DNA of 64,000 nt from Bacillota bacterium (GTDB taxonomy: Bacteria; Bacillota; Clostridia; Christensenellales; Pumilibacteraceae): the NCBI GenBank assembly GCA_009780135.1, contig WRAP01000003.1, forward strand, positions 1 to 64,000. The letters are read 5' to 3'. Each line of letters opens with the position of its first letter. Position 1 is the first letter of the stretch. Shown here piece by piece: positions 1-64,000 of the stretch. Position numbers and translations under genes: made by a program. The notes beneath the pieces were generated by a model, which was not told the DNA's origin, ran no database searches, and saw nothing but the letters and a program-made list of their open reading frames with translations.

Positions 1-1
1 A

Positions 2-199
2 GCTAAAAAGAAAAACACTCCTGAGAACAAACAGCCTAAAGCTAAAGAAGAAAATAAAGTATCTAATACAAAAAAAGATGCAGAAACAATCCCTGAAGAA
101 GATGCAAGTATCGCTACTAGAGAAAATACTATGTCCGATACTCAAGAAGAAGCAACGCCTGATTCTAACGAAGAAGTAAATGCCTCAAAATCTAATTAA
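2..199 (+). CDS. C-terminal end of an unknown protein (partial)
   Basis: Only the last 65 codons of a gene entering from the left edge are present, open from the first base to TAA. The tail is hydrophilic and of low complexity: a Lys-rich part (KKK, KPKAKEE) followed by a Glu/Thr/Ser/Asp-rich end, with no hydrophobic segment and no domain I can recognise. Charged tails like this end many ribosomal, RNA-binding and DNA-binding proteins, so the family cannot be told. The next gene has its own promoter, so this is probably the end of a transcription unit, although no clear terminator follows. Confidence 0.6.
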   Translation, partial: AKKKNTPENKQPKAKEENKVSNTKKDAETIPEEDASIATRENTMSDTQEEATPDSNEEVNASKSN

Positions 200-361
200 G
201 TAATAGAAATAAATATACGCAATAATAGTTTTGCATAAAATAACTGTTGGGTAGATAAAGAGTAGGTGATATAGGGTATAATATTTAATGGGGTAAATAT
301 TATGACGATATTTATTTTTGAAACAATCTCAAGAAACTAATCAAAAATATAAAAAAACTGT

Positions 362-390
362 TTGACAATATAAAAATAAACTGATAAACT
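362..390 (+). promoter_or_regulatory. Sigma-A promoter of the foldase gene
   Basis: TTGACA (362-367), 17-base spacer, TAAACT (385-390). The predicted transcription start is near 397, giving a leader of about 285 nt before the gene at 681. Confidence 0.6.
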
Positions 391-395
391 TATAA

Positions 396-414
396 ATTGT
401 ACATATTGTACAAT
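396..414. promoter_or_regulatory. Perfect palindrome at the transcription start, putative operator
   Basis: ATTGTACA-TAT-TGTACAAT: two 8-base arms around a 3-base centre, a perfect inverted repeat. It begins at the predicted +1 of the promoter just upstream, where a dimeric repressor would block initiation. The regulator is unknown. Repeated GTAC cores are known from some GntR-family operators, but that link is only suggestive. Confidence 0.6.
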
Positions 415-680
415 AATTTGCTTTGCCAAACGGCTTTAAGGCTGGGTTATGACTTTAGGGTTATTGGAAGTATAAAAGTTACTTTACAAGGTTATTATCT
501 ATATGATTCTCAACTTTCCCATAGCTACACCTTAAAAGATATCTTTTTTGTCTAAAACCTTCATTTCTCATTGGATAATACTGCTAGAATTGTTTTATCA
601 AACGATTGTTTTTGGTCTAAAAGACATTATCATATAGCTTAGCTACCATTAGATTAAAAATAAGTTTTAAAGGAAAAATT

Positions 681-2495
681 ATGAAAAACATTAGAAGAAA
701 AATTATAACAATTATAATTGGGGTGATACTGGTTTTTGCTAGTTTTACTTCTCTTACAGCATGTAGCTTTTTTGAGGAAAATCAAGAAAGGGTAAATAGG
801 CAAGTTGTTGCTGTAGTTATGCCAGGCACTGAATACGAAGAAAATATTTACCATTGGCAACTTATTCAAAGATTAAATCAAATATTGCAAGGTCAGCAAA
901 TGACGCAACTGCCAACGGAAAGCCAAATGATTGTTATTATAGAAGATATGGTAGACCAAAGGCTTATAGCGATTGAACGCAATAGAATGTTTGCTAGAGG
1001 TGATCTTATTTTTAGAGGCGATCATAGAGATGCAGAAGGTAACCTTACCGGTAGACTTTATCACCCTATTACAGGTGAGCCGATTTGTGCTTTTACAGGG
1101 ACAGATACGGAATGTCCTGTGTGTCATGGTGACCCTGATAGAGTATACGGTTGCAATATTGACTTTACAGACATAAATCAAGTTAGAGAAGTTTTATTTA
1201 ATTCTATTAATGCGGAATTAGCTACAATAAGAAACAACATTTTATCTTCTCATGGCGAAGAACTTCCTATCGAAAATACACCAGGCGAATTACCTCAGCC
1301 GGAATTTCCTGTTAGAACACCAGAAGTGCCAGACCACTATGTGCCACAAACGGAATTATTTATTCCAGATAGGGCATACTGGCCGGGTGCTACTGGCGGT
1401 GCTGAACAGCGTAGCTTACAAACACAGGCTCTTAGACGACTTGTTAGTAGCTTTGAGCAAGCTGTAATAGATTTCCCTAGAGAGCACGATGAAGCTAGAC
1501 TTCAATCTGATAGAGATATGATAAATGAAAAATTTGCTAATAGAGATTATATTGGCTTGTATTTAGCACTTGTAGACACTTATATGATAGAGTTTATCGG
1601 TGGCGAGGATATAAAAAACCAAGTAAGAGATTCAATCCTACAAAGATATTTAGCAGATGCAGTTGAAGTAAGTAGAGAAGATGTTTACGAAAGATTTACA
1701 TTCGAGCAAAATACACAAAGAGTACAATGGACTAATAATCATCAAGCGTTTGCTAGTGCTGTTAGCGGTAATCAACGCATATTATTTAGACCAAATAATG
1801 ATTTTTTCTATGTAAAGCACATTTTATTACCGTTTACCGATGCTCAAACAGCAAGGCTTTCTAATTTTAGACAACGCCCTAATATTACTAGAGCTGATAT
1901 AGAGCAATTTAGAAGTCAATTAGTTGACGAAATTAGAGTACATCCTCGTAGAGAGGATGGTTTCCCAGACTTAAGAAATCCGCCTTTAACTGCTCAGGAA
2001 GTTCTAAATATTGTTAGAGCAGAGGTTAATCCACTTAGTGCTAACCCTAGATATGCCGACAGACGCTTTACAGACTTTATTTATATGTTTAACACCGACC
2101 CCGGTGCATTTACTCATCATCTAGGATATGCTATGCCTCATAATAGAGAGGCTGGTGGGCAATTTATGCCAGAGTTTGAGCAAGGTGGCTGGACGCTGGC
2201 AGAAGAATATCAAGTGGGTCAAGTTTTAACTAATTTTATTGTTACAGACTTTGGTGTGCATATTATGTTTTATGCTAGCAATCCTCCCGCTGGATATATG
2301 GCACACCTATCTTCTTTCCAAACAATAGCTGAAGAAAATACTTGGTTTGATGTTTTTTATAACGAAATTAGAGGGCAAAGGCAAGCAAGAGAATTTCAAG
2401 TTTGGGCAAACAATGTTATCCTAGAAGCTAGAATAAGAGGAGCTACAGAGGTTCAAGAAATATTCCCAAGAGCCTTTAGAGATTTAGTGGAATAG
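681..2495 (+). CDS. PrsA-like foldase lipoprotein (PpiC-type peptidyl-prolyl isomerase)
   Basis: Predicted extracytoplasmic chaperone/prolyl isomerase that helps secreted proteins fold outside the membrane. The 604-residue product begins with a basic and hydrophobic signal peptide ending in the lipobox LTAC, with lipidated Cys28. A SurA/PrsA-type N-domain follows (about residues 40-110, ending EDMVDQRLI). A PpiC-type domain lies at about 375-540, with the signature YVKHILLPF and a later FGVHIMF. At 600 residues it is about twice the size of PrsA. The excess includes an unusual insert with Cys136, 145, 148 and 158. The ATG has AAAGGA upstream. It lies alone behind a promoter with a palindrome at the start site. 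Family assignment is good; clients are unknown. Confidence 0.82.
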   Translation: MKNIRRKIITIIIGVILVFASFTSLTACSFFEENQERVNRQVVAVVMPGTEYEENIYHWQLIQRLNQILQGQQMTQLPTESQMIVIIEDMVDQRLIAIERNRMFARGDLIFRGDHRDAEGNLTGRLYHPITGEPICAFTGTDTECPVCHGDPDRVYGCNIDFTDINQVREVLFNSINAELATIRNNILSSHGEELPIENTPGELPQPEFPVRTPEVPDHYVPQTELFIPDRAYWPGATGGAEQRSLQTQALRRLVSSFEQAVIDFPREHDEARLQSDRDMINEKFANRDYIGLYLALVDTYMIEFIGGEDIKNQVRDSILQRYLADAVEVSREDVYERFTFEQNTQRVQWTNNHQAFASAVSGNQRILFRPNNDFFYVKHILLPFTDAQTARLSNFRQRPNITRADIEQFRSQLVDEIRVHPRREDGFPDLRNPPLTAQEVLNIVRAEVNPLSANPRYADRRFTDFIYMFNTDPGAFTHHLGYAMPHNREAGGQFMPEFEQGGWTLAEEYQVGQVLTNFIVTDFGVHIMFYASNPPAGYMAHLSSFQTIAEENTWFDVFYNEIRGQRQAREFQVWANNVILEARIRGATEVQEIFPRAFRDLVE

Positions 2496-2649
2496 TCTTT
2501 CAATGATTTTCTATTATGTACTTAAAACACCTCTTTTTGATTAAGTTTTATGTTGTTTAATTTATCGACATAACTTTGTTATGCTTGTTATTTAAAAGAA
2601 CAAAAGATTTTCTTTTATAAACAAATCTTATATATTTAGTGTATAACAC

Positions 2650-2686
2650 AAAATGTCGGATAAGCAAATCACTTATCCGACATTTT
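2650..2686. terminator. Bidirectional terminator hairpin
   Basis: Perfect 15-bp stem (AAAATGTCGGATAAG and its complement) with a 7-base loop, A-flanked on one side and T-flanked on the other. It closes the foldase gene. The stem word TGTCGGA recurs in the terminator at 28304-28340. Confidence 0.85.
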
Positions 2687-2697
2687 GTTTATTAAGT

Positions 2698-2726
2698 TTG
2701 TAAAAATAGATTGTGAGTGGTATACT
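2698..2726 (+). promoter_or_regulatory. Promoter predicting a leaderless or near-leaderless mRNA
   Basis: TTGTAA (2698-2703), 17 bases, TATACT (2721-2726). The ATG at 2735 lies 8 bases after the -10 box, so transcription should start at or within two bases of the start codon. No Shine-Dalgarno sequence is present. Confidence 0.6.
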
Positions 2727-2734
2727 ATTTAAAT

Positions 2735-4114
2735 ATGTCGCAAGCAGAAGCGAAAGAAGAAAAAATAGATACTAAAGGAAAATCGTTGCAACTTTCGGCT
2801 AAAGAGGTTGTTAAGAAGTATAAGCTTACCTTAGTGGCAACTTTTTTTAGTGTGCTAACTTTTGGTATAGCGATTAATTTAGTGCCAATTATGTTTGTAC
2901 CTCTTAGTGAAGAGGTTTTTTATGGAGTTCTTAACTTAGGTCATCTTTCGCTACTTATAGGAATCTCATTTGTGGCACAAATGATTATTTTAACAAGTTG
3001 CTCTAAATTGCCTGATAAGTTTGGACTTAGACCGATTTTAATTATAACAGCTTCATTAACTGTGGTTGGTTTTTTGCTTATGTTTTTTGCTCCTGTGTTT
3101 TTTGGCGAAAGACTCATATTAGTAGGACTGATTATAGCGGTTATAGTTTATGGTGTGTCGGCAGGTTTTATGGCAACGCTACTTAATCCCGTTATCAATA
3201 ATCTGCCGTTTAGAAATAAAGAAAAAACGCTAACACTTTTTCATACAGCGTTTGCAGTGGGGCTTATAATTTCGATTTTAGGAATAACTTTAGGCATTTT
3301 CTTTTTACCTTATGTTAATTGGAATTTTATTCCGCTTATGGCTAGTATTATTCCACTGACGGCAGGAATTTTATGGCTCAAAGCACCGATTATTCAAAAG
3401 CAAAAAGGGGAGGAAGTTAACAAAGATATTTCTGTAGAACAGTTGTCTTTAGATAATTTTAATATTACAGAAAAATCAAATTCTAATAGAAAATCTCTTA
3501 TGTTTGTTTTGCTTGCTTGTATGATGCTTGCGATGGCAACAGAGGCGATTGTATCTAAAGGGGCATCTACTTATGTGGATATGGGATTAGGTGTTCCTAA
3601 ATTGCTTGGCGATATTTTGGGTCCTGTTATGTTTGCTGTTATGTTAGGTGCCGGTAGACTTATTTATGGGCTGTGGGGCGAAAATCGCAATATGCATAAA
3701 TTTATGATTTTTGGAAGTTTATTATGTTTTATTTTATATTTAGTAGCAGTATTTACACCTAATGCGTGGATAGGTGTTGTGGCACTAGCGTTGTGTGGTT
3801 TAGGTAGTAGTATAATCATACCGAGTATGCTGGCTAAAACAGGAAAACGCTTTAAGGACAAAGGAGTTAAGGTTTTTGTGTGGATGAGTGCTGCTGGTAA
3901 AATCGGAGCAGCTGGAGGTCCAGCGTTATTTGGTTTATTAGGTTATATTTTAGGTAGTTTATTAAGCGATATGGCATCTAGTTTAGGAATGACCTATGCG
4001 GAATTGGGACTTAGAGTAGGATTACTTATTTGTTCTATATTTCCGCTAGTTAGCTTTATAATGCAGATAGTGTTTAAGCAAAAAATTAAGATAAGAATAG
4101 AAGAAAAGATTTAA
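2735..4114 (+). CDS. Major facilitator superfamily transporter
   Basis: An integral membrane transporter of the MFS type; substrate not predictable. The 459 residues form about 12 hydrophobic segments in two halves of six, split by a charged cytoplasmic loop near residues 220-250 (QKQKGEEVNKD). The loop after segment 2 carries PDKFGLRPI, which resembles the family's motif A (GxLaDrxGrrp). I chose ATG 2735 over the GTG at 2717: the GTG overlaps the -10 box, and the ATG sits where transcription should begin. The gene stands alone between a terminator upstream and an HTH gene downstream. Confidence 0.85.
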   Translation: MSQAEAKEEKIDTKGKSLQLSAKEVVKKYKLTLVATFFSVLTFGIAINLVPIMFVPLSEEVFYGVLNLGHLSLLIGISFVAQMIILTSCSKLPDKFGLRPILIITASLTVVGFLLMFFAPVFFGERLILVGLIIAVIVYGVSAGFMATLLNPVINNLPFRNKEKTLTLFHTAFAVGLIISILGITLGIFFLPYVNWNFIPLMASIIPLTAGILWLKAPIIQKQKGEEVNKDISVEQLSLDNFNITEKSNSNRKSLMFVLLACMMLAMATEAIVSKGASTYVDMGLGVPKLLGDILGPVMFAVMLGAGRLIYGLWGENRNMHKFMIFGSLLCFILYLVAVFTPNAWIGVVALALCGLGSSIIIPSMLAKTGKRFKDKGVKVFVWMSAAGKIGAAGGPALFGLLGYILGSLLSDMASSLGMTYAELGLRVGLLICSIFPLVSFIMQIVFKQKIKIRIEEKI

Positions 4115-4335
4115 AACTAGTATGAAATATTAGGATTCTTAGTTTTTTGTGAGGGAAAGATGTAAATTAGCCAGCTTTGCATATAGAAATTATCACAAAT
4201 TGTGAAAATAAAGTGAGTAAAAATCAAATTGAGGACACGTAGCTGTCATTAAATATGTGATAATATGTATAAGTAAACTTTGCTCGCAAGATATTATATT
4301 TTAGACGAGTTGTAGTAGAGGAGATTTGTATATAT

Positions 4336-4818
4336 ATGAAGCATTGGATAAGCACAATTTTTTATCTAAATAATAAACTTAATAAATTACTTGATGCGTT
4401 GTCGCAAGAGTTAGAAAGCTATGCTGTAAATTTAACTATTGACACCTTTAGAGTTTTTGATTTGATAATGAAGATAGAAGATAAAAAACGACGAATATGT
4501 AATTTTAAGGTTTTGGGAGATTTGATTAAAAGTAAGTTAAATATTAGTCAAAAGGAAATTGTAAATCGATATATAGTTAAGGGAGATTCTTTCGAGCAAA
4601 TAGCTTACGGTAGCGGTGTTTCAAAATCTACTACTAATAGACGATTTAAGGAGGCAATAAATATTGCTATAGCCACTGCGATTAGTTTAGGATATAATGA
4701 GGACAAGCTGACAAAGGAATATTGTGATATTATGCTTATTACAAAGATTTTTCGAAATTTTATGGAAAATGGAGTAGGGAAAGTAAGTAAAGAGAGAGAA
4801 GTAAGCGAAGCAGTGTAA
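4336..4818 (+). CDS. Small sigma-region-4-like/HTH DNA-binding protein
   Basis: 160 residues. The centre (about 75-115) reads like a sigma-factor region 4 or ArpU/phage-type regulator: NISQKEIVNRYI, then DSFEQIA, then GVSKSTTNRRF as the recognition helix. No sigma region 2 is visible, so this is probably not a complete sigma factor. The start has GAGGAGAT 9 bases upstream. It lies about 1 kb upstream of the phage head genes in the same orientation, but an opposed SH3 gene lies between. A role in controlling the phage block is therefore possible but unsupported. Specific function unknown. Confidence 0.65.
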   Translation: MKHWISTIFYLNNKLNKLLDALSQELESYAVNLTIDTFRVFDLIMKIEDKKRRICNFKVLGDLIKSKLNISQKEIVNRYIVKGDSFEQIAYGSGVSKSTTNRRFKEAINIAIATAISLGYNEDKLTKEYCDIMLITKIFRNFMENGVGKVSKEREVSEAV

Positions 4819-4819
4819 A

Positions 4820-4905
4820 TCAAATTACAAATTCTAATTTAGCTGTTGTTATAAAATATTAAATAAATCACTATTTGTAATTTGTACATTATAATTTGTA
4901 ATTTT
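4820..4905. repeat. Intergenic word-array inverted repeat (AATTACAAAT type)
   Basis: Left arm with TCAAATTACAAATT, right arm with TTTGTAATTTG twice, joined through AAATAAATCA. It fills the gap between two convergent genes. It belongs to the repeat class described in the findings. Confidence 0.55.
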
Positions 4906-4906
4906 A

Positions 4907-5707
4907 TTATAAACTTCTTGGTGTTTTTTTTGGATAGTCGTCCGACTTTGGCTTTTTGAATAAGATTAGCATTATGAGAACAGCAGGAATACTAAGAACG
5001 ATTATAAATATTACTGTGATATAAGGCGGAAAGGAAATTGTGCCTGGAGAGAATATGGGCGGAGGGTCTACATAAGTCATAACTTTTTGGATATTATTGT
5101 TAGGAATTGGGTTAGATATTGCGTTGGCAGAGTAAATGTAGCCAAAAGCTGTTTGATTATTAGGATTAGTAAATTTAACAAAATACCAACTTGTTGTTGT
5201 GTTAGTGCCCTCTGGACTGTTATCGGATAGAATGCCATAAAATGTAAGTGTTGAGTTGACGGGAGCCGAGCCGATTATAGTAGAAATAGAGTTTGGACGA
5301 GAGCGGATATTGATACTGGAAACATCGCCAACAGCTGTAGCTGTTAGAGTAGAAGTAGCAAAAGCAGTAACGGGCTTAAAATCTACCTTAGTAACTGCAT
5401 TTTTACGGATAAAGCCGTTTAAGTCGTAATAAATAACAGAATAAAATTCTCCATCTTCGCCAGTAACTTCAGCAAAGTAAGTCTGAGGCAATAAGACTTT
5501 TTCTACAAAAACATTATTTTCACGAGTATAAAGCATAACTGAAGAATGCTCAAACCATACAAAAGGCTGCTGAGGAACGACAGGAATTTGTTGACGGGCA
5601 AAAGCTGTGCGGGTATAAAGCGGTTGCATGGCAAAAATATTCATCAATAAAATGAAAGCAAAAAGTATTAGTAACTTATAAAAGGTTGTTAAGGCTTTTT
5701 TTTGCAT
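4907..5707 (-). CDS. Membrane-anchored SH3-domain protein
   Basis: A probable cell-surface protein that binds or senses peptidoglycan. The 266-residue product has an N-terminal signal/anchor (about 8-30). A bacterial SH3 fold follows in the middle (SINIRSRPN, then a hydrophobic core ending in AFGYIYS). A C-terminal transmembrane helix (about 223-250) ends in a short basic tail, KKPKSDD. The open frame extends to 5734, but those nine extra codons lie inside a REP element, so ATG 5707 is the better start. It is transcribed away from the phage genes and convergent with 4336-4818. Ligand unknown. Confidence 0.7.
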   Translation of the reverse strand: MQKKALTTFYKLLILFAFILLMNIFAMQPLYTRTAFARQQIPVVPQQPFVWFEHSSVMLYTRENNVFVEKVLLPQTYFAEVTGEDGEFYSVIYYDLNGFIRKNAVTKVDFKPVTAFATSTLTATAVGDVSSINIRSRPNSISTIIGSAPVNSTLTFYGILSDNSPEGTNTTTSWYFVKFTNPNNQTAFGYIYSANAISNPIPNNNIQKVMTYVDPPPIFSPGTISFPPYITVIFIIVLSIPAVLIMLILFKKPKSDDYPKKTPRSL

Positions 5708-5722
5708 AAATGGTTTTTCTAA

Positions 5723-5750
5723 GGTGGGCGACAAAGTGTTGCCCCTACAG
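5723..5750 (-). repeat. REP element (GTAGGGGC family)
   Basis: Reads on the minus strand from GTAGGGGC, through a stem ACACTTTGT, to GCCC. It is the first of about two dozen copies in the window and overlaps the upstream end of the SH3 open frame. Confidence 0.75.
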
Positions 5751-5837
5751 TTGAGTGGTGGATGTATATTGTACTATATATATAATAAAAAACCGACAAG
5801 GATATTGACGATAAACATCGAAAAAAGAGGATAAGCT

Positions 5838-7286
5838 ATGTTAGCGAGTGAAAGAGAAGTAATAAAAAAAGTAAAGAGTTTGGAAAAAAGTATCAAACGG
5901 TATCGTGGCAAAAATAAATTGCTTTATTATAAACCGCATTTAAAGCAAGAGGCTTTTCATAAATGCCAAAAACGCAATAGATGGGTGTTTGGCGGAAACC
6001 GTAGCGGAAAAACAGAATGCGGAGCTGTCGAGGCTGTAATGCTTGCTAGAGGCAATCATCCGTATCGGGAAAATCGTGAAAATGTTTCGGGGTGGGTTGT
6101 ATCGCTATCGTTACAAGTACAACGAGATGTTGCTCAAAGTAAAATACTTGATTACATAAATCCTGATTGGATTGTAGATATTGCTATGCTACAGGGGAAA
6201 GCGAGTAATCCTAAAGGTGGTATAATTGATTTTATAACTATTAAAAATGTTTTTGGCGGAGTTAGTCGCATTGGCTTTAAGAGTTGCGAGGCAGGCAGAG
6301 AAAAATTTCAGGGGACAAGTTTGGATTTTGTATGGTTTGACGAAGAGCCACCTAAAGATATTTATGAGGAGTGTCGAATGCGTGTGCTTGATAAAAAAGG
6401 TGAAATTTTTGGCACGATGACGCCACTCCTTGGGCTTACTTTTATTTATAATCAAATTTATCTAAATGAAGCGGATGATGGTGAGATTTGGCACACAAGT
6501 ATGGAGTGGGCGGATAATCCGCATTTGTGTAAAAACGAAGTAACAAAGGTTAGCAATACTCTTAGCGAGAGTGAGTTAGCAACTAGACGGTACGGTAAGT
6601 TTTCGACTGCTAAGGGCTTGGTATATTATGAGTTTGATGAAAGCATAAATGTGATTGAGCCATTTATTATTCCGCACGATTGGTACGATATAATGAGCAT
6701 AGACCCAGGGTTAAATAATCCGCTGTCTTGTCATTGGTATGCGGTATCACCCGATGGGGTGGTGTATGTAATAGCAGAACATTACAAAGCGGGTAAAGAT
6801 GTGGATTGGCACAGCGAGCGGATTAAAAGTATTTGCAAAGGCTTAAGTTGGCATATAGGTATTGGCGGTAGATATGAGGCACTTATAGATAGTTCGGCAG
6901 GGGCAAAAACTTTGAGCAGTAATAAAAGCGTTGTGGAGTTGTTTTTTGATAAAGGAATAGCAGTAAATCCCCGAGTTAATAAGGATATTTTTATCGGAAT
7001 AGCAAGTGTAAAAAGTTATTTAAGCGGTGATGGATTTGGCACAAAGTTATATATTTTTAATACTTGTACGGAGTTGATTAAAGAAATAAAGGGTTATTTT
7101 TGGGCAAGTGGTGATACTCCAGTTAAAAAGGATGACCACGCATTGGATGAATTACGGTATTACATAATGAATGGACCGAAAAATAGGAGTGTGTCGATAG
7201 TAAAAAGTGATATAGCGTTAGATAAAGAGAGGTTATTGGCAAAGCGGAGGGCAAGGAGCAAAATGAGAAATTTCGAATTTATTTAG
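5838..7286 (+). CDS. terL: Phage terminase large subunit
   Basis: ATP-driven DNA-packaging motor and nuclease. The 482-residue protein has the ATPase Walker A loop GGNRSGKT (52-59) and a Walker B/catalytic pair WFDEEPP near 165-171. The RNase-H-like nuclease domain follows, with acidic residues in SIDPG (near 285), LIDSSAG (near 352) and DDHALDELRYY (near 433). Length is normal for TerL and both enzymatic centres look intact. The start has AGAGGA 7 bases upstream. It is the first gene of the head block. No intein or frameshift is seen. Confidence 0.92.
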   Translation: MLASEREVIKKVKSLEKSIKRYRGKNKLLYYKPHLKQEAFHKCQKRNRWVFGGNRSGKTECGAVEAVMLARGNHPYRENRENVSGWVVSLSLQVQRDVAQSKILDYINPDWIVDIAMLQGKASNPKGGIIDFITIKNVFGGVSRIGFKSCEAGREKFQGTSLDFVWFDEEPPKDIYEECRMRVLDKKGEIFGTMTPLLGLTFIYNQIYLNEADDGEIWHTSMEWADNPHLCKNEVTKVSNTLSESELATRRYGKFSTAKGLVYYEFDESINVIEPFIIPHDWYDIMSIDPGLNNPLSCHWYAVSPDGVVYVIAEHYKAGKDVDWHSERIKSICKGLSWHIGIGGRYEALIDSSAGAKTLSSNKSVVELFFDKGIAVNPRVNKDIFIGIASVKSYLSGDGFGTKLYIFNTCTELIKEIKGYFWASGDTPVKKDDHALDELRYYIMNGPKNRSVSIVKSDIALDKERLLAKRRARSKMRNFEFI

Positions 7287-7373
7287 AAATATTTAACGAT
7301 AATTAAAATCTGTTGAATTGTAGAGAGATTCACTGAACACCTGCACTTATTGAAAAATGTGTATTTTTTATTA

Positions 7374-7478
7374 GGCTCGGACGGCAGAGTGCCGCCCCTA
7401 CAATTCGGCGGTGTTTTATTTGCTGCTTATTTTTTCATTTTTGCTTTACTGTAGGGGCGGCACTCTGCCGTTCGAGCA
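7374..7478. repeat. Inverted pair of REP elements
   Basis: Minus-oriented copy at 7374-7402 and plus-oriented copy at 7450-7478, both with the GGCACTCTGCC inner stem. They are near-perfect complements, so the transcript between terL and the next gene could fold into one long hairpin. Confidence 0.8.
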
Positions 7479-7492
7479 TTAGATAAAATATT

Positions 7493-7852
7493 ATGGGAAA
7501 GGAGAATAAAATTCAAAATCAACAAATCGAAAATTTAGAACTTGACCAAAACGCAAAATTAAACGAGGCTCTTCTAAAACGGGCGATGGGATATTGGGTG
7601 GTGGACGAGGTGGAGGAGTTTGTTTACGATTACACAAAAAACGAAAACGGGGAGGTGGTGGGTTTTATTGAGGGTAATAAACGAATTGTAAAGAGTAAAA
7701 CAACAAAGCATTTTGTTCCGCCCGATTTGTCGGCAATCAAAATGTTGTTAGAGCAACAAAAAGACGACGGAGCGGATATGACCGAAGAGCAGTTAGTGGC
7801 AGAGCGGGATAGGTTGATTGGGATGTTGATTTCGATGAAGAAAGAGGAATAG
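7493..7852 (+). CDS. Terminase small subunit-like phage protein
   Basis: 119 residues. The middle (KRAMGYWVVDEVEEFVYDY, then KSKTTKHFVPPDLSAIKMLLE) matches the C-terminal part common in clostridial small terminases, where an ALGY segment is followed by a KxHxPPDxxA segment. The usual N-terminal DNA-binding HTH is not visible, so this may be a reduced TerS. Position after terL rather than before it is unusual. No Shine-Dalgarno site is evident and the start lies 15 bases after a REP pair. Acidic C-terminus. Function inferred from similarity and place only. Confidence 0.6.
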   Translation: MGKENKIQNQQIENLELDQNAKLNEALLKRAMGYWVVDEVEEFVYDYTKNENGEVVGFIEGNKRIVKSKTTKHFVPPDLSAIKMLLEQQKDDGADMTEEQLVAERDRLIGMLISMKKEE

Positions 7853-7893
7853 TTAATTAAAATTACAAATGTTGATTTATTTAATTAAGAAAT

Positions 7894-8107
7894 CGTAGGG
7901 ATGACCATTGGTCGTCCGTAATAATAACTATAGCAAGGTAATTAATTACAGTCGAATAGTATGGGCGGTTATCAACCGCCCGAGCATTATAAAAAGAAGT
8001 TCATTTTTTTATAAGGTGCGGGCGTTCATTGAACGCCCCTACGATTAGCGGATTATATTACAAAACTTTGTTTATAAAGTGTGGGCGACGAAGTGTCGCC
8101 CTTACAG
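7894..8107. repeat. Cluster of four REP elements
   Basis: Copies at 7894-7920 (GACCATTGGTC stem), 7960-7990 (GGTTATCAACC), 8016-8043 (GTTCATTGAAC, inverted) and 8080-8107 (GACGAAGTGTC, inverted). The outer GGGCG/CGCCC parts are shared and the inner stems differ but stay complementary. This is what fills the 344-base gap before the portal gene. Confidence 0.8.
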
Positions 8108-8124
8108 TTGAGTGGTTTTTGACA

Positions 8125-8182
8125 GTAAAAGAAATAAATCAATAATTTTCAATTCTCCACTCTCAATTCTCAATTATAAGAA
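8125..8182. repeat. Word-array half repeat (TCTCAATT type)
   Basis: AATAAATCAATAATTTT followed by repeats of the word TCAATTCTC. It resembles the right arm of the intergenic inverted repeats, but no left arm is seen. Confidence 0.45.
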
Positions 8183-8196
8183 AAGGAATAAAATTT

Positions 8197-10215
8197 ATGA
8201 TAAGTAAAGTAAAAAGTAAAAGAATTAAAGTAGAAAGAGATAGATTAAAGACGGCGGTAGATGCTGTGATGGCAAATTCTCGTTTAGGACAAGCGAATGA
8301 GATCATAGGGACAGATGAAGTTGACTATACGCAAATTGAATTAACAGAGGAGTTTATCGAGGAAAAGGTAAACGAGGTTAAGAGAGATTTTGAAAAGCGG
8401 TGTATGGAAAGGCGAGGATTAGAAGCACAATGGCAAGTAAATTCTAATTTCGTACTTGGCAATCAGTTTTGTTCTATTATGCCAAACAGTGGTGTTGAGG
8501 ACATAGACAGAGAGTTTTTTTGGCAAGAGCGAGAGGCGTTTAATCATATTGCTCCGATTTTTGAAACTAGATTAGCGAAACTTGGTAGAGTGCGTCCAAA
8601 GATGTCGGTTCGTCCCTCTAGTGACGACGAGAATGATATTAGAACCGCTAAAACGGCATCTAAAATCCTTTCAAGTGTAGGTAGTACGCTGGAATTAGAT
8701 AGAATTGTGCAGTCGGCTACTATGTGGAGCGAGCTGTGCGGTAGTAGTTTTTATAAGCTGTCTTGGGATAATTTGGCAGGTAAGAATATTGGCAGTGTGG
8801 CAGGCAGAAATATTTTTGAGGGCGAGATTAGGGTTGATGTTTGTCCGCCGTTCGAGGTTTATCCGTCTAGTCTTATGGTGGATGATTTAGATAAATTAGA
8901 AAGTATTATTCACGCTAAAGCTGTGCCTATGGAGCAAGTAGCTAGGATTTACGGAGTTGAAGTAGAGGAAGGCGAAGATGTGTCGGTTTTTGGATTGAGT
9001 AGTTTTAGTAGTGGCGGGCTTAGTTTGCGTGGTACTGTAAATGGAATTAGTCGCACGAAAGCCGATGGGCATTGTTTGGTTATAGAAAGGTATACCCGTC
9101 CGACCCCATTAAATCCTAACGGCGAGCTGTGTATTATCGCTGGCAATAAGCTGTTATATTTGGGTGAGTTGCCGTATCTCAACGGCATTCATGGAACTCC
9201 TGATTTTCCGTTTATAAAGCAGGATTGTATTAAGCGTGCCGGCAGTTTTTTTGGCACGAGTGTGATTGAAAGATTGATCCCGATTCAAAGGGCTTATAAT
9301 GCCGTTAAAAATCGCAAGCATGAGTTTCTTAATCGTATTTCTATGGGGATTTTAGCGGTAGAGGACGGGAGCGTTGATGTTAACAATCTCGAGATGGAAG
9401 GACTGGCTCCCGGTAAAATTTTAGTGTATCGTCAAGGCGGAGCAGTGCCGAGATTACTTGAAACGGGGCGAGTGCCTATAGATTTTACTCAAGAAGAGGA
9501 TAGGCTTTTTAATGAGTTTATGTCTATAAGCGGTGTGAGTGAGATTATGCGAACCTCTATGCCTATGACAAATTTATCGGGTGTTGCGATACAATTACTT
9601 ATCGAGCAAGATGATACTAGATTGAGTATCACTGCCGAGCATATTAGATTTGCGATACGCAATATTGGAAGGCAGGTTTTAAGGCTTTATAAGCAGTTTG
9701 CGGGCAGTGGCAGATTAAGTCGTGTTGTGGGCGATAGCGGAGAAGTAGAATTGCTTTATTGGAATAAAAGCGATATTACTTGCGACGATGTTGTTATGGA
9801 AACTCAAAATGAGATTTCGAGTACGCCTGCTGTAAGGCAAAGTATGATGTTTGATTTAATCAGAATGGGACTTCTTAGCGATGAAGACGGCAAAATCAGT
9901 GATGCGAGTAGATATAAAATTTTGGATACGCTAGGCTATGGCGGTTGGGAATTTTTGCGAGACTTAGAAAGTCTTAATATCAATAAAGCGGCTAAAGAAA
10001 ACTTGGAGTTTTATAAGTTAGACACAATAGAGGTTAGCGAAATAGATAGGCACGATTTGCATATAATCGAGCATACAAAATTTGGTTTAACAGCGGAGTT
10101 TGATAGGCTTGTTAGTAAAAAACCCGAAATTAAAGAGCGTTTATTACAGCATATAAGACAGCATAAAAAATTTGATAAGCTATCGGCAGTAGCAGAGGGA
10201 GAAGTGGTAATTTAA
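8197..10215 (+). CDS. Phage portal protein (P22-like type)
   Basis: Forms the dodecameric ring through which DNA enters and leaves the head. The 672-residue length suits P22-type portals rather than the shorter siphovirus type. Recognisable stretches are an N-terminal charged helical region, AFNHIAPIFETRLAKLGRVRP near 115-135, and the long clip/stem region after LIPIQRAYNAVKNRKHEFL near 365-385. The end has a charged helical segment. AAAAGGA lies about 9 bases before the ATG. The gene for the scaffold begins 13 bases after its stop, which suggests joint translation. No defects seen. Confidence 0.85.
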   Translation: MISKVKSKRIKVERDRLKTAVDAVMANSRLGQANEIIGTDEVDYTQIELTEEFIEEKVNEVKRDFEKRCMERRGLEAQWQVNSNFVLGNQFCSIMPNSGVEDIDREFFWQEREAFNHIAPIFETRLAKLGRVRPKMSVRPSSDDENDIRTAKTASKILSSVGSTLELDRIVQSATMWSELCGSSFYKLSWDNLAGKNIGSVAGRNIFEGEIRVDVCPPFEVYPSSLMVDDLDKLESIIHAKAVPMEQVARIYGVEVEEGEDVSVFGLSSFSSGGLSLRGTVNGISRTKADGHCLVIERYTRPTPLNPNGELCIIAGNKLLYLGELPYLNGIHGTPDFPFIKQDCIKRAGSFFGTSVIERLIPIQRAYNAVKNRKHEFLNRISMGILAVEDGSVDVNNLEMEGLAPGKILVYRQGGAVPRLLETGRVPIDFTQEEDRLFNEFMSISGVSEIMRTSMPMTNLSGVAIQLLIEQDDTRLSITAEHIRFAIRNIGRQVLRLYKQFAGSGRLSRVVGDSGEVELLYWNKSDITCDDVVMETQNEISSTPAVRQSMMFDLIRMGLLSDEDGKISDASRYKILDTLGYGGWEFLRDLESLNINKAAKENLEFYKLDTIEVSEIDRHDLHIIEHTKFGLTAEFDRLVSKKPEIKERLLQHIRQHKKFDKLSAVAEGEVVI

Positions 10216-10228
10216 TAAAAAACTCATT

Positions 10229-10858
10229 ATGAAAATTATAAAATCACAAATTGATAATCAAAATGGCGATAATGCTTTATTGAGCACCGCTGAAACAATG
10301 CACAATGAAAGTGAGGTCGAATCAAGTGAGAGTTTACTAGAAAATAATGTTTTGGCTGTGGTTGCAAAAGAAATAGATGGTAATGCAAAAAACATAAAAA
10401 ATTTTAGTGAGGACGAAAAAATAGAGACGAACACCGCTCAATCTCAAATTTCAAATCAAAAATTACAAGAACATCAAACACAAAAATTCGGGAAATTCCA
10501 AAATGCTAATGCACTTTATAGTGCTTACAAGTCGCTTGAATCCGAGTTTACAAAACGCAATCAGGAAAATTCTAATCTAAAAAAGTCGACTTTAGAATTA
10601 GAAGAAACTATTGATAAGCTAACCGTTAAACTTAATAACATTTTAGACGATGAGGAATTTATAGCTAAAGCGACTTTAACTCCGAGTATATCAGAGCAAG
10701 TAATAAAAAGCTACCTAAACTCAAAAGCGAGCGAAAATGTAACAGTAATTCCTGTTTTAACCTCTAAAATGGGACAAGCGGTAGTAGCAAGAACAACAAA
10801 GCCAAAAACGCTAGAAGAAGCGAAAGTGCTAGCAACGGTTTTATTGGGTAGAGGATAA
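10229..10858 (+). CDS. Phage capsid scaffold-like protein
   Basis: 209 residues, hydrophilic and mostly helical. After a disordered Asn/Glu/Ser-rich N-terminus comes KFQNANALYSAYKSLESEFTK (about 88-108), typical of clostridial phage scaffold proteins. A heptad coiled coil (about 105-150, ending LNNILDDEEF) and a basic C-terminus follow. Scaffold proteins guide coat assembly and leave the mature head. Its place between portal and coat, as in P22, supports the call. It starts 13 bases after the portal stop. Confidence 0.72.
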   Translation: MKIIKSQIDNQNGDNALLSTAETMHNESEVESSESLLENNVLAVVAKEIDGNAKNIKNFSEDEKIETNTAQSQISNQKLQEHQTQKFGKFQNANALYSAYKSLESEFTKRNQENSNLKKSTLELEETIDKLTVKLNNILDDEEFIAKATLTPSISEQVIKSYLNSKASENVTVIPVLTSKMGQAVVARTTKPKTLEEAKVLATVLLGRG

Positions 10859-10870
10859 TGTGCGTAGCAT

Positions 10871-11135
10871 AAACAATGAGAAATTAGAAATGAGGTAAAT
10901 GAGAAATTATTGTATTTATTCATATAAAAAAATTAACAAGAAATTAAGAATTGCTCACTGTATGGGCGATTAGTAATTGCCCATACTTTATGAAAAAGTT
11001 TATTTTTTTCTAAGGTTCTGGCGACAGAATGTCGCCCCTACAGTAAAGAGGCTCTTAATTTCTTGTTAATTATTTGTTTTACATCAAATTTAACACAATA
11101 ATTTCTCATTCCTCATTTCTAATTTCTCATTGTTC
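10871..11135. repeat. Nested repeat: word-array arms around two REP elements
   Basis: From outside in: AATGAGAAATTAGAAATGAGG and its complement (10871-10913, 11093-11135); AACAAGAAATTAAGA and TCTTAATTTCTTGTT; then REP copies at 10960-10987 and 11014-11042. The arms are complementary at each level, so the whole 265-base gap between scaffold and coat genes can fold on itself. No coding content. Confidence 0.75.
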
Positions 11136-11184
11136 ACAAAAAAACAAAATCAAAAAACATAACCAAAAGGAGAAATAACACAAC

Positions 11185-12351
11185 ATGGTAACATTACAAT
11201 CGGCAGAAAATGCCTTAAAATCCGTATATTTAAGTGCGGTAACAGAATTACTTAATACAAATGTCAACCCACTACTAACAAAAATCGAGCAAACAGCTAG
11301 TGATGTGTGGGGTAAAGAAATTAGAAAAGCCGTATCTTACGGTATAAACGGCGGTATTGGAGCAGGGGACGAGGATAGCCAGCTTCCTCAAGCACACGGT
11401 AACAACTATCTTCAATTTGTTACTAGCTTAAAAAACCTTTACGGTCAGATAGAGATAACAGATAAAGCAATTCAAGCAAGCGATGGCGCTAAGGGGTCTT
11501 TTGTAGATTTATTAAATGCTGAGTTGCAAGGCTTATTAAATGCCAGTAGATTTAATTTAGGCCGTATGCTTTACGGCGACGGCAACGGCAGTTTAGGTAG
11601 CATTAGAGCGTCAACAGACGGCGGAGCTACTCACGAGGTTGGCAGTCCTCATATGCTTATAGAGGGGTTAGTTGTAGATGTAGTAAACGCATCTGGTGTT
11701 GTTATTGGTGCCGGTAACCGCATTAGACATGTCGATAGAGATAACAATCGAATCAGCTTTGAGCGTCCCTATAGCGGTACAACTATATCAATTGCTGGTG
11801 CAGTTATGCATGTTCAAGGCTCTAGGGGTAAAGAAATCACGGGGATAGGTTCATTGTTTAATAACGACCCTCTTTACGGTATAGACAGAGCAACTCATCC
11901 GTTTTTGCGTCCGCATTCCAAAAATGTAAACGGTCAAATAAGTGAGATTTTAATGCAAGAAACTATCGACAGGTTAGAAAACACTGCCGGCAGTACGGTT
12001 GATTTTATAGCGTGCTCGGCGGATGTTAAGTATGCTTATCAAGAATATATGGCACAGTTTAAGCGAAACATCGATATTTTAGAGCTTGAGGGTGGTTTTA
12101 AGACGCTAAGTTATAACGGTATTCCTCTTGTATTTGATAGGTTTATCGGTAACGGTACAATGTTTATGCTAAACACAAAAGCTTTTAAGTTGCATCAATT
12201 ATGCGACTGGCGATACTTAGAGAACGAAAACGGTAGGATTTTAAGACAAATGCAAGGCAAGCCAGTTTATACCGCAACGCTTGTAAAGTATTGCGATTTA
12301 ATATGTGATAAGCCTAACGGACAAGCTAGGTTGACGGGAATTAGGAGATAA
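11185..12351 (+). CDS. Phage major capsid (coat) protein
   Basis: 388 residues, the right size and place for the coat protein of a short-tailed phage. The N-terminus (ENALKSVYLSAVTELLN, KIEQTA) is an amphipathic arm. ITDKAIQASDGAKGSFVDLL and RFNLGRMLYGDGNG follow in the pattern of HK97-fold coat proteins of Clostridia phages. The C-terminal half is beta-rich with a final receptor-like strand pair. A strong AAGGAGA lies about 12 bases upstream, the best ribosome-binding site in the block, as expected for the most abundant product. No protease or prohead cleavage signal was recognised. Confidence 0.8.
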   Translation: MVTLQSAENALKSVYLSAVTELLNTNVNPLLTKIEQTASDVWGKEIRKAVSYGINGGIGAGDEDSQLPQAHGNNYLQFVTSLKNLYGQIEITDKAIQASDGAKGSFVDLLNAELQGLLNASRFNLGRMLYGDGNGSLGSIRASTDGGATHEVGSPHMLIEGLVVDVVNASGVVIGAGNRIRHVDRDNNRISFERPYSGTTISIAGAVMHVQGSRGKEITGIGSLFNNDPLYGIDRATHPFLRPHSKNVNGQISEILMQETIDRLENTAGSTVDFIACSADVKYAYQEYMAQFKRNIDILELEGGFKTLSYNGIPLVFDRFIGNGTMFMLNTKAFKLHQLCDWRYLENENGRILRQMQGKPVYTATLVKYCDLICDKPNGQARLTGIRR

Positions 12352-12354
12352 ATT

Positions 12355-12480
12355 CAATGAGAAATTAGAAATGAGGCAAATGAGAAATGATTGTTTTATA
12401 ACAAAAAATATCACTATCCTAGTTATTGTTTTTTATATAAATAAGTCCGAAATTTCTCATTTGCCTCATTTCTCATTCTT
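12355..12480. repeat. Word-array inverted repeat (AATGAGAAATTAG type)
   Basis: The left arm AATGAGAAATTAGAAATGAGGC begins 4 bases after the coat stop codon. The right arm (12449-12480) is its complement and is led by AATAAGTCCG. Confidence 0.75.
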
Positions 12481-12488
12481 AATAAACT

Positions 12489-12806
12489 ATGCTACTTACA
12501 CATCAAATCATAACAGGCGACTTATATGATATTAGCAGTCGTATAAAAGAGATAGACAGCAGTTATTTTATTGCTAGAAATAATAAGACTAAAAAAATTG
12601 AGGTTCACGCTGATAATAAACAAGGCAGTAGTCTGTGTTTGGTATTGCCTTTTGATAGGTTAGACAACAGAACTTTAGTCCATACAAGGCGTACTCGGGT
12701 AGAGCGGGCAAAGCAGTTATTAGCCGAAGCAGAAAAAGAAAATGTTAGGCTGGAAAAGCAAGAAGCGGAGAGGATTTTGAAAAAAGTAATGTTCAACGCT
12801 CAATAA
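12489..12806 (+). CDS. Small phage head protein, conserved type
   Basis: 105 residues. The core SSRIKEIDSSYFIARNNKTK followed by LVLPFDRLDNRTLVHTRRTR matches a small protein often found directly after the coat gene in Clostridia prophages; its job is unknown. The C-terminal third is a charged helix (AKQLLAEAEKENVRLEKQ) likely to form a coiled coil. No Shine-Dalgarno site is visible; the start follows the repeat at once. Place suggests a head accessory or coat-binding role. Confidence 0.65.
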   Translation: MLLTHQIITGDLYDISSRIKEIDSSYFIARNNKTKKIEVHADNKQGSSLCLVLPFDRLDNRTLVHTRRTRVERAKQLLAEAEKENVRLEKQEAERILKKVMFNAQ

Positions 12807-12904
12807 AACAACGCTCAATAAAACAACGCACAATAAAATAGTGGAGGACAATATCGCTTTTAAGTTTAATTGCAATAAGTGTAAATCAATAATTGTGCGT
12901 TGAA
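12794..12904. repeat. Word-array inverted repeat (AACGCTCAATAAAAC type)
   Basis: The word AACGCWCAATAAAA occurs three times in tandem (12794-12838), overlapping the end of the preceding gene. The complement AATTGTGCGTTGAA lies at 12890-12903, led by AAATCAATAATTG. Confidence 0.65.
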
Positions 12905-12914
12905 AAAGAAAATT

Positions 12915-13490
12915 ATGACAATATTAAACATAGTAGAATTATCGGCGGAGATGTTGACGCTAGAGAGAATTGTGGAGGCAATAAAAAATCCGCAAGAAGT
13001 AAGTTTATTATCACACGAGCAAAGAGAATTTGATATTTTGGTGCAAAGTGCTAGAACTGTTATAGATGAGATTGGCAGAGAATATGCTCCGCTTACTAAA
13101 ATAAGTAGGATAAATGTGTCTAACAGAGGAATAATTCCATTTAGTGCTTTTCCCTTGCCTGTACTAGAGGTTAGAAGGGTAAGTAACGGTATAACCTCTA
13201 TGCGATTTACCCAAAGCCTAGACGGTATAGTTGTGGATACGCCTTTTGGAGCAGAGCTAGATATTACCTATACTTATGCACCTCAACCTGCCTGCAATAC
13301 AACACCATTAGAGTGGGAAAACGGAAGAATAGGATTGCGTCTTATTGCCTTTGGAACAGTGGCGGAGTATTGCATTAGGTTAGGTATGATAGACGAAGCG
13401 GTGCTGTGGGATAGGCGGTATAAAGATGCATTACTTGCTATGGCTAGACCGCTTAGAGAAAAAAGAGTACGGCAAAGGAGATTTAAATAA
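12915..13490 (+). CDS. Head-tail connector/head completion protein
   Basis: 191 residues when started at ATG 12915. The open frame extends to a TTG at 12900, but that lies in the repeat. A helical N-terminus (LTLERIVEAIKNPQ, SLLSHEQREFDILVQSARTVIDEI), a beta middle and a helical C-terminus ending in a basic tail (REKRVRQRRFK) fit P22 gp4-type adaptors, which plug onto the portal after packaging. Position between coat and gp10-like genes agrees. Similarity is of layout rather than strong motif. Confidence 0.6.
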   Translation: MTILNIVELSAEMLTLERIVEAIKNPQEVSLLSHEQREFDILVQSARTVIDEIGREYAPLTKISRINVSNRGIIPFSAFPLPVLEVRRVSNGITSMRFTQSLDGIVVDTPFGAELDITYTYAPQPACNTTPLEWENGRIGLRLIAFGTVAEYCIRLGMIDEAVLWDRRYKDALLAMARPLREKRVRQRRFK

Positions 13491-13611
13491 TAGTGCTTAG
13501 TCCATAGTTCATAGTGCTTAGTTAAGGATTTATTAGCAGATATTACAAGCATAATTTTGGTGAGATAAATAAGTCAACAACTAAGCCCTATGCTCTATGC
13601 ACTAAGCACTA
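13491..13611. repeat. Word-array inverted repeat (CATAGTGCTTAG type)
   Basis: Left arm with TAGTGCTTAG twice and CCATAGTTCATAGTG. Right arm (13575-13611) with CTAAGCCCTATG and CACTAAGCACTA, led by AATAAGTCAACAA. The left arm begins at the stop codon of the connector gene. Confidence 0.7.
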
Positions 13612-13620
13612 GATAGAACT

Positions 13621-15000
13621 ATGCAAAAATACATACACGCTCCAATTAAACCAAGAACGAGAGCGAAAATACAAAACTTTGGTCAAGGTATGAATGTCTC
13701 TATAGATAAAGCGATTTTGCCGATTGGCACGGCTAGCGAGGTTTTTAACTTTGATTTTTCTACTGGAGCATTAACCGAAGGTTATGGGCTAGAAAGCGTT
13801 TCTTATATAAACCGTCCCATTAGTGAAATTTGGACTTTTAGAAGGTTTAATTTTGATACTAATTTGGACGAAGAAATTTTAATGTACCGTACTCCTTTAG
13901 GCGAAATTTTTTATAACAAAAACGGCATAGAAACATCGCTTGGCATTACAATATCAGGCACTGTTAGAACTGTTAACTATAGGCTATACGGCGATGATGT
14001 GATATTACTAACAAGCTCAACCGACCCGATGTGGGTATGGGATGGAGTTAATATCCCATATAGTGTGCCAAATGCACCAAAAATCACCTCGCTTACAATT
14101 CATTTTGAGAGGATGTTTGCTACAACTATAGGCGAGAGTAATGCCGTTTATTTCTCTAGAGATTTAGACCCGACTAATTGGGATTTGTCGCTAGACCGTG
14201 GCGGATTTATTCAAGTTTTGGATGAGAGAGGTAAGCTAAACAGAGTATTTAGTTATCAAAATTTCGTATATATTTTGCGAGATTTTGGGATAAGTAGGTT
14301 AAGTGCATTTGCCGATCAAACAGATTTTTCGGTAAGCAATTTATTTGTTAGTAGCGGTAGAATTTTTTCCGATTCTGCAAGTCTTTGCGGAGATAGAATT
14401 ATTTTTTTAGCTAGCGACGGGCTTTATCAGTTTGATGGAATTTCTACAAGTCGAATTATGCAACGCTTAGATGGGGTTATGAAACCTAGCAAAAACTCAT
14501 CATCAGCATTTTTTAACGGGCGATATTATTTGTCGTTTAGAATGAGTAATAGAAAAGCTGGCGAGGATAACGAGAACAACAACGCATTATTGGTTTACGA
14601 AATTCAAACGGGATTATTTAGCATACTAAAGGATGTGTGCATTAAGAGTTTTAATGTTTGCGGAGATAAATTATACGGAGTTACGGGCGAAGGAACAGCT
14701 TGCTATATTACAAAATGCGGAGAAATTTTTGGCGAAGCAACTGTTAAATCATGGGTAAGTGGCGATATGGATTTTGGCACAGAAAACATCAAACGTATTA
14801 GAGAGATTTTTTTAACTACCGATTATCCTATTAGCGTTAGTATAATTTCTGAAAGGGGTAAAAAAGAATTTTGCGTAACTCCAAACCCCGGTGGCAACCG
14901 CATAAGAGTAAATTTAAGTGGCAGAAAAATTACGATTGGTATAAGGGCGGAGACAAGCAAGGTGAGAGTGAATAGACCAACGGTAGTGTTTACAAGTTAA
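13621..15000 (+). CDS. Phage DNA-stabilisation/tail hub protein (gp10-like)
   Basis: 459 residues with repeated beta blades (short runs such as VYFSRD, IIFLASDGLYQFDG, ALLVYEIQTG) and conserved LDPTNWD. The pattern is that of the beta-propeller 'stabilisation' proteins (P22 gp10 type) that close the portal after packaging. Gene order after the connector supports this. The N-terminus KPRTRAKIQNFGQGMNVS is typical of these proteins in Clostridia prophages. No ribosome-binding site is seen; the ATG follows a repeat by about 10 bases. Confidence 0.65.
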   Translation: MQKYIHAPIKPRTRAKIQNFGQGMNVSIDKAILPIGTASEVFNFDFSTGALTEGYGLESVSYINRPISEIWTFRRFNFDTNLDEEILMYRTPLGEIFYNKNGIETSLGITISGTVRTVNYRLYGDDVILLTSSTDPMWVWDGVNIPYSVPNAPKITSLTIHFERMFATTIGESNAVYFSRDLDPTNWDLSLDRGGFIQVLDERGKLNRVFSYQNFVYILRDFGISRLSAFADQTDFSVSNLFVSSGRIFSDSASLCGDRIIFLASDGLYQFDGISTSRIMQRLDGVMKPSKNSSSAFFNGRYYLSFRMSNRKAGEDNENNNALLVYEIQTGLFSILKDVCIKSFNVCGDKLYGVTGEGTACYITKCGEIFGEATVKSWVSGDMDFGTENIKRIREIFLTTDYPISVSIISERGKKEFCVTPNPGGNRIRVNLSGRKITIGIRAETSKVRVNRPTVVFTS

Positions 15001-15152
15001 TGAGAAATTAGAAATGAGGCGAATGAGAAATTTAGGACTAGTTAAATAAAAATAAAACGGTAATTATAATTAAATAATAAAAACAGAAATCCTTAATTCT
15101 TTATTAAATAAGTCAACAATTTCTCATTCGCCTCATTTCTAATTTCTCATTT
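14999..15152. repeat. Word-array inverted repeat (AATGAGAAATTAG type)
   Basis: The left arm AATGAGAAATTAGAAATGAGGC starts on the stop codon of the preceding gene. The right arm (15116-15152) is the complement, led by AAATAAGTCAACAA. The same word and core occur at 12355 and 10871. Confidence 0.75.
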
Positions 15153-15188
15153 TCATTGATAATATAAACAAAAGGAAATAAATTCAAA

Positions 15189-16157
15189 ATGGATTTAAAT
15201 AGAAAAGCATTAAAGCGTTTAGACGAATTGGAGAATACTGTTAGTAGCCGTAGAGAACAAAGGGTTAGAAATGTGGGGTTTAGCATACATCCTAGCTTTC
15301 CGCTTAGAAGTGGAAACCCATACACTACAACTACGGCTAGCGGTTTGGGTAGTCTTAGTTTAATGATTAGATTAACCGCTAGAGTAACTCAAATCGGCAG
15401 GGTGGCTATAAGAGTTAGTGGCGAGTTAATCAACTTTACCGACTTTGAAACTCTGGGTATTTCCGAAAGGGTGATAATGCTACAAATAAGAGTTAGTAAT
15501 GCTAGCTCTATCACATTAGAGGCTCAAAATGGTTTTGTGGGGCTATTAGAGGCTGTACAAATGGTACTTATTGGCGATAGAGCTAATTTATCTGGAGTAA
15601 GGCGAGATTTCGGAGCAGATATTTCGGGCAATATTATTGGTATTTTATCAGGTCAAAATGACCAATTATTTATTTATAGCTCACCAGTTAGTAATTTGCA
15701 AAATTTTACAACCCGCACAGTCGGCACAGGCAGGATTGCCGATATTGTAGCTGATAAAATGGGCGGATTTTTTGTGGCATTTAGAGATAATAGCAATAAT
15801 TTTTGGTTAAATCACAGTATGATAGGTGGGTCAAGCAGAGCCATTAGGTTAGGCGGACAAGCGATAGAAAGCGTTGCGATAACAATAGTAGGAAATATGG
15901 TATATGTATATTATGTTTTGAATAATAGAATTTACAGTATTGCAGTTAGTCAAAATTTTTCACAAGTGAGTAGCCCTATAGAATTAGCGAATGAGCGTGC
16001 CGACAGTGTTTGGTTTGTGAAAAATGCGAGCAATCCTATGTTGCTGTTCAGTCGAAACGGCAAAGTATTTGGTAGATTTAGTGTGGATAGTAGCAATACA
16101 GCAAGTGCAAGTTTTGGTGTAGATATTAGTATAGGAGCAAGCGTAGAGGGTATTTAA
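15189..16157 (+). CDS. Phage structural protein, beta-rich, unknown
   Basis: 322 residues. A short charged N-terminal helix (LNRKALKRLDELENTVSSRREQR) could attach to the particle. The rest is beta-strand rich with blade-like repeats (ESVAITIVGNMVYVYYVLNNRIYSIAVS in pieces). It could be a tail needle, fibre or receptor-binding part. AAAGGA lies upstream of the ATG. I recognise no family; the assignment rests on place in the block and composition. Confidence 0.55.
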   Translation: MDLNRKALKRLDELENTVSSRREQRVRNVGFSIHPSFPLRSGNPYTTTTASGLGSLSLMIRLTARVTQIGRVAIRVSGELINFTDFETLGISERVIMLQIRVSNASSITLEAQNGFVGLLEAVQMVLIGDRANLSGVRRDFGADISGNIIGILSGQNDQLFIYSSPVSNLQNFTTRTVGTGRIADIVADKMGGFFVAFRDNSNNFWLNHSMIGGSSRAIRLGGQAIESVAITIVGNMVYVYYVLNNRIYSIAVSQNFSQVSSPIELANERADSVWFVKNASNPMLLFSRNGKVFGRFSVDSSNTASASFGVDISIGASVEGI

Positions 16158-16214
16158 TTATAGTTGTATGATTAAAAACCGCTTGTTTTTTCTAAAACTT
16201 TACAAAACTTGTTC

Positions 16215-16391
16215 TATCTGGATTGCTTCGTCGATTAACATAATACAATAAAATAGAGAACAACTCCCTCCTTCGGAGTAGGAAGCGCAACGACGGTAAA
16301 ATATATTCGTATCGGTTAATATTTTGCCGTCGTTGCGAGGAGTAGCTTAAGATGTTGAAAGAACAAGATAATCGACGAAGCAATCCAGATA
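16215..16391. repeat. 177-base MITE-like element
   Basis: Outer 23-base perfect inverted repeats (TATCTGGATTGCTTCGTCGA and complement; 16215-16237 and 16369-16391). An inner pair, GCAACGACGGTAAAATAT and ATATTTTGCCGTCGTTGC, lies in between, with a small CTCCTTCGGAG hairpin. It carries no protein. It is the only copy seen in this window and fills most of the 329-base gap before the next gene. Confidence 0.75.
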
Positions 16392-16424
16392 CGAAAAGTT
16401 CGTAAATTTTCAGAAAGAAAAGTT

Positions 16425-16459
16425 TAAGGTACGGACGACATTCTGTCGTCCGCACCTTA
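16425..16459. repeat. REP element with near-perfect palindrome
   Basis: TAAGGTACGGACGACATTCTGTCGTCCGCACCTTA in outline: both outer and inner stems pair. It lies directly next to the MITE-like element. Confidence 0.75.
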
Positions 16460-16486
16460 AAAAAAGTAAACTTAAAAAAACATAAT

Positions 16487-18313
16487 ATGCAAAATAAAAT
16501 AAACTTATCAACCTCACTACAAATAAAATCGGTAACCGAAACATTATCTACACTAACTAACAGTACACCCATAAATGTTGCTACAGCATTACAAACACCT
16601 CTACCCTATGCCAGCCAAATAATAATCACAACAGCTACAATTCAAAGATCTTATCCACTGTCACTAATTGTTATAAACGACAATATAACACGAGGCAACT
16701 TATTCGCTACATATTCCGTAAAGCTAGATAAAGACGAATTAGTAGAGGAGCAAATAGTACAAATTGCTCTATCAAATAACGGCACAAATGTTATCTCTAC
16801 ATTTTTTGTCAACCTAACTAAAACAGCTGAGGAATTGTATATATCTATAACAGTTTCGCTTATTACTAACTTAAACTTTATAGCGTTAAGCGGAGGTTCA
16901 CAAAATTTTTTAGTGCGTGCATTGCTTGGAGAGTCGGCATTTATTCCTAGTGAATATTCACTGCGATGGGGCACTAGCTTAATAGACGGCGAGGTTGCTT
17001 TAACTCCAACAGCTAATCAGTCCGATAATCAAATTCCTGTTAGTATAAATTTTATAGCTAACTCAATTCAATTTACTGCAACAGTTCCGCCCTTTACCCT
17101 TGATGCTGTTTTATTGGCACGAGGGCAACCCGCTTTAAGAATTGCACTTCATACTATGGCAAATCATATTTTTGTCGGACAAGTGGTAGCAAATTTAGAG
17201 CAGGTTGTAGTTAGTCAAAGTGCTACAATCGAAACGGTTACAAATTTAACGCAAGGCAGTACAAGTCATATGGCTCGCCAAGCCGAGATTTTAGAAATTC
17301 CGTCTGGCTTTACACAACTAACAGAGTCATTGGCAATGGAATTTAATGAGGATTTTACCCTTCACCACGACCCTTCTTGCCGTAGCGTAGCATTTGTAGG
17401 ATTAAGAGAGTTACACTTTATAGGTATGAGAAATGGTATTCCGCAAGTGTTAGCTAGATTAGACAGAAGGGGAGCGGAAGTGTTTTTGCCGTATCATAAC
17501 ACAGTTGTGTTTGTTTATCCGACTTATGCATCAATTTATCATTATACTCACGAAAATGGATTATCGCTTACCACTAAAATTAACTTTACTAACCAAACCG
17601 AAGGCAGATGTATGGTGGCAAAACAAGGCGAGCATTTTTTGATTATTCGTGAGGTTTTAGGCTGTGAATTTTGGGAGCGTGGAGTTATTATAGGCAATGC
17701 TTATATCGTTCAGGAAATGCAAAGAGTTACCGGCAACGAGATTTATTTTAGAAATCGTTATTTTTTGGGTGTAATTACAGGCGATAAACAGGCTTTTAGC
17801 TTTGGAATAAACGGCTTAGATTTAACTACTACTAATAACCTGCAAAGGTTTATAAATCAAAACGACAGTGTTGAATTTCGTAGCCTAAACGACGGTTTAG
17901 TATTTGCAACAGTAACAAATTCTAACATAAGACAAAATCTTATCTACAGTATGTTTTCCGATAGACTAATGCTTGGCCTAGCCGATACCACTACGGTTAT
18001 GCTACGGGGTGATTACATAACGGTGATTTTAGAAAATGGCACAAGGCAATTAAGATATTTTAGACGAGATACAATGACTTTATGGAATTTTGCTGTTGCT
18101 GATATGCCAAATATTATTGAAGCTGTTAGGCTAGATAAGTTTTTATTAACCCGAAAAGCCGATGGCAGCTTAGATGCTTATGCTATAACACCTCAAGCTA
18201 CCGCAATTTATCATCCGAATTTGCAACCAAATCTTACAACAAACTTTATAGCTAGAGGACTTTTTGGAGTTGATGAGCTGGGGAATAGACGGATTAAATT
18301 GAATATTGAATAA
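16487..18313 (+). CDS. Large beta-rich phage protein, probably tail fibre or spike
   Basis: 608 residues, almost wholly beta-strand in character, rich in Thr, Asn, Ile and Val. The N-terminal third reads like an immunoglobulin-type module (TLTNSTPINVATALQ onward). The rest shows repeated beta segments ending in short loops. No enzymatic motif is visible. In short-tailed phages the fibre or spike gene often closes the tail genes, which is where this lies. There is no Shine-Dalgarno site before the ATG. Family not recognised. Confidence 0.5.
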   Translation: MQNKINLSTSLQIKSVTETLSTLTNSTPINVATALQTPLPYASQIIITTATIQRSYPLSLIVINDNITRGNLFATYSVKLDKDELVEEQIVQIALSNNGTNVISTFFVNLTKTAEELYISITVSLITNLNFIALSGGSQNFLVRALLGESAFIPSEYSLRWGTSLIDGEVALTPTANQSDNQIPVSINFIANSIQFTATVPPFTLDAVLLARGQPALRIALHTMANHIFVGQVVANLEQVVVSQSATIETVTNLTQGSTSHMARQAEILEIPSGFTQLTESLAMEFNEDFTLHHDPSCRSVAFVGLRELHFIGMRNGIPQVLARLDRRGAEVFLPYHNTVVFVYPTYASIYHYTHENGLSLTTKINFTNQTEGRCMVAKQGEHFLIIREVLGCEFWERGVIIGNAYIVQEMQRVTGNEIYFRNRYFLGVITGDKQAFSFGINGLDLTTTNNLQRFINQNDSVEFRSLNDGLVFATVTNSNIRQNLIYSMFSDRLMLGLADTTTVMLRGDYITVILENGTRQLRYFRRDTMTLWNFAVADMPNIIEAVRLDKFLLTRKADGSLDAYAITPQATAIYHPNLQPNLTTNFIARGLFGVDELGNRRIKLNIE

Positions 18314-18320
18314 TATACGA

Positions 18321-18411
18321 TATTCAATGCAACAACGCTCAACGCACAATTGTTGATTTATTAAGTAATAAGTCCTTTAATTGAGCGTTGAACATTGTTT
18401 CATTGAGCATT
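18321..18411. repeat. Word-array inverted repeat (AACGCTCAACGC type)
   Basis: Left arm CAACAACGCTCAACGCACAATTG, shortened here, and right arm AATTGAGCGTTGAACATTG, joined by TTATTAAGTAATAAGTCC. The right arm ends in ATTGAGCATTG. Confidence 0.7.
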
Positions 18412-18450
18412 GTAAATACGAATAATCATCATAAGGAGGAAAACCCAATA

Positions 18451-18756
18451 ATGTGGGAAGAAATTTTATTTACGCTTATAAGTAACGGCTTATGGGCAGT
18501 GTTGTCTTGCTGTTTACTTGGCTATTTGCTAAAGGATAGCAAAAAACGAGAAGCGAAATTTACCGATATTATAGAAGATTTAGCTGAAAGATTAAAAATC
18601 ATCAATCAGATACAAAGTGATGTAAAAAGTTTAACGGGCAAAGTTGATGTCTTAACAGTAAAAAATTCAGTTGAACGAGCTATTCGCTCAAATAATAGTG
18701 ACAATGTTAGACAAAAAAGACATTACAAAAAAGCAGTGGTAGTAGGAGAGGATTAA
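18451..18756 (+). CDS. UviB/BhlA-like holin
   Basis: 101 residues from ATG 18451, chosen because AAGGAGGA lies 10 bases upstream; the open frame extends 63 bases further, into a repeat. One transmembrane helix (about 8-28: LFTLISNGLWAVLSCCLLGYL) is followed by a charged helix (KDSKKREAKF, then EDLAERLKIINQIQSDVK) and a basic tail. This is the layout of the UviB/BhlA holin group. A holin would open the membrane for lysis, but no endolysin gene accompanies it here. Confidence 0.72.
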   Translation: MWEEILFTLISNGLWAVLSCCLLGYLLKDSKKREAKFTDIIEDLAERLKIINQIQSDVKSLTGKVDVLTVKNSVERAIRSNNSDNVRQKRHYKKAVVVGED

Positions 18757-18759
18757 AGT

Positions 18760-18999
18760 ATGGCACTAAATTTTGAACGAAACGCAAGGCTAATTGGCGA
18801 CGGCAGAATCAGCGGAGCAGTTGAGAGAAACGGCGAAATTCATTTTTTTCTCGATACCGACGGTGCAATTATGCGTAGAACTATGCCCGTCGGTGCTAGA
18901 GCCACCACGCAAGAACAATTTGTATCCTTTGCCAACGAATACACCGAAGTAGCTAATGCCAGCGTTAGTTTGTTTGGACAAGAAATAATATTACAATGA
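18760..18999 (+). CDS. Small phage-associated protein, unknown
   Basis: 79 residues, beginning 3 bases after the holin stop, so probably translated with it; GGAG in the holin end serves as ribosome-binding site. Sequence is beta-like (RNGEIHFFLDTDGAIMRRTM) followed by a helix (EQFVSFANEY). No family recognised. Its place between holin and coiled-coil protein suggests a minor particle or lysis-control part. Confidence 0.55.
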   Translation: MALNFERNARLIGDGRISGAVERNGEIHFFLDTDGAIMRRTMPVGARATTQEQFVSFANEYTEVANASVSLFGQEIILQ

Positions 19000-19225
19000 G
19001 AAATTAGGAATGAGAAATTATTGTGTTTATATATAATAATTTAAGGTGATTAAGAACCGTTTAATAGTAGGGGCGTACCATTGGTCGCCCGAGCCTTAGA
19101 AAAAGATAAACTTTTCTTAATAGGTGCGGGCGCTCCTACTATTCAGCGATTTTCACCTTTTTGCTAAATATTAAAAAACCAAATAAATCCTTAATTTTTC
19201 ATTCCTCATTCCTAATTTCTCATTG
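18996..19225. repeat. Nested repeat: word-array arms around REP copies
   Basis: Outer arms AATGAGAAATTAGGAATGAG and complement (18996-19025, 19194-19225). An inner pair AAGGTGATTAAGAA and TTTTCACCTT follows. Between them lie a REP copy at 19067-19097 (GTACCATTGGTC stem) and a half copy at 19122-19142. Confidence 0.7.
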
Positions 19226-19241
19226 ATAAAAAAAGGAGAAT

Positions 19242-20165
19242 ATGAGAGACCTAGTATCTTACATAAGCGACACCGTAGATAGTGTCGTAAATAGACGCTC
19301 AAGAAACGAAGAGCTAGAAAGAGCGCTTAACGAATTAAATCAGTTTATACAAGACCAAAGACCAACAATACCCGACCGTCCCGAATTACCGGGCGTTCCA
19401 GAGTTTGAGCGTCAACAAGTAACTGTTCGTACCGATGACGAATTAAGTCAGCTAGCAAGCGATAAGCTAGCAGGCGAGCGGTTAGCACAAGAACGTGCAA
19501 TAGAAACACGAATTTTTAATCAGGAAAGAGATTTAACTACTGCTCGCCAAAATGCCGAAATTTCCGCCAAAGAACAAAAGGAAGCATTGGCAAGCAATAT
19601 AGAGCGGGCGGAAAATGCTATAAATAATGATGTTTTGCGTCGAGGCTTAGCCCGCTCATCTATAGCCGTAAACCGCCAAGCCGATTTAGCAGAGCAACAC
19701 TCAAATCAAGCACAAGCAATCGCAGGTAATAAACTTAGAGCAATCGAGCAAATTGACAATGGTATAGCAAGCCTTGTCTCACAAAGAGACCAAGCATTAG
19801 CGGATTTTAATGTAACTCATGCCGCAAGACTAACTCAAGCGATACATCAATTACGCACCGAGCAAGACAAAGCAGTTAGAGACGCAACGGCATTTAATAA
19901 TAATGTAGCCGAGTTAGAGCGTAGGGCAGAGATAGAACGGCAAGAGCGAAGTGCCGCCCTTCATCAAAGAGAATTAGATATTTTGGCAAGAGAGCGAGAA
20001 TTAACAGGTGGTAATGGCGACCCGATTTTTAATAAGATGGTGCAAGTTTTAATAACTTTATCGCCCAGCGACGCCCGTCGTCAGATTATCGAAAACCCAA
20101 TCTTTAGAGAAAACCTCTCTCCTCAACAATTTTATCGTTTGTTTGACCAATTTGCTAGAAACTAG
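19242..20165 (+). CDS. Coiled-coil phage protein, possibly ejection protein
   Basis: 307 residues, highly charged and almost entirely helical, with long runs of Gln, Glu, Arg and Ala. A Pro-rich break (RPTIPDRPELPGVPEF, about 43-58) separates a short N-terminal helix from the long coiled coil (about 75-265). The end NPIFRENLSPQQFYRLFDQF is a compact helical tail. Long helical proteins at the end of short-tailed-phage head modules are often ejected with the DNA. That role is inference. GGAG lies 5 bases before the ATG. A strong terminator follows. Confidence 0.6.
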   Translation: MRDLVSYISDTVDSVVNRRSRNEELERALNELNQFIQDQRPTIPDRPELPGVPEFERQQVTVRTDDELSQLASDKLAGERLAQERAIETRIFNQERDLTTARQNAEISAKEQKEALASNIERAENAINNDVLRRGLARSSIAVNRQADLAEQHSNQAQAIAGNKLRAIEQIDNGIASLVSQRDQALADFNVTHAARLTQAIHQLRTEQDKAVRDATAFNNNVAELERRAEIERQERSAALHQRELDILARERELTGGNGDPIFNKMVQVLITLSPSDARRQIIENPIFRENLSPQQFYRLFDQFARN

Positions 20166-20205
20166 GCAATTAAGAATGTTTGACTCGAGTCTTGATAGTT
20201 TAATA

Positions 20206-20250
20206 GCTACTTAAAAAACCGCCAAATTTTTTGGCGGTTTTTTAAGTAGC
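20206..20250. terminator. Very strong terminator ending the phage block
   Basis: 21-bp perfect stem with a 3-base loop, including ACCGCCAAA/TTTGGCGGT inside AAAAAA/TTTTTT. A second hairpin, TTGAGCAA/TTGCTCAA, follows at 20251-20280. Confidence 0.9.
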
Positions 20251-20334
20251 TTGAGCAATACTCTGTATTTTGTTGCTCAAATATTATAATAAAATTAGTT
20301 ATTATTTGTAATTTGCGACTTACGACATTGTAAA

Positions 20335-20718
20335 TTATCTGTACTCTCTTCTATTTTTTAGTCCACTTAAATACTTTAATGCTTTGTTATTATTTTTTTC
20401 TTCTACGCTACTACGACATCGCACTATGCCGGATTTTCCTAAATTACCAATCACAATATTGTTGTCAAAAAACTCCTCTAGCTCATAGGCTTCTATATCA
20501 ATAAAATCCCAATCGTAAAGACTGTCATTTTCAAACTCAAAACCTCTCTCTAAAGCTATCTTAGCCGGAGGCTCAGCTTTTATCGGAGGTACGATTTTAG
20601 GAAGAAATGGCACAGGAAGCACACAAATGCCAGCACAAATTAAAAATCCAATTTTATAAATCATAATTTTAGAATGTGCAAAAGCAAAAACAATTATTCG
20701 GTTGCAAATAAAAAACAT
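20335..20718 (-). CDS. Small membrane-anchored acidic protein, hypothetical
   Basis: Up to 127 residues; an internal ATG at 20664 would give 109 and places the hydrophobic segment (YKIGFLICAGICVLPVPFLP) at the N-terminus. Next comes a Pro/Ala linker, an acidic stretch (YDWDFIDIEAYELEEFFDN) and a basic end. The start lies only 18 bases from the divergent ychF start. I do not recognise a family; the hydrophobic/acidic/basic order makes a real protein plausible but not certain. Confidence 0.4.
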   Translation of the reverse strand: MFFICNRIIVFAFAHSKIMIYKIGFLICAGICVLPVPFLPKIVPPIKAEPPAKIALERGFEFENDSLYDWDFIDIEAYELEEFFDNNIVIGNLGKSGIVRCRSSVEEKNNNKALKYLSGLKNRREYR

Positions 20719-20730
20719 AAATGCTAAACT
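20702..20730 (+). promoter_or_regulatory. Promoter predicting a leaderless ychF mRNA
   Basis: TTGCAA (20702-20707), 17 bases, TAAACT (20725-20730), then exactly 6 bases to the ATG. An overlapping TATACT one base before the ATG is too close to serve. Confidence 0.55.
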
Positions 20731-20736
20731 ATACTC

Positions 20737-21828
20737 ATGAAGTTAGGCGTGGTAGGATTGCCGAATGTAGGCAAATCAACATTATTTAATGCGATTACAT
20801 CAGCGGGAGCGGAGTGCGCTAATTATCCGTTTTGTACAATAGAGCCGAATGTCGGCATAGTAGCAGTTCCGGACGAAAGATTATCAGTGCTAGAAAAAAT
20901 GCACAATTCTAAAAAGGTAATTCCTGCCAGTTTAGAATTTGTCGATATTGCGGGCATTGTTAAGGGAGCTAGTAAAGGTGAGGGTCTTGGCAACAAGTTT
21001 TTGTCGCATATCCGTAGTGTAGATGCGATAGTGCATGTTGTTAGGTGTTTTGGTGGTAGCGAGGTTATCCATGTAGACGGCAAAATAAACCCTGCTAGTG
21101 ATATGGATATTATAAATTTAGAGCTGATTTTAGCGGATTTAGAAAGCTGTGCTAAACAGCTAGAAAAAGCACAGAAAAACGCAAAAACTCACGATAAAAA
21201 ATATGTAGCAGAAGCGGAGTTACTTAAGAAAATTTATAATCATCTCGAGAGCGAAAAGCCTGTTAGAACTTTGGAGCTAAGTAAAGAAGACAGAGAAAAA
21301 ACAAAGGAATTCTTTTTTATAACCGATAAGCCTGTTATTTATTGTGCTAATGTAACTGAAGGTGAAAGCGTTGGGAGCGATAATCCATTTGTTGCAGTTG
21401 TGGAAAAGCGGGCAAAAGCGGAGGATGCTCAAACAATAGCAATAAGTGCTAAAATCGAGGCAGAGCTAGCTAGCTTACCGCCCGATGAGAGAGTAATGTT
21501 TTGCGAGGAGTTAGGAATTAAAGAAGCGGGATTAGCAAGGATTATTAAAGCAGGGTATTCACTACTAGGGCTTATTAGTTATTTAACCGCAGGCGAAAAA
21601 GAGGTACGGGCGTGGACTATAACAAAAGGCACAAAGGCACCAGGGGCAGCGGGTAAGATACACACCGATTTCGAAAAAGGCTTTATCCGTGCCGAAGTAG
21701 TAGCTTATAACGATTTGGTAACGCTAGGTAATATGACTATCGCCAAAGAAAAAGGTAAAGTTAGACTAGAGGGTAAAGAGTATATAGTAGAAGACGGCGA
21801 TGTAATGCACTTTAGGTTTAATGTGTAA
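20737..21828 (+). CDS. ychF: Redox-/ribosome-associated GTPase YchF (OBG family)
   Basis: Universally conserved P-loop ATPase/GTPase that binds ribosomes and takes part in stress responses. Motifs in order: G1 GLPNVGKST (7-15), the YPFCTIEPNVG switch region, G3 DIAGIVKGASKGEGLGN, and a C-terminal TGS domain (ARAWTITKGT-like start, ending MHFRFNV). The 363-residue length is standard. The mRNA is predicted to start at the ATG. It is clearly a host gene and marks the right edge of the phage block. Confidence 0.96.
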   Translation: MKLGVVGLPNVGKSTLFNAITSAGAECANYPFCTIEPNVGIVAVPDERLSVLEKMHNSKKVIPASLEFVDIAGIVKGASKGEGLGNKFLSHIRSVDAIVHVVRCFGGSEVIHVDGKINPASDMDIINLELILADLESCAKQLEKAQKNAKTHDKKYVAEAELLKKIYNHLESEKPVRTLELSKEDREKTKEFFFITDKPVIYCANVTEGESVGSDNPFVAVVEKRAKAEDAQTIAISAKIEAELASLPPDERVMFCEELGIKEAGLARIIKAGYSLLGLISYLTAGEKEVRAWTITKGTKAPGAAGKIHTDFEKGFIRAEVVAYNDLVTLGNMTIAKEKGKVRLEGKEYIVEDGDVMHFRFNV

Positions 21829-21832
21829 TATT

Positions 21833-21860
21833 GAATTGGAAATGAGAAATTAAGGACTTA
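21833..21860. repeat. Half copy of an intergenic word-array repeat
   Basis: AATGAGAAATTAAGGACTTATTAG: the word arm followed by the inverted core GGACTTATT. No opposite arm is seen. Confidence 0.5.
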
Positions 21861-21927
21861 TTAGTTTTATGTATTTGAAAATTACTAACCGTATGGGTAT
21901 CTCTATCGCTTACACTTATTAAAAAAT

Positions 21928-22278
21928 ATGCAGAAAAATAACAATGAAAAATCTAAAAATATTTGGAAATTAGTTGCGATATTGGTGCTTATTTTAATCG
22001 CATATAGTATCGTAACTATCAGTGGTATTTTATATTTATCCGCAACTGGTCGGGAAGCTATTGGTTATGCAATGATTCTTATTTATGCTTTGTTTTTTGG
22101 AGCTTTTTTGGTGTTTATTGCAATAGGTGTGGCAAAGCAATTTATAGATGAAGAGTACTCAGCCCCAAAATCTTATATAAAGATTGCTAAAATTTCCATT
22201 GTACTTGCTGTGTTGACGCTTGTAGCCTTTGGTGTAATCTTTTTTATCTACTTTATTAGTTCTAGTTCTTGTGGTTAA
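21928..22278 (+). CDS. Small three-helix membrane protein, unknown
   Basis: 116 residues with three hydrophobic segments (about 14-36, 47-68, 86-110) and a short Lys/Asn-rich N-terminus. The C-terminus is SSSSCG. No motif. It begins 100 bases after ychF and ends 6 bases before the transposase gene. Not recognised. Confidence 0.55.
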   Translation: MQKNNNEKSKNIWKLVAILVLILIAYSIVTISGILYLSATGREAIGYAMILIYALFFGAFLVFIAIGVAKQFIDEEYSAPKSYIKIAKISIVLAVLTLVAFGVIFFIYFISSSSCG

Positions 22279-22284
22279 TGTTAT

Positions 22285-22803
22285 ATGGATATTCAAGAAA
22301 AACAAACCCGAAAATTAAATCGTTTGTCCGAATTTGATTACAGTAGTAACGGAGCATATTACATTACGATTTGCAGTAAGGATAAAGCCCATATTTTTGG
22401 CGAGGTTGTTTGTAATAATCAAATTGTAGAGACAACAACCCGAAAAATAACTGTAGGGGCGGCAATCTGCCGCCCGAGCATTATATTATCGAGAGTTGGA
22501 GTAATTGTAGAGCAAGCAATTACCGAAATTCCAAAGCGATATAAAGATGTTTTGGTTGATAAGTATGTAATTATGCCTAATCATATTCATTTGCTAATAT
22601 CAATCAATAAGTGCGGGCGGCAGATTGCCGCCCCTACAATAAATTTAATAGTTGGTCATTTCAAAAGGGCAGTTAGTATGAATTTGCATCAACTTAATAT
22701 TTCAGATTCCATTTGGCAAAAATCATTTTATGACCATATTGTTAGAAACGATAAAGACCACCAAAGTATTTGGGATTATATAGACACAAATCCCGATAAG
22801 TAG
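22285..22803 (+). CDS. REP-associated tyrosine (Y1/HUH) transposase
   Basis: 172 residues of the IS200/RAYT type, single-strand endonucleases that act on REP palindromes. The start FDYSSNGAYYITICSKDK, the HUH motif NHIHLL (His100, His102) and the catalytic-tyrosine region WQKSFYDHIVRN (Tyr149) are all intact. Two REP copies are embedded in frame: residues 57-65 (VGAAICRPS) and 110-118 (CGRQIAAPT) are their translations, in opposite orientations. No terminal repeats flank the gene, as usual for RAYTs. It is the likely mobiliser of the window's GTAG-headed REPs. Confidence 0.88.
   Translation: MDIQEKQTRKLNRLSEFDYSSNGAYYITICSKDKAHIFGEVVCNNQIVETTTRKITVGAAICRPSIILSRVGVIVEQAITEIPKRYKDVLVDKYVIMPNHIHLLISINKCGRQIAAPTINLIVGHFKRAVSMNLHQLNISDSIWQKSFYDHIVRNDKDHQSIWDYIDTNPDK
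22452..22480 (+). repeat. REP copy inside the transposase gene, first
   Basis: TGTAGGGGCGGCAATCTGCC then GCCCGAGC, in frame and without stop codon. Confidence 0.85.
22612..22640 (-). repeat. REP copy inside the transposase gene, second, inverted
   Basis: Complement of the first copy, with the same GGCAATCTGCC stem; also in frame. The pair lies on both sides of the HUH motif codons. Confidence 0.85.
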
Positions 22804-22894
22804 TTAGAGGATGAGTATTATAATAATTTTTACAAAACATAATCAACTGTAGGGATGGTTTTTTGCTACCTGCATAATAGAAACAATAAAACAT

Positions 22895-23434
22895 ATGAAA
22901 ATAATGAAAAAAAGATATTATAAGATTTTGAGTGTAATCGCAGGAGGTATTTTTTTGACCTTTGCGATTGTGTTTTGGGTATTTCCGTATGAAATGGCAG
23001 GAGTGGTTCATTTAGATAGAATTCGTGGTGTATGCGTTCATTTTCCTAATGGGATTAGAGGGATTTGCTCGGCTTGCTATAATGTATGGGTTACGCAGGT
23101 GGAGTCGCAAAGAGCTTTTTTGTTTGAAATGCTAGGCATAATAATGGGGATATTTGCGATTGCCTATTTGGTAGTGATAATTATATTTTGCATTAGCAAA
23201 AAAGAAAAATGGAACGGACTTTTTTTGATTTTAACATTAGCACTTTCACTTGTTTCTTTTACTTTAATTGCAATATTAGTAAGATTTATACATCCGCATT
23301 GGCTTTTTTGGGGCAATTATGCTTTAGCTGTACCTGCTTTCTTGATAACTATTTTCATATTGATGCCTGTTGTTGCTATTGCGATAATAACATATTGTAA
23401 AAAAAGAAGATTGAGGATTAACAAACAACAATGA
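22895..23434 (+). CDS. Four-helix membrane protein, unknown
   Basis: 179 residues (176 if the ATG at 22904 is used), with hydrophobic segments near 12-32, 75-98, 107-128 and 138-163. A loop after the first helix has two Cys (GVCVH..., GICSACYN). The stop codon overlaps the argS start as ATGA, so the two are translationally coupled. No known family. Confidence 0.6.
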   Translation: MKIMKKRYYKILSVIAGGIFLTFAIVFWVFPYEMAGVVHLDRIRGVCVHFPNGIRGICSACYNVWVTQVESQRAFLFEMLGIIMGIFAIAYLVVIIIFCISKKEKWNGLFLILTLALSLVSFTLIAILVRFIHPHWLFWGNYALAVPAFLITIFILMPVVAIAIITYCKKRRLRINKQQ

Positions 23435-25107
23435 ATTATAAACAACACATAGTAAAAAAAATAAAAATGGAAGGATTTTCGTTTGATGAAATTCTTAGTA
23501 ACATAGTCTCGGCTTCTGAGGCTACTCACGGGGACTATTCTTTGCCGTGCTTTAGCTTTGCTAAAGCACTAAAAAAATCTCCCATAGTGATAGCTAACGA
23601 GATTAAAGAAAGCTTTACTTTGGATAAATATATCCAAAGAGTAGAAGTGATAGCAGGATATGTAAATTTCTTTTTAGAAAGAAAAAGTTTTATCGAGAGC
23701 TTTTTAACCGAATATAACAAAAACGGTGCTCCGTTTGCTTCGCTTAAAGCTAACAATAAAACGATTTGTATAGATTACAGCTCTATCAATATTGCTAAGC
23801 CGTTCCATATTGGGCATTTACTTACAACCGCAATCGGCGGTAGCCTTTACCGCATTTTTTCGCATCTTGGCTATACTGTTGTTGGCATAAATCATTTGGG
23901 TGATTACGGAACTCAATTCGGTAAACTTATTTCGGCTTATAAACGCTGGGGCGATAAAAAGCAAGTGGAAGAAGGTGGAATTACTGCTTTAACTACTCTT
24001 TATGTAAGGTTTCATGACGAGGCAAAAAATGATAAATCGCTAGAGGACGAGGCTCGTAAATACTTTTTAGATATAGAAAACGGCAACAAAGAAGCGATGG
24101 AATTGTTTAATTGGTTCAAAGAGCTTACAATGCTAGAGGTAGAAAAGGTTTATAAACGCTTAGGTGTTGTGTTTGACAGCTACGACGGCGAGGCTTTTTA
24201 TAACGATAAAATGCAGCCTGTTATAGATGTGCTTAATGAAAAAAATCTTCTTACAGTTAGCGAAGGGGCTAAGGTAGTTGACTTAGAGCAATTTGATATG
24301 CCGCCGTGCCTTATATTAAAATCCGACGGAGCATCACTTTATGCCACAAGAGATTTAGCTGCGGCGATGTACCGCAAAAATAAATATAATTTTGATAAAA
24401 ATCTGTATGTTGTAGCTTATCAGCAAAATTTACACTTTAAGCAGGTGTTCCAAACACTAGAGCTTATGGGTTATGATTGGGCACCAGATTGTGTTCATGT
24501 GCCGTTTGGTATGGTTAGCTTAGAGGGCGGACTGTCGATGAGTACAAGAGAGGGGAGAGTCGTTTATCTTAGCGATGTTCTGCAAACAGCGGTTGATAAA
24601 ACGCTTACTATTATAAAAGAGAAAAATCCGACTTTAGGGCAAGAGGAAAAAGCGTTAATTGCCGAAAAGGTGGGTGTAGGAGCAGTTGTGTTTATGGCAT
24701 TATCAAGTAGCAAAATTAAGGATTTAGTTTTTAGTTACGATAGAGCCTTAAATTTTGACGGCGAAACGGCACCTTATATTCAGTATACTCATACCCGTTG
24801 CCGTTCTATTTTAGCCAAGAGCAGCGGAGTGGCAACAGCGGAAACTGATAAGCTAACTGACGATGATAGCTTTGCAATAATAAAAATGCTAAGTAAATTC
24901 GATGACATTGTTACAACCTCCGCTATCAAATACGAGCCTAGCATTTTAGCTAAATATTTAATCGACATCTGTCAGCTATTTAACAAATATTATTCTAACC
25001 ACAAGATATTGGGTGATAGCAGTAGAGAAGCTTTAACCTCTATCGTAGCCCTCGCTTTAAAAAAAGGCTTGTCCTTACTGCTGATTGATGCACCGGATAG
25101 GATGTGA
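23431..25107 (+). CDS. argS: Arginyl-tRNA synthetase
   Basis: Class I aminoacyl-tRNA synthetase that charges tRNA-Arg in the cytoplasm. An N-terminal tRNA D-loop-binding domain (1-110) is followed by the HIGH box in FHIGHL. The KMSKS-like loop is MSTREG, as usual in ArgRS, and the helical anticodon domain ends IDAPDRM, close to the family's universal ending. The 558-residue length is normal. Translationally coupled to the upstream membrane protein by an ATGA overlap. Confidence 0.96.
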   Translation: MNYKQHIVKKIKMEGFSFDEILSNIVSASEATHGDYSLPCFSFAKALKKSPIVIANEIKESFTLDKYIQRVEVIAGYVNFFLERKSFIESFLTEYNKNGAPFASLKANNKTICIDYSSINIAKPFHIGHLLTTAIGGSLYRIFSHLGYTVVGINHLGDYGTQFGKLISAYKRWGDKKQVEEGGITALTTLYVRFHDEAKNDKSLEDEARKYFLDIENGNKEAMELFNWFKELTMLEVEKVYKRLGVVFDSYDGEAFYNDKMQPVIDVLNEKNLLTVSEGAKVVDLEQFDMPPCLILKSDGASLYATRDLAAAMYRKNKYNFDKNLYVVAYQQNLHFKQVFQTLELMGYDWAPDCVHVPFGMVSLEGGLSMSTREGRVVYLSDVLQTAVDKTLTIIKEKNPTLGQEEKALIAEKVGVGAVVFMALSSSKIKDLVFSYDRALNFDGETAPYIQYTHTRCRSILAKSSGVATAETDKLTDDDSFAIIKMLSKFDDIVTTSAIKYEPSILAKYLIDICQLFNKYYSNHKILGDSSREALTSIVALALKKGLSLLLIDAPDRM

Positions 25108-25200
25108 TAAAATAAACCTTGAAAAGATCTCGGTAAAAGTCAAGAAAATAGATTATTTTCAGAAATTTTTATACTGAAGATACTCCAAATAATAAAAACA

Positions 25201-26037
25201 ATGCAAGAATATAAATTTACAATAAATAGCAAATTCATTCTAAAGGATGTGTTTGAGCTAAAACTCACTTGTGATGAGCCTTTGCCTTCTATGATAGCAG
25301 GACAGTTTGTGCATATAAAGGTACCGGGGGACGAAGTGTTGCTTCGGCGTCCATTTTGTTTATACAGATGGGATAAGAAAAGTATTTCGTTACTTATTCA
25401 AGTTGTGGGTAAGGGTACGCAAAGGCTAGCTAAACTCAAAAAAGGCGATACGGTTTATGGTATTATGCCTATTGGTAATGGTTTTAAATTAAAGCCAAGC
25501 CACAAGAAAATAGCTCTTGTTGGTGGCGGAATAGGAGTTGCACCTTTGCTTATGATTCCTAAATCATGCCTAGGGCGAGAGCAAGATACGGTAAAGCTAA
25601 CAGAAAATATGATTGTGCCTGTTAAGCAAACCATTAAAGGTACAGAAATCCGTAGCTATCTTGGCTTTACTACAAAGGCAAAAACTATTTTATCAACAGG
25701 CTTTTCTAGTGTTAGCGAAAAGGTTATCATTACAACAGACGATGGCACTTACGGCATTAAAGGATATCCAACGGACGCGCTAAAAGCCGATATAGAGGCA
25801 GGATTTATTCCTGATGTTATTTTGTGTTGCGGAAACCACAATCTTACTAAAGCCGTGCAAAAAATATGTATAGAACATAATATTGAAGGTTACATGTCTG
25901 GAGAGGAGAGAATGGGTTGCGGTGTTGGAGCTTGTCTTGTTTGTACTTGTGCCGTTAAAGTTGGTGGTGGACAGGCGAAGCATTTGCGTGCTTGTGTAGA
26001 TGGGCCTGTATTCAATATAGCGGAGGTAGTACTTTAA
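25201..26037 (+). CDS. pyrK: Dihydroorotate dehydrogenase electron-transfer subunit
   Basis: FAD and [2Fe-2S] subunit that passes electrons from the type 1B dihydroorotate dehydrogenase to NAD. Seen: flavin-binding RRPFCLY, the nucleotide-binding GGGIGVAPLL, and the cluster motif MGCGVGACLVCTCAV with a later RACVDGPVF (four Cys ligands). At 278 residues it is about 20 longer than usual. The extra part follows GVAPLL (residues about 121-150). A possible promoter (TTTTCA, 17 bases, GATACT) lies just upstream. pyrD and pyrE follow. Confidence 0.93.
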   Translation: MQEYKFTINSKFILKDVFELKLTCDEPLPSMIAGQFVHIKVPGDEVLLRRPFCLYRWDKKSISLLIQVVGKGTQRLAKLKKGDTVYGIMPIGNGFKLKPSHKKIALVGGGIGVAPLLMIPKSCLGREQDTVKLTENMIVPVKQTIKGTEIRSYLGFTTKAKTILSTGFSSVSEKVIITTDDGTYGIKGYPTDALKADIEAGFIPDVILCCGNHNLTKAVQKICIEHNIEGYMSGEERMGCGVGACLVCTCAVKVGGGQAKHLRACVDGPVFNIAEVVL

Positions 26038-26164
26038 TGAGAAATTAGAAATGAGGTAAATTAGAAATTACAGATTTAGTAATAAAAAAAATCAATTTTT
26101 TTTTAATTATAACTAACATAAATCCGAAATTTGTTATTTGCCTTATTTGTCATTTCTCATTGAA
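26036..26164. repeat. Word-array inverted repeat (AATGAGAAATTAG type)
   Basis: The left arm AATGAGAAATTAGAAATGAGG begins on the pyrK stop codon. The diverged right arm (26126-26164) is led by AAATCCGAAATTTG and ends at the pyrD start. Confidence 0.7.
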
Positions 26165-26171
26165 TTTTATT

Positions 26172-27158
26172 ATGAGTATAAACAGAAATAAATTAAAAAA
26201 TAAAAAAGCCTTAGTAAACGAAACGCAGAGTAGCGTGGCAAATGCCGAGCCAAATTTAGAAGTAGAATTTTGCGGCAAAAAATTCAAAAATCCGATTATA
26301 GCGGCAAGCGGAACTTTCGGTTTTGGTAGAGAATATAATCAGTTTTACGATGTGAGTATGCTAGGCGGCATTTCTACTAAGGGACTAACGCTTGAACCTA
26401 GAGAGGGTAATGTCGGCTGTAGAATAGCGGAAACTGCTAGTGGAATGTTAAATTGCGTGGGACTACAAAACCCTGGCGGTAAAAGATTTATAGAAGAAGA
26501 ACTGCCGTTTTTAGATAGTTTAGATACTATTATTTTAGCAAATGTAGCAGGTAACACTGAAGAGGATTATGTAGCACTTGCTAGTATGCTTGCTAAGACT
26601 TCGGTTGATATGCTAGAGTTAAATATTTCTTGTCCTAATGTGAAGGAAGGTGGAATTGCGTTTGGTGTAAATCCTTGTAGTGTGGAAAGTATTGTTAAAA
26701 AGGTTAAGGCTGTTAGTGGCGATAAGCCTTTGGTGGTAAAACTTAGCCCAAATGTAGCTAGTATTAGAGATAATGCGTTGGCGGCAGAGCAGGGCGGTGC
26801 AGACGCAATTAGCTTAATAAATACACTAACAGGTATGGCAATTGATTATAAAACACGCAGACCAATTTTAGGTAATATTACGGGCGGTTTAAGTGGTCCT
26901 GCGATTAAGCCTGTTGCTCTTAGGCAAGTGTATGAAGCAAAAAGGGCGGTTAAAATTCCGATTATAGGTATGGGCGGTATTATGACGGCAAGTGATGTGA
27001 TGGAGTTTATGATAGCAGGGGCGAGTTTGGTGCAAGTCGGTAGTGCCAATATTTATAATCCAATGGCTATAAAAAACATTATTTTAGAGTTGACAATACT
27101 TCTTAAAGAGTGTAATATAGTTGATGTTGCTGACCTTGTCAGCACTTTACGAGCTTAA
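26172..27158 (+). CDS. pyrD: Dihydroorotate dehydrogenase B, catalytic subunit
   Basis: Oxidises dihydroorotate to orotate in pyrimidine synthesis. FMN-binding TIM barrel with ASGTFGFGRE, the type 1 active-site segment NISCPNVKEGG (Cys as base), KLSPNV, and phosphate-binding GMGGI and VGSANI. I use ATG 26172; the frame runs 12 bases further up, into a repeat. An N-terminal extension of about 30 residues, rich in Lys and Asn, precedes the usual start. pyrE begins 4 bases after the stop. Confidence 0.95.
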   Translation: MSINRNKLKNKKALVNETQSSVANAEPNLEVEFCGKKFKNPIIAASGTFGFGREYNQFYDVSMLGGISTKGLTLEPREGNVGCRIAETASGMLNCVGLQNPGGKRFIEEELPFLDSLDTIILANVAGNTEEDYVALASMLAKTSVDMLELNISCPNVKEGGIAFGVNPCSVESIVKKVKAVSGDKPLVVKLSPNVASIRDNALAAEQGGADAISLINTLTGMAIDYKTRRPILGNITGGLSGPAIKPVALRQVYEAKRAVKIPIIGMGGIMTASDVMEFMIAGASLVQVGSANIYNPMAIKNIILELTILLKECNIVDVADLVSTLRA

Positions 27159-27162
27159 CGAT

Positions 27163-27738
27163 ATGACTAATGACGAAATACTAGAAATTTTTCAAAAAAC
27201 AGGCGGTGTGCTAAAGGGACATTTTTTACTAACGAGTGGCAGACATGCAGACACATATATGCAATGTGCAAAACTATTTGTAGACTCGGAGTGTAGCGAA
27301 AAGCTATGTAGTGCATTAGCTCAAAAACTCAAGGACTTTAAGGCAGATGTGGTTGTTAGCCCTGCCGTTGGGGGAATTTTAATGGGATACGAGATGGCTC
27401 GTCAGTTAAAGTTGCCCAATATATTTTTTGAAAGAGAAAGCGGTAAGTTTTGTTTGCGTCGTGGATTTAGTTTAGCAAAAGGTACAAAAGTTATCGTAGT
27501 AGAAGATGTTGTTACAACAGGTGGCTCGGTAAAAGAAGTTGTAGCCGAAGTGCACAATTTAGGTGGTGAGGTAGTAGCTGTAGCAAGCATTGTCGATAGA
27601 AGTGCTGGTAAAGTTGATTTTGGAACAAAATTTGTGTCGCTTCTTAGTGTAGATATCAAAAGCTATGAGGCAGACGAATGTCCGATTTGCAGTGCTGGTG
27701 AGATACCGCTTTATAAGCCAGGTAGCCGTATTGTTTAA
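27163..27738 (+). CDS. pyrE: Orotate phosphoribosyltransferase
   Basis: Joins orotate and PRPP to form OMP. Start ATG 27163 gives MTNDEILEIFQ, the usual beginning; the frame extends upstream into pyrD without meaning. The substrate loop region GHFLLTSGRHADTY and the PRPP motif VIVVEDVVTTGGS are clear. 191 residues, normal. The 4-base gap after pyrD makes a tight operon. The C-terminus has two cysteines (CPICSAG). Confidence 0.95.
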   Translation: MTNDEILEIFQKTGGVLKGHFLLTSGRHADTYMQCAKLFVDSECSEKLCSALAQKLKDFKADVVVSPAVGGILMGYEMARQLKLPNIFFERESGKFCLRRGFSLAKGTKVIVVEDVVTTGGSVKEVVAEVHNLGGEVVAVASIVDRSAGKVDFGTKFVSLLSVDIKSYEADECPICSAGEIPLYKPGSRIV

Positions 27739-27744
27739 TATAAA

Positions 27745-27832
27745 AAATTCAATTATAAACTGCAACTGATAAGCTACTAATTTATAGTAAGTCCTAAAAT
27801 TTGTAGTTTGTCAGTTGTAGTTTGTAGTCATA
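27745..27832. repeat. Word-array inverted repeat (CAACTGATAAACTAC type)
   Basis: Left arm TTATAAACTGCAACTGATAA and right arm TTTGTAGTTTGTCAGTTGTA, joined near AGTAAGTCCTAAA. It lies directly behind pyrE. Confidence 0.65.
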
Positions 27833-27892
27833 AATAATCACAGTATGCTTTAATTAAAATATAGACATACTAAAAATAGGATAAAATAAAAA

Positions 27893-28276
27893 ATGAGTGA
27901 AGAAACATTAAAAACAGGGTCAGAAGTTGTCCCAAGAAAAAGAAAGAAAAAAAGTAAAAATCCGATTGTGAACTATTTTGTTCCGTTTAGATTAAAACAA
28001 TTTAACGATCTACTTATGTTGGCTAGCTTTGTTGTAGTTATTGTAGGTGTTATTTTGCATGGTACTATAGCAGATATCGTTGTAATGATTGTTGGTGCAT
28101 CTATGTTTGCCGTTGGCTCTGTTATAGCAATCTTTAGATGCGTTAGAGTTTTAAGAAGCGATGAAAGAACTAAAACCGAGAAAAAAGACGCTAAAATAAA
28201 CCTTATTTTAATGAGTATACTGCTGGCAGTAGCAATACTTGCCATAGTAGCATCGTTTATGTTGTGGGGTAGCTAG
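27893..28276 (+). CDS. Small membrane protein, unknown
   Basis: 127 residues: a Lys/Arg-rich cytoplasmic head (RKRKKKSK), two adjacent helices (about 40-58 and 64-83), a charged loop (RSDERTKTEKKDAK) and a third helix (about 103-125). No family recognised. AGGA lies rather far upstream of the ATG. A strong terminator follows, shared with the convergent spoIVB. Confidence 0.6.
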   Translation: MSEETLKTGSEVVPRKRKKKSKNPIVNYFVPFRLKQFNDLLMLASFVVVIVGVILHGTIADIVVMIVGASMFAVGSVIAIFRCVRVLRSDERTKTEKKDAKINLILMSILLAVAILAIVASFMLWGS

Positions 28277-28303
28277 TTTTTTATTATTGAATAATAAAAT
28301 ATT

Positions 28304-28340
28304 AAAAATGTCGGACTTATTTATTAAGTCCGACATTTTT
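28304..28340. terminator. Bidirectional terminator
   Basis: 16-bp perfect stem, AAAAATGTCGGACTTA and complement, 5-base loop, T-run on both strands. It separates two convergent genes. The stem contains the GGACTTATT core shared with the intergenic repeats. Confidence 0.9.
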
Positions 28341-28376
28341 TTCTTTTTTATAATCTTAGTACTTATAATTTTAGAC

Positions 28377-29426
28377 CTACTCATACATCCAATCCATGTA
28401 AACTCCGTAACCTCTAGTTGGATCGTTTACAAAAACATGGGTAACGGCACCGACTAACTTGCCGTTTTGGATAATAGGACTACCGCTCATGCCTTGAACT
28501 ATACCGCCTGTAGCGTTAAGCAATCTTTTATCCGTAACCTTAAACACAATACCTTTCTCATTGGGAGTGCTTTGGCTTACTGTTTTAATAATTTCTATAT
28601 CAAATCTTTCAGGTTTATCTTTTATTGTAACAACAATTTGTGCTTTACCTCTTTTAACTTCACCTCGTGTGGCAATAGGTACTAATTCACTATCAGGCAA
28701 ATTGCAAAATCTACCGTAAACTCCAAATCGTGCATTTCCGCTTAAGCTTCCAACAGGATTATGTGTGGCTGTAAAAACTCCTCTAAGTTCGCCGGGATTG
28801 CCCTTTTTGCCTTTGTTATAGCCTACAATCCTACAATTAAAAGCATTTCCGCCATCGCACGGAATAATAATAGTACCGTCTGTAGACTGAATAGGATGAC
28901 CTAAGCTTGCAAATTCGCCACTAGGCTTAATATAGGTAACAGTGCCGACACCCTCAGCATAATCTTTGATGTTAGCCCCTAATTTATAATATTCGGTGTA
29001 TTTTTCTACAACAGGGTAGGCGGTTATTTTTTTCTCTTTTTCGCCACGCAGAATCTTTAATTCCATTTGCTTAGAGTTTTCGTTATATTTTTTTAAGATT
29101 TTGTCTACATCATCGCTACTTCCGATTTTTCTGCCGTTAATTTCGGTTATAATATCGCCTGCTTGAAGTCCCGATTTAGGAGTAACAAGTCCATATTGCG
29201 TTTCAATCTCTACCAAATTGCTAACAATAACACCACTACTTTTTACGCTAAGCCCTACTGCCATACCGCCAAGATACACATAACGAGAGGCATTAGCAGT
29301 AGTAGCAATCGCATTGGCATTATCATTGTTTGTCGCAGTAGCAAAAGCACTGCTAGTAAAAATAATAACTGCCAAAAAGCACATTAGCACTGTAAGTCCT
29401 ATATATCTAATCCGCCTAATTTTCAT
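28377..29426 (-). CDS. spoIVB: SpoIVB-type sporulation serine peptidase
   Basis: In spore formers SpoIVB is secreted from the forespore and triggers activation of sigma-K by cutting SpoIVFA. Order: signal peptide (about 8-29), PDZ domain (about 60-140, with KSGLQAGDIITEINGRKI), then the S55 peptidase with His177 in SLGHP and the serine motif GMSGSP (Ser314/316). The 349-residue length is slightly below B. subtilis. It is the one clear sign that the lineage sporulates or once did. No Shine-Dalgarno site better than GGA is visible. Confidence 0.9.
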   Translation of the reverse strand: MKIRRIRYIGLTVLMCFLAVIIFTSSAFATATNNDNANAIATTANASRYVYLGGMAVGLSVKSSGVIVSNLVEIETQYGLVTPKSGLQAGDIITEINGRKIGSSDDVDKILKKYNENSKQMELKILRGEKEKKITAYPVVEKYTEYYKLGANIKDYAEGVGTVTYIKPSGEFASLGHPIQSTDGTIIIPCDGGNAFNCRIVGYNKGKKGNPGELRGVFTATHNPVGSLSGNARFGVYGRFCNLPDSELVPIATRGEVKRGKAQIVVTIKDKPERFDIEIIKTVSQSTPNEKGIVFKVTDKRLLNATGGIVQGMSGSPIIQNGKLVGAVTHVFVNDPTRGYGVYMDWMYE

Positions 29427-29476
29427 AATCCATATTAGAATGTGTAGATAGGGGATAGGTTATGCATGGAAAAACA

Positions 29477-29511
29477 AAAAACCACTAGAAATATAATTCA
29501 ATGTGGTTTTT
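29477..29511. terminator. Bidirectional terminator
   Basis: AAAAACCAC/GTGGTTTTT stem with a 17-base loop and T-runs on both strands; on the minus strand it separates the lipoprotein gene from spoIVB. Confidence 0.6.
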
Positions 29512-29582
29512 GTATGCTATAAGAGCTATCGGTTACTTTTTAGTAGTTTACCTGTGCAAAAAAGCCTAGCCTGTAGTGAGAG

Positions 29583-29606
29583 AAGTGCCGAAGGCGCTTT
29601 TTTTTA
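29583..29606 (+). terminator. Plus-strand terminator with no gene upstream
   Basis: AAGTGCC-GAA-GGCGCTT stem, including one G-U pair, followed by eight T. No plus-strand gene precedes it; a short transcript from about 29520 could end here. Confidence 0.5.
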
Positions 29607-29625
29607 TAATGTAATAGACATTTTG

Positions 29626-30435
29626 TTATCCAGCAATATTTGGTATTATTACTTCTAAAGTAGAATTCCAATTAAATGTAATTCGCTGTTCGAAAGTTTC
29701 GCTATAAGAATGATTATATATAGAAACAAAAATATTAGTAATTAAAAATTCTTGTATATATTTTGGTATATTTTCTTCAGATTCTTCAGAATTTGTGTTA
29801 GAATAATCAGGATTAAGAATAGTAAATTCATGTACGGTAATTTCAAAAGCTAGTCTATCTCTGCGTTGCATTCCATTTGGAAAAGGATTAAATGCGATTT
29901 GTTCTTCTGTCCAGTGGTTTCCTCTAGTAGAACTAAAATATCTATCTAAATTAAGAATATGCCTACCTCTTTGAAACTCCATATAATCAAAAGGAAACAT
30001 AGTAGCTAAAGAAATATCGGCTTTTGGTGCAAACAAATGACCACTTTCTCCGTTTCTAAGAATATGTCTAAAGATTCTTTCGCCGTCTTCAGTTACTTCT
30101 AATAATTGCCAAAAATTATCGTCCTCTTGAATGTGTTTGCCATCATGTGATATAACAGTTGTTTGATTAGTGTGTACACGGATAGGACTATCTAATTCTT
30201 CTGCATTCATAATGATTCTTGTTTCTATATTCCAAGACATATTTCTAGTGCCTCTGTCAATTTCAGCTTGTGTTGCTATTAGTACCTGGTTCCACTTGCT
30301 TACAGTAGTGATTTCTACACCTCCGCCGCCACCACGACTAATTCCTGGGCAAGCTACTAGAAACATCATAACAGCAACTAAAGTCAAAGCTAAAACAGTA
30401 ACTAAAATGCGTTTTTTTAATTTTTTATTGTTCAT
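29626..30435 (-). CDS. Secreted lipoprotein, unknown
   Basis: 269 residues. A basic and hydrophobic signal peptide ends in the lipobox LVAC (Cys29), followed by a Gly-rich linker (RGGGGGVE) as often seen after a lipid anchor. The mature part is mixed alpha/beta with many aromatic residues and no catalytic motif I can name. A strong GGAGAT lies upstream of the ATG. It looks like a substrate-binding or surface-lining lipoprotein. A terminator on its far side keeps it apart from spoIVB. Confidence 0.7.
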   Translation of the reverse strand: MNNKKLKKRILVTVLALTLVAVMMFLVACPGISRGGGGGVEITTVSKWNQVLIATQAEIDRGTRNMSWNIETRIIMNAEELDSPIRVHTNQTTVISHDGKHIQEDDNFWQLLEVTEDGERIFRHILRNGESGHLFAPKADISLATMFPFDYMEFQRGRHILNLDRYFSSTRGNHWTEEQIAFNPFPNGMQRRDRLAFEITVHEFTILNPDYSNTNSEESEENIPKYIQEFLITNIFVSIYNHSYSETFEQRITFNWNSTLEVIIPNIAG

Positions 30436-30560
30436 TAAACGAATCTCCTTGTATTTTATATAGCTTAATTGCTACAAAAATTATAATAAAGGGTAGATTT
30501 ACCCGACATTTGTACATATGATAATATCACAAAGATGAGATTTATGCAAGTGTTTTTTGC

Positions 30561-30594
30561 AAAAGCCGTGTTGAGTGATAGCAACACGGCTTTT
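30561..30594. terminator. Terminator of the infC-rpmI-rplT operon
   Basis: 13-bp perfect stem AAAAGCCGTGTTG and complement, 8-base loop; T-rich on both strands. It lies about 120 bases past the rplT stop. Confidence 0.85.
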
Positions 30595-30598
30595 TATA

Positions 30599-30705
30599 CA
30601 ATGTTCAATGCTTATTGTCCAACGCATAATTATTGTTTTTTACAAGCTAATAAATTATATTTTAAATAATCAATTTTTCATTGTGCATTAAGCGTTGTTT
30701 TTGTG
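30599..30705. repeat. Word-array inverted repeat (CAATGTTCAATGC type)
   Basis: Left arm ACAATGTTCAATGCTTATTG with CCAACGC; right arm CAATTTTTCATTGTGCATTAAGCGTTG. It sits between rplT and its terminator. Confidence 0.6.
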
Positions 30706-30712
30706 CTTTAAA

Positions 30713-31069
30713 TTACATTCCTACAGCTTTTTTAGCTTTACTTGCTAAGTTAGCAAAAGTTTTAGCATCAGATACGGCGATTTCTGCTAAAATTTTGCGG
30801 TTAAGCTCTACACCGGCTACTTTTAGTCCGTGCATAAATTTAGAATATGATAAGCCGTTTTCTCTAGCGGCAGCGTTGATACGGGCAATCCATAAACGAC
30901 GAAAGTCTCTTTTTTTAAGACGACGACCAACATAGGCATACATTAGACTTTTCATTACCGCTTGGCGTGCAACACGGTAAGAGCGTGATTTAGAACCAAA
31001 ATAGCCTTTAGAAAGGCGCATAATTTTTCTGCGTTTTTTTAACGCATTTACTGATCTTTTTATTCTCAT
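30713..31069 (-). CDS. rplT: 50S ribosomal protein L20
   Basis: Early-assembly 23S rRNA-binding protein that also represses its own operon in many Bacillota. The 118 residues are typical, with the N-terminal basic arm ([15 protein letters not shown]) and the conserved [24 protein letters not shown] stands 11 bases before the ATG. Separated from rpmI by a 130-base gap that holds two REP elements, an unusual spot. Confidence 0.97.
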
Positions 31070-31107
31070 GAGTTTGTTTTCTCCTAAATATTAAAATGTT
31101 AATGTTT

Positions 31108-31190
31108 TGAGACACCCCCAAGTGCGTCTCCTGCAGACTTAAAGAGTAATATTTTTAAAAATTGTAGGGGACGCACTCTTGGGCGTCCTA
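31108..31190. repeat. Inverted REP pair inside the ribosomal operon
   Basis: Copies at 31108-31135 and 31161-31190, opposed, with ACGCACTCTTGGGCGT and its partner. In the mRNA they could pair into one long hairpin between rpmI and rplT. Confidence 0.8.
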
Positions 31191-31199
31191 ATAGAGATC

Positions 31200-31397
31200 C
31201 TAGTTATGAAGTATAGATTTAAGATTGCGTTCTTGTTTAGGCGATGCTAAATAAGCTGTTTGTCTTAGGTCTGCTTTTCTTTTACGGGTTTTTTTGGTTA
31301 AAATATGGCTTTTACCTTTTTGACCTCGCTTTAATTTACCGTTTCCAGTGATGCGGTAGCGTTTTTTTGCTCCGCTGTGTGATTTCATTTTTGGCAT
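31200..31397 (-). CDS. rpmI: 50S ribosomal protein L35
   Basis: 65 residues with the family start [14 protein letters not shown] and the basic core [15 protein letters not shown]. It binds 23S rRNA in the large subunit. Its ATG overlaps the last base of infC, so the two are translated together. It is the middle gene of the infC-rpmI-rplT operon. Confidence 0.97.
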
Positions 31398-32065
31398 TAC
31401 TTTTTATTTTCTCCTTTATTGGTTTGATTTATCTTGTTAATAGTAGTTTTAGCAACAGCTGGTTTTTCTATTGTAGACTTTATTATTGGTTTTTCTACAG
31501 ATTTTTCAACTTGTATATCCTTTGATTTATTAGCTGGAGGCAGGGGAGTTGTACTCACTTTTTTAGGTGAGAGTATCATAACTATAGCACGACCTTCGGT
31601 AGAAGGCTTTTTATCTTGAATACTAATATCTTCTACGCAAGCAAAAAAATCCTGCATAACCTCTACACCTAAATTAGCGTGAGCTTGCTGACGACCTTTC
31701 ATTCTAAGAAGCACTTTAACCTTGTTGCCGGCAACCAAAAACTTTTTAGCGTGTTTGGCTTTGGTTTCTAAATCGTGTTTTTCTATAGTCATTGAAAGCC
31801 AAACCTCTTTAAGCTCAGATATAACCTGGTTTTTTTTAGCCTCTTTATCTCGCTTGTTTTGCTCAAACTTATACTTGCCGTAATCCATAATTTTACAAAC
31901 AGGCGGTTTAGCATTAGGCGAAATTTTTACAAGATCTAGGTTTTTTTTATCAGCAAGTGCGTTTGCATCTCTAGCACTCATAATGCCGATAAATTCTCCT
32001 TCGGCGTCCACAACTCGGACTTCCTTATCTCTTATTCGGTAGTTGGTTTCTAAATATTTATTCAA
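31397..32065 (-). CDS. infC: Translation initiation factor IF-3, with C-terminal tail
   Basis: Binds the 30S subunit and controls start-codon choice. N-domain with [15 protein letters not shown], then [18 protein letters not shown], and the C-domain with [13 protein letters not shown] and [12 protein letters not shown] start at a TTG (32063-32065) because AAAGGGAG lies 7 bases before it and the protein then begins at the usual place; rare start codons are typical of infC. After the IF-3 core comes a tail of about 50 residues rich in Lys, Pro, Thr and Glu with repeats of EKPxxK, not part of standard IF-3. Confidence 0.92.
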
Positions 32066-32262
32066 ATAATTACTCCCTTTAAGGCACAAAAAAAGCGCCC
32101 TTTGTAACAAAAGAACGCACACATTTCTCAAGACATAAAATTTAGTTATTATACAATAAAAAGCATATAGATTTTACTAATTTTTATTGATAAAATAAAT
32201 TTACGCCGTTACCGTCTAAACCATTCTAGAGCGGTGAGACACAATGAGTATCCGCTTGCAAC
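32066..32262 (-). promoter_or_regulatory. Long infC leader with attenuator
   Basis: About 195 nt between the promoter and the TTG start. It holds a GC-richer 5' part with GCAAGCGG...CCGCTC pairing and, just before the gene, a terminator-like hairpin. Leaders of this operon in Bacillota commonly control it by premature termination, often through L20 or IF-3. Which applies here cannot be told. Confidence 0.65.
32088..32118 (-). terminator. Attenuator hairpin upstream of infC
   Basis: On the minus strand GCGTTCTTTTG pairs with CAAAGGGCGC around TTA, followed by seven T. It lies inside the leader about 25 bases before the infC start, so it must be regulated. Confidence 0.7.
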
Positions 32263-32268
32263 TAAAAC

Positions 32269-32297
32269 ATAATATCACATTCAAAAATCTCTGTCAA
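32269..32297 (-). promoter_or_regulatory. Promoter of the infC operon
   Basis: Perfect TTGACA (32292-32297), 17-base spacer, TATTAT (32269-32274). Confidence 0.8.
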
Positions 32298-32339
32298 GTG
32301 TTTTTTGGACATAATTTTAAGTAATTTCGCAAATTAGGC

Positions 32340-32670
32340 TATTTTATGCTGGCGGGGCATAAGGCTATCCTATCCCCATCGCTTTGATCCCGATACGCCT
32401 TTATAACGCCGTCATATTGCTTAATATATGTTGAGTTTTCAGTTCTGCTTTATTCGTGTGGGCTGGGCGTTTTCTCTGCAATAAGTGTCAACATACCGTC
32501 TTGTATCCTTGAATATGTGGTGATATCGTGCAGCCCTTGTAGTTTGGTTGTCACGACATAGTGCAACCCTTGCCCCCCATTTTGCCCGCTCTAAACGCAA
32601 GAAAAACCCCTACCACTATAGCAAGGGCTTTGTCAATATCAATAAGTTCGTTTTATTGGACATCAAAACA
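32340..32670. other. GC-richer intergenic remnant
   Basis: Composition differs from the AT-rich surroundings. On the minus strand a frame without start reads like a decayed coding end (VVTTKLQGLHDITTYSRIQ..., to a TAA at about 32454), and TGCARCCCTTG words recur. No intact gene. It may be debris of a mobile element that also brought the RNase III paralogue. Weak evidence. Confidence 0.35.
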
Positions 32671-32671
32671 A

Positions 32672-32703
32672 AACCCCAAAAGTCTAATCTGGCTTTTGGG
32701 GTT
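32672..32703. terminator. Terminator of the RNase III paralogue
   Basis: AACCCCAAAAG and complement, 10-base loop, with a T-rich run on the minus strand, 48 bases past the gene's stop. Confidence 0.8.
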
Positions 32704-32751
32704 ATATACATTTCTAAAACCTGCCGTTAAACATATCAAGCACGCCTCGTC

Positions 32752-33540
32752 TTATGTTGTTTTGAGAAACTCTCTTGAATGCCCTTGCTCTCTTGCTTTT
32801 ACTACTTCGTCATAAAGTTTTTGTGCTGCGTTTAACTTAGCCTGTTTTTTTGATTTGCCCTCGCCAACCAAAATCAAGCCCATTTCTAATATGGATGCTA
32901 CACAAATCCAACCCTCTGCATAATGCCCTCTGTCTTCATAGTTCGGCATAGGAATGTTGCCTGATCGCCATAATTCTTGAAGATAATTAACGGGGTTATG
33001 ATTGTCGCCTCGCTCGGCAGAGTTGCGTATAGTTGTTATGCCCGAAGTAATATAATTCTTCCATGGTTGTTCTAAATGCTCAATATCTAACAAATGATTT
33101 ACTGTAATGGATAACTGCTCTTGGTCATAATCGCAGTCAAGTGCTACTGCACCCACGATGCTCTCTAGCAAATCTTCCTGTACGGATTGCTTTTCATATA
33201 CCTGTTGAGCAATGTCGCCCTTGCCCAACAACATATATTCCTTTTTTGCAAGCCCTAGCCTCACAGCGTGTTTTGCTAAGTTTGCACCATTAACTATGGC
33301 GGCACGCATTTTAGATATGCCTCCCTCGGTAACAGTTGCGCCCCTATATCTTTGCAAGAGTGTTTTTGTTACATAAAGTCCTATAACCGAATCGCCCAGC
33401 GTTTCCATTATTTCATTACAGGGATTGCCGTGATTTTCTTCGCTATAAGAGCGACGAGTAAAGGCTTGTATCAAATGCCCTTTTTGATTAAATTTATAAT
33501 CAATAATGTTTTCTATTTCTCTAATCTTGTTATTATCCAT
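32752..33540 (-). CDS. RNase III-family double-strand endoribonuclease, divergent paralogue
   Basis: 262 residues. The catalytic acids of RNase III are all present: Glu43, Glu46 and Asp50 in NEIMETLGDS (normally NERLEFLGDA), and Asp123, Glu126 in EDLLESIVGA. A C-terminal double-stranded-RNA-binding domain (about 178-248) ends KSKKQAKLNAAQKLYDEV, with a long insert before its second strand. The signature is diverged enough to suggest a second, specialised enzyme rather than the housekeeping rnc, which usually sits near smc/ftsY. GGAGGTG precedes the ATG. The stop/start overlap of 8 bases with the upstream gene makes them one operon. Confidence 0.85.
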   Translation of the reverse strand: MDNNKIREIENIIDYKFNQKGHLIQAFTRRSYSEENHGNPCNEIMETLGDSVIGLYVTKTLLQRYRGATVTEGGISKMRAAIVNGANLAKHAVRLGLAKKEYMLLGKGDIAQQVYEKQSVQEDLLESIVGAVALDCDYDQEQLSITVNHLLDIEHLEQPWKNYITSGITTIRNSAERGDNHNPVNYLQELWRSGNIPMPNYEDRGHYAEGWICVASILEMGLILVGEGKSKKQAKLNAAQKLYDEVVKAREQGHSREFLKTT

Positions 33541-33967
33541 TTTGCACCTCCAAATAGTCGCACCATAAAAATCGCTCTCGCTTGTATGGCTTTTTGTGCT
33601 TAGGTCTAATGTATGACGGAGGCTTGCCCGTTCGGTTTTTTATGAATCTGCGTTCGTTCTGCAAATCCGTCTCGGGTCTTAAATGTGGCTTTATTTGCTC
33701 TAATACTTGGCGTTGCTGCCACTTGCTCTTGCATTTGAAGTAAGGATTATTCCTATACTCCTCTGCTCCTACTAGGTATTCTTCATAAGCTACCTGTCGT
33801 ACCTCTAAGATTGCATCTCGGTGGTGTTTTTTTACTCTAGGCATAAATCGCACAATGCCTGCTGCCTCGCTAGCAGTCAAGGCTTGTACAAAGAATTTGC
33901 CCTCGTAATACTGATGTCTTCCAACATAACCACATTTTGCGGTCACTGCAAAAAACTTGTTTTCCAT
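33533..33967 (-). CDS. Small basic protein of unknown function, partner of the RNase III paralogue
   Basis: 145 residues from ATG 33967 (CGGAG 8 bases upstream); the open frame runs 45 bases further. The N-half (FFAVTAKCGYVGRHQYYEGKF) looks like a small beta domain, followed by VRFMPRVKKHHRDAI. The C-half is very basic (RRFIKNRTGKPPSYIRPKHK), as in RNA-binding proteins. It overlaps the RNase III paralogue gene by 8 bases. I know of similar uncharacterised proteins in Clostridia but no function. An RNA-related role is inferred from the partner and charge. Confidence 0.6.
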   Translation of the reverse strand: MENKFFAVTAKCGYVGRHQYYEGKFFVQALTASEAAGIVRFMPRVKKHHRDAILEVRQVAYEEYLVGAEEYRNNPYFKCKSKWQQRQVLEQIKPHLRPETDLQNERRFIKNRTGKPPSYIRPKHKKPYKRERFLWCDYLEVQNG

Positions 33968-34012
33968 TTTGAAACTCCGTTTGTTATAAATTAAACGGGT
34001 GACAAATAACAC

Positions 34013-34534
34013 TAGACCATCAATGCCAGTCTAGCCTCACTATAAAGAATAAATGTAAATCTCAAGAATTAGGTCGGCACAATAAGACAATTAAAACTCA
34101 AATTGTGGCGAAGTAACTTTTGCCATAAAAATTTATTCTAAACGGATTTGCCATCCATTCAGATACAGTTTACCATACCATGCCCACAAAGTCAAACGAT
34201 TAAATAGCCTTTTTTATAAAAATAAAAACCCAAAGCAAATAAATTAAACATACCTTTCAAACCCACAAAAAACAAAAGCCCAAAAACCACTCTCGGTCTT
34301 TGGGTTTACCTGCTTATTTATACAACTTTTTACCAAAAAACATCAACACAATTTCAACTTTTCTTAAAAAACAACTCTAGTTATTCCTAAAAAACGCAAG
34401 CGTTTTTTTGGCTTTTCTGCTTAAAAATTACTCAATTGAAGTATTTATGTAATCAATTAAATACGACTAACTAATATCGCATAAAAAAGAGCTAGAATAT
34501 TTGTTTTTTGATATTTCTAAAATCAAAATAGTAT
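34013..34534. other. Long intergenic region with hairpins
   Basis: No gene. It has a hairpin at about 34272-34303 (GCCCAAAAACC with GGTCTTTGGGTTT), T-rich on the minus strand, and a second at 34389-34408 (AAAAAACG-CAAG-CGTTTTTT). The first could end a minus-strand RNA or attenuate the operon downstream of it. Confidence 0.5.
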
Positions 34535-34563
34535 TTGTCTAAAAAATCAATTTGTGCTACAAT
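34535..34563 (+). promoter_or_regulatory. Promoter predicting a leaderless GTG-start mRNA
   Basis: TTGTCT (34535-34540), 17 bases, TACAAT (34558-34563), then exactly 6 bases to GTG 34570. Confidence 0.65.
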
Positions 34564-34569
34564 ATTTTT

Positions 34570-35310
34570 GTGTTAAAGATACAGAACTTATCTAAATCGT
34601 ACGCGAAAAGTCAAGTTTTTGCGGTTAATGATTTGTCGCTGGAGCTAAAAGAAGGCGAGATTTTTGGTTTTTTAGGGCCAAACGGGGCAGGCAAAACAAC
34701 TACTATCAAGGTGCTTACGGGCATTTTACCTTTTGAAGTAGGCGAGGTTAGCATAGCGAGCTATGACATCAAAAAAAATGCGTTAGAGGCTAAACGCAAC
34801 ATGGGCTTTGTTAGCGATAGTCATATACTTTACGATAGGCTAACGGGGCGAGAATATGTAGATTTTATGGCAGATGTTTATGGTGTATCGCTTGGCGATA
34901 GAAAGGAGCGAGCCGAAAAAATGCTTGATATCCTTAGTCTTAAAGATGCTTTTGATGCTAGTATAAAAACATACTCTCATGGTATGAAGCAAAAGATTGC
35001 TGTTATCGGGGCACTTATTCATAATCCTAAGCTGTGGGTTTTAGACGAACCGCTTACAGGTTTAGATCCTCAAAGTGCTTTTGCTTTAAAAGAGGTTATG
35101 CGTCAGCACGCTGATAAGGGTAATACAGTAATGTTTTCTACTCATATTTTAGAGGTTGCCGAAAAGCTTTGTGATAGGATAGGTATTATTGTTAAAGGCA
35201 AGCTGGTAAAAATCGGTTGTGTTGCTGAAATCAAACAAGCGTTTGATGATAAGAGTTTAGAAGAAATTTTCCTTTCGGTGGCTGGAAATGCTCCCACTGT
35301 AGATGTGTAG
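34570..35310 (+). CDS. ABC transporter ATP-binding protein
   Basis: ATPase of an ABC-2 type exporter. From GTG 34570 the product is MLKIQNLSKSY, 246 residues. Walker A GPNGAGKTT (about 38-46), ABC signature YSHGMKQK, Walker B LWVLDEPLTGLD, and the switch His in STHILE are all intact. The GTG is preferred over TTG 34552, which lies inside the promoter. The permease gene starts 12 bases after the stop. Substrate unknown. Confidence 0.93.
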   Translation: MLKIQNLSKSYAKSQVFAVNDLSLELKEGEIFGFLGPNGAGKTTTIKVLTGILPFEVGEVSIASYDIKKNALEAKRNMGFVSDSHILYDRLTGREYVDFMADVYGVSLGDRKERAEKMLDILSLKDAFDASIKTYSHGMKQKIAVIGALIHNPKLWVLDEPLTGLDPQSAFALKEVMRQHADKGNTVMFSTHILEVAEKLCDRIGIIVKGKLVKIGCVAEIKQAFDDKSLEEIFLSVAGNAPTVDV

Positions 35311-35322
35311 TAAGGGGGGGAT

Positions 35323-37083
35323 ATGAAACATTATTTATTTGTACTAAAATTACTAATTAAAAACAATTATTTGCCTACTCGGCAGAAGGGTGAGAAGAGG
35401 GATGCCCAAAAGCTAGCTATGCTGGCAACTTTTGGGATTGTGTATATTATTTTTGCTCCTATTATTGTGGGTTTTGTGTTTTTTGTAGCACCTGTAGTAT
35501 ATGCTTTTGGTATTGTAGCAGAGGTTACAGCAGTTCTATTAGGAATTTCCGCTGTTGTGGTATTGCTACTTGGCATAGTGTCGATTCTAAGCTATTTGTA
35601 TTTTTCTAAAGATACAGAGTTTTTCTTGCAACTCCCGATAAAGCCGTCAACAATATTTTTTGCTAAATTCACTGTAATTTATGTTAGAGAAACTATAATT
35701 TCGACTGCCATTTTAGTGCCTACGCTTTTAACGCTTGGCATTGTAACGGGTGCTCCTTGGTTATTTTATTTATTATTACCGTTTGGAATTTTACTAGCTC
35801 CTGCATTACCGCTTATGCTAGGGGCACTAATTAGTATACCACTAATGTATGTGGTTAGCTTTTTTAAGAATAAAGGTGCTTGGACTTCGGTTATTATACT
35901 CATACTAGGTGGAGGTGCGTTTGCACTATACTTTATTGTTATACAAATGATTAGCGGTGGCGATATTTTCGACGGCGATAACATAGAACAAGGAATTCTA
36001 GCTTTTCAAGGCGCTTTTATTGCTTTAGCAAATATACTGTATCCGTATCTAGCCTTTAGTCGTTCTGCTTTTATGATTGATAATTTTGGCATTGGGGTCG
36101 GGTTATCTACTCTATTAAACTTTTTGATATTCTTTCTATCTGTAGCTATGTTATTTGTGCTTACTATGCTTGTTACAAATTTGGTATACAAAAGAAGTGC
36201 GGCGAGTCAGCTAGAGGGTAAAAAGCAACAAGCAAAAGGTAACGAAAAATTTACGGCAAACAGTGTTAGGACGGCTCTCATTAAAAAAGAATGGAAAGAG
36301 ATTATCCGTCAGCCTGCATTTGCATTTCAGGTGCTTTCGCCGATTATAATTACACCGATTTTGATATTTGTTATGGGTTTTGTAGGAAGTGTGGGTTTTG
36401 GTGGCAGTGTAGAAAATGGTTATGGTAACGGTTACGGTAGTACAACCCCGTATTATAACGGCAATGGTTTATTAGATAGATTAGGTGATTATATGCCTCA
36501 ATTTGCGTGGCTTGGGTTATTTATGATGCTAATAATGTTTGCTATAACGGTAAACACAGGGGCAATGACGGCAATCACCCGAGAGGGCAAATCTTTTAGT
36601 ATAAGTAAACTAATGCCTGTGCCTTATAAAACACAAATTCAAGCAAAGGTATTTATAAATATGACTATATCTTTTGTGGCAAGTTTATTAGGGCTCATTG
36701 TTATAACTGTTTTGCAATTTGATATTATAAATTTGGCTTTTGGTATTGTTTTGTGTATGTTTTTGGGTTATTCTTTTACTTGTTATGCTACTTATAATGA
36801 TTTAAGAAAGCCGAAATTAGATTGGGCGACTCCTAACCAAGCTATGAAGCAAAACTTTAATACAGTTCTTCCGATGCTTGTAGGTTGGGGCATAGGATTA
36901 GTGCTTATTTTAATTGCAATGGGTTCTATACTTTTAGCAGTATTTACTCCTTTGGCTTTGCAGGTAGCACAAATCATTGCTTGGACACTTATGATAGCCA
37001 TAGCAGTAACTTTATCAATTTTGATGCACAAACTTCTCTACAAAAATACCGACAGGCTTTACGAAAGACTAGGGGAGAGTTAA
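35323..37083 (+). CDS. ABC exporter permease
   Basis: 586 residues with about a dozen hydrophobic segments, in two clusters (about 30-290 and 335-575), separated by a basic loop (KRSAASQLEGKKQQ) and an exported Gly/Tyr/Asn-rich loop near 360-385 (NGYGNGYGS). It is the membrane partner of the preceding ATPase. GGGGGG lies upstream of the ATG. Large two-cluster permeases of this kind occur in Clostridia exporters of unknown cargo. A perfect terminator closes the operon. Confidence 0.85.
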   Translation: MKHYLFVLKLLIKNNYLPTRQKGEKRDAQKLAMLATFGIVYIIFAPIIVGFVFFVAPVVYAFGIVAEVTAVLLGISAVVVLLLGIVSILSYLYFSKDTEFFLQLPIKPSTIFFAKFTVIYVRETIISTAILVPTLLTLGIVTGAPWLFYLLLPFGILLAPALPLMLGALISIPLMYVVSFFKNKGAWTSVIILILGGGAFALYFIVIQMISGGDIFDGDNIEQGILAFQGAFIALANILYPYLAFSRSAFMIDNFGIGVGLSTLLNFLIFFLSVAMLFVLTMLVTNLVYKRSAASQLEGKKQQAKGNEKFTANSVRTALIKKEWKEIIRQPAFAFQVLSPIIITPILIFVMGFVGSVGFGGSVENGYGNGYGSTTPYYNGNGLLDRLGDYMPQFAWLGLFMMLIMFAITVNTGAMTAITREGKSFSISKLMPVPYKTQIQAKVFINMTISFVASLLGLIVITVLQFDIINLAFGIVLCMFLGYSFTCYATYNDLRKPKLDWATPNQAMKQNFNTVLPMLVGWGIGLVLILIAMGSILLAVFTPLALQVAQIIAWTLMIAIAVTLSILMHKLLYKNTDRLYERLGES

Positions 37084-37084
37084 C

Positions 37085-37121
37085 AAAAAAGCCTAGCAAA
37101 TAAATTTTGCTAGGCTTTTTT
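37085..37121. terminator. Terminator of the ABC exporter operon
   Basis: 16-bp perfect stem AAAAAAGCCTAGCAAA and complement with a 5-base loop. Confidence 0.92.
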
Positions 37122-37214
37122 GTTCTTTATAGATTATTTTCTTACCAAATATTATTGTTGTCAGAAGAATCATTCCAATTTTGTTGCTGTGGTTGTCTTG
37201 ATGCATTCATATGG

Positions 37215-37589
37215 TTAAGAATAGTCTGCTTCGTTAACAAAATTTTGAACAATAGGTTTATTGCTAGTAGTCGCATTGATTGTTAAAGCATTTTTATTTG
37301 CTCTTATGTCTGTTATAGAATGTAACGGTATTGCTCTTTTTGCTAAATATAAATTAGTATCATCTAAAGCAACTAAATCTCTAGGTAGAAAAATCGGCAT
37401 AAATGCTCCTGCCATTAAAGCGCCACCCATTGCTACAAGACCGCCTGTTATTCCGCCCCCTATAGCGCCTCGTAAAAGAAAAATCCAAGAAGAGATTCCT
37501 CCTACAATTAGGGCAAGTCCCCCTAAAGCAATTAGAGCAACTTTAGGGATAGAAGTTTTGGCTTTAGTGCCAATAACTTGTCTGTGCAT
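37215..37589 (-). CDS. Small two-helix membrane protein, unknown
   Basis: 124 residues: two hydrophobic, Gly-rich helices (about 17-40 and 44-66), then a small beta domain starting FLPRDLVALDDTNLYLA, reminiscent of bacterial PH-like domains in membrane proteins. Just after the stop, a frame offset by two bases encodes a 21-residue Gln/Asn-rich tail (MNASRQPQQQNWNDSS, NNIW), which reads like a lost C-terminus. Function unknown. Confidence 0.55.
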   Translation of the reverse strand: MHRQVIGTKAKTSIPKVALIALGGLALIVGGISSWIFLLRGAIGGGITGGLVAMGGALMAGAFMPIFLPRDLVALDDTNLYLAKRAIPLHSITDIRANKNALTINATTSNKPIVQNFVNEADYS

Positions 37590-37680
37590 AAATGTTCTTC
37601 TTTGCTAGAAAAAATAATTTTTACTAGCCAATGTAATTATTTTATCATAGTTAGACATAGCATACAACTATTTTTTTTAT

Positions 37681-38520
37681 TTAATCTCGTTTTATTAACT
37701 CCGATAGCGTAACATTTCGGTGTATGTATCTAGGAGATTTTGGTCTTATTCTAAAGAATTGTATTGCTTTTTTGGGGCAAAGTTGCAAGCACGCTTGACA
37801 GTGGTCGCATTTTGTAGACTTAAATTTTGGAATTGATTTGCCTTTTTTTTGTTGCATTATTATTGCATTTGGCGGACAAACTTTTCTACAGATTTCGCAA
37901 CTGTTACAGTTGGGAGTTACTTTGTAACATTTGGCAAAAATAAAAGCACCTATTTTGAAAATTAAACTAACTAAAGCCGACAGTGGTCTAAATAACTTAA
38001 TCTTATTTTCAGTTCTATTTTCGTATACTTTACATAAACTTTCTATGTTATCTTCTTGAATATCGCTTCTTTGTTTTTGAACCTCAGGACGGGGATGGCC
38101 GAATAGATGCACATAATTTTCTACTGAATCTACAGCGCTAGAATAGTGAACTTTTTGACCTTTTTTACATAGAATTTTAACAGCCTCTGCTGCTGTGCCT
38201 CTTTGAGATGAACCTTGTAACACAGCAATGGCTAGGTATCCTATATTAAACTCGTTATTTTTCAAAAATCGTTTTACTAGTTTTGGCAGTCCGAAACCAT
38301 ATGAAGGGAGTACAATAACGGCGAAGTCTAGTTCAATTTCATTGCTGTTTTTTGTGTCACAGCATAACTTTTCCGTGATAAAATCAATTGGTAATCCGCC
38401 AAAATATTGTGAGATTTGTTTAGCGGCGGCAAAACAATTTCCGGTACCTGTGTAGCAAAAAATACGACTTCTAAGTATTGTTTTTTTATTAAAATTTTCA
38501 TCTATAATAGGCGGATTCAT
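37681..38520 (-). CDS. EFR1-type flavodoxin-ferredoxin fusion
   Basis: 279 residues. N-terminal flavodoxin-like domain with the FMN loop YTGTGNC (about 23-29) and LPSYGFGLP. The C-terminal part has two [4Fe-4S] motifs, CNSCEICRKVCP and CDHCQACLQLCP. This is the EFR1 family common in anaerobic Bacillota, a predicted redox carrier or reductase in the cytoplasm. Start ATG 38520 is placed exactly 6 bases after a -10 box. It supports an anaerobic lifestyle. Confidence 0.88.
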   Translation of the reverse strand: MNPPIIDENFNKKTILRSRIFCYTGTGNCFAAAKQISQYFGGLPIDFITEKLCCDTKNSNEIELDFAVIVLPSYGFGLPKLVKRFLKNNEFNIGYLAIAVLQGSSQRGTAAEAVKILCKKGQKVHYSSAVDSVENYVHLFGHPRPEVQKQRSDIQEDNIESLCKVYENRTENKIKLFRPLSALVSLIFKIGAFIFAKCYKVTPNCNSCEICRKVCPPNAIIMQQKKGKSIPKFKSTKCDHCQACLQLCPKKAIQFFRIRPKSPRYIHRNVTLSELIKRD

Positions 38521-38526
38521 ATCAAA

Positions 38527-38555
38527 ATTGTATCACATCACGACAGCTCTTACAA
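38527..38555 (-). promoter_or_regulatory. Promoter predicting a leaderless mRNA (minus strand)
   Basis: TTGTAA (38550-38555), 17 bases, TACAAT (38527-38532), then 6 bases to ATG 38520. Confidence 0.65.
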
Positions 38556-38751
38556 GTTATTTTCTTTTGTCGAACTAAAAAAATGTCGCTTAGAAGCTAA
38601 ATTTAGCCTTTTGAAAGACTATTTTTCAAAAAAATCCATATTTATAAGATTTTTCATCTGTTTTTAATAGACAATATCGACCACCTTTGATAAAATTAAC
38701 TGGTAGATAAATTTGCCCTTTTTCGGCATATAATTTGGAGGAATTAAACAA

Positions 38752-41157
38752 ATGGTAAATATCAGAAAAGCAAAAAACGCACTTAAATTTTCTAAACCCG
38801 CAGGTTGGTGGGGTAGCACATGGCGAGAAGGATTACCTTCTGGCAACGGTGTAATTGGCACATCTGTCTTAGGCGGTGCGGCTAACGATGTTGTTCTTAT
38901 AAATCATAGCGATCTATGGTGGCAGGGGCATGTTGGTGTACTGCAAGATGTAGCAGATAAATTGCCTAATGTGCGCAAAAAAATTGAAGAGCATAAACCA
39001 AAAGAAGCCGAGCAAATTTTAAGCGAGGGGCTTATCCAAAAGGGTTTTCGTCCTCGTCCCGCTTTTCCACTGCCACTGTGCGATTTCAAAATTCATCAAC
39101 ACTTTGATAAAGCCGTAAAGGAATATGCTCGTGTTCTTAACATGGAAAATGGCGAAGTTTCTGTAACTATGAAGGATGCTACAACCAGATTCGAGCGTAG
39201 TATGTTTGTTAGTCGTGCTAAGCAAGATATTATTTGCTATGAGTTTACAAAAACGGGTCCTAAGCTTATAGATGTTACGCTGTCGCTAAATCAGCACGAT
39301 ACTTTCAATACTCGAACACTAGATGCCGTTAGCACCGTACCGAGTGGTGTAAATGTAAAATACGAAGAGCACTTTATGTATTACAGTGCCCGAAGCGATA
39401 ACCAAACTGATTTTGGTGTTGTGGCTCATGTTAGACCTTTTGGCGGAACATCAAAAGTTATTCAAAACGGTATTCATATTAAGGGTGCCGAAAAGATTTT
39501 AGTTATACTTAAGCCTTTTATAGAATCTCAAAGAGAAAAAGCATGGAACGATGCTAAAAAGGAATTACCTGCTGTAGCAAAGCTTACCTATGATAAATTA
39601 CTTAAAGAACACACAACAATTCACAATAAATTATTTAATAGTGCAGAGTTAGATTTAGAAGCTGATAATCGTGATGAATTTGCTGATGTATTGTTAGATA
39701 CTGCTATGCAAAAAGGTGAAATGCCATTAGCTCTTATAGAAAAAATGTGGGCATATGGTAGATATTTGTTGCTAAGCGGTTCTAGTCCGTTATCTCGTCC
39801 ATTGGCTCCTCACGGGCTTTGGTGTGGAGATTACAAAGCAGATAGTGCTAGCATTACAGCGGCAGGTAGCATTCAATCGACTTATGCTCACGCTTTTAGT
39901 GGCAATATGGCAGAATTTGCTAAAAGCATTTTTACTTATTATGAAAGCGTATTAGCGGACCTGCGCAAAAACGCATCTAGACTTTACCTTTGTAAAGGTA
40001 TTTTTGTGCCTAGCGTTATGGCACATGGCACAGGTGTTTTGGGTAGCGTAGACCCTGGTGTTATTCACTTTACAGGTTGTGCAGGCTGGATTTGTCAATT
40101 GTATTACGATTATTACCGCTTTACCGAAGATAAAGCATTCCTTAAAAAACAAGCGCTTCCGTTTATGAAAGAAACAGCTGCCTTTTATGAGAATTTCTTT
40201 AAGGTTTTGGGCGATGGTATGTACGAAAGTGTGCCTAGCTTTTCGCCAAATACTAGTCCATCTAATTTTGTAGTTGCAGGCGAACCTATGCATATTGCCC
40301 GTAATGCAACAGTAGATTTTACAATTGCTAGAGAATTACTTAAAAACCTTATCGAAGGTAGCGAAATCGCTGGCGAAAATAAGGGTGATATAGCAAAATG
40401 GAAGGATATGCTTACTAAAATTCCGGGTTTTGTATTAGAAACAGACGGTACTGTAAGAGAATATCAAGACCCTAAATATAATGATAATCCATTATCGCCT
40501 AGTACGGCACTTATGTATCCGTGCCTAACCGGTATTGGTTACTATAATATGAAGCCCGAAAATAAAAAGGCATTCGAGCTTACTGCTAAGAAAAAACTTA
40601 CATCTGCTAATCAAGAATTTACCAGCCCCGAACTTATGCGATACGCTAATATTTTTGCTAGATTCGGCGATGGTGAAACAGCACTAGAGATTATGACAAA
40701 CGCTGTACGCAGTATGGCTATGAATAACCTTGTTTTTGCTAAAACTGATTGGAGGGGGATGGGTAGTGGCAAAGTAGACACTTGGGCAAGCTATACAGTA
40801 GAGCCTAATGCGTCTTTAACATCTGCTGTTCAAGAAATGATTGTGCAAAGTAGCGGAAATACAATTAAATTATTGCCAGCACTTCCAGGCAATATGGGTA
40901 AAGGCAGTATAGAGGGCTTTTTAACTAGAGCAGGTGTAGAGATTGTATTATTAGAATGGGATAGCCGAAAAGGTAATGTTACAGCCAAAATCAAAGCTAA
41001 AAAAGCAACTAAAATCAATATCCAATTACCAAAAGGCACAAAACGCTTTAATAACAACAAGCCAATAAACAAAGAAAAATTCGATTCCGAAACAGGTTTA
41101 GTTAGCGGATTAGAATTACAAAGCGGTAAAGTTATTTCACTAGATATAAGAATGTAG
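38752..41157 (+). CDS. Glycoside hydrolase family 95-like enzyme
   Basis: 801 residues in GH95 layout: N-terminal beta-sandwich (GWWGSTWREGLPSGNGVIG, NHSDLWWQG), linker, alpha/alpha toroid with SFSPNTSPSN, and a C-terminal sheet. GH95 enzymes are alpha-L-fucosidases or galactosidases. I see no signal peptide, so it would act in the cytoplasm. The family's Asn-Xaa-Asn element (in DYxxNIN...NYW) is not recognisable; the matching area reads ADSASITAAGSIQSTY. Activity may therefore differ. GGAGGA precedes the ATG. Confidence 0.8.
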   Translation: MVNIRKAKNALKFSKPAGWWGSTWREGLPSGNGVIGTSVLGGAANDVVLINHSDLWWQGHVGVLQDVADKLPNVRKKIEEHKPKEAEQILSEGLIQKGFRPRPAFPLPLCDFKIHQHFDKAVKEYARVLNMENGEVSVTMKDATTRFERSMFVSRAKQDIICYEFTKTGPKLIDVTLSLNQHDTFNTRTLDAVSTVPSGVNVKYEEHFMYYSARSDNQTDFGVVAHVRPFGGTSKVIQNGIHIKGAEKILVILKPFIESQREKAWNDAKKELPAVAKLTYDKLLKEHTTIHNKLFNSAELDLEADNRDEFADVLLDTAMQKGEMPLALIEKMWAYGRYLLLSGSSPLSRPLAPHGLWCGDYKADSASITAAGSIQSTYAHAFSGNMAEFAKSIFTYYESVLADLRKNASRLYLCKGIFVPSVMAHGTGVLGSVDPGVIHFTGCAGWICQLYYDYYRFTEDKAFLKKQALPFMKETAAFYENFFKVLGDGMYESVPSFSPNTSPSNFVVAGEPMHIARNATVDFTIARELLKNLIEGSEIAGENKGDIAKWKDMLTKIPGFVLETDGTVREYQDPKYNDNPLSPSTALMYPCLTGIGYYNMKPENKKAFELTAKKKLTSANQEFTSPELMRYANIFARFGDGETALEIMTNAVRSMAMNNLVFAKTDWRGMGSGKVDTWASYTVEPNASLTSAVQEMIVQSSGNTIKLLPALPGNMGKGSIEGFLTRAGVEIVLLEWDSRKGNVTAKIKAKKATKINIQLPKGTKRFNNNKPINKEKFDSETGLVSGLELQSGKVISLDIRM

Positions 41158-41161
41158 GATT

Positions 41162-41215
41162 TTTTAGTGCATAGTGCTTAGTTCATAGTTCATAGTGCAT
41201 AGTGCATAGTGCATA
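41162..41215. repeat. Word-array repeat (TAGTGCATAG type), one arm only
   Basis: TAGTGCATAG, TTCATAG and TAGTGCTTAG words repeated, then CGGTTGACTTATTA, which holds the inverted core. The other arm is missing. Confidence 0.6.
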
Positions 41216-41257
41216 GCGGTTGACTTATTACTTGTCTTTTGTAAATTAAAATTATAA

Positions 41258-41290
41258 TAGTAAGGGACGCCGTTTTTGGTGTTCCGAAAT
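41258..41290 (+). repeat. Degenerate REP element
   Basis: GTAAGGGACGCCG-TTTTT-GGTGTTCCG. It overlaps the upstream GTG of the next open frame. Confidence 0.5.
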
Positions 41291-41311
41291 AATTACTTCG
41301 AAATTTATATT

Positions 41312-42305
41312 ATGAAGCATATGAAATATTCTGGCTGGGCAGAAATAAAGTCTATAAAAGAAAAATGGGAGAAAAAACCAACACTCTATGCTGTAAAAAT
41401 GAATAATGGCTATTGTTTTTTTCAGTATGCGGGCGGAAGTTATAGTTACAAAGGTAAATGGTAGAATACAAACTCACAAATACTATATCGTGTATGAAAC
41501 AGTTTTAGATATATTACCACGCAATCCCAAGAACTTAAGTTCTTCAAAATGTTTTTATGTAAAAGAATGTTTGTTTAATCCTGATTCTTTAAAAGATATA
41601 ACTGAATTAAAAATGCTGACAAGCATAAAAAATCAATCAGGAGAGTGGGAACCAAGAAAAGTGCCTTTATTTAATTTAGGTTGCTATAAACTACCAAAAA
41701 CAATAACTCCTCCACGCTTTAGTAGACATTATGATTGGAATCTTTATACAAATAAAATAAAACTTGAGAAATTTGATTGCTATCAAGGTGAGCTTTTTAT
41801 ATTTAGTGAAAAAGAAGAAAGCGAGGAGTATTTGAAATTATCACCGTATGCTGGTGAATTGCGAATTTGGTTAGAGCATTTAGAAAAAGGCTTTACTCTT
41901 AAAGATTGGAATTTAGATCGTATAAAAGAAAAAGCCGAAAAATATTATAACGAAAATCCTCATATGAGACCTACAGATGAAAAATATGATGATGTAAAAC
42001 AAAATTATCCCGTAAAGGAATGGCGAGAGCCTTTAGAAAGCAATGAAGAAACAAAAGAATATTTAGAGTTTTGCGATAGGGTTGAAAGTGCGTTGAAGAA
42101 TTTTACAAATGCTTTAGATATAAATTCCAAGCAAGTCCAAAAGCCGTTAGTAAACCTAGTTAAAGAATTAAATAAAATTAGCGATGAAACTGGATTTATA
42201 GGAACATTAGAACGAGAGGATTTATCTGATTATATTGCTAAGATATTAGCCTCGTTAAAGAAAAGCATACTAATAGAAACTTTAGATAGAAGTAGAGAAT
42301 GGTAG
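41312..42305 (+). pseudogene. Frameshifted gene, unknown product
   Basis: Two overlapping frames together make one protein. The first, from ATG 41312, reads MKHMKYSGWAEIKSIKEKW to YSYKGKW and stops at 41464. The second is open from 41406 and becomes sensible from about 41455 (NGRIQTHKYYIVYETVL) to 42305. Its first 17 codons look like out-of-frame translation. A single shift near 41440-41462 would join them into about 330 residues, mostly charged and helical at the C-terminus. It could be true decay, programmed frameshifting or a sequence error. No family recognised. Confidence 0.6.
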
Positions 42306-42341
42306 AGGCGGTTTTTAATGTATAAAAATCAAAACATAATA

Positions 42342-42432
42342 GTTGTAGGGGAGGCATACTGGGCGTCTCGAATAATAGTTTGATAGTAATTTAAACATAG
42401 TATATAGGCGACATATTGTCGTCCGAGCCTTA
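42342..42432. repeat. Pair of REP elements
   Basis: 42342-42373 (GTTGTAGGGGAGGCATACT stem) and 42402-42432 (GCGACATATTGTCGTCCGAGC). Both are plus-oriented. Confidence 0.7.
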
Positions 42433-42445
42433 AAAAATAAACATT

Positions 42446-43204
42446 ATGTCAAATGTAAAACAAAAATGTCAATCGTGTAATGCGAAACTAAAGGTGGATA
42501 GCACTGTTAGAAGTGGTTTTTGCAAGCGTTGCGGAGCTAGCTTTTATAATGCTAATTTTGTTGAAAGCAACCTAAATCGTGATTCGTGGCAAACTCCGCA
42601 AAGTACAAATCAAGATTTTGGGCAAAATACAAATACTCAAAATATTGCTCAAAACACTTGGCAATCAACTAATACACAATCGCAAAATCAAAACACTTGG
42701 CAGACAAATAGTCCGCAATCCTCAAGCCAAAATTCGTGGCAAAATGTAGAAAATTCTAATTCAAATTCTAATCAACCAACTACTAATATTCAAGCTAATT
42801 GGCAGACTGTTAATCCACAAACTCATAGTCAACCTCCTCTGCAAACTTCGCAACCCGATAATCCAGAATTTTGGCAAACGGCATTTAATAATAATCTACC
42901 TACATTGCAAGCTATGGGTTATAGGAATAACACTTGGGACTCTCGAGTGTTTACAGTTCCGCTAAATAGTGCCATCGGTACTTGCCCGTTTTGTAAAAAC
43001 CGTGCAGATTGGTATCTTCCTAAAGACTCTACAACAAAATTTATGTGTCCGTTTTGTTTAGCAGGTATCAATGTTAAAATGACATTATTTACAGATAAAA
43101 TAAAATCTATCGAAATTTTTGATTTAGGTAGAGCAACTCATCTCTATAAATTAGGTGCTATTGACCCTTATTTATTTATAACCAACCCCAAGCATAAACG
43201 CTAG
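42446..43204 (+). CDS. Zinc-ribbon protein with Q/N/W-rich central region
   Basis: 252 residues. N-terminal zinc ribbon (CQSCNAKL...CKRCG, Cys pairs at about 8/11 and 27/30). A low-complexity middle (about 40-150) is made almost only of Gln, Asn, Ser and Thr, with Trp at regular intervals (SWQTP, TWQST, TWQTN, SWQNV, NWQTV, FWQTA). A second ribbon follows (CPFCKNRADWYL...CPFCLAG) and a compact end. No membrane segment. The middle has the composition of prion-like or condensate-forming segments. I do not know the family. Confidence 0.7.
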   Translation: MSNVKQKCQSCNAKLKVDSTVRSGFCKRCGASFYNANFVESNLNRDSWQTPQSTNQDFGQNTNTQNIAQNTWQSTNTQSQNQNTWQTNSPQSSSQNSWQNVENSNSNSNQPTTNIQANWQTVNPQTHSQPPLQTSQPDNPEFWQTAFNNNLPTLQAMGYRNNTWDSRVFTVPLNSAIGTCPFCKNRADWYLPKDSTTKFMCPFCLAGINVKMTLFTDKIKSIEIFDLGRATHLYKLGAIDPYLFITNPKHKR

Positions 43205-43271
43205 AAGTAGAGAGAGTGTTGCAATAAAAATATACCTCAAAGTAATCACAAAGTTAAACTTATTACTTAAA

Positions 43272-43306
43272 ACAGTAGGGGAGTTCATTAAGAACTTTTT
43301 ATAGCC
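43272..43306. repeat. REP-like element
   Basis: CAGTAGGGGAGTTCATTAAGAACTT: GTAG head and a GTTC/GAAC stem, degenerate tail. Confidence 0.5.
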
Positions 43307-43310
43307 TAAT

Positions 43311-43348
43311 AAAAACCCCATTAACGCAATAGCGTTAATGGGGTTTTT
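43311..43348. terminator. Bidirectional terminator
   Basis: 17-bp perfect stem AAAAACCCCATTAACGC and complement, 4-base loop, between convergent genes. Confidence 0.92.
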
Positions 43349-43373
43349 ATTTATAATAATTAGCTTAGTAGCA

Positions 43374-46300
43374 TTATTGTTTTTTAAATAATGCTTTTAT
43401 ATCTGAGAAATATGCTAGTAGAACAGCAATAATGCTAAGTGGCAACCCTAAGAACCAAATAAGTTGGAAACTTAGACCTATAACATTAAAATTAGGTATA
43501 CGATTTGTAACCGGAGGTAATGTTACTCCTGCGTCGTAAGCATTAAAATTAGCATGCATATACTCAGCAAAGAACCAAGTGTAATTTAAGTTTCTTGCAG
43601 CTTCTCTAATTCGCCAACGAATTTCGTTAGATTCTATAAGTTCTGCATTAGTGAAAGTTTGACCTGCTACACCTCTACCTATATTGGAATGTCCCATACC
43701 TTTATCGCCACCAGCTCTAATTTTTTGGTCCATACTCATATAGCTACCGTTATCTGCCCAGTCGGTCATAATGGCACCTCTAAAGCCCCATTCGCGTCTA
43801 GTAACTGTAGTAAGAAGATGGAAGCTACCACCTTCCCACATAGCACCTAGTCTAGAGTAACCACTCATAATGCCAAGGCTACCGTGTCCGGTTGCAGCGT
43901 AGCGGTTCATACCCATTCTAAACGGTACAAGATAAACCTCTCTTAATGCTTGCTCTGTTAAGAAAATGTATAAGCCGTTTCTATTAGATTCCTGAACATA
44001 AACAGCTAAGTGTTTAATATAGGTGTAAATACCCATATCCATCATTCCTCTTATATAATTAGAGGCTATTACACCGGTTAAAAAGCCGGATTCGCTATAA
44101 TATTCAAAGTTTCTGCCGTTTAGTGGAGAGCGGTGTATATGAATACCTGGGCTAAGCATACCTGAAACGCCTCTAACCCTTGATTCTCTACCTTTTTCCC
44201 AACCTTGACGGCGAGCTAGCCTATAGCTAAAGGTTTGAGCAACTGTAGTAGCATTTGGCCAGCCAATACCCTTAGAACCACCAGAATGTCCATTATCTCT
44301 AAAGCTGTTCATCTGGTTAGTAGCATCCGGAACAAAGGTTCTCGGTCTTCCTATAAGAGCAAAACCTTTTTCGCCGAGTGCCCATGGACTTGCACTTCTT
44401 AACCAGCCATCGCCAATAAGATGTTGAGGATTGTTGGTGGTTTGACCTGCACCTACTGTTGACGGAGTTCCTATTGCCATAAGCCTTGTAAGATCATCCC
44501 AACGCGGATGCCAAGGAGCATTCCAATTTCCGTTATTATGAACTAACGCAAACGATAATTCGCCTAATCTGGTTCTATCTCTACCCATAGTTCTATCAGT
44601 TTCGTTTTGTCTACTATGCTCTATATACCAATTTCTAAGAGCATCGCCCTCTAATCCGTCAGGTGGTGTAATAGGAGTAAATGTGTTTCTCCAAATTTGT
44701 TCTTGCTGAGCATTTGGTGCAGTAACACCAACAGCAGAAATAAAAGGAGCATGGAGATTTGGATCAAAATTAACACCATTAACAGTAAACCCTGTACCGG
44801 TAGCTACATGAGGACTTTGCTCTTGTAGATTAACATAAGGATGAAGGTTATGGAAGTTTTCTCTCCAAAGAATTGCGTGTGATTGTCTGAACAGGTTGAT
44901 ATCTATCATTGCAGGAGTAATATCTCTAGACGGAGCTAAAACAGGGAAAGTTTCAGTAAAATTAGTACGAGTCATTTGTGCCATTCTCTGCACTTCTTCG
45001 CCACTTTCTAATACTGTATCGGCAATAGGAACACCGTCGCCACCTGTAGTTCTGCTACGGGCAGCATTGCCGCTAAAACGAGTTACTACAGAAGTACGCT
45101 CACTTGGACACTCTCTAAAATTTAGTGGGTCATAAGTAAATCGATGTCCGGTTGCTACTTGTAAATTTATAGTTGAAGAGTGCATTATGTCTCCGGTTGG
45201 GTCTTCAGATACTTGATGAGAGTTATGTCTTACAGTAACCTCAAAAATACCCGGCACTAATACAAACCCACCAAAATTTAGATATTCGCCAGCAATTGTT
45301 TGACCTGGTGCCAAGCCTGTTACATTATAAGTATCAAACGAAGCTAAGTCGTACACCAAGAACGGTAACCTTACTACTTCCCAATAGGGCAGATTAGGAG
45401 TTCCTCTAGGATGTAGTACCTGATATGTTTTACCAAAAGCAAGAAGGTTAGCAGAGGACATTTCTAAGCCTAACTCTGCTGTCCAAGGGGGATTAGAATA
45501 AAGTTGAACAACCTCCATACCAGGAACAGTACCAACATTTGTAACTCTTACATAAATAACCACCTCGTCGTTTGGCGAAATTGGCAGATTTTCTCCAGCT
45601 GTAATGTCGTCTATTTCTACGCCACCTATCTCAATACGGTTTACTTCCCACTCAAACTCAGCATAGCTAAGTCCAAATCCAAATGGGAACTGAACTACAG
45701 CATCAAAACCTGTTGGTTCTATTCTTTCGCCTGTTCTAAAGCAAGTTCTATATCTAGGGATTTTTGCTATAGAACGCTCTATTAGTCTTTCGTTATGAGT
45801 AATCGTATTAGCATTTCGTGTTGCATCTCCGATAGGTTGCCCTGTTATAGGATCTCGGTCTAATTGCGTTCCGATTCTATCGCTAAACCACTGTGGAATA
45901 TGTCCGTATCTAAACTCATCCCAAACACCCATAGTATCTGCGGTTTCGTACCATTTGTAGCCTACAAAAATACCTTCGCTATAGTCAATATATGCTACAC
46001 CTCGGTGATCCTCGCGATATCCACCGGCACCTTGAAAGTTCGAGTTAAATGAATGTATCCCATGGTCACTTGCAGTGCCGCTTCCTGCAGGATAGATGTT
46101 CATATCTCTTGTTATATTTCTAAAGTAGCGTTGTCCAAACTCAAGCGGTGCATGAGGATTATGAGTCGAAGCATTTCTAGCCGGAGCTGTTAACCATCCT
46201 ATTGCAGTATCATGTTGGTTAGAGTCACCTGCATTATTCCAACTAGCTGCTGTACGCATATCAAAAGCAAATGTGCTTGCTGTTCTACCACTTGGGCTTA

Positions 46301-47555
46301 CTACCGGCCATAGATATCTTCCTTGTGCTTCTGTTAAAGTTTCGTTAAACGGTATACGCTCACCCATAGAAACAGGGTGATTGGCAGTAGGAGTTGTAGC
46401 AGCTGGTATTCCGTCAGTATAAGCGGGAACACCACCTAAAATTTCTCTTCTTTCGCTAAAATCCCATAATAGTCTAGGAAGAGCAGAAGCCGAGCGAAGA
46501 CCTGTTGCACCTACAAATAATGCAGCATCCAACCCCGGAATAGTTTCCAAAAAGCCTAGTTCCATAGTATTTGTAGAATTTATAATAACAATAGTATTAG
46601 TAAAGTTAGCACCTGCAAAACGAAGAAGCTCTTCTTCTTCTGTAGAAATCTCTAAGTAATGGCGATAAGGATCACAAATTGATAAATCCACATTTTCTAT
46701 AAGTGGATGTACAGGACCTTTATACTGAACCTTTGGTGCATCTATACTTTCGCCTGCAATTCTGGTTATAACTACAATAGCTGTGTCTGAGAAGTTTGCC
46801 GCTTCTCTAAGCAAATTAGTGTACTCTTGCCCATAAGCACTATGATTCATATCCGGCTCTATAATGCGATAAAATTGGAAATCATAATATCTAAGTGCAC
46901 CGGAAAAGCCGCCTCCTAAAGTTCGAGCGGCATTAGCTCCTGCAAGATTTGGTCTTCTGCCGGGTGCTACCGTGCGTGCATGATGAGGTCTAGCACCATA
47001 ACCCAAATAAAAGTCTATAAGATCTTGGAATGGTTCTATACCTGCTAGTTCTAATGCACCTAAGGTGTTAGTTTGCGGAACATTTACAATACCAACCTCG
47101 GCATAATATCCATTGGCACCGTCTACACCTCTATAGGCATGTCCTGGAATAGTTGGGCCTCCTTCGTGAAAACCACCTACTCTTCTATAAACCTGGCCGG
47201 ATCCAGAGCCACCGGGCACCCAAGAGGTTGCACCCCAACCCAGTACCGCTACCTGAGGCGTACCGGCACCTCTAGTCAAAGGTAGTACAGGTCTAGTTTG
47301 ACCGGGTCTTGTTTCGTTTCTAAGTAGTACAGCACCCTCTAAAACTATTTGTTCAGCTAATTCGTCGGCAGTAAACTCAGGGTCTACAAATGTTCCGCCG
47401 TCTTCTACTCCGACAACTTCAAACCCTGCTAAATCTGCTATAACCTCGCCTTGGGTGTGATTTATAACCGCTGTAAGCATTGTTGCAAATAAAAATAGTC
47501 CTGCAAAAGTAAGTGCTACAGCTTTTAATATCTTTCTAATCAAAGATTGTTTCAT
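43374..47555 (-). CDS. Very large membrane-bound GH3 glycoside hydrolase, permuted domains
   Basis: 1393 residues. The domain order is the reverse of most GH3 enzymes. First comes an N-terminal membrane helix (about 10-30), then the (alpha/beta)6 domain (EGAVLLRNE, later NTIVIINSTNTMELG), then a fibronectin-III-like part (near 660-800). The TIM-barrel with KHLAVYVQE and the nucleophile motif IMTDW (Asp1265) lies at the C-terminus, followed by a last membrane helix (about 1363-1385). Both ends are membrane segments, so the enzyme should be tethered outside. Likely a beta-glucosidase or related activity. AGAAGGAG precedes the ATG. Unusually long. Confidence 0.85.
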   Translation of the reverse strand: MKQSLIRKILKAVALTFAGLFLFATMLTAVINHTQGEVIADLAGFEVVGVEDGGTFVDPEFTADELAEQIVLEGAVLLRNETRPGQTRPVLPLTRGAGTPQVAVLGWGATSWVPGGSGSGQVYRRVGGFHEGGPTIPGHAYRGVDGANGYYAEVGIVNVPQTNTLGALELAGIEPFQDLIDFYLGYGARPHHARTVAPGRRPNLAGANAARTLGGGFSGALRYYDFQFYRIIEPDMNHSAYGQEYTNLLREAANFSDTAIVVITRIAGESIDAPKVQYKGPVHPLIENVDLSICDPYRHYLEISTEEEELLRFAGANFTNTIVIINSTNTMELGFLETIPGLDAALFVGATGLRSASALPRLLWDFSERREILGGVPAYTDGIPAATTPTANHPVSMGERIPFNETLTEAQGRYLWPVVSPSGRTASTFAFDMRTAASWNNAGDSNQHDTAIGWLTAPARNASTHNPHAPLEFGQRYFRNITRDMNIYPAGSGTASDHGIHSFNSNFQGAGGYREDHRGVAYIDYSEGIFVGYKWYETADTMGVWDEFRYGHIPQWFSDRIGTQLDRDPITGQPIGDATRNANTITHNERLIERSIAKIPRYRTCFRTGERIEPTGFDAVVQFPFGFGLSYAEFEWEVNRIEIGGVEIDDITAGENLPISPNDEVVIYVRVTNVGTVPGMEVVQLYSNPPWTAELGLEMSSANLLAFGKTYQVLHPRGTPNLPYWEVVRLPFLVYDLASFDTYNVTGLAPGQTIAGEYLNFGGFVLVPGIFEVTVRHNSHQVSEDPTGDIMHSSTINLQVATGHRFTYDPLNFRECPSERTSVVTRFSGNAARSRTTGGDGVPIADTVLESGEEVQRMAQMTRTNFTETFPVLAPSRDITPAMIDINLFRQSHAILWRENFHNLHPYVNLQEQSPHVATGTGFTVNGVNFDPNLHAPFISAVGVTAPNAQQEQIWRNTFTPITPPDGLEGDALRNWYIEHSRQNETDRTMGRDRTRLGELSFALVHNNGNWNAPWHPRWDDLTRLMAIGTPSTVGAGQTTNNPQHLIGDGWLRSASPWALGEKGFALIGRPRTFVPDATNQMNSFRDNGHSGGSKGIGWPNATTVAQTFSYRLARRQGWEKGRESRVRGVSGMLSPGIHIHRSPLNGRNFEYYSESGFLTGVIASNYIRGMMDMGIYTYIKHLAVYVQESNRNGLYIFLTEQALREVYLVPFRMGMNRYAATGHGSLGIMSGYSRLGAMWEGGSFHLLTTVTRREWGFRGAIMTDWADNGSYMSMDQKIRAGGDKGMGHSNIGRGVAGQTFTNAELIESNEIRWRIREAARNLNYTWFFAEYMHANFNAYDAGVTLPPVTNRIPNFNVIGLSFQLIWFLGLPLSIIAVLLAYFSDIKALFKKQ

Positions 47556-47712
47556 TTTTTTTAATTTCTCCTTCTATTCTTAAAATTAGTTTAAGAATGA
47601 TTTTTATTTTTGTTAAAAACTATCTTGACAAACAAGTAAATTCGATATTTAATAAAAATCGACTTTAATTTGTTTATAAGACAACTTTGCTATATTTTAT
47701 CAAATATCGCTA

Positions 47713-48096
47713 TCAAGCAACAGAGAGCTCTTCATTTTCTCTATTTAATAAAAATGCCAGTGCTGCCGCTCCAAGCAATAAAATGCCTGCAACTAATCCA
47801 AAGGCATTAAAGCTCATTAGAGATACTAGACTTAGCACCCCAGCCACTGCTAAAAATATTGGACTTATTAGTGATTTACGGAATAAATAACCAGTGCCTA
47901 TAATAGCCAAAACACCTACAAGCATAAGAATTATATTGGATATAAGACCGAGCAAAAGAGGAGTTTCGCGTATTAAAACATCTAAATCAGTATTAAGTGA
48001 ATCAATAGAACCCATAATACCACCAACAATTGCTAATACAATACCGGTTAAACCGGCACCCAGTGCCGCAAATAAGAAAATTTTCTTTTTATTCAT
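47713..48096 (-). CDS. Small four-helix membrane protein, unknown
   Basis: 127 residues: four hydrophobic helices (about 6-28, 47-68, 76-93, 97-117) with Ala/Gly/Leu-rich sequence and a short acidic tail (NRENEELSVA). AAAGGAGG lies 7 bases before the ATG. It stands 150 bases upstream of the GH3 gene on the same strand and may be transcribed with it. Confidence 0.65.
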   Translation of the reverse strand: MNKKKIFLFAALGAGLTGIVLAIVGGIMGSIDSLNTDLDVLIRETPLLLGLISNIILMLVGVLAIIGTGYLFRKSLISPIFLAVAGVLSLVSLMSFNAFGLVAGILLLGAAALAFLLNRENEELSVA

Positions 48097-48274
48097 AATA
48101 TACCTCCTTTTCTAGACAAGGATTAAAGCACGCGGAAATACACAGCTTTTTTAATGCTTGTTAGATAATTTTTTATTAAAAATAATTTGCTTTTGTATGT
48201 ATTGTCCACAATGGGTAAGTCAAAGGCTTTGCTTTGGATTTTGCTTAGCCATGACACAACACAAGTGTGAGTCA

Positions 48275-48304
48275 AGTATACTACATAAAATACCTCATTG
48301 TCAA
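48275..48304 (-). promoter_or_regulatory. Promoter of the four-helix protein/GH3 unit
   Basis: TTGACA (48299-48304), 18 bases, TATACT (48275-48280). A leader of about 170 nt follows before ATG 48096. Confidence 0.65.
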
Positions 48305-48349
48305 ATGCTAAATTACAAGTTTTTTAGCCGATTTTATTTATTTTTTCAC

Positions 48350-48379
48350 TTTACAAATACTCAATATTTTTGTTATAAT
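48350..48379 (+). promoter_or_regulatory. Promoter of the tRNA gene
   Basis: TTTACA (48350-48355), 18 bases, TATAAT (48374-48379). Confidence 0.65.
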
Positions 48380-48412
48380 TTATAGAGGTGTTCCAATAAA
48401 ACTCCCCCCTGC

Positions 48413-48489
48413 GCTGATGTAGCTCAGCAGGTAGAGCACTTCCTTGGTAAGGAAGAGGTTCGTGGGTTCAAATCCCATCATCAGCTCCA
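48413..48489 (+). tRNA. tRNA-Thr (anticodon GGT)
   Basis: Full cloverleaf with encoded CCA. Acceptor GCTGATG/CATCAGC, D-arm GCTC-AGCAGGTA-GAGC, anticodon stem CTTCC/GGAAG with loop TTGGTAA (GGT), T-arm GTGGG-TTCAAAT-CCCAT. It stands alone with its own promoter and terminator. Confidence 0.96.
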
Positions 48490-48537
48490 AAAAAAACTCC
48501 TGTTTATTAACCAAGTGGCAACAAACGGGAGTTTTTT
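48490..48537 (+). terminator. Terminator after tRNA-Thr
   Basis: AAAAAACTCC/GGAGTTTTTT with an extended GTTT/AAAC, 15-base loop, seven T. Confidence 0.85.
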
Positions 48538-48564
48538 TATCCCTATGTAAACAAATATTTTAAT

Positions 48565-48593
48565 TTGATTTTCTGTATATTTTTTGCTATAAT
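48565..48593 (+). promoter_or_regulatory. Promoter predicting a leaderless mRNA
   Basis: TTGATT (48565-48570), 17 bases, perfect TATAAT (48588-48593), then exactly 6 bases to ATG 48600. Confidence 0.7.
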
Positions 48594-48599
48594 AACCAT

Positions 48600-48968
48600 A
48601 TGAGTTCAACTACTTATTCAAAACGACATGAAAATATTGTTTTAAGCGGGATAGAAGCAATTTCAGAGGTCTTGCTTGGTGACGACATGCTTGAGAAAGA
48701 AAGTCTATTGTTTTGTTTGGACAAATATTTAAACCCTTATTTTAGATATGACTTATCTTATAAAGATGATATATTTTTGCTTGTCGAACAGGTCATAGTT
48801 GGCAATAATTCTAAAGAGTGTAAAGAAGAAGCAATTCATTTATTAGCTACTTATGCCTGTCCTCCGTTTAATATTATTACAGAAAATCTTGATAAAATAG
48901 AGCTTGAATTTTTGTCAGACATTAACTACACTAATAGGCGGAATTTTCTTCTTGATGGCAAAAAATAA
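48600..48968 (+). CDS. Small helical protein, unknown
   Basis: 122 residues, soluble, acidic and mostly helical (IVLSGIEAISEVLLGDDML, DDIFLLVEQVIVGNNSKECKEEAIHLLATYA in parts), resembling two helical repeats. No family recognised. The promoter places transcription start on the ATG itself. An overlapping small frame begins at 48955. Confidence 0.6.
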   Translation: MSSTTYSKRHENIVLSGIEAISEVLLGDDMLEKESLLFCLDKYLNPYFRYDLSYKDDIFLLVEQVIVGNNSKECKEEAIHLLATYACPPFNIITENLDKIELEFLSDINYTNRRNFLLDGKK

Positions 48969-49059
48969 AAGGGGAAAAACGATATTAGATATTATTGTTG
49001 AGATAATTCAAGATACAGATGATACAGGTCATGATTGTATTTTGGAAATAGTTGACTAA
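48955..49059 (+). CDS. Small overlapping ORF, possible continuation
   Basis: 34 codons, MAKNKRGKTILDIIVEIIQD then TDDTGHDCILEIVD, overlapping the end of the previous gene in the +1 frame at an A-rich run. It could be a coupled small protein or the original C-terminus after a frameshift. Its composition (acidic, Ile-rich) is like the gene before it. Confidence 0.3.
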   Translation: MAKNKRGKTILDIIVEIIQDTDDTGHDCILEIVD

Positions 49060-49092
49060 TTATGATGAAATAAATTATTGAAGTATAAATAT

Positions 49093-49132
49093 AAAGCACT
49101 AAAAAGTATCTTTTTTATAAAGGTGCTTTTTT
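49093..49132 (+). terminator. Terminator after the 48600 gene
   Basis: AAAGCAC/GTGCTTT outer stem with an AAAAAG/CTTTTT inner part, followed by T6. Confidence 0.6.
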
Positions 49133-49159
49133 GATTGTAAAAAATATTTTTTTATTTTT

Positions 49160-49189
49160 TGCAACGAAACGATATTTTAATGTGTATTA
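49160..49189 (+). promoter_or_regulatory. ECF-sigma-type promoter of the DUF4349 lipoprotein gene
   Basis: TGCAAC (49160-49165), 16 bases, GTGTATTA (49182-49189). The form TGAAAC-N16-CGTA is typical for SigW/SigX-like factors. A near-identical copy stands before the membrane protein gene at 56413. Confidence 0.6.
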
Positions 49190-49277
49190 GTGGTATGGAA
49201 GCATTTGCAAATGTTTTATTAGTATAAAATCTAAATCTAAAAAATCAAAAAATAAAACAAAAAAGAGGTAAAAAACA

Positions 49278-50414
49278 ATGAAAAAGAGAGTTTTAATAAC
49301 GATAATGATAACGGTACTAGCGATGATACTTAGTTTATCGTCTTTAGTTGGGTGTGCTGGTGATAATTGGACGGCTGATAGCGAGTGGAATAACTCAGCT
49401 CCGAGTGCAACACCTAATGCACCGCCTAATGACGGAAACGGCGGAAACGGTGGAGGGCAAACTCCGCCACAAGAAAATCCAAACCCTCATGACGGCATAA
49501 CTACACCTAATCGTTTAGTAGTTTACACCGCTAACTTTACAATCCATACCAATAATTTTGGCGAAACTTTGCTATTTTTGCGTAGCACTATCAATAGAGA
49601 TATGGGTGAGTGGTTTGATAGGCAAGATGTTCAATATCACGACCGTCACGCTGTGCTGGTTGCTCGAGTAGCATCAAGTAGACTGTATGACTTTATTGAT
49701 GAAATTATTGACGAATTAGGTATGGGTGCTATTCGTCATCACGATATAAATGCAACTGATGTCTCGCTTGCTCACCGAGACCGTACCCTTGCTATTCAAG
49801 AAGAGGAAAGACATTTAGAATGGTTACATCAAGAAATGGAGCGGGCAATAGCTCAAAATCAAACATTTGCTCAAAGACAAACGATTCAAACTCAAATAAA
49901 TCAGGCTCAAACTAGATTGAATACTTTAATTACGGCACAAAATACAGTTAATCAACAAATTCATTTTAGTGTTGTAACAATAACTCTTAGAGAAAGCTAT
50001 CCGTCAACACCGGAACCTACTACCCCCGAATCTGAAAACGAAGAGGATGAAGAGCCGAGCCGTACGGCTATAGCCTTTAGTAACGCTTGGACAGTTATCT
50101 CCAGTATTTTGATTGGAATGCTGTATGTGCTAGCGGTGCTGTTGCCTCTTGGTGCGGTTGTTGTTCCTGCGGTTTTCCTGATTAAATATTTAATTAAAAA
50201 GGAGAGGGCAAAACAAAGAGAGCTAGCCATTGCCGAAGGCAGAGATCCTGATGCTCCGAAAGCTAGAAGAGGATATAAGCACCCGATACCACAGCATATA
50301 AATTATTATCAAAATCAATCATATCAACCTCAATCACAGAATTCTTCGGTATTTAATCAAACTTCGCCATCAACAGAAGAAAAAAACGAATCAGTCGAAG
50401 AAAAATCAGAATAA
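49278..50414 (+). CDS. DUF4349-type lipoprotein
   Basis: 378 residues. Signal peptide with lipobox LVGC (Cys26) and a Pro/Gly/Asn-rich linker (about 35-75). The DUF4349 domain follows (about 80-240: RLVVYTANFTIHTNN, then a coiled coil AIQEEERHLEWLHQEMERA, then HFSVVTITLRE). Next are an acidic stretch, one transmembrane helix (about 275-300) and a Gln/Asn-rich cytoplasmic tail. The family is an envelope stress protein in Bacillota, often under ECF sigma control, which the promoter supports. AGAGG precedes the ATG. Confidence 0.85.
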   Translation: MKKRVLITIMITVLAMILSLSSLVGCAGDNWTADSEWNNSAPSATPNAPPNDGNGGNGGGQTPPQENPNPHDGITTPNRLVVYTANFTIHTNNFGETLLFLRSTINRDMGEWFDRQDVQYHDRHAVLVARVASSRLYDFIDEIIDELGMGAIRHHDINATDVSLAHRDRTLAIQEEERHLEWLHQEMERAIAQNQTFAQRQTIQTQINQAQTRLNTLITAQNTVNQQIHFSVVTITLRESYPSTPEPTTPESENEEDEEPSRTAIAFSNAWTVISSILIGMLYVLAVLLPLGAVVVPAVFLIKYLIKKERAKQRELAIAEGRDPDAPKARRGYKHPIPQHINYYQNQSYQPQSQNSSVFNQTSPSTEEKNESVEEKSE

Positions 50415-50446
50415 GAAAAACGAAAAAATAAAAATAAACTAACAAA

Positions 50447-50482
50447 AACACTATAGTAGCATATTTTTAACACTATAGTGTT
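50447..50482. terminator. Terminator after the DUF4349 gene
   Basis: AACACTATAG and complement, 16-base loop, then T6. Confidence 0.75.
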
Positions 50483-50518
50483 TTTTGTAAAATAATAAAT
50501 AAATTCATATAAAAATAA

Positions 50519-50547
50519 TTGACATAAACTTTTAGAAATAATACACT
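50519..50547 (+). promoter_or_regulatory. guaA promoter
   Basis: TTGACA (50519-50524), 17 bases, TACACT (50542-50547), giving a leader of about 30 nt. No purine riboswitch is present. Confidence 0.7.
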
Positions 50548-50585
50548 AAAAGCACGGACTATCAACGATAAAAATTTGTATTATT

Positions 50586-51899
50586 ATGAAAGTAAATATT
50601 AAAACAGAAGAAAAACAAAATCAGCAAGTTATATTAGTGTTAGATTTTAGCGGACATCATAAAGAGCTTATAGCAAGATGTGTTAGAGATTTACATGTGT
50701 TTAGTAAAATTTTACCTAGTACTACAACAGTTGGCGATATTAAAGAGATAAAGCCTATCGGAATTATTTTTGCAGGTAATCCGAGCGAAAAAACGAATAA
50801 AGAAATATCAAATTTGAATATTCCTATTCTATGTGTTTCTAGTCATAAGGAGTTAGAAAAGGCAAAAATTAAAAACTTTTTATTTAATCTTTGCGGTGCT
50901 GTAGGCGATTATAAGTTATCGAATTATATAGATGAGCAAGTAGAAGCTATTCGTACTGCTGTAGGCGATAAAAAAGTTTTACTTGGTCTTAGTGGTGGTG
51001 TAGACAGTAGTGTTACAGCGGCACTTATTGCTAAAGCTATCCCTAATCAGCTAGTATGTGTGTTTGTAGATACAGGTTTAATGCGTAAAAATGAGGGCGA
51101 CGAGGTTGAAGAAGCGTTTGGTAACAGAAATCTTAATTTTATTAGAGTAAATGCCGAAAGCTATTTTTTAGAAAAGTTAGCGGGAGTAATCGACCCAGAG
51201 CAAAAACGCAAAGTAATAGGCGAAGCATTTATTAGAGTGTTTGAAGCTGAGGCAAATAAACTAAAAGATATTTCGTTTTTTGCTCAAGGCACGATTTATC
51301 CTGATATTGTAGAGTCTGGTATAGGTAAAGTTGCTACTATTAGATATATTAGCGATTTAGTGAAAGAAACTCACGACGGCGATACAATTAAAAGTCATCA
51401 TAATGTTGGTGGATTGCCTAAAGATATGGATTTTGAGGGGCTTGTTGAACCGCTTAGCGGTTTATTTAAGGATGAAGTTAGGGCAATAGGTGTGCTACTT
51501 GGTTTGCCTGATTACCTTGTGCGAAGACAGCCGTTTCCGGGTCCAGGGTTAGGGGTTAGGATTATCGGCGAGATTACTAAAGAAAAATGTGATATTTTGC
51601 GAGAGGCCGATTTTATTTTGCGAGAAGAAATTGATAAAGAAAATAAAAAGCCTAGTCAATATTTTACTGTTTTAACTAATACTGATAGCGTTGGTATTAA
51701 AGGCGATAAGCGTACTTATAGTAGAGTTATTGCTCTTAGAGCAGTAGATACCGATGACTTTATGACATGTAGCTATACACAAATTTCTCACGATATACTT
51801 TGTCGTATTTCAAGTCGTATAACAACCGAAATAGAAAGCATTAGTCGTGTAGTATATGATATAACAAGTAAGCCTCCTGCTACAATAGAATGGGAATAG
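50586..51899 (+). CDS. guaA: GMP synthase with a decayed glutaminase domain
   Basis: Converts XMP to GMP. The synthetase part is intact: PP-loop SGGVDSS (136-142), RRQPFPGPGLG and the ending KPPATIEWE. The glutamine amidotransferase part is reduced to about 95 residues against about 190 normally. It starts normally (ILVLDFSGHHKELIARCVRDL), but where the nucleophile motif GxCYGMQ should be it reads PILCVSSHKEL (Ser85 at the Cys position). It then jumps directly to IKNFLFNLCG, so the segment with the catalytic His and Glu is missing. Total 437 residues instead of about 515. It should use ammonia only. Confidence 0.95.
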   Translation: MKVNIKTEEKQNQQVILVLDFSGHHKELIARCVRDLHVFSKILPSTTTVGDIKEIKPIGIIFAGNPSEKTNKEISNLNIPILCVSSHKELEKAKIKNFLFNLCGAVGDYKLSNYIDEQVEAIRTAVGDKKVLLGLSGGVDSSVTAALIAKAIPNQLVCVFVDTGLMRKNEGDEVEEAFGNRNLNFIRVNAESYFLEKLAGVIDPEQKRKVIGEAFIRVFEAEANKLKDISFFAQGTIYPDIVESGIGKVATIRYISDLVKETHDGDTIKSHHNVGGLPKDMDFEGLVEPLSGLFKDEVRAIGVLLGLPDYLVRRQPFPGPGLGVRIIGEITKEKCDILREADFILREEIDKENKKPSQYFTVLTNTDSVGIKGDKRTYSRVIALRAVDTDDFMTCSYTQISHDILCRISSRITTEIESISRVVYDITSKPPATIEWE

Positions 51900-51956
51900 T
51901 TAAATAAAAAATGAAAAACACTAGGATTTATAGAAAAATAAAGAGAAAAACACATC

Positions 51957-53585
51957 ATGCAAACAGAAGTAAATACAAATAAAAAAAAGACAAAATTTAT
52001 TTTCGTAACTGGCGGTGTATTGTCGGGGTTAGGAAAAGGCATAGCAGCTGCAAGTTTAGGCAGGCTATTAAAGCAAAGAGGACTAAAGGTAGCCGCACAA
52101 AAGCTAGACCCTTATATGAATGTAGACCCAAGTAAAATGAGTCCATTTCAACACGGTGAAGTTTTTGTAACTGATGACGGAGCTGAAACAGATTTAGACT
52201 TAGGGCATTACGAGCGTTTTATTGATGAAAATCTAACTGAATTTTCTAGCTTAACTAGCGGTAAAGTCTATTGGGAAGTGCTTAAAAAAGAGCGTGCAGG
52301 CGGTTTTAACGGTGGCACTGTGCAAATTATACCCGATGTTACTAATGCGGTTAAGGATTTTATATATCAAAAAGCTGCGACTTCAGGTGCTGATGTTTTG
52401 ATATCTGAGATAGGTGGTACGGTAGGCGATATAGAAAGTCAGCCGTATTTAGAAACTGCTAGACAAATTTATCTAAAAGAAGGTGCCGACAACTGTATTT
52501 TTATACACCTAACTTGGGTGCCTTATCTAAAATGTAGTGGGGAGCATAAATCTAAACCTAGTCAGCATTCGGTAAAAGAGCTTAGAAGCTTGGGTATTTC
52601 GCCTAACATTATTATAACAAGAGCCGACGAACCTCTGCAAGAGGGCATTAAAGAAAAAATTTCTAAATTTTGCAATGTAGACGAAGATTGCGTTATTGAA
52701 AACGAAACTGTTGGTACGCTTTACGAAGTTCCGTTGCGTTTATATGAGGGTGGGCTTTGCAAAGTGGTATGTAGAGAATTAAAAATAGAAGCTCCAGAAC
52801 CTAATTTAACCGAATGGAGAGGCTTAGTTGCTAAAATTGCGGCTCATAAAACAAAAACTAAAATTGCTATTGTGGGCAAATATATAAAATTGCACGATGC
52901 TTATCTGTCTATAGTTGAAAGTCTTAAGCACGCTGGTTTTGAATTGGGTGTTTGTGTAGATATAGAATGGGTAGATAGCGAGGCCCTTAACGACAAAATC
53001 GCCGCTAAAATCTTTAAAGGCATAAATGGTATTATTGTGCCCGGTGGCTTTGGCGGTAGAGGCTTCGATGGCAAAATAGCTACGGCCAAATATGCTAGAG
53101 AAAATGATATTCCGTATTTAGGCATTAGCTTTGGACTTCAAGCAGCAGTTATAGATTTTGCTAAAAATGTAGCGGGACTAAAAGATGCTGATTCTATCGA
53201 GATAGACGAAAATACTTCTTGTGCCGTGATAGATTATATGGAAAGCGAAAAGGCTAACGGTAAAACTGATAGTACTCTTAGGCTTGGGGCATATCCGTGT
53301 GCTGTAGCAAAAGGCACTAAACTACACAAGGCTTATAATAAAGATGAAATATCAGAGCGTCATCGCCATAGGTTTGAGTTTAACAACATATATAGAAAAG
53401 TTCTATCAGAAAAGGGTATGGTTTTTAGTGGCATTTCGCCTGATGATACGCTAGTAGAAGCAATAGAACTATCTGACAAGAAATTTTTTGTAGGCGTTCA
53501 ATTTCATCCGGAATTCAAAAGTCGTCCTAATCGCCCGCATCCATTGTTTTTAGAACTTCTAAGAGCAACAAGTAAGAGCAAATAA
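51957..53585 (+). CDS. pyrG: CTP synthase with the glutaminase nucleophile changed to Ser
   Basis: Makes CTP from UTP, ATP and an amino donor. The synthase domain (1-265) is standard: FVTGGVLSGLGKGI, LDPYMNVDP, HLTWVPYL. The glutaminase domain is full length with the oxyanion region PGGFGGRG and the later FHPEF (His517, Glu519). The nucleophile motif, normally GICLGMQ, reads GISFGLQ, with AGC coding Ser391. Glutamine hydrolysis should be lost while ammonia use and GTP binding may remain. 542 residues, normal. It follows guaA after 57 bases. Confidence 0.96.
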   Translation: MQTEVNTNKKKTKFIFVTGGVLSGLGKGIAAASLGRLLKQRGLKVAAQKLDPYMNVDPSKMSPFQHGEVFVTDDGAETDLDLGHYERFIDENLTEFSSLTSGKVYWEVLKKERAGGFNGGTVQIIPDVTNAVKDFIYQKAATSGADVLISEIGGTVGDIESQPYLETARQIYLKEGADNCIFIHLTWVPYLKCSGEHKSKPSQHSVKELRSLGISPNIIITRADEPLQEGIKEKISKFCNVDEDCVIENETVGTLYEVPLRLYEGGLCKVVCRELKIEAPEPNLTEWRGLVAKIAAHKTKTKIAIVGKYIKLHDAYLSIVESLKHAGFELGVCVDIEWVDSEALNDKIAAKIFKGINGIIVPGGFGGRGFDGKIATAKYARENDIPYLGISFGLQAAVIDFAKNVAGLKDADSIEIDENTSCAVIDYMESEKANGKTDSTLRLGAYPCAVAKGTKLHKAYNKDEISERHRHRFEFNNIYRKVLSEKGMVFSGISPDDTLVEAIELSDKKFFVGVQFHPEFKSRPNRPHPLFLELLRATSKSK

Positions 53586-53614
53586 AAACAATTTAATAGC
53601 AATTTAATAGCAAT

Positions 53615-53649
53615 AAAAAGAACGAAAGAATAGTTCTTTCGTTCTTTTT
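53615..53649. terminator. Terminator of the guaA-pyrG unit
   Basis: 16-bp perfect stem AAAAAGAACGAAAGAA and complement, 3-base loop. Confidence 0.92.
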
Positions 53650-53673
53650 ATATAAATTTTGTAAAAAATGCGT

Positions 53674-53703
53674 TTGACACCATTAAATCAAATCGGTTAT
53701 ACT
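53674..53703 (+). promoter_or_regulatory. Promoter predicting a leaderless mRNA
   Basis: Perfect TTGACA (53674-53679), 18 bases, TATACT (53698-53703), then 7 bases to ATG 53711. Confidence 0.7.
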
Positions 53704-53710
53704 AAAGGCT

Positions 53711-54832
53711 ATGATAGATAACCGCATAATTAAATTAGCAAAAAACTTAGTAAATTACTCAGTACAAGCCAAAAAAGGCGATAAAGTTTTAATAGAAGCA
53801 AGTGGTATAGAGCCCGCTTTAATCACAGAATTAGTAAAAGAAGTCTACGCTGTAGGAGCTTTCCCATTTGTAGAAATTTATGATAGTAAAATTCAAAGAG
53901 CCATTTTAAACGGAATGACTAAAGAGCACGCTGATAGTATGGCTAAATACGCCGGTAGCCGTATGGAAGAAATGCAATGCTACATAGGCATTCGTGGAGG
54001 TAAAAACTCATTTGAGACTAGCGATGTAGAGCATAGCAAATTAGAAATCTATTCTAAATACTACGGTCATCCTGTTCATCAAAATAGAAGAGTGGCTAAA
54101 ACCCGTTGGGTTGTGCTTAGATACCCTAACGAAAGTATGGCGCAATTAGCCGGTATGAGTACCGAAAAATTTACAAACTACTATTTTGATGTTTGTAATT
54201 TAGATTATTCTAAAATGGATAAGGCTATGGACGAAGCTAAGGTATTCTTAAAAAAAGTAGATAAAGTGAGAATACTAGCTCCCGATAAGCAAACGGATTT
54301 AACCTTTAGCATAAAAGATATTGGTGTAAAAAAATGCTCAGGTAGAATGAATATTCCTGATGGCGAAATTTTTTCGGCACCCGTTAAAAATAGCATAAAT
54401 GGTACAATTAAATTTAATGCTCCAAGCATTCATAACGGTACAAAATTTGAGGATATTTTTCTAACCTTCAAAGATGGCAAGGTGGTAAAATCAAGTGCTA
54501 ACTTTAGCGAAAAGCTAGAAAAGGTTTTAGATACCGATGCAGGCAGTCGCTTTGTGGGTGAATTTGCTCTTGGTGTAAATCCTTTTATTACAGAGCCTAT
54601 GGGCGATATTTTATTTGATGAGAAAATCTCGGGTAGTATTCATATGGCTTTAGGTAACTGCTATGACGAAGCCCCTAATGGTAACGAGAGTGCAGTTCAC
54701 TGGGATTTAGTGCACATTCAAACTCCTGAGTTTGGCGGTGGCGAAATTTATTTTGACGATAAGTTAGTGCGTAAAGACGGTATTTTTGTAGCAAAAGAAT
54801 TGCTTTGCTTAAATCCGGAGAATCTTAAATAG
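53711..54832 (+). CDS. M29-family aminopeptidase (AmpS/T type)
   Basis: Cytoplasmic metallo-aminopeptidase that trims N-terminal residues. 373 residues, somewhat short for the family (about 410). The C-terminal half carries the metal ligands in their usual order: NIPDGEIF, FVGEFALG, SGSIHMALG, and SAVHWDLVHI. The N-terminal half has the VLIEASG and EIYDSKIQRA dimer regions. The mRNA is predicted to begin at the ATG. No change at metal sites is seen. Confidence 0.92.
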   Translation: MIDNRIIKLAKNLVNYSVQAKKGDKVLIEASGIEPALITELVKEVYAVGAFPFVEIYDSKIQRAILNGMTKEHADSMAKYAGSRMEEMQCYIGIRGGKNSFETSDVEHSKLEIYSKYYGHPVHQNRRVAKTRWVVLRYPNESMAQLAGMSTEKFTNYYFDVCNLDYSKMDKAMDEAKVFLKKVDKVRILAPDKQTDLTFSIKDIGVKKCSGRMNIPDGEIFSAPVKNSINGTIKFNAPSIHNGTKFEDIFLTFKDGKVVKSSANFSEKLEKVLDTDAGSRFVGEFALGVNPFITEPMGDILFDEKISGSIHMALGNCYDEAPNGNESAVHWDLVHIQTPEFGGGEIYFDDKLVRKDGIFVAKELLCLNPENLK

Positions 54833-54842
54833 TAAGTAAAAT

Positions 54843-55091
54843 ATGCGTATACTAATCGAATATTATAAATATGATACTTTAATTGAAGGCAAAGATGTCG
54901 GTAGAAAAGAACTTCAAAAAATGTTTAATAAGGCTATTAAATTAAGGAATAACAATTATGATGGCTTTGCAGAATTGTTTTGTGAGTTATTTGATTTTAA
55001 GGTTCTTAAAGTTATTCATGAAAAAGTTTGCTATGAAGAATGGGATTATATTTTAGATATTGATACGGACTTAATTTTATCTTCATACTAA
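54843..55091 (+). CDS. Small acidic protein, unknown
   Basis: 82 residues, starting 10 bases after the aminopeptidase stop and probably co-transcribed. Sequence pattern: strand (MRILIEYYKYD), helix (KELQKMFNKAIKLRN), helix (FAELFCELFDF), strand (YILDID). No family recognised. Confidence 0.55.
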   Translation: MRILIEYYKYDTLIEGKDVGRKELQKMFNKAIKLRNNNYDGFAELFCELFDFKVLKVIHEKVCYEEWDYILDIDTDLILSSY

Positions 55092-55101
55092 AAAACAAAA
55101 A

Positions 55102-56142
55102 ATGTTAAATAACGAATTTCAAAAAAATTCAAAAAACACACAAGAAGAGGCGACGATGGGTGAAACATCGTCGCCCCCTTTAGAAAACACATCAGTAGAT
55201 TTATCATCTGCGAATCTTGTATCGCAGGGTATAAATAAAAAACAATTCACAATAGATACACTCCTTATAATGCTGGGATGTTTGCTTATGGCCTTTAGTG
55301 CTGTTGCGTTTTTTATACCATATAATGTAGTTTCGGGTGGTTTTTCTGGCTTTGCTATAGCACTTTTTTGGCTTTACGAAAACACAGGTATGGCTTGGCT
55401 AACACCAGGTATTGTAACAATTATTATGAATATTCCACTTTTTATTATAGCAATAAAAATTAAAGGTAGGAGTTTCGGAGTTTTTAGTTTAATTGGGTTA
55501 GTTACTTTTTCGATATTTTTGGATGTGTTTATAAGGCTAGATTTGCCGTATCATTTAGCACAAATAACCGATGGAAATGAATTACTTTCCACTCTTTATG
55601 GAGGAGCAACATCAGGTATTGGTTGGGGATTGCTTGTGCGTCGTGGCGGATCTACCGGCGGTAGCGATATGCTAAGTAATATTCTTCATACTAAATATCC
55701 ACTTTTTAACTATGGTACAATTCTACTTATGATAGACGGTTTTGTTGTTCTTTTTAGTGGTATTGTTAATGCAATTTTAGGTGGCGGTATTATATATGGT
55801 ATTCGTCCGATGTTATTTGCTTTTATAGCGATTTTCCTTACGGCTATGATAGCTGATTATATTATAGTAGGTAAAAACCGAGCCGTAACATACTTTATAA
55901 TTTGCGATAAGCCTCAAGAAATGGCAGAGGCGATTATGCAAAATATTCGGCGTGGTGTAACGGCATTAACCGCTAGGGGAGTGTATAATAATACCGATAG
56001 AGAAGTATTAGTGTGTGTGGTTAAACGCAGTCAAGCGATTCATCTAAAACGACTTGTATTTGAAGTAGATAAAAAAGCCTTTATATTTGCTAATGCCACA
56101 AGCGAAGTGTATGGACAAGGTTTTTTAACAGACTTAAAGTAA
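55102..56142 (+). CDS. YitT-family membrane protein
   Basis: 346 residues. After a hydrophilic head come five to six membrane helices (about 53-235, with FIPYNVVSGGFSGFA and RRGGSTGGSDMLSN). A C-terminal cytoplasmic DUF2179 domain follows (YFIICDKPQEMAEAIM to VYGQGFLTDLK). This is the YitT layout. Function of the family is not settled. The head contains a short palindrome, GGCGACGATG/CATCGTCGCC at 55150-55176, encoding EATMGETSSP. Confidence 0.88.
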   Translation: MLNNEFQKNSKNTQEEATMGETSSPPLENTSVDLSSANLVSQGINKKQFTIDTLLIMLGCLLMAFSAVAFFIPYNVVSGGFSGFAIALFWLYENTGMAWLTPGIVTIIMNIPLFIIAIKIKGRSFGVFSLIGLVTFSIFLDVFIRLDLPYHLAQITDGNELLSTLYGGATSGIGWGLLVRRGGSTGGSDMLSNILHTKYPLFNYGTILLMIDGFVVLFSGIVNAILGGGIIYGIRPMLFAFIAIFLTAMIADYIIVGKNRAVTYFIICDKPQEMAEAIMQNIRRGVTALTARGVYNNTDREVLVCVVKRSQAIHLKRLVFEVDKKAFIFANATSEVYGQGFLTDLK

Positions 56143-56298
56143 AAGTTATTGAATATTATAATAACGAGTAATGGATATTAAATATTTAATGAAGAATGTC
56201 GGATTTATTATTTGTGATTAAGAATAGCAAAATTATAGATACATCTTTTTAGTACATTGCTCTTTCGCAATAATTATTTGGCAACTTTAACTCCGCTG

Positions 56299-56329
56299 AA
56301 TATGGGATGATTACCAATCGCCCGAGCAA
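56299..56329 (+). repeat. REP element
   Basis: ATGGGATGATTACCAATCGC then CCGAGC; tail intact, head changed. Confidence 0.6.
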
Positions 56330-56351
56330 TAAAAAGTATTGTTTAATTTTT

Positions 56352-56381
56352 TGCAACGAAGTGGCATTTTAAAGTGTATTA
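56352..56381 (+). promoter_or_regulatory. ECF-sigma-type promoter
   Basis: TGCAAC (56352-56357), 16 bases, GTGTATTA (56374-56381). Matches the copy at 49160-49189 in both boxes, in spacing and in much of the spacer (ATTTTAAxGTG). Confidence 0.6.
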
Positions 56382-56412
56382 TATTTAGAAGACTATAAGG
56401 AGATATAATTAT

Positions 56413-57573
56413 ATGAAAATTCTACAAAACAAAACAGCTAAAAATATATCCGATTTTTTGATAATACTATTTTTAGCATTTGCTTTTTTTGGTGCAATGC
56501 ATTTATCTACTGCCATAACGGTAGAAGCTAATATGGGACCGCCACCGCCTGTTGGCGATAATAGCGGTATTGTTTTTACTCGGCACGATGCCATACAGGT
56601 TGATTCGCAAGTTTTAGATATAGAATTTATTAGTCCAAGCCGTGCTTATATAACCGCTACATATACAATGACTAATTCAAGTAACAAAGCTGTTAGCGTG
56701 CAGTCAATGTTTTTATCTCCTGTATATTACATGAGATGGCAGGATAATGCTAGGGAATATACTATAAAGGCAGGAGGTAATCCGCTAGATTATATTGTTG
56801 AAGTATTTTTTTATGAAGGACAAAATGTTGGTGGAGCAGATGCCCTGTTGAATTGGCAAGAAATCTTAGCAAACAATCCATCAATAGAAGAAATTGAAAA
56901 AGAATACTCTTGGATGTTAGATTATTATTTTCTTAGTGCCGTAACATTTGAGATAGATTTTTTGCCTAATCAAACTCAAGATGTTGTTGTTAGATATTTG
57001 TACACTTCTTACTTCAATCACTGGCGAAATGTAAGGGTTTTGCGTTATCTTTTAACACCTGCGAGATACTGGAAATATTACGGCGATTTGACTATAAATA
57101 TCTCGCTGTACGAGGGGCATATTGTATCATCTACACTAGATTTAGTTAGACAAAGTCGTAGAGTATATGTTTATAATAGTAATGGGTTGCCTAGTAACGA
57201 ACTTAGAATAGAAATTAGCCCTATGCCTAGAGGATTTGTGTTTTTAAGGAGTGGTAGTCCTACGCTGTTTATTCTTTTTATTTTACTTACTGTAGTATTG
57301 GCGGTGGCACTTGTTTTTGTTGTGATACTACTAATTAAAAAACGATTACAGAAAAAAATAACTATAGCTAGTTTTGTTTGGTGGTTAGTGTTTTTATTTT
57401 TTTCTGCTTTAGGTATTACATTCATTTCGTTATTAGTGTTTTCAATTTTTTTATCTGGGTTTCATTGGATAATTGCTATTTGGTTAATAATTTCAATTTG
57501 TTTCTTAGGTTTTAGTGGTTTACTTTTAATCCCAACACTTATTGTAAATAAAAGAAATAAAAATACCGCTTAA
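56413..57573 (+). CDS. Membrane protein with large extracellular domain, unknown
   Basis: 386 residues. An N-terminal signal/anchor (about 13-38) leads into a PPPPV stretch. A beta-rich outer domain (about 50-285) is rich in Tyr and Trp (YYMRWQDNAREYT, SYFNHWRNVRVLRYL). Three closely spaced C-terminal helices follow (about 290-316, 322-348, 354-380). The outer domain resembles the exported parts of envelope stress proteins but has no known motif. AAGGAGAT precedes the ATG. The ECF-type promoter links it to the DUF4349 lipoprotein. Confidence 0.7.
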   Translation: MKILQNKTAKNISDFLIILFLAFAFFGAMHLSTAITVEANMGPPPPVGDNSGIVFTRHDAIQVDSQVLDIEFISPSRAYITATYTMTNSSNKAVSVQSMFLSPVYYMRWQDNAREYTIKAGGNPLDYIVEVFFYEGQNVGGADALLNWQEILANNPSIEEIEKEYSWMLDYYFLSAVTFEIDFLPNQTQDVVVRYLYTSYFNHWRNVRVLRYLLTPARYWKYYGDLTINISLYEGHIVSSTLDLVRQSRRVYVYNSNGLPSNELRIEISPMPRGFVFLRSGSPTLFILFILLTVVLAVALVFVVILLIKKRLQKKITIASFVWWLVFLFFSALGITFISLLVFSIFLSGFHWIIAIWLIISICFLGFSGLLLIPTLIVNKRNKNTA

Positions 57574-57632
57574 ATCGTGCTACTTTAGTACACTGTTCAT
57601 CCAAATGATTGATAAGTAATTAGAAGAATTTT

Positions 57633-57666
57633 AACTGTAGGGGCGACACTTTGTCGAAGAGCCTAG
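57633..57666 (+). repeat. REP element
   Basis: TGTAGGGGCGACACTTTGTC then GAAGAGCC; GTAG head intact. Confidence 0.7.
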
Positions 57667-57686
57667 AAAAAAGTGAAATGTAAACA

Positions 57687-58919
57687 ATGGCAAAAAAGAG
57701 AAAAAAAATTAAAAAAATGAAAAAGGCTCCTAATTGGATGTTTTGGATTTTAAGAACACTCTTAAGGCCAATATTAAAATGCAAATATAATTATTCTTTT
57801 GATAGAAGCACCTCTAAAGGGATTAAACGCCCTTGCCTTATTGTGTGTAATCATCAAGCGGGCTTTGATCAGTTTGCTGTTGGGCTAGGTGTTAAATTTG
57901 GTATAAATTTTGTGGCTAGCGACACGATTTTCAGACACGGACTTCAAAGCTATGCTATGCTAAAACTAACTCGACCTATCCCGATTACAAAAGGAACTGC
58001 TGACCCAGTCGCTATAAAAAGTATGATGGAGGTAGCAAAAATCGGTGGAGCAGTTGGAATTTTTCCTGAGGGTAATCGCTGTTTTTACGGCGAAACTATG
58101 ACGGTTGGCAAGGGTACGGGTAGACTCGCTAAAAAACTTGCTGTTCCGCTTGTTATTATGCGACTTAGTGGTGTTTATTTAACTAAGCCAAGATGGAAAA
58201 TTAAACCTAATAAAGGCAAATCAACAGGTAAAGTTGTACGAATTTTAAGTGTAGAAGAATTAGAAAAATTAACTGCTTTAGAAGTTCAAGAAATCATCGA
58301 AAAAGAACTATACATAAATGAATTTGAATATAACAAAGAACAAAAAATCAAATTTATAGGCAAAGCAAGAGCCGAGCATTTGGAAAGTGTTTTGTTTTAT
58401 TGCCCAAATTGTCATACATTTGATGGCTTAAAATCTGAAAAACACAGTTTTTTTTGTTTAAAATGTAACATGAAAACCGAAATAGACGAATATGGTTTTT
58501 TTACTACTTATGTAGGGGCATTCAGTGAACGCCCGCAAATTCCGGAAACTATATTAGAATGGTCTAAACAACAAATAGAATATATCAAAAATTTTGATTT
58601 TTCTGCATTTATTGATAAACCGATTTTTAGTGACAATAATATAGAATTTTCTAAAGCAATAAAAGCGAAAAAACAAACCGATACACAAAAGGGAAGCATC
58701 GCATTTTATGGCGATAGAATAAGAGTATGCGAACAAGATATTTATTTTAGCGATATAAAAGCGTTATCAATACAAGAAGTACGCAAGCTAACTATTTATA
58801 CTACCACCGATGCTCTTGTTATTGATGCTCCTCTAAAATACAACCTAATGAAATATATGATTTGTGCTTATCATATAAAGCATACGCAAGAAAAAAAATT
58901 AGAATATTATGGATATTAA
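57687..58919 (+). CDS. PlsC-type acyltransferase with zinc ribbon and C-terminal extension
   Basis: 410 residues. The PlsC acyltransferase domain (about 45-210) has the catalytic NHQAGFD (55-61; family form NHxxxxD) and the substrate motif FPEGNR (126-131). It should acylate lysophosphatidate or a related acceptor at the membrane. A zinc ribbon (CPNCHTF...CLKC, about 239-260) and a C-terminal domain follow. Residues 276-284 (VGAFSERPQ) are the translation of a REP element inserted in frame. No Shine-Dalgarno site is visible. Confidence 0.82.
   Translation: MAKKRKKIKKMKKAPNWMFWILRTLLRPILKCKYNYSFDRSTSKGIKRPCLIVCNHQAGFDQFAVGLGVKFGINFVASDTIFRHGLQSYAMLKLTRPIPITKGTADPVAIKSMMEVAKIGGAVGIFPEGNRCFYGETMTVGKGTGRLAKKLAVPLVIMRLSGVYLTKPRWKIKPNKGKSTGKVVRILSVEELEKLTALEVQEIIEKELYINEFEYNKEQKIKFIGKARAEHLESVLFYCPNCHTFDGLKSEKHSFFCLKCNMKTEIDEYGFFTTYVGAFSERPQIPETILEWSKQQIEYIKNFDFSAFIDKPIFSDNNIEFSKAIKAKKQTDTQKGSIAFYGDRIRVCEQDIYFSDIKALSIQEVRKLTIYTTTDALVIDAPLKYNLMKYMICAYHIKHTQEKKLEYYGY
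58510..58540 (+). repeat. REP element inside the acyltransferase gene
   Basis: ATGTAGGGGCATTCAGTGAA then CGCCCGC, in frame, in the link between zinc ribbon and C-terminal domain. Frame is the same as that of the first copy in the transposase gene. Confidence 0.8.
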
Positions 58920-58948
58920 ATTATTGTTATAAAAGGAGAATTATAAAA

Positions 58949-60610
58949 ATGCAATCCATTATAAATTCAAATATTTTTTCAGATGCTTATTGGGAAGCGA
59001 TGGGTGCCGGACGCTTTATGTGGGGAGTTATTATAGTGTTAATGATTGGCACTATGCTTATTCTAGCTAACATTTTGCGTCGAAAGGTCAAGATTTTTCG
59101 TCGTGCCTTAATGCCGACGGCAGTTATAGCAGGACTGATTTTTTTAATTATTAAAGAAATTGTTTTTGCTACAACTAATGTGCAAGGTATATATATAGAC
59201 CGAATATACGAATATGTATCTGGTGAGAGAGTATATACAAATACTCTTAATTTTGGCGATTTGTTTGAAGGTGTATTGCAAGGTATTATAATTCATGCAC
59301 TTCCTATAGCATTTATAGCATTAGGGCTAAGAGATAAAAAGAACTTTTCTAAAGAAAAAGAGGGAGAGATTAAACTTACGGGCAAGCGAGCAGGACCTCT
59401 TAGAAGCGGTTCGGTGCTGGTAAGTACATATATGGTGCAAGCATTAGTGGGGCTAACGGTTACGATAGTTCTATTTAGTTTTATTGGAGATTTATTGCCA
59501 GGTGCCGGGTTATTTTTGCCGATAGGCTTTGGGCAAGGACCTCCGCAAGCATTTGCTATGGGCGATATTTGGAATGACCGATTAAGAGATGGGTACTATG
59601 CTCATGTTAATTACCGAAATTTTGCTCTTACTATAGCGGCATTTGGTTTTTTATTTTCATCTATACCAGGGGTCATAATGGTAAACCGCATCGCTAAGAA
59701 AAAAGGTATTACTAGAGCAAAAGACGAATTTCAAACGGTAGGCGATACTACACCGGAGCAATTTGAGAGTCCTGACGAAGTTCCGTTAAGTGAGAGTATA
59801 GACAAATTTACTTTGCAAGTTTGTATAGTATTGGCTACATACTTAATTACTATAGGGCTTATTTTTATGATAGATATTATATTTAGAGCATCGAGCATTG
59901 AATTTTTAATAGGTCTTATCCCTACCTTTTGGGGCTTTGCATTTATGATAGCAATGCTTGTAGCGTTTGTTGTTAAGGCGATAATAAATAAACTACGAAA
60001 AAAAGGTATAATGAATCGTAAGTATACCAATACCTATATGATGAATCGAATAGCAGGACTAGCATTTGATGTTTCTATTGTATGTGCCTTAGCACTTATT
60101 TCGGTGGTTGCTTTGGGACTTTTATGGGTGCCTGTACTGCTTATGGCAGTAATTGGCGGTGTTGTTACAGCACTTTGGGTAAGATTTGTTACAAAAAGAA
60201 TTTATCCTGAATATAAAGACGAAGCATTTTTAGCAATGTATGGATTGCTTACAGGCACTATAGCATGTGGTACGATTTTATCTAGAGAGATTGACCCTCA
60301 ATTTAAGTCGCCCGCTACAGAGGATATGGTTATAGGTTCGGCAGGAGCTGTCGCATTATCATTTCCACTAATTATTCTAGTGCCAATGGCAGCAGACGGG
60401 AATAATTTCATATGGATTTTTGTGGTGCTAGCCACATATTTAGCATTACTTACTTGCTATATTCTAAATGTTCATCATAAAATTTTTAAGAAAAAAGGAA
60501 CAATTTTGGTAGATGATGTACTAGATGCAGAAAACAGCGACGAAGTAGATATAAATGCTGATTTGATAGGGATAGATAATTATAATAAAAGCGACAAATT
60601 AAATGAATAA
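58949..60610 (+). CDS. GltS-like sodium/glutamate symporter
   Basis: 553 residues with about 12 membrane helices in two inverted halves. The pattern (MPTAVIAGLIF; ISVVALGLLWVP; MYGLLTGTIACGT) fits the sodium:glutamate symporter family. A charged middle loop (about 255-290, DTTPEQFESPDEVPLSESID) splits the halves. Start ATG 58949 is chosen for AAAGGAG 9 bases upstream. If it imports glutamate, it may supply nitrogen to a cell whose GuaA and PyrG cannot use glutamine; that link is speculation. Confidence 0.75.
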   Translation: MQSIINSNIFSDAYWEAMGAGRFMWGVIIVLMIGTMLILANILRRKVKIFRRALMPTAVIAGLIFLIIKEIVFATTNVQGIYIDRIYEYVSGERVYTNTLNFGDLFEGVLQGIIIHALPIAFIALGLRDKKNFSKEKEGEIKLTGKRAGPLRSGSVLVSTYMVQALVGLTVTIVLFSFIGDLLPGAGLFLPIGFGQGPPQAFAMGDIWNDRLRDGYYAHVNYRNFALTIAAFGFLFSSIPGVIMVNRIAKKKGITRAKDEFQTVGDTTPEQFESPDEVPLSESIDKFTLQVCIVLATYLITIGLIFMIDIIFRASSIEFLIGLIPTFWGFAFMIAMLVAFVVKAIINKLRKKGIMNRKYTNTYMMNRIAGLAFDVSIVCALALISVVALGLLWVPVLLMAVIGGVVTALWVRFVTKRIYPEYKDEAFLAMYGLLTGTIACGTILSREIDPQFKSPATEDMVIGSAGAVALSFPLIILVPMAADGNNFIWIFVVLATYLALLTCYILNVHHKIFKKKGTILVDDVLDAENSDEVDINADLIGIDNYNKSDKLNE

Positions 60611-60691
60611 AAAACTAATCCTCAATTCATACTAGTATTGTGGTAGCGAAACTACACCTACCTAATGCTACAAAGAGGAGGTTTTTAGAAT

Positions 60692-60940
60692 ATGTGGAAA
60701 AAAGTTTTGAATATTATAGCTTTTACAATATTGATACTAGGCGGACTTAACTGGATGCTGGTAGGAATTTTTAATCTTAATTTAATTTCAACTGTCTTTA
60801 TGGGATACCGCTCTCCAGGTTCTATTACCATGTATGTTTTAGTGGGTCTTTCTGCACTTTGGCTAATTATTAGTTCAATTGCTTCTAACGGCAGAATTCA
60901 ATTTGTAGAAGATAGACATCATCACCATGGCAATGCATAA
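60692..60940 (+). CDS. DUF378 membrane protein
   Basis: 82 residues with two helices (about 5-25 and 44-66) and the family pattern ILGGLNWMLVGIF. A natural His run (DRHHHHGNA) ends the protein. GAGGAGG precedes the ATG. Function of DUF378 is unknown. A hairpin follows directly. Confidence 0.85.
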   Translation: MWKKVLNIIAFTILILGGLNWMLVGIFNLNLISTVFMGYRSPGSITMYVLVGLSALWLIISSIASNGRIQFVEDRHHHHGNA

Positions 60941-60959
60941 AACAAGTATAAATATATAA

Positions 60960-60998
60960 AAAAATGTCTAAGATTATAGAGTAGTCTTAGACATTTTT
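60960..60998 (+). terminator. Terminator hairpin abutting the next start codon
   Basis: 14-bp perfect stem AAAAATGTCTAAGA and complement, 11-base loop. The last T of the run is 2 bases before the ATG at 61000, so it may act as a terminator for DUF378 or mask the next gene's start. Confidence 0.75.
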
Positions 60999-60999
60999 A

Positions 61000-61719
61000 A
61001 TGAATTTAATTGGTCTCACACTTTTGGCGATTGCCTCAATAATAGCGTTTTTTGGATTTGGAAGACGATTTTTTACTAGATTAGCCATAAAGCCATGGCT
61101 AATGTTTTTGTTTATTTTGATTTTTACTATAGGGGCAATTGTGCCTGTAATTAAACTTAGTGAAGTAGTTTTGGTTAGTGTTAGCGGTTTTATTGTGCCG
61201 ATTATCTTTGCAAGTGTTCTTTTTTATACAACTTCTGCTAAAGAAAAAGCGTTTCACTTGGCACTTAGCATTTTAATTATATCCGCTAGTACTCTAGCAC
61301 TTTTAGTTGCGATACATCCTACAAATGTTTCATTTTATATAATATCAGCAGTAGCTGTAGGATTAACGGCAGCAATTGCTAGCTACATAATCACAAAAAA
61401 CCGTACTACAATTCTTATTGCAACAAGCATAGGGATTGTTTTAGGTGATGCGATTTATAATATACTAATGAGGTTTTTAACCGAACGCCCTATAGCGTTA
61501 GGCGGTGGCGGAACTTTCGATGCAATTATTTTAGCTTCGATTGCAGCATTAGTATTGTTAGAAATAGTAGAATTTGTAAAAAGTAAACAAACACAAAAAA
61601 GACAACAATTTTCAAAAAATCGACACTTTAAGGCTATAAACTTTGAAGCAGGAGAGGATATAGCACTAAAAGAAGCAAGAGAAAAGCTAGAGAAAGAAAT
61701 CTTCGCTCCATTTGAATAA
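61000..61719 (+). CDS. DUF1614-like membrane protein
   Basis: 239 residues with seven helices. The segment ALGGGGTFDAIILASIAALVL resembles the conserved Gly-rich part of DUF1614 proteins of Bacillota. A charged cytoplasmic tail (about 195-239) ends EIFAPFE. No ribosome-binding site is possible upstream because a hairpin reaches to within 2 bases of the ATG. Function unknown. Confidence 0.65.
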   Translation: MNLIGLTLLAIASIIAFFGFGRRFFTRLAIKPWLMFLFILIFTIGAIVPVIKLSEVVLVSVSGFIVPIIFASVLFYTTSAKEKAFHLALSILIISASTLALLVAIHPTNVSFYIISAVAVGLTAAIASYIITKNRTTILIATSIGIVLGDAIYNILMRFLTERPIALGGGGTFDAIILASIAALVLLEIVEFVKSKQTQKRQQFSKNRHFKAINFEAGEDIALKEAREKLEKEIFAPFE

Positions 61720-61724
61720 TATAT

Positions 61725-62474
61725 CTATTTTATCAATTCTATAACAATTTCTCCGGCCATAATAAGACCTGCTACACTTGGCACAAACGAAACACTACCG
61801 GGGATTTGTCGTCTAACACAACAAGTTCTAGCGGTATCAGGAGGGCAAATGCAGTTGTGTTTGCAGCTTGTCTTAACTGTTTCAATCGGCACAATAGGTA
61901 CTTCTTTAGAGTAAACAACTTTTAAATTATCAATCCCTCTAGCCCTAAGCTCTTTTCGCATAACTTTAGCTAGGGGGCAAAGAGTAGTTTCAAAAATATC
62001 GGCAACTTCAAAGCTACTAGCGTCTAACTTATTGCCAGCCCCCATACAGCTAATAATTGGCACATTATTAGCTTTGGACCGTTCAATCAGCTCTAACTTA
62101 CAACTAACGGTATCAATCGCATCTAATATATAATCATATGTTGATATATCAATTACATTGGCAGTTTCTTTAGTATAAAAAAGACTAAAAATTTCAACCT
62201 TAGCATTAGGATTTATTGCTAAAATCCTTTCTTTAGCGACTTCAGTTTTATATTTGCCAATAGTATCGTGAGTAGCGTGTAATTGACGATTGATATTTGT
62301 TAAGCACACTTTATCATCATCTACTAATGCAATACTGCCAATGCCAGCCCTAGCCAATGCCTCAACAGCATATCCACCAACTCCTCCTATGCCAAAAACA
62401 ATAACCTTAGCTTTTGCCAGCTTTTCTTGGTTTTTTGCTCCCCATAATATTTCACTTCTAGAAAATTGATTCAT
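61725..62474 (-). CDS. tcdA: tRNA threonylcarbamoyladenosine dehydratase
   Basis: ThiF/E1-like enzyme that cyclises t6A at position 37 of tRNAs. 249 residues. ATP loop GIGGVGGYAVEALARAG (about 28-44), INRQLHA, and the later LDAIDTVSCK. The C-terminal part has a Cys-rich stretch (CKHNCICPPDTARTCC) just before the last domain, more Cys than usual. Convergent with the preceding gene, with only 5 bases between stops. Confidence 0.92.
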   Translation of the reverse strand: MNQFSRSEILWGAKNQEKLAKAKVIVFGIGGVGGYAVEALARAGIGSIALVDDDKVCLTNINRQLHATHDTIGKYKTEVAKERILAINPNAKVEIFSLFYTKETANVIDISTYDYILDAIDTVSCKLELIERSKANNVPIISCMGAGNKLDASSFEVADIFETTLCPLAKVMRKELRARGIDNLKVVYSKEVPIVPIETVKTSCKHNCICPPDTARTCCVRRQIPGSVSFVPSVAGLIMAGEIVIELIK

Positions 62475-62889
62475 ATTTTCTTAACCCAAATGTATTATAA
62501 AATAAGATATTAGCATATAGCAAGCTAAAAATTAAGATAGTTTTGCTAGCATGATTTGCGATAGTCAAGCTGTCGTCTGTTTAATATCTGATTTTAATAA
62601 TAAAGGGTTGTTACTAGTTAAAGTAACAACCCTTTATTATTATTTGGGCAGAAATTTTTGAAAACAGATTTTGAGTTTAATTTCTGCCATAAGAGGAGAA
62701 AGTAAGTCAATATATGTCCTAAGGGACAAGCGTAATCAATAATAACTACCAGTGGTACAAGGCAAGTCGCTAGCTGAATTCTCAAACTTAACAGTTCTAC
62801 GACTTTACAATGTTTGATTCAACAAAACGATTGTTGCCTTGCAATTATATTATGTGTGGGATTATAAAATAATATACACAAAAAAATCA
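62475..62889. other. Long intergenic region with structured sequence
   Basis: No gene. A 20-bp hairpin (62596-62641) is followed by two more pairings, GGCAGAAATT/AATTTCTGCC (about 62646-62689) and CAAGGCAA/TTGCCTTG (about 62759-62842). A small RNA from here is possible; I recognise no known class. Confidence 0.45.
62596..62641. terminator. Perfect 20-bp hairpin
   Basis: AATAATAAAGGGTTGTTACT and complement, 6-base loop. T-runs are interrupted on both strands and no gene clearly leads into it. Confidence 0.6.
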
Positions 62890-62895
62890 TATAAT
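62890..62895 (+). promoter_or_regulatory. -10 box predicting a leaderless GTG-start mRNA
   Basis: TATAAT at 62890-62895, exactly 6 bases before GTG 62902. No good -35 box is seen. Confidence 0.4.
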
Positions 62896-62901
62896 ATTTA
62901 T

Positions 62902-63432
62902 GTGAGCAGTCGCCAAATTATCTCAAAAAATAAGCTAGTTATATCGGTATGTATAGTTTGTGCTTTACTTATTGGCGTATTAGTGTTTGTGCATTTTAGG
63001 TTTCCTAAAAGGTATTGCGATATTATTACTATGGCATCGGAGACCCACAACATAGAGCCTAGTCTTATTTATGCTGTAATTTTATCTGAAAGCGGTTTTG
63101 ATAGATATGCTGTTAGTAGTGCCGGAGCTATGGGCTTGATGCAAATTATGCCGTCTACTGCTGAATATATAGCGAGAGAGCGAGGGATCGAGTTTAGTGA
63201 GGAAATGCTGTTTGACCCAGCTATAAATATAGATTTTGGCACATATTATTTGGCAAGGATGTTTAGACGGTTTGGTAATCAAAAAGAAGCCCTTGCCGCT
63301 TATAATGCAGGCGAGGGCAATGTGTCCGCTTGGCGGGCATCCGATTTAGATAGAATTCCTTTTAGAGAAACTCGAGATTATGTTAGAAGAGTTACTTTTG
63401 CTAGGAGAATATATCGGTTTTTAGGAGTGTGA
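62902..63432 (+). CDS. Slt-type lytic transglycosylase, membrane anchored
   Basis: Cleaves peptidoglycan glycan strands. From GTG 62902: 176 residues, with an N-terminal membrane helix (about 12-32) and then the SLT domain. The catalytic Glu lies in VILSESGFD, and GAMGLMQIMPSTAEY and AYNAGEGNV are both present. The frame extends to TTG 62839, but the GTG fits the -10 spacing and puts the anchor at the N-terminus. It could serve cell-wall growth or spore germination. Confidence 0.88.
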   Translation: MSSRQIISKNKLVISVCIVCALLIGVLVFVHFRFPKRYCDIITMASETHNIEPSLIYAVILSESGFDRYAVSSAGAMGLMQIMPSTAEYIARERGIEFSEEMLFDPAINIDFGTYYLARMFRRFGNQKEALAAYNAGEGNVSAWRASDLDRIPFRETRDYVRRVTFARRIYRFLGV

Positions 63433-63444
63433 TAGGTATTGAAC

Positions 63445-63512
63445 ATATTTTTAACTACAAACTATAAATTTTAGTTCAATATATAAATCAATAATTTGTA
63501 ATTTGATTTAAT
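63445..63512. repeat. Word-array inverted repeat (ACAAACTATAAA type)
   Basis: TAACTACAAACTATAAATTTTAG and AATCAATAATTTGTAATTTGA, between convergent genes; imperfect. Confidence 0.4.
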
Positions 63513-63951
63513 CCCTAATAATAATTCTTTCCATAAAGGTGTCAATATAGCTACGCTTGTCGCTAGGACCTCTTGCATAGATAACTACATAATCGATTTG
63601 ATAAAGTCGTACAAAAGTTCCTTGCGATGTAAATCGGCGCATACGGTATGTGCCGATATCAGTAGAAATAGACGACCTTCTAACATTGTAGCTATTATCA
63701 ATCGAACGGAATCTTGTTGTAGCATCTGCTATAGTTTCGTACTCAAAAAAGTCTAAATAAGTGTATTCGGCTAAATATATTCTAAGAGGTATTAAAAATT
63801 CTTCGTAATCTAGTTCTAAATAATCGGCGGCATCTATAACTTGCTCTCTAGTAACATTGTTTGGGCGTCTCATATCTGCACATCCTATTAAACTAATTGC
63901 TGTAATAGCCACTAAAATTAGTACAAAGGATAAAATAGTTTTTTTCTTCAT
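63508..63951 (-). CDS. Small lipoprotein, unknown
   Basis: 147 residues from ATG 63951; the frame runs to 63990, but that part lies in the promoter. Signal peptide with lipobox LIGC (Cys23), then an acidic helical part (EQVIDAADYLELDYEEF) and a beta-rich end with RRFTSQGTFVRLYQIDYVVIYA in parts. No family recognised. The mRNA is predicted to start at the ATG. Confidence 0.65.
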   Translation of the reverse strand: MKKKTILSFVLILVAITAISLIGCADMRRPNNVTREQVIDAADYLELDYEEFLIPLRIYLAEYTYLDFFEYETIADATTRFRSIDNSYNVRRSSISTDIGTYRMRRFTSQGTFVRLYQIDYVVIYARGPSDKRSYIDTFMERIIIRD

Positions 63952-63958
63952 CGGTGGT

Positions 63959-63987
63959 ATTTTATATAGAATTTGACATATTGTCAA
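63959..63987 (-). promoter_or_regulatory. Promoter predicting a leaderless mRNA (minus strand)
   Basis: Perfect TTGACA (63982-63987), 17 bases, TAAAAT (63959-63964), then 7 bases to ATG 63951. Confidence 0.7.
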
Positions 63988-64000
63988 CAAGAATTTTCTG

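Follow-up and report, generated by a model that had tools for sequence, protein, structure and literature searches.

Among the questions that REPs pose are how they spread and how each REP-associated tyrosine transposase (RAYT) recognises its own. In classical RAYT genes, two inverted REPs flank the ORF on the outside (Nunvar 2010, PMC2817692). REPs lying in frame within RAYT genes have already been published: the main text of Quentin et al. (2018, PMC6006769) describes in-frame, GTAG-tagged REPs inside the genes of TnpAREP subclass 2.4 (Bertels group 4), which carry the motifs NH[IFV]H, WQ and YIxNNP and have a variable HUH-Y distance (median 88 aa). The same text views these insertions as tolerated peripheral loops.

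Here, we analysed a RAYT gene located in a window of 64,000 nucleotides, i.e., the whole stretch of DNA under study. We estimate with a probability of roughly 0.6 that this RAYT carries its own cognate REP pair inside its gene and represents a self-contained REPtron with the substrate within the gene. Comparison of about 150 relatives suggests that gene and target evolve as a unit, the two in-gene copies changing jointly and in parallel with one amino acid of the enzyme.

A RAYT gene with an inverted REP pair in its reading frame

The ORF at positions 22285-22803 (+ strand) encodes 172 amino acids. It matched Pfam Y1_Tnp with 27 bits, above the cut-off, and NCBIfam REP_Tyr_transpos with 63.5 bits, below the cut-off of 80. 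A profile match (E 2e-11) and a Foldseek match (TM 0.55) were obtained to 4er8. The HUH motif (MPNHIH, residues 97-102; codons at 22573-22590, +) and the predicted catalytic Tyr165 (22777-22779, +), which aligns with Y115 of E. coli TnpAREP, were invariant among 56 homologues. The gene thereby combines an HUH motif with the one catalytic Tyr expected of a Y1 transposase fold, as is typical of a RAYT (TnpAREP).

The 3' end of the ORF is probably truncated by a TAG at 22801-22803. At this point the window reads NPDK*LEDEYYNNFYKT, whereas the intact paralogue on contig 9 reads NPDKWLDDKYYN; the TAG replaces the Trp codon of the paralogue, and stop codon and lost tail together occupy 22801-22842 (+). 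The window copy has thus probably lost its C-terminal tail and is slightly truncated, so that an initial description of the catalytic residues as intact holds for HUH and Tyr165 and has to be qualified for the C-terminus. In E. coli TnpAREP, C-terminal deletions of 34 or 21 residues harmed activity and deletion of the last 13 residues raised it (PMC8266576); the effect of the window truncation is therefore not predictable. Reading the TAG as a recoded codon was unsupported: a third RAYT copy in the same genome (contig 15) has internal stops, has lost the catalytic His and looks decayed. An assignment as anti-phage defence gene was dropped after PADLOC gave no match, as was a viral origin, since a relative among viral contigs was not confirmed.

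The REP TGTAGGGGCGGCAATCTGCCGCCC is present within the ORF as two exact, inverted, in-frame copies on either side of the HUH codons. Each is a 24-nt GTAG-tagged palindrome with its tag facing outward. Site 1 (22452-22475, +) comprises the GTAG tag plus palindrome and codes for TVGAAICRP (the last part of residue 56 through residue 64); site 2 (22615-22638, -) encodes residues 111-118 (GRQIAAPT). This agrees with the first-pass annotation, which had described two opposite REP copies literally translated in frame and which we place at about residues 56-65 and 110-118. The full inverted repeat extends over 22444-22646, with two arms of 33 nt (22444-22476 and 22614-22646) that are 91% complementary and 137 nt apart. 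In 100 shuffles of the sequence, the REP pattern was never matched with up to three mismatches. Across the genes compared, the median complementarity of site 1 to site 2 was 24 for a gene's own pair, 10 for cross-gene pairs and 8 for codon-shuffled sequences. Shuffles, arm complementarity and these scores together rule out a chance palindrome.

As single-stranded DNA, each of the two REPs is predicted to fold alone, with a hairpin energy of -11.6 kcal/mol for site 1 (z -3.95). In the predicted fold of the 519-nt mRNA (minimum free energy -145.9 kcal/mol, z -6.9), both REPs pair in one long helix across the HUH codons, which bears out the earlier suggestion that the mRNA could fold in this way. 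Rfam returned no match to a known structured RNA in 21500-23500.

An AlphaFold model (AF2) of the window protein, with a mean pLDDT of 85.7, places site 1 within residues 44-64, a coil modelled with low confidence ahead of a helix (70-85), and site 2 in a coil (108-118) between the HUH strand and a helix (119-136). The model check that had been proposed thus locates both inserts in loops.

The two sites in relatives

We compared a first set of 81 genes (the window gene and 80 relatives taken from public genomes) with a second set of 86 genes, none of them near-identical to the first. GTAG-tagged (GTAGGG) palindromes were found at both sites in 68/81 and 51/86 genes, respectively, and the exact order of a plus copy before and a minus copy after HUH in 66/81 and 48/86. 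Measured from where the HUH motif starts, the sites of the first set lay at a median of 123 nt upstream and 45 nt downstream. Alignment of homologues, as the first-pass annotation had advised, therefore shows that other species carry the inserts at these two positions as well. No REP was present in the gene in three members of the first set (81) and seven of the second (86). Some family members with one REP or none keep intact motifs; hence, the pair is not essential.

The region just after HUH (site 2) showed several further arrangements. In L106, L124 and L141 it holds two REPs of a different type in minus/plus order (GTAGGGAACGGATTTATCC and GTAGGGAATGCATTTATGC), with tags inward. Tandem repeats occur at site 2 in L091 and L249, in the latter as three tandem in-frame copies of a unit with a decayed REP, GGCGAACTGAGTTCGCC. 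In L158 and L059, the site-2 REP has the opposite orientation and site 1 is without a REP.

Concerted change of the two copies

The palindrome varies between genes, yet both arms within a gene agree. In the first set, 32 of the 68 genes having both copies had identical ones. The mean edit distance between arms was 1.2 in the first set and 1.9 in the second, compared to 6.8 and 8.3 across genes. Site 1 and site 2 were correlated with a Mantel r of 0.86, against 0.22 for protein core and REP. A pair of proteins with about 83% identity (L099 and L151) has REPs differing at both stem sides in both copies. Some genes (L135, L127) contain two unlike palindromes each, and each palindrome is itself a GTAG palindrome; the copies are therefore replaced as units. 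At site 1 of L147 (L147:3157-3606), the REP loop is inverted relative to close relatives (GATGAGGGAATC vs GATGCCCTCATC), which is a trace of a palindrome-internal inversion.

These data also bear on whether the palindrome could be a coincidence within peptides that are simply conserved as protein. Recurring peptide types (VGAxxxRP, GRxxxAPT) would fit such an origin. However, one DNA element is translated into different peptides because its reading frame varies by gene (VGARIARP vs CRGAHCAP at site 1, APT vs PPLQ at site 2), and the two sites change in a complementary manner. Moreover, REP-free homologues from Chloroflexota, Bacteroidota and others have unrelated residues at both sites, so the DNA came first and not the protein sequence. 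Shared residues in REP-free homologues had been named as the result that would speak for the protein, and they are lacking; we regard a protein-first origin as refuted, with hardly any probability left to it. In the E. coli rayT control no REP was detected inside the gene, with a detector that requires near-perfect stems and would miss the bulged E. coli REPs.

REPs elsewhere in the genome

The genome of the window organism (1.58 Mb) contains 52 relaxed REP matches, several of them as inverted pairs, and the reversed-pattern control gave 0; the repeat is therefore a real REP family. The association with genome-dispersed GTAG-tagged REPs is a further hallmark of RAYTs. One correction concerns the exact REP variant of the window gene: no further copy of it was found in the genome, and the nearest dispersed copies are 2-3 bases off. 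The intact paralogue on contig 9 has another REP variant at the same two sites.

REPs next to the genes were rare. A GTAGGG palindrome was not detected outside the window gene within 4 kb, and only 1 of 73 genes had REPs on both flanks within 500 nt. The window gene therefore lacks the two inverted REPs flanking the gene on the outside by which RAYTs have been recognized (Nunvar 2010). In a homologue from Chloroflexota, a REP of this kind lies outside the gene only. The mean number of edits was 1.2 from arm to arm, 3.7 to the nearest flanking REP and 6.2 to REPs from other loci. Stems were perfect in 115/149 in-gene REPs vs 128/213 outside REPs.

Whole-genome counts in 23 genomes indicated that the in-gene REP type is usually also a REP type of that genome. 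This was clearest for type B, with 86 copies in four carrier genomes vs 1 in 19 others. For types C, E and A, carriers were rich too, less cleanly, and several non-carriers have copies; non-carrier G082 has many copies of type E. In carrier G075, no dispersed copies were detected, just the two in-gene copies.

Further palindromes were noted in the window and in relatives. An inverted REP pair at 7379-7473 has its GTAG tags inward and a spacing of about 50 nt; it is REPIN-like and has the layout opposite to that of the in-gene pair. At 58512-58534 (+), the GTAG palindrome GTAGGGGCATTCAGTGAACGCCC is translated in frame as YVGAFSERPQIPE within a 410-aa, acyltransferase-like ORF (57687-58919), i.e., as a coding REP in an unrelated gene. 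The flanks of L080 and L108 contain several GTAG palindrome families within 20 kb of one genome, more palindrome types than the single RAYT in view accounts for.

Residue 128 as a candidate for REP recognition

For REP type, the partial Mantel correlation was 0.26 with the C-terminal protein segment near site 2; with the N-terminal and middle segments there was no correlation (0.01). The strongest covarying column outside the REP-encoded residues was residue 128, most neighbouring columns being weaker. In the window protein this is Arg128 in helix alphaC (codon 22666-22668, +), and it covaries with the REP base preceding the loop. In the profile alignment to 4ER8, residue 128 is aligned with K82 of E. 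coli, which touches a REP stem base (PMC8266576).

With REPs of 22-23 nt, the base immediately preceding the loop (REP base 12) is A or T in genes with Arg128 and C in those with Gly128 or Glu128. This rule, found in the first set and restricted to 22-23 nt after both sets had been seen, held in 47/47 genes of the first set and 14/14 of the second (Fisher p 3e-4), i.e., 61/61 in total, and at both sites. A residue-128 code for 26-nt REPs was rejected, as most of these do not follow it. By parsimony, both traits changed at least 15 times on the best tree, and the rule was never broken; tree resolution is low, and the well-supported branches carry just 2-3 independent switches. Independent-pairs tests on the trees did not reach significance, with too few supported branches. 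The sequence data are thus suggestive of phylogenetically independent switches of residue 128 and REP, and residue 128 is likely to be the residue that reads the hairpin.

Proposed origin and maintenance of the in-gene pair

We propose that a REP-associated tyrosine transposase holds its cognate REP hairpins within its ORF, in two permissive loops (one before helix alphaA, the other between the HUH strand and alphaC) and with the GTAG tags outward. The REPs would have been put in place as DNA and would be renewed as DNA, because the copies change together, match the genomic REP family and track residue 128. Enzyme and substrate would then form one inheritable unit, unlike the classical arrangement, in which the REPs lie outside the gene. 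The enzyme presumably binds and cleaves the in-gene copies, enzyme activity or gene conversion may renew them, and selection could keep enzyme and substrate linked, e.g., on horizontal transfer. Several observations speak against this proposal: carrier G075 lacks detected dispersed copies, some non-carriers have many, family members with one REP or none keep their motifs, the window REP has no exact dispersed counterpart, most 26-nt REPs deviate from the residue-128 rule, and the trees support few independent switches. A wider version, i.e., a class of REPtrons in which the in-ORF REPs are the founder copies of the genomic REPs, are renewed by the enzyme and are read by the residue-128 code, is put forward only tentatively.

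The pair might instead be functionless. In that case, REPs mobilised by a RAYT would insert mostly in or close to the RAYT gene itself and would persist only where added peptides are tolerated, in the two loops, with repeated new insertions keeping the pair current. The tolerance of the loops, the long in-frame insertions and tandem repeats that L091 and L249 show at site 2, the oppositely oriented site-2 REP with an empty site 1 (L158, L059) and the further in-frame REP in an unrelated gene are all in line with such passive landing, and the main text of Quentin et al. likewise proposes little effect on activity (PMC6006769). The mostly inverted pairing, the concerted arms and the cleaner stems of in-gene REPs nevertheless exceed what random tolerance would leave behind, and we consider this explanation rather unlikely. 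Recombination between RAYTs, or template switching between the arms, might also move or copy REPs together with nearby alphaC codons, which would yield concerted arms and a residue-128 correlation without any recognition. REP type does track the C-terminal segment beside site 2 and not the rest of the protein, and one arm of L147 bears an inverted loop. However, the strongest single column is the equivalent of the stem-contacting K82 of E. coli, its neighbours are mostly weaker, and the residue-128 rule is without exception over these 15 or more parsimony changes; such an exchange therefore has a very small probability in our view.

Finally, by binding or cutting the REPs within its gene or mRNA, the enzyme might lower its own level, with the helix over the HUH codons slowing translation. 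The stability of the predicted mRNA fold with its two paired REPs would suit such a self-limiting circuit, although a strong inverted repeat folds in this manner whatever its role. RAYT copies cut off at an in-gene REP, or devoid of the segment between the REPs, point in the same direction. Genome G017 has a RAYT copy that ends at the site-1 REP and one that starts at it, beside another inverted REP; in a further copy (L154:5609-5932), the HUH segment is gone, a spacer of about 40-50 nt lies between two degenerate REPs, and the frame is open. These copies fit REP-based self-cleavage, and ordinary REP-REP recombination explains them equally well. Given that such truncations are few and that the examined ones all come from this single genome, we judge self-limitation to be improbable.

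Under the favoured reading of a RAYT with its cognate REPs inside the gene, each homologue provides a labelled enzyme-substrate pair, and recognition becomes readable from sequence. One candidate residue already splits two hairpin types in all 61 genes, which is testable by a single substitution. The gene would also offer an example of protein sequence that is imposed by a DNA element and not by the function of the protein.

Comparison with known systems

The locus shares with the classical REPtron (PMC2817692; E. coli TnpAREP, PDB 4ER8) the HUH-Tyr enzyme, the inverted GTAG palindromes and the dispersed family, and differs in that the REP pair lies inside and not outside the ORF. REPINs (Bertels and Rainey 2011, PMC3116915) likewise consist of two inverted REPs with a spacer, whereas the spacer of the in-gene pair, about 140 nt long, is essential coding sequence and contains the HUH codons. 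Intragenic REPs and Rickettsia palindromic elements (Di Nocera 2013, PMC3733652) are likewise palindromes translated within proteins. Whereas those elements reside in unrelated genes, the palindromes described here occupy two fixed sites in the gene of their presumed mobiliser.

A further comparison is with TnpAREP subclass 2.4 as described in the main text of Quentin et al., with which the window gene shares an in-frame REP within the gene, GTAG tags, NHIH and WQ. Its Y motif, YIDTNP, is one position off YIxNNP, and its HUH-Y distance of 63 residues (H102 to Y165) departs from the subclass median; the window gene is thus a candidate member of subclass 2.4. According to that text, the subclass 2.4 insertions generally lie between HUH and Y, are accompanied by REPs flanking the gene, and are known mostly from Cyanobacteria and Bacteroidetes. 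In contrast, the family of the window gene has an extra REP before HUH, an inverted and concerted pair, and rarely flanking REPs. That main text does not mention the pre-HUH site, the paired concerted evolution, how scarce REPs next to the gene are, or a residue-128 rule.
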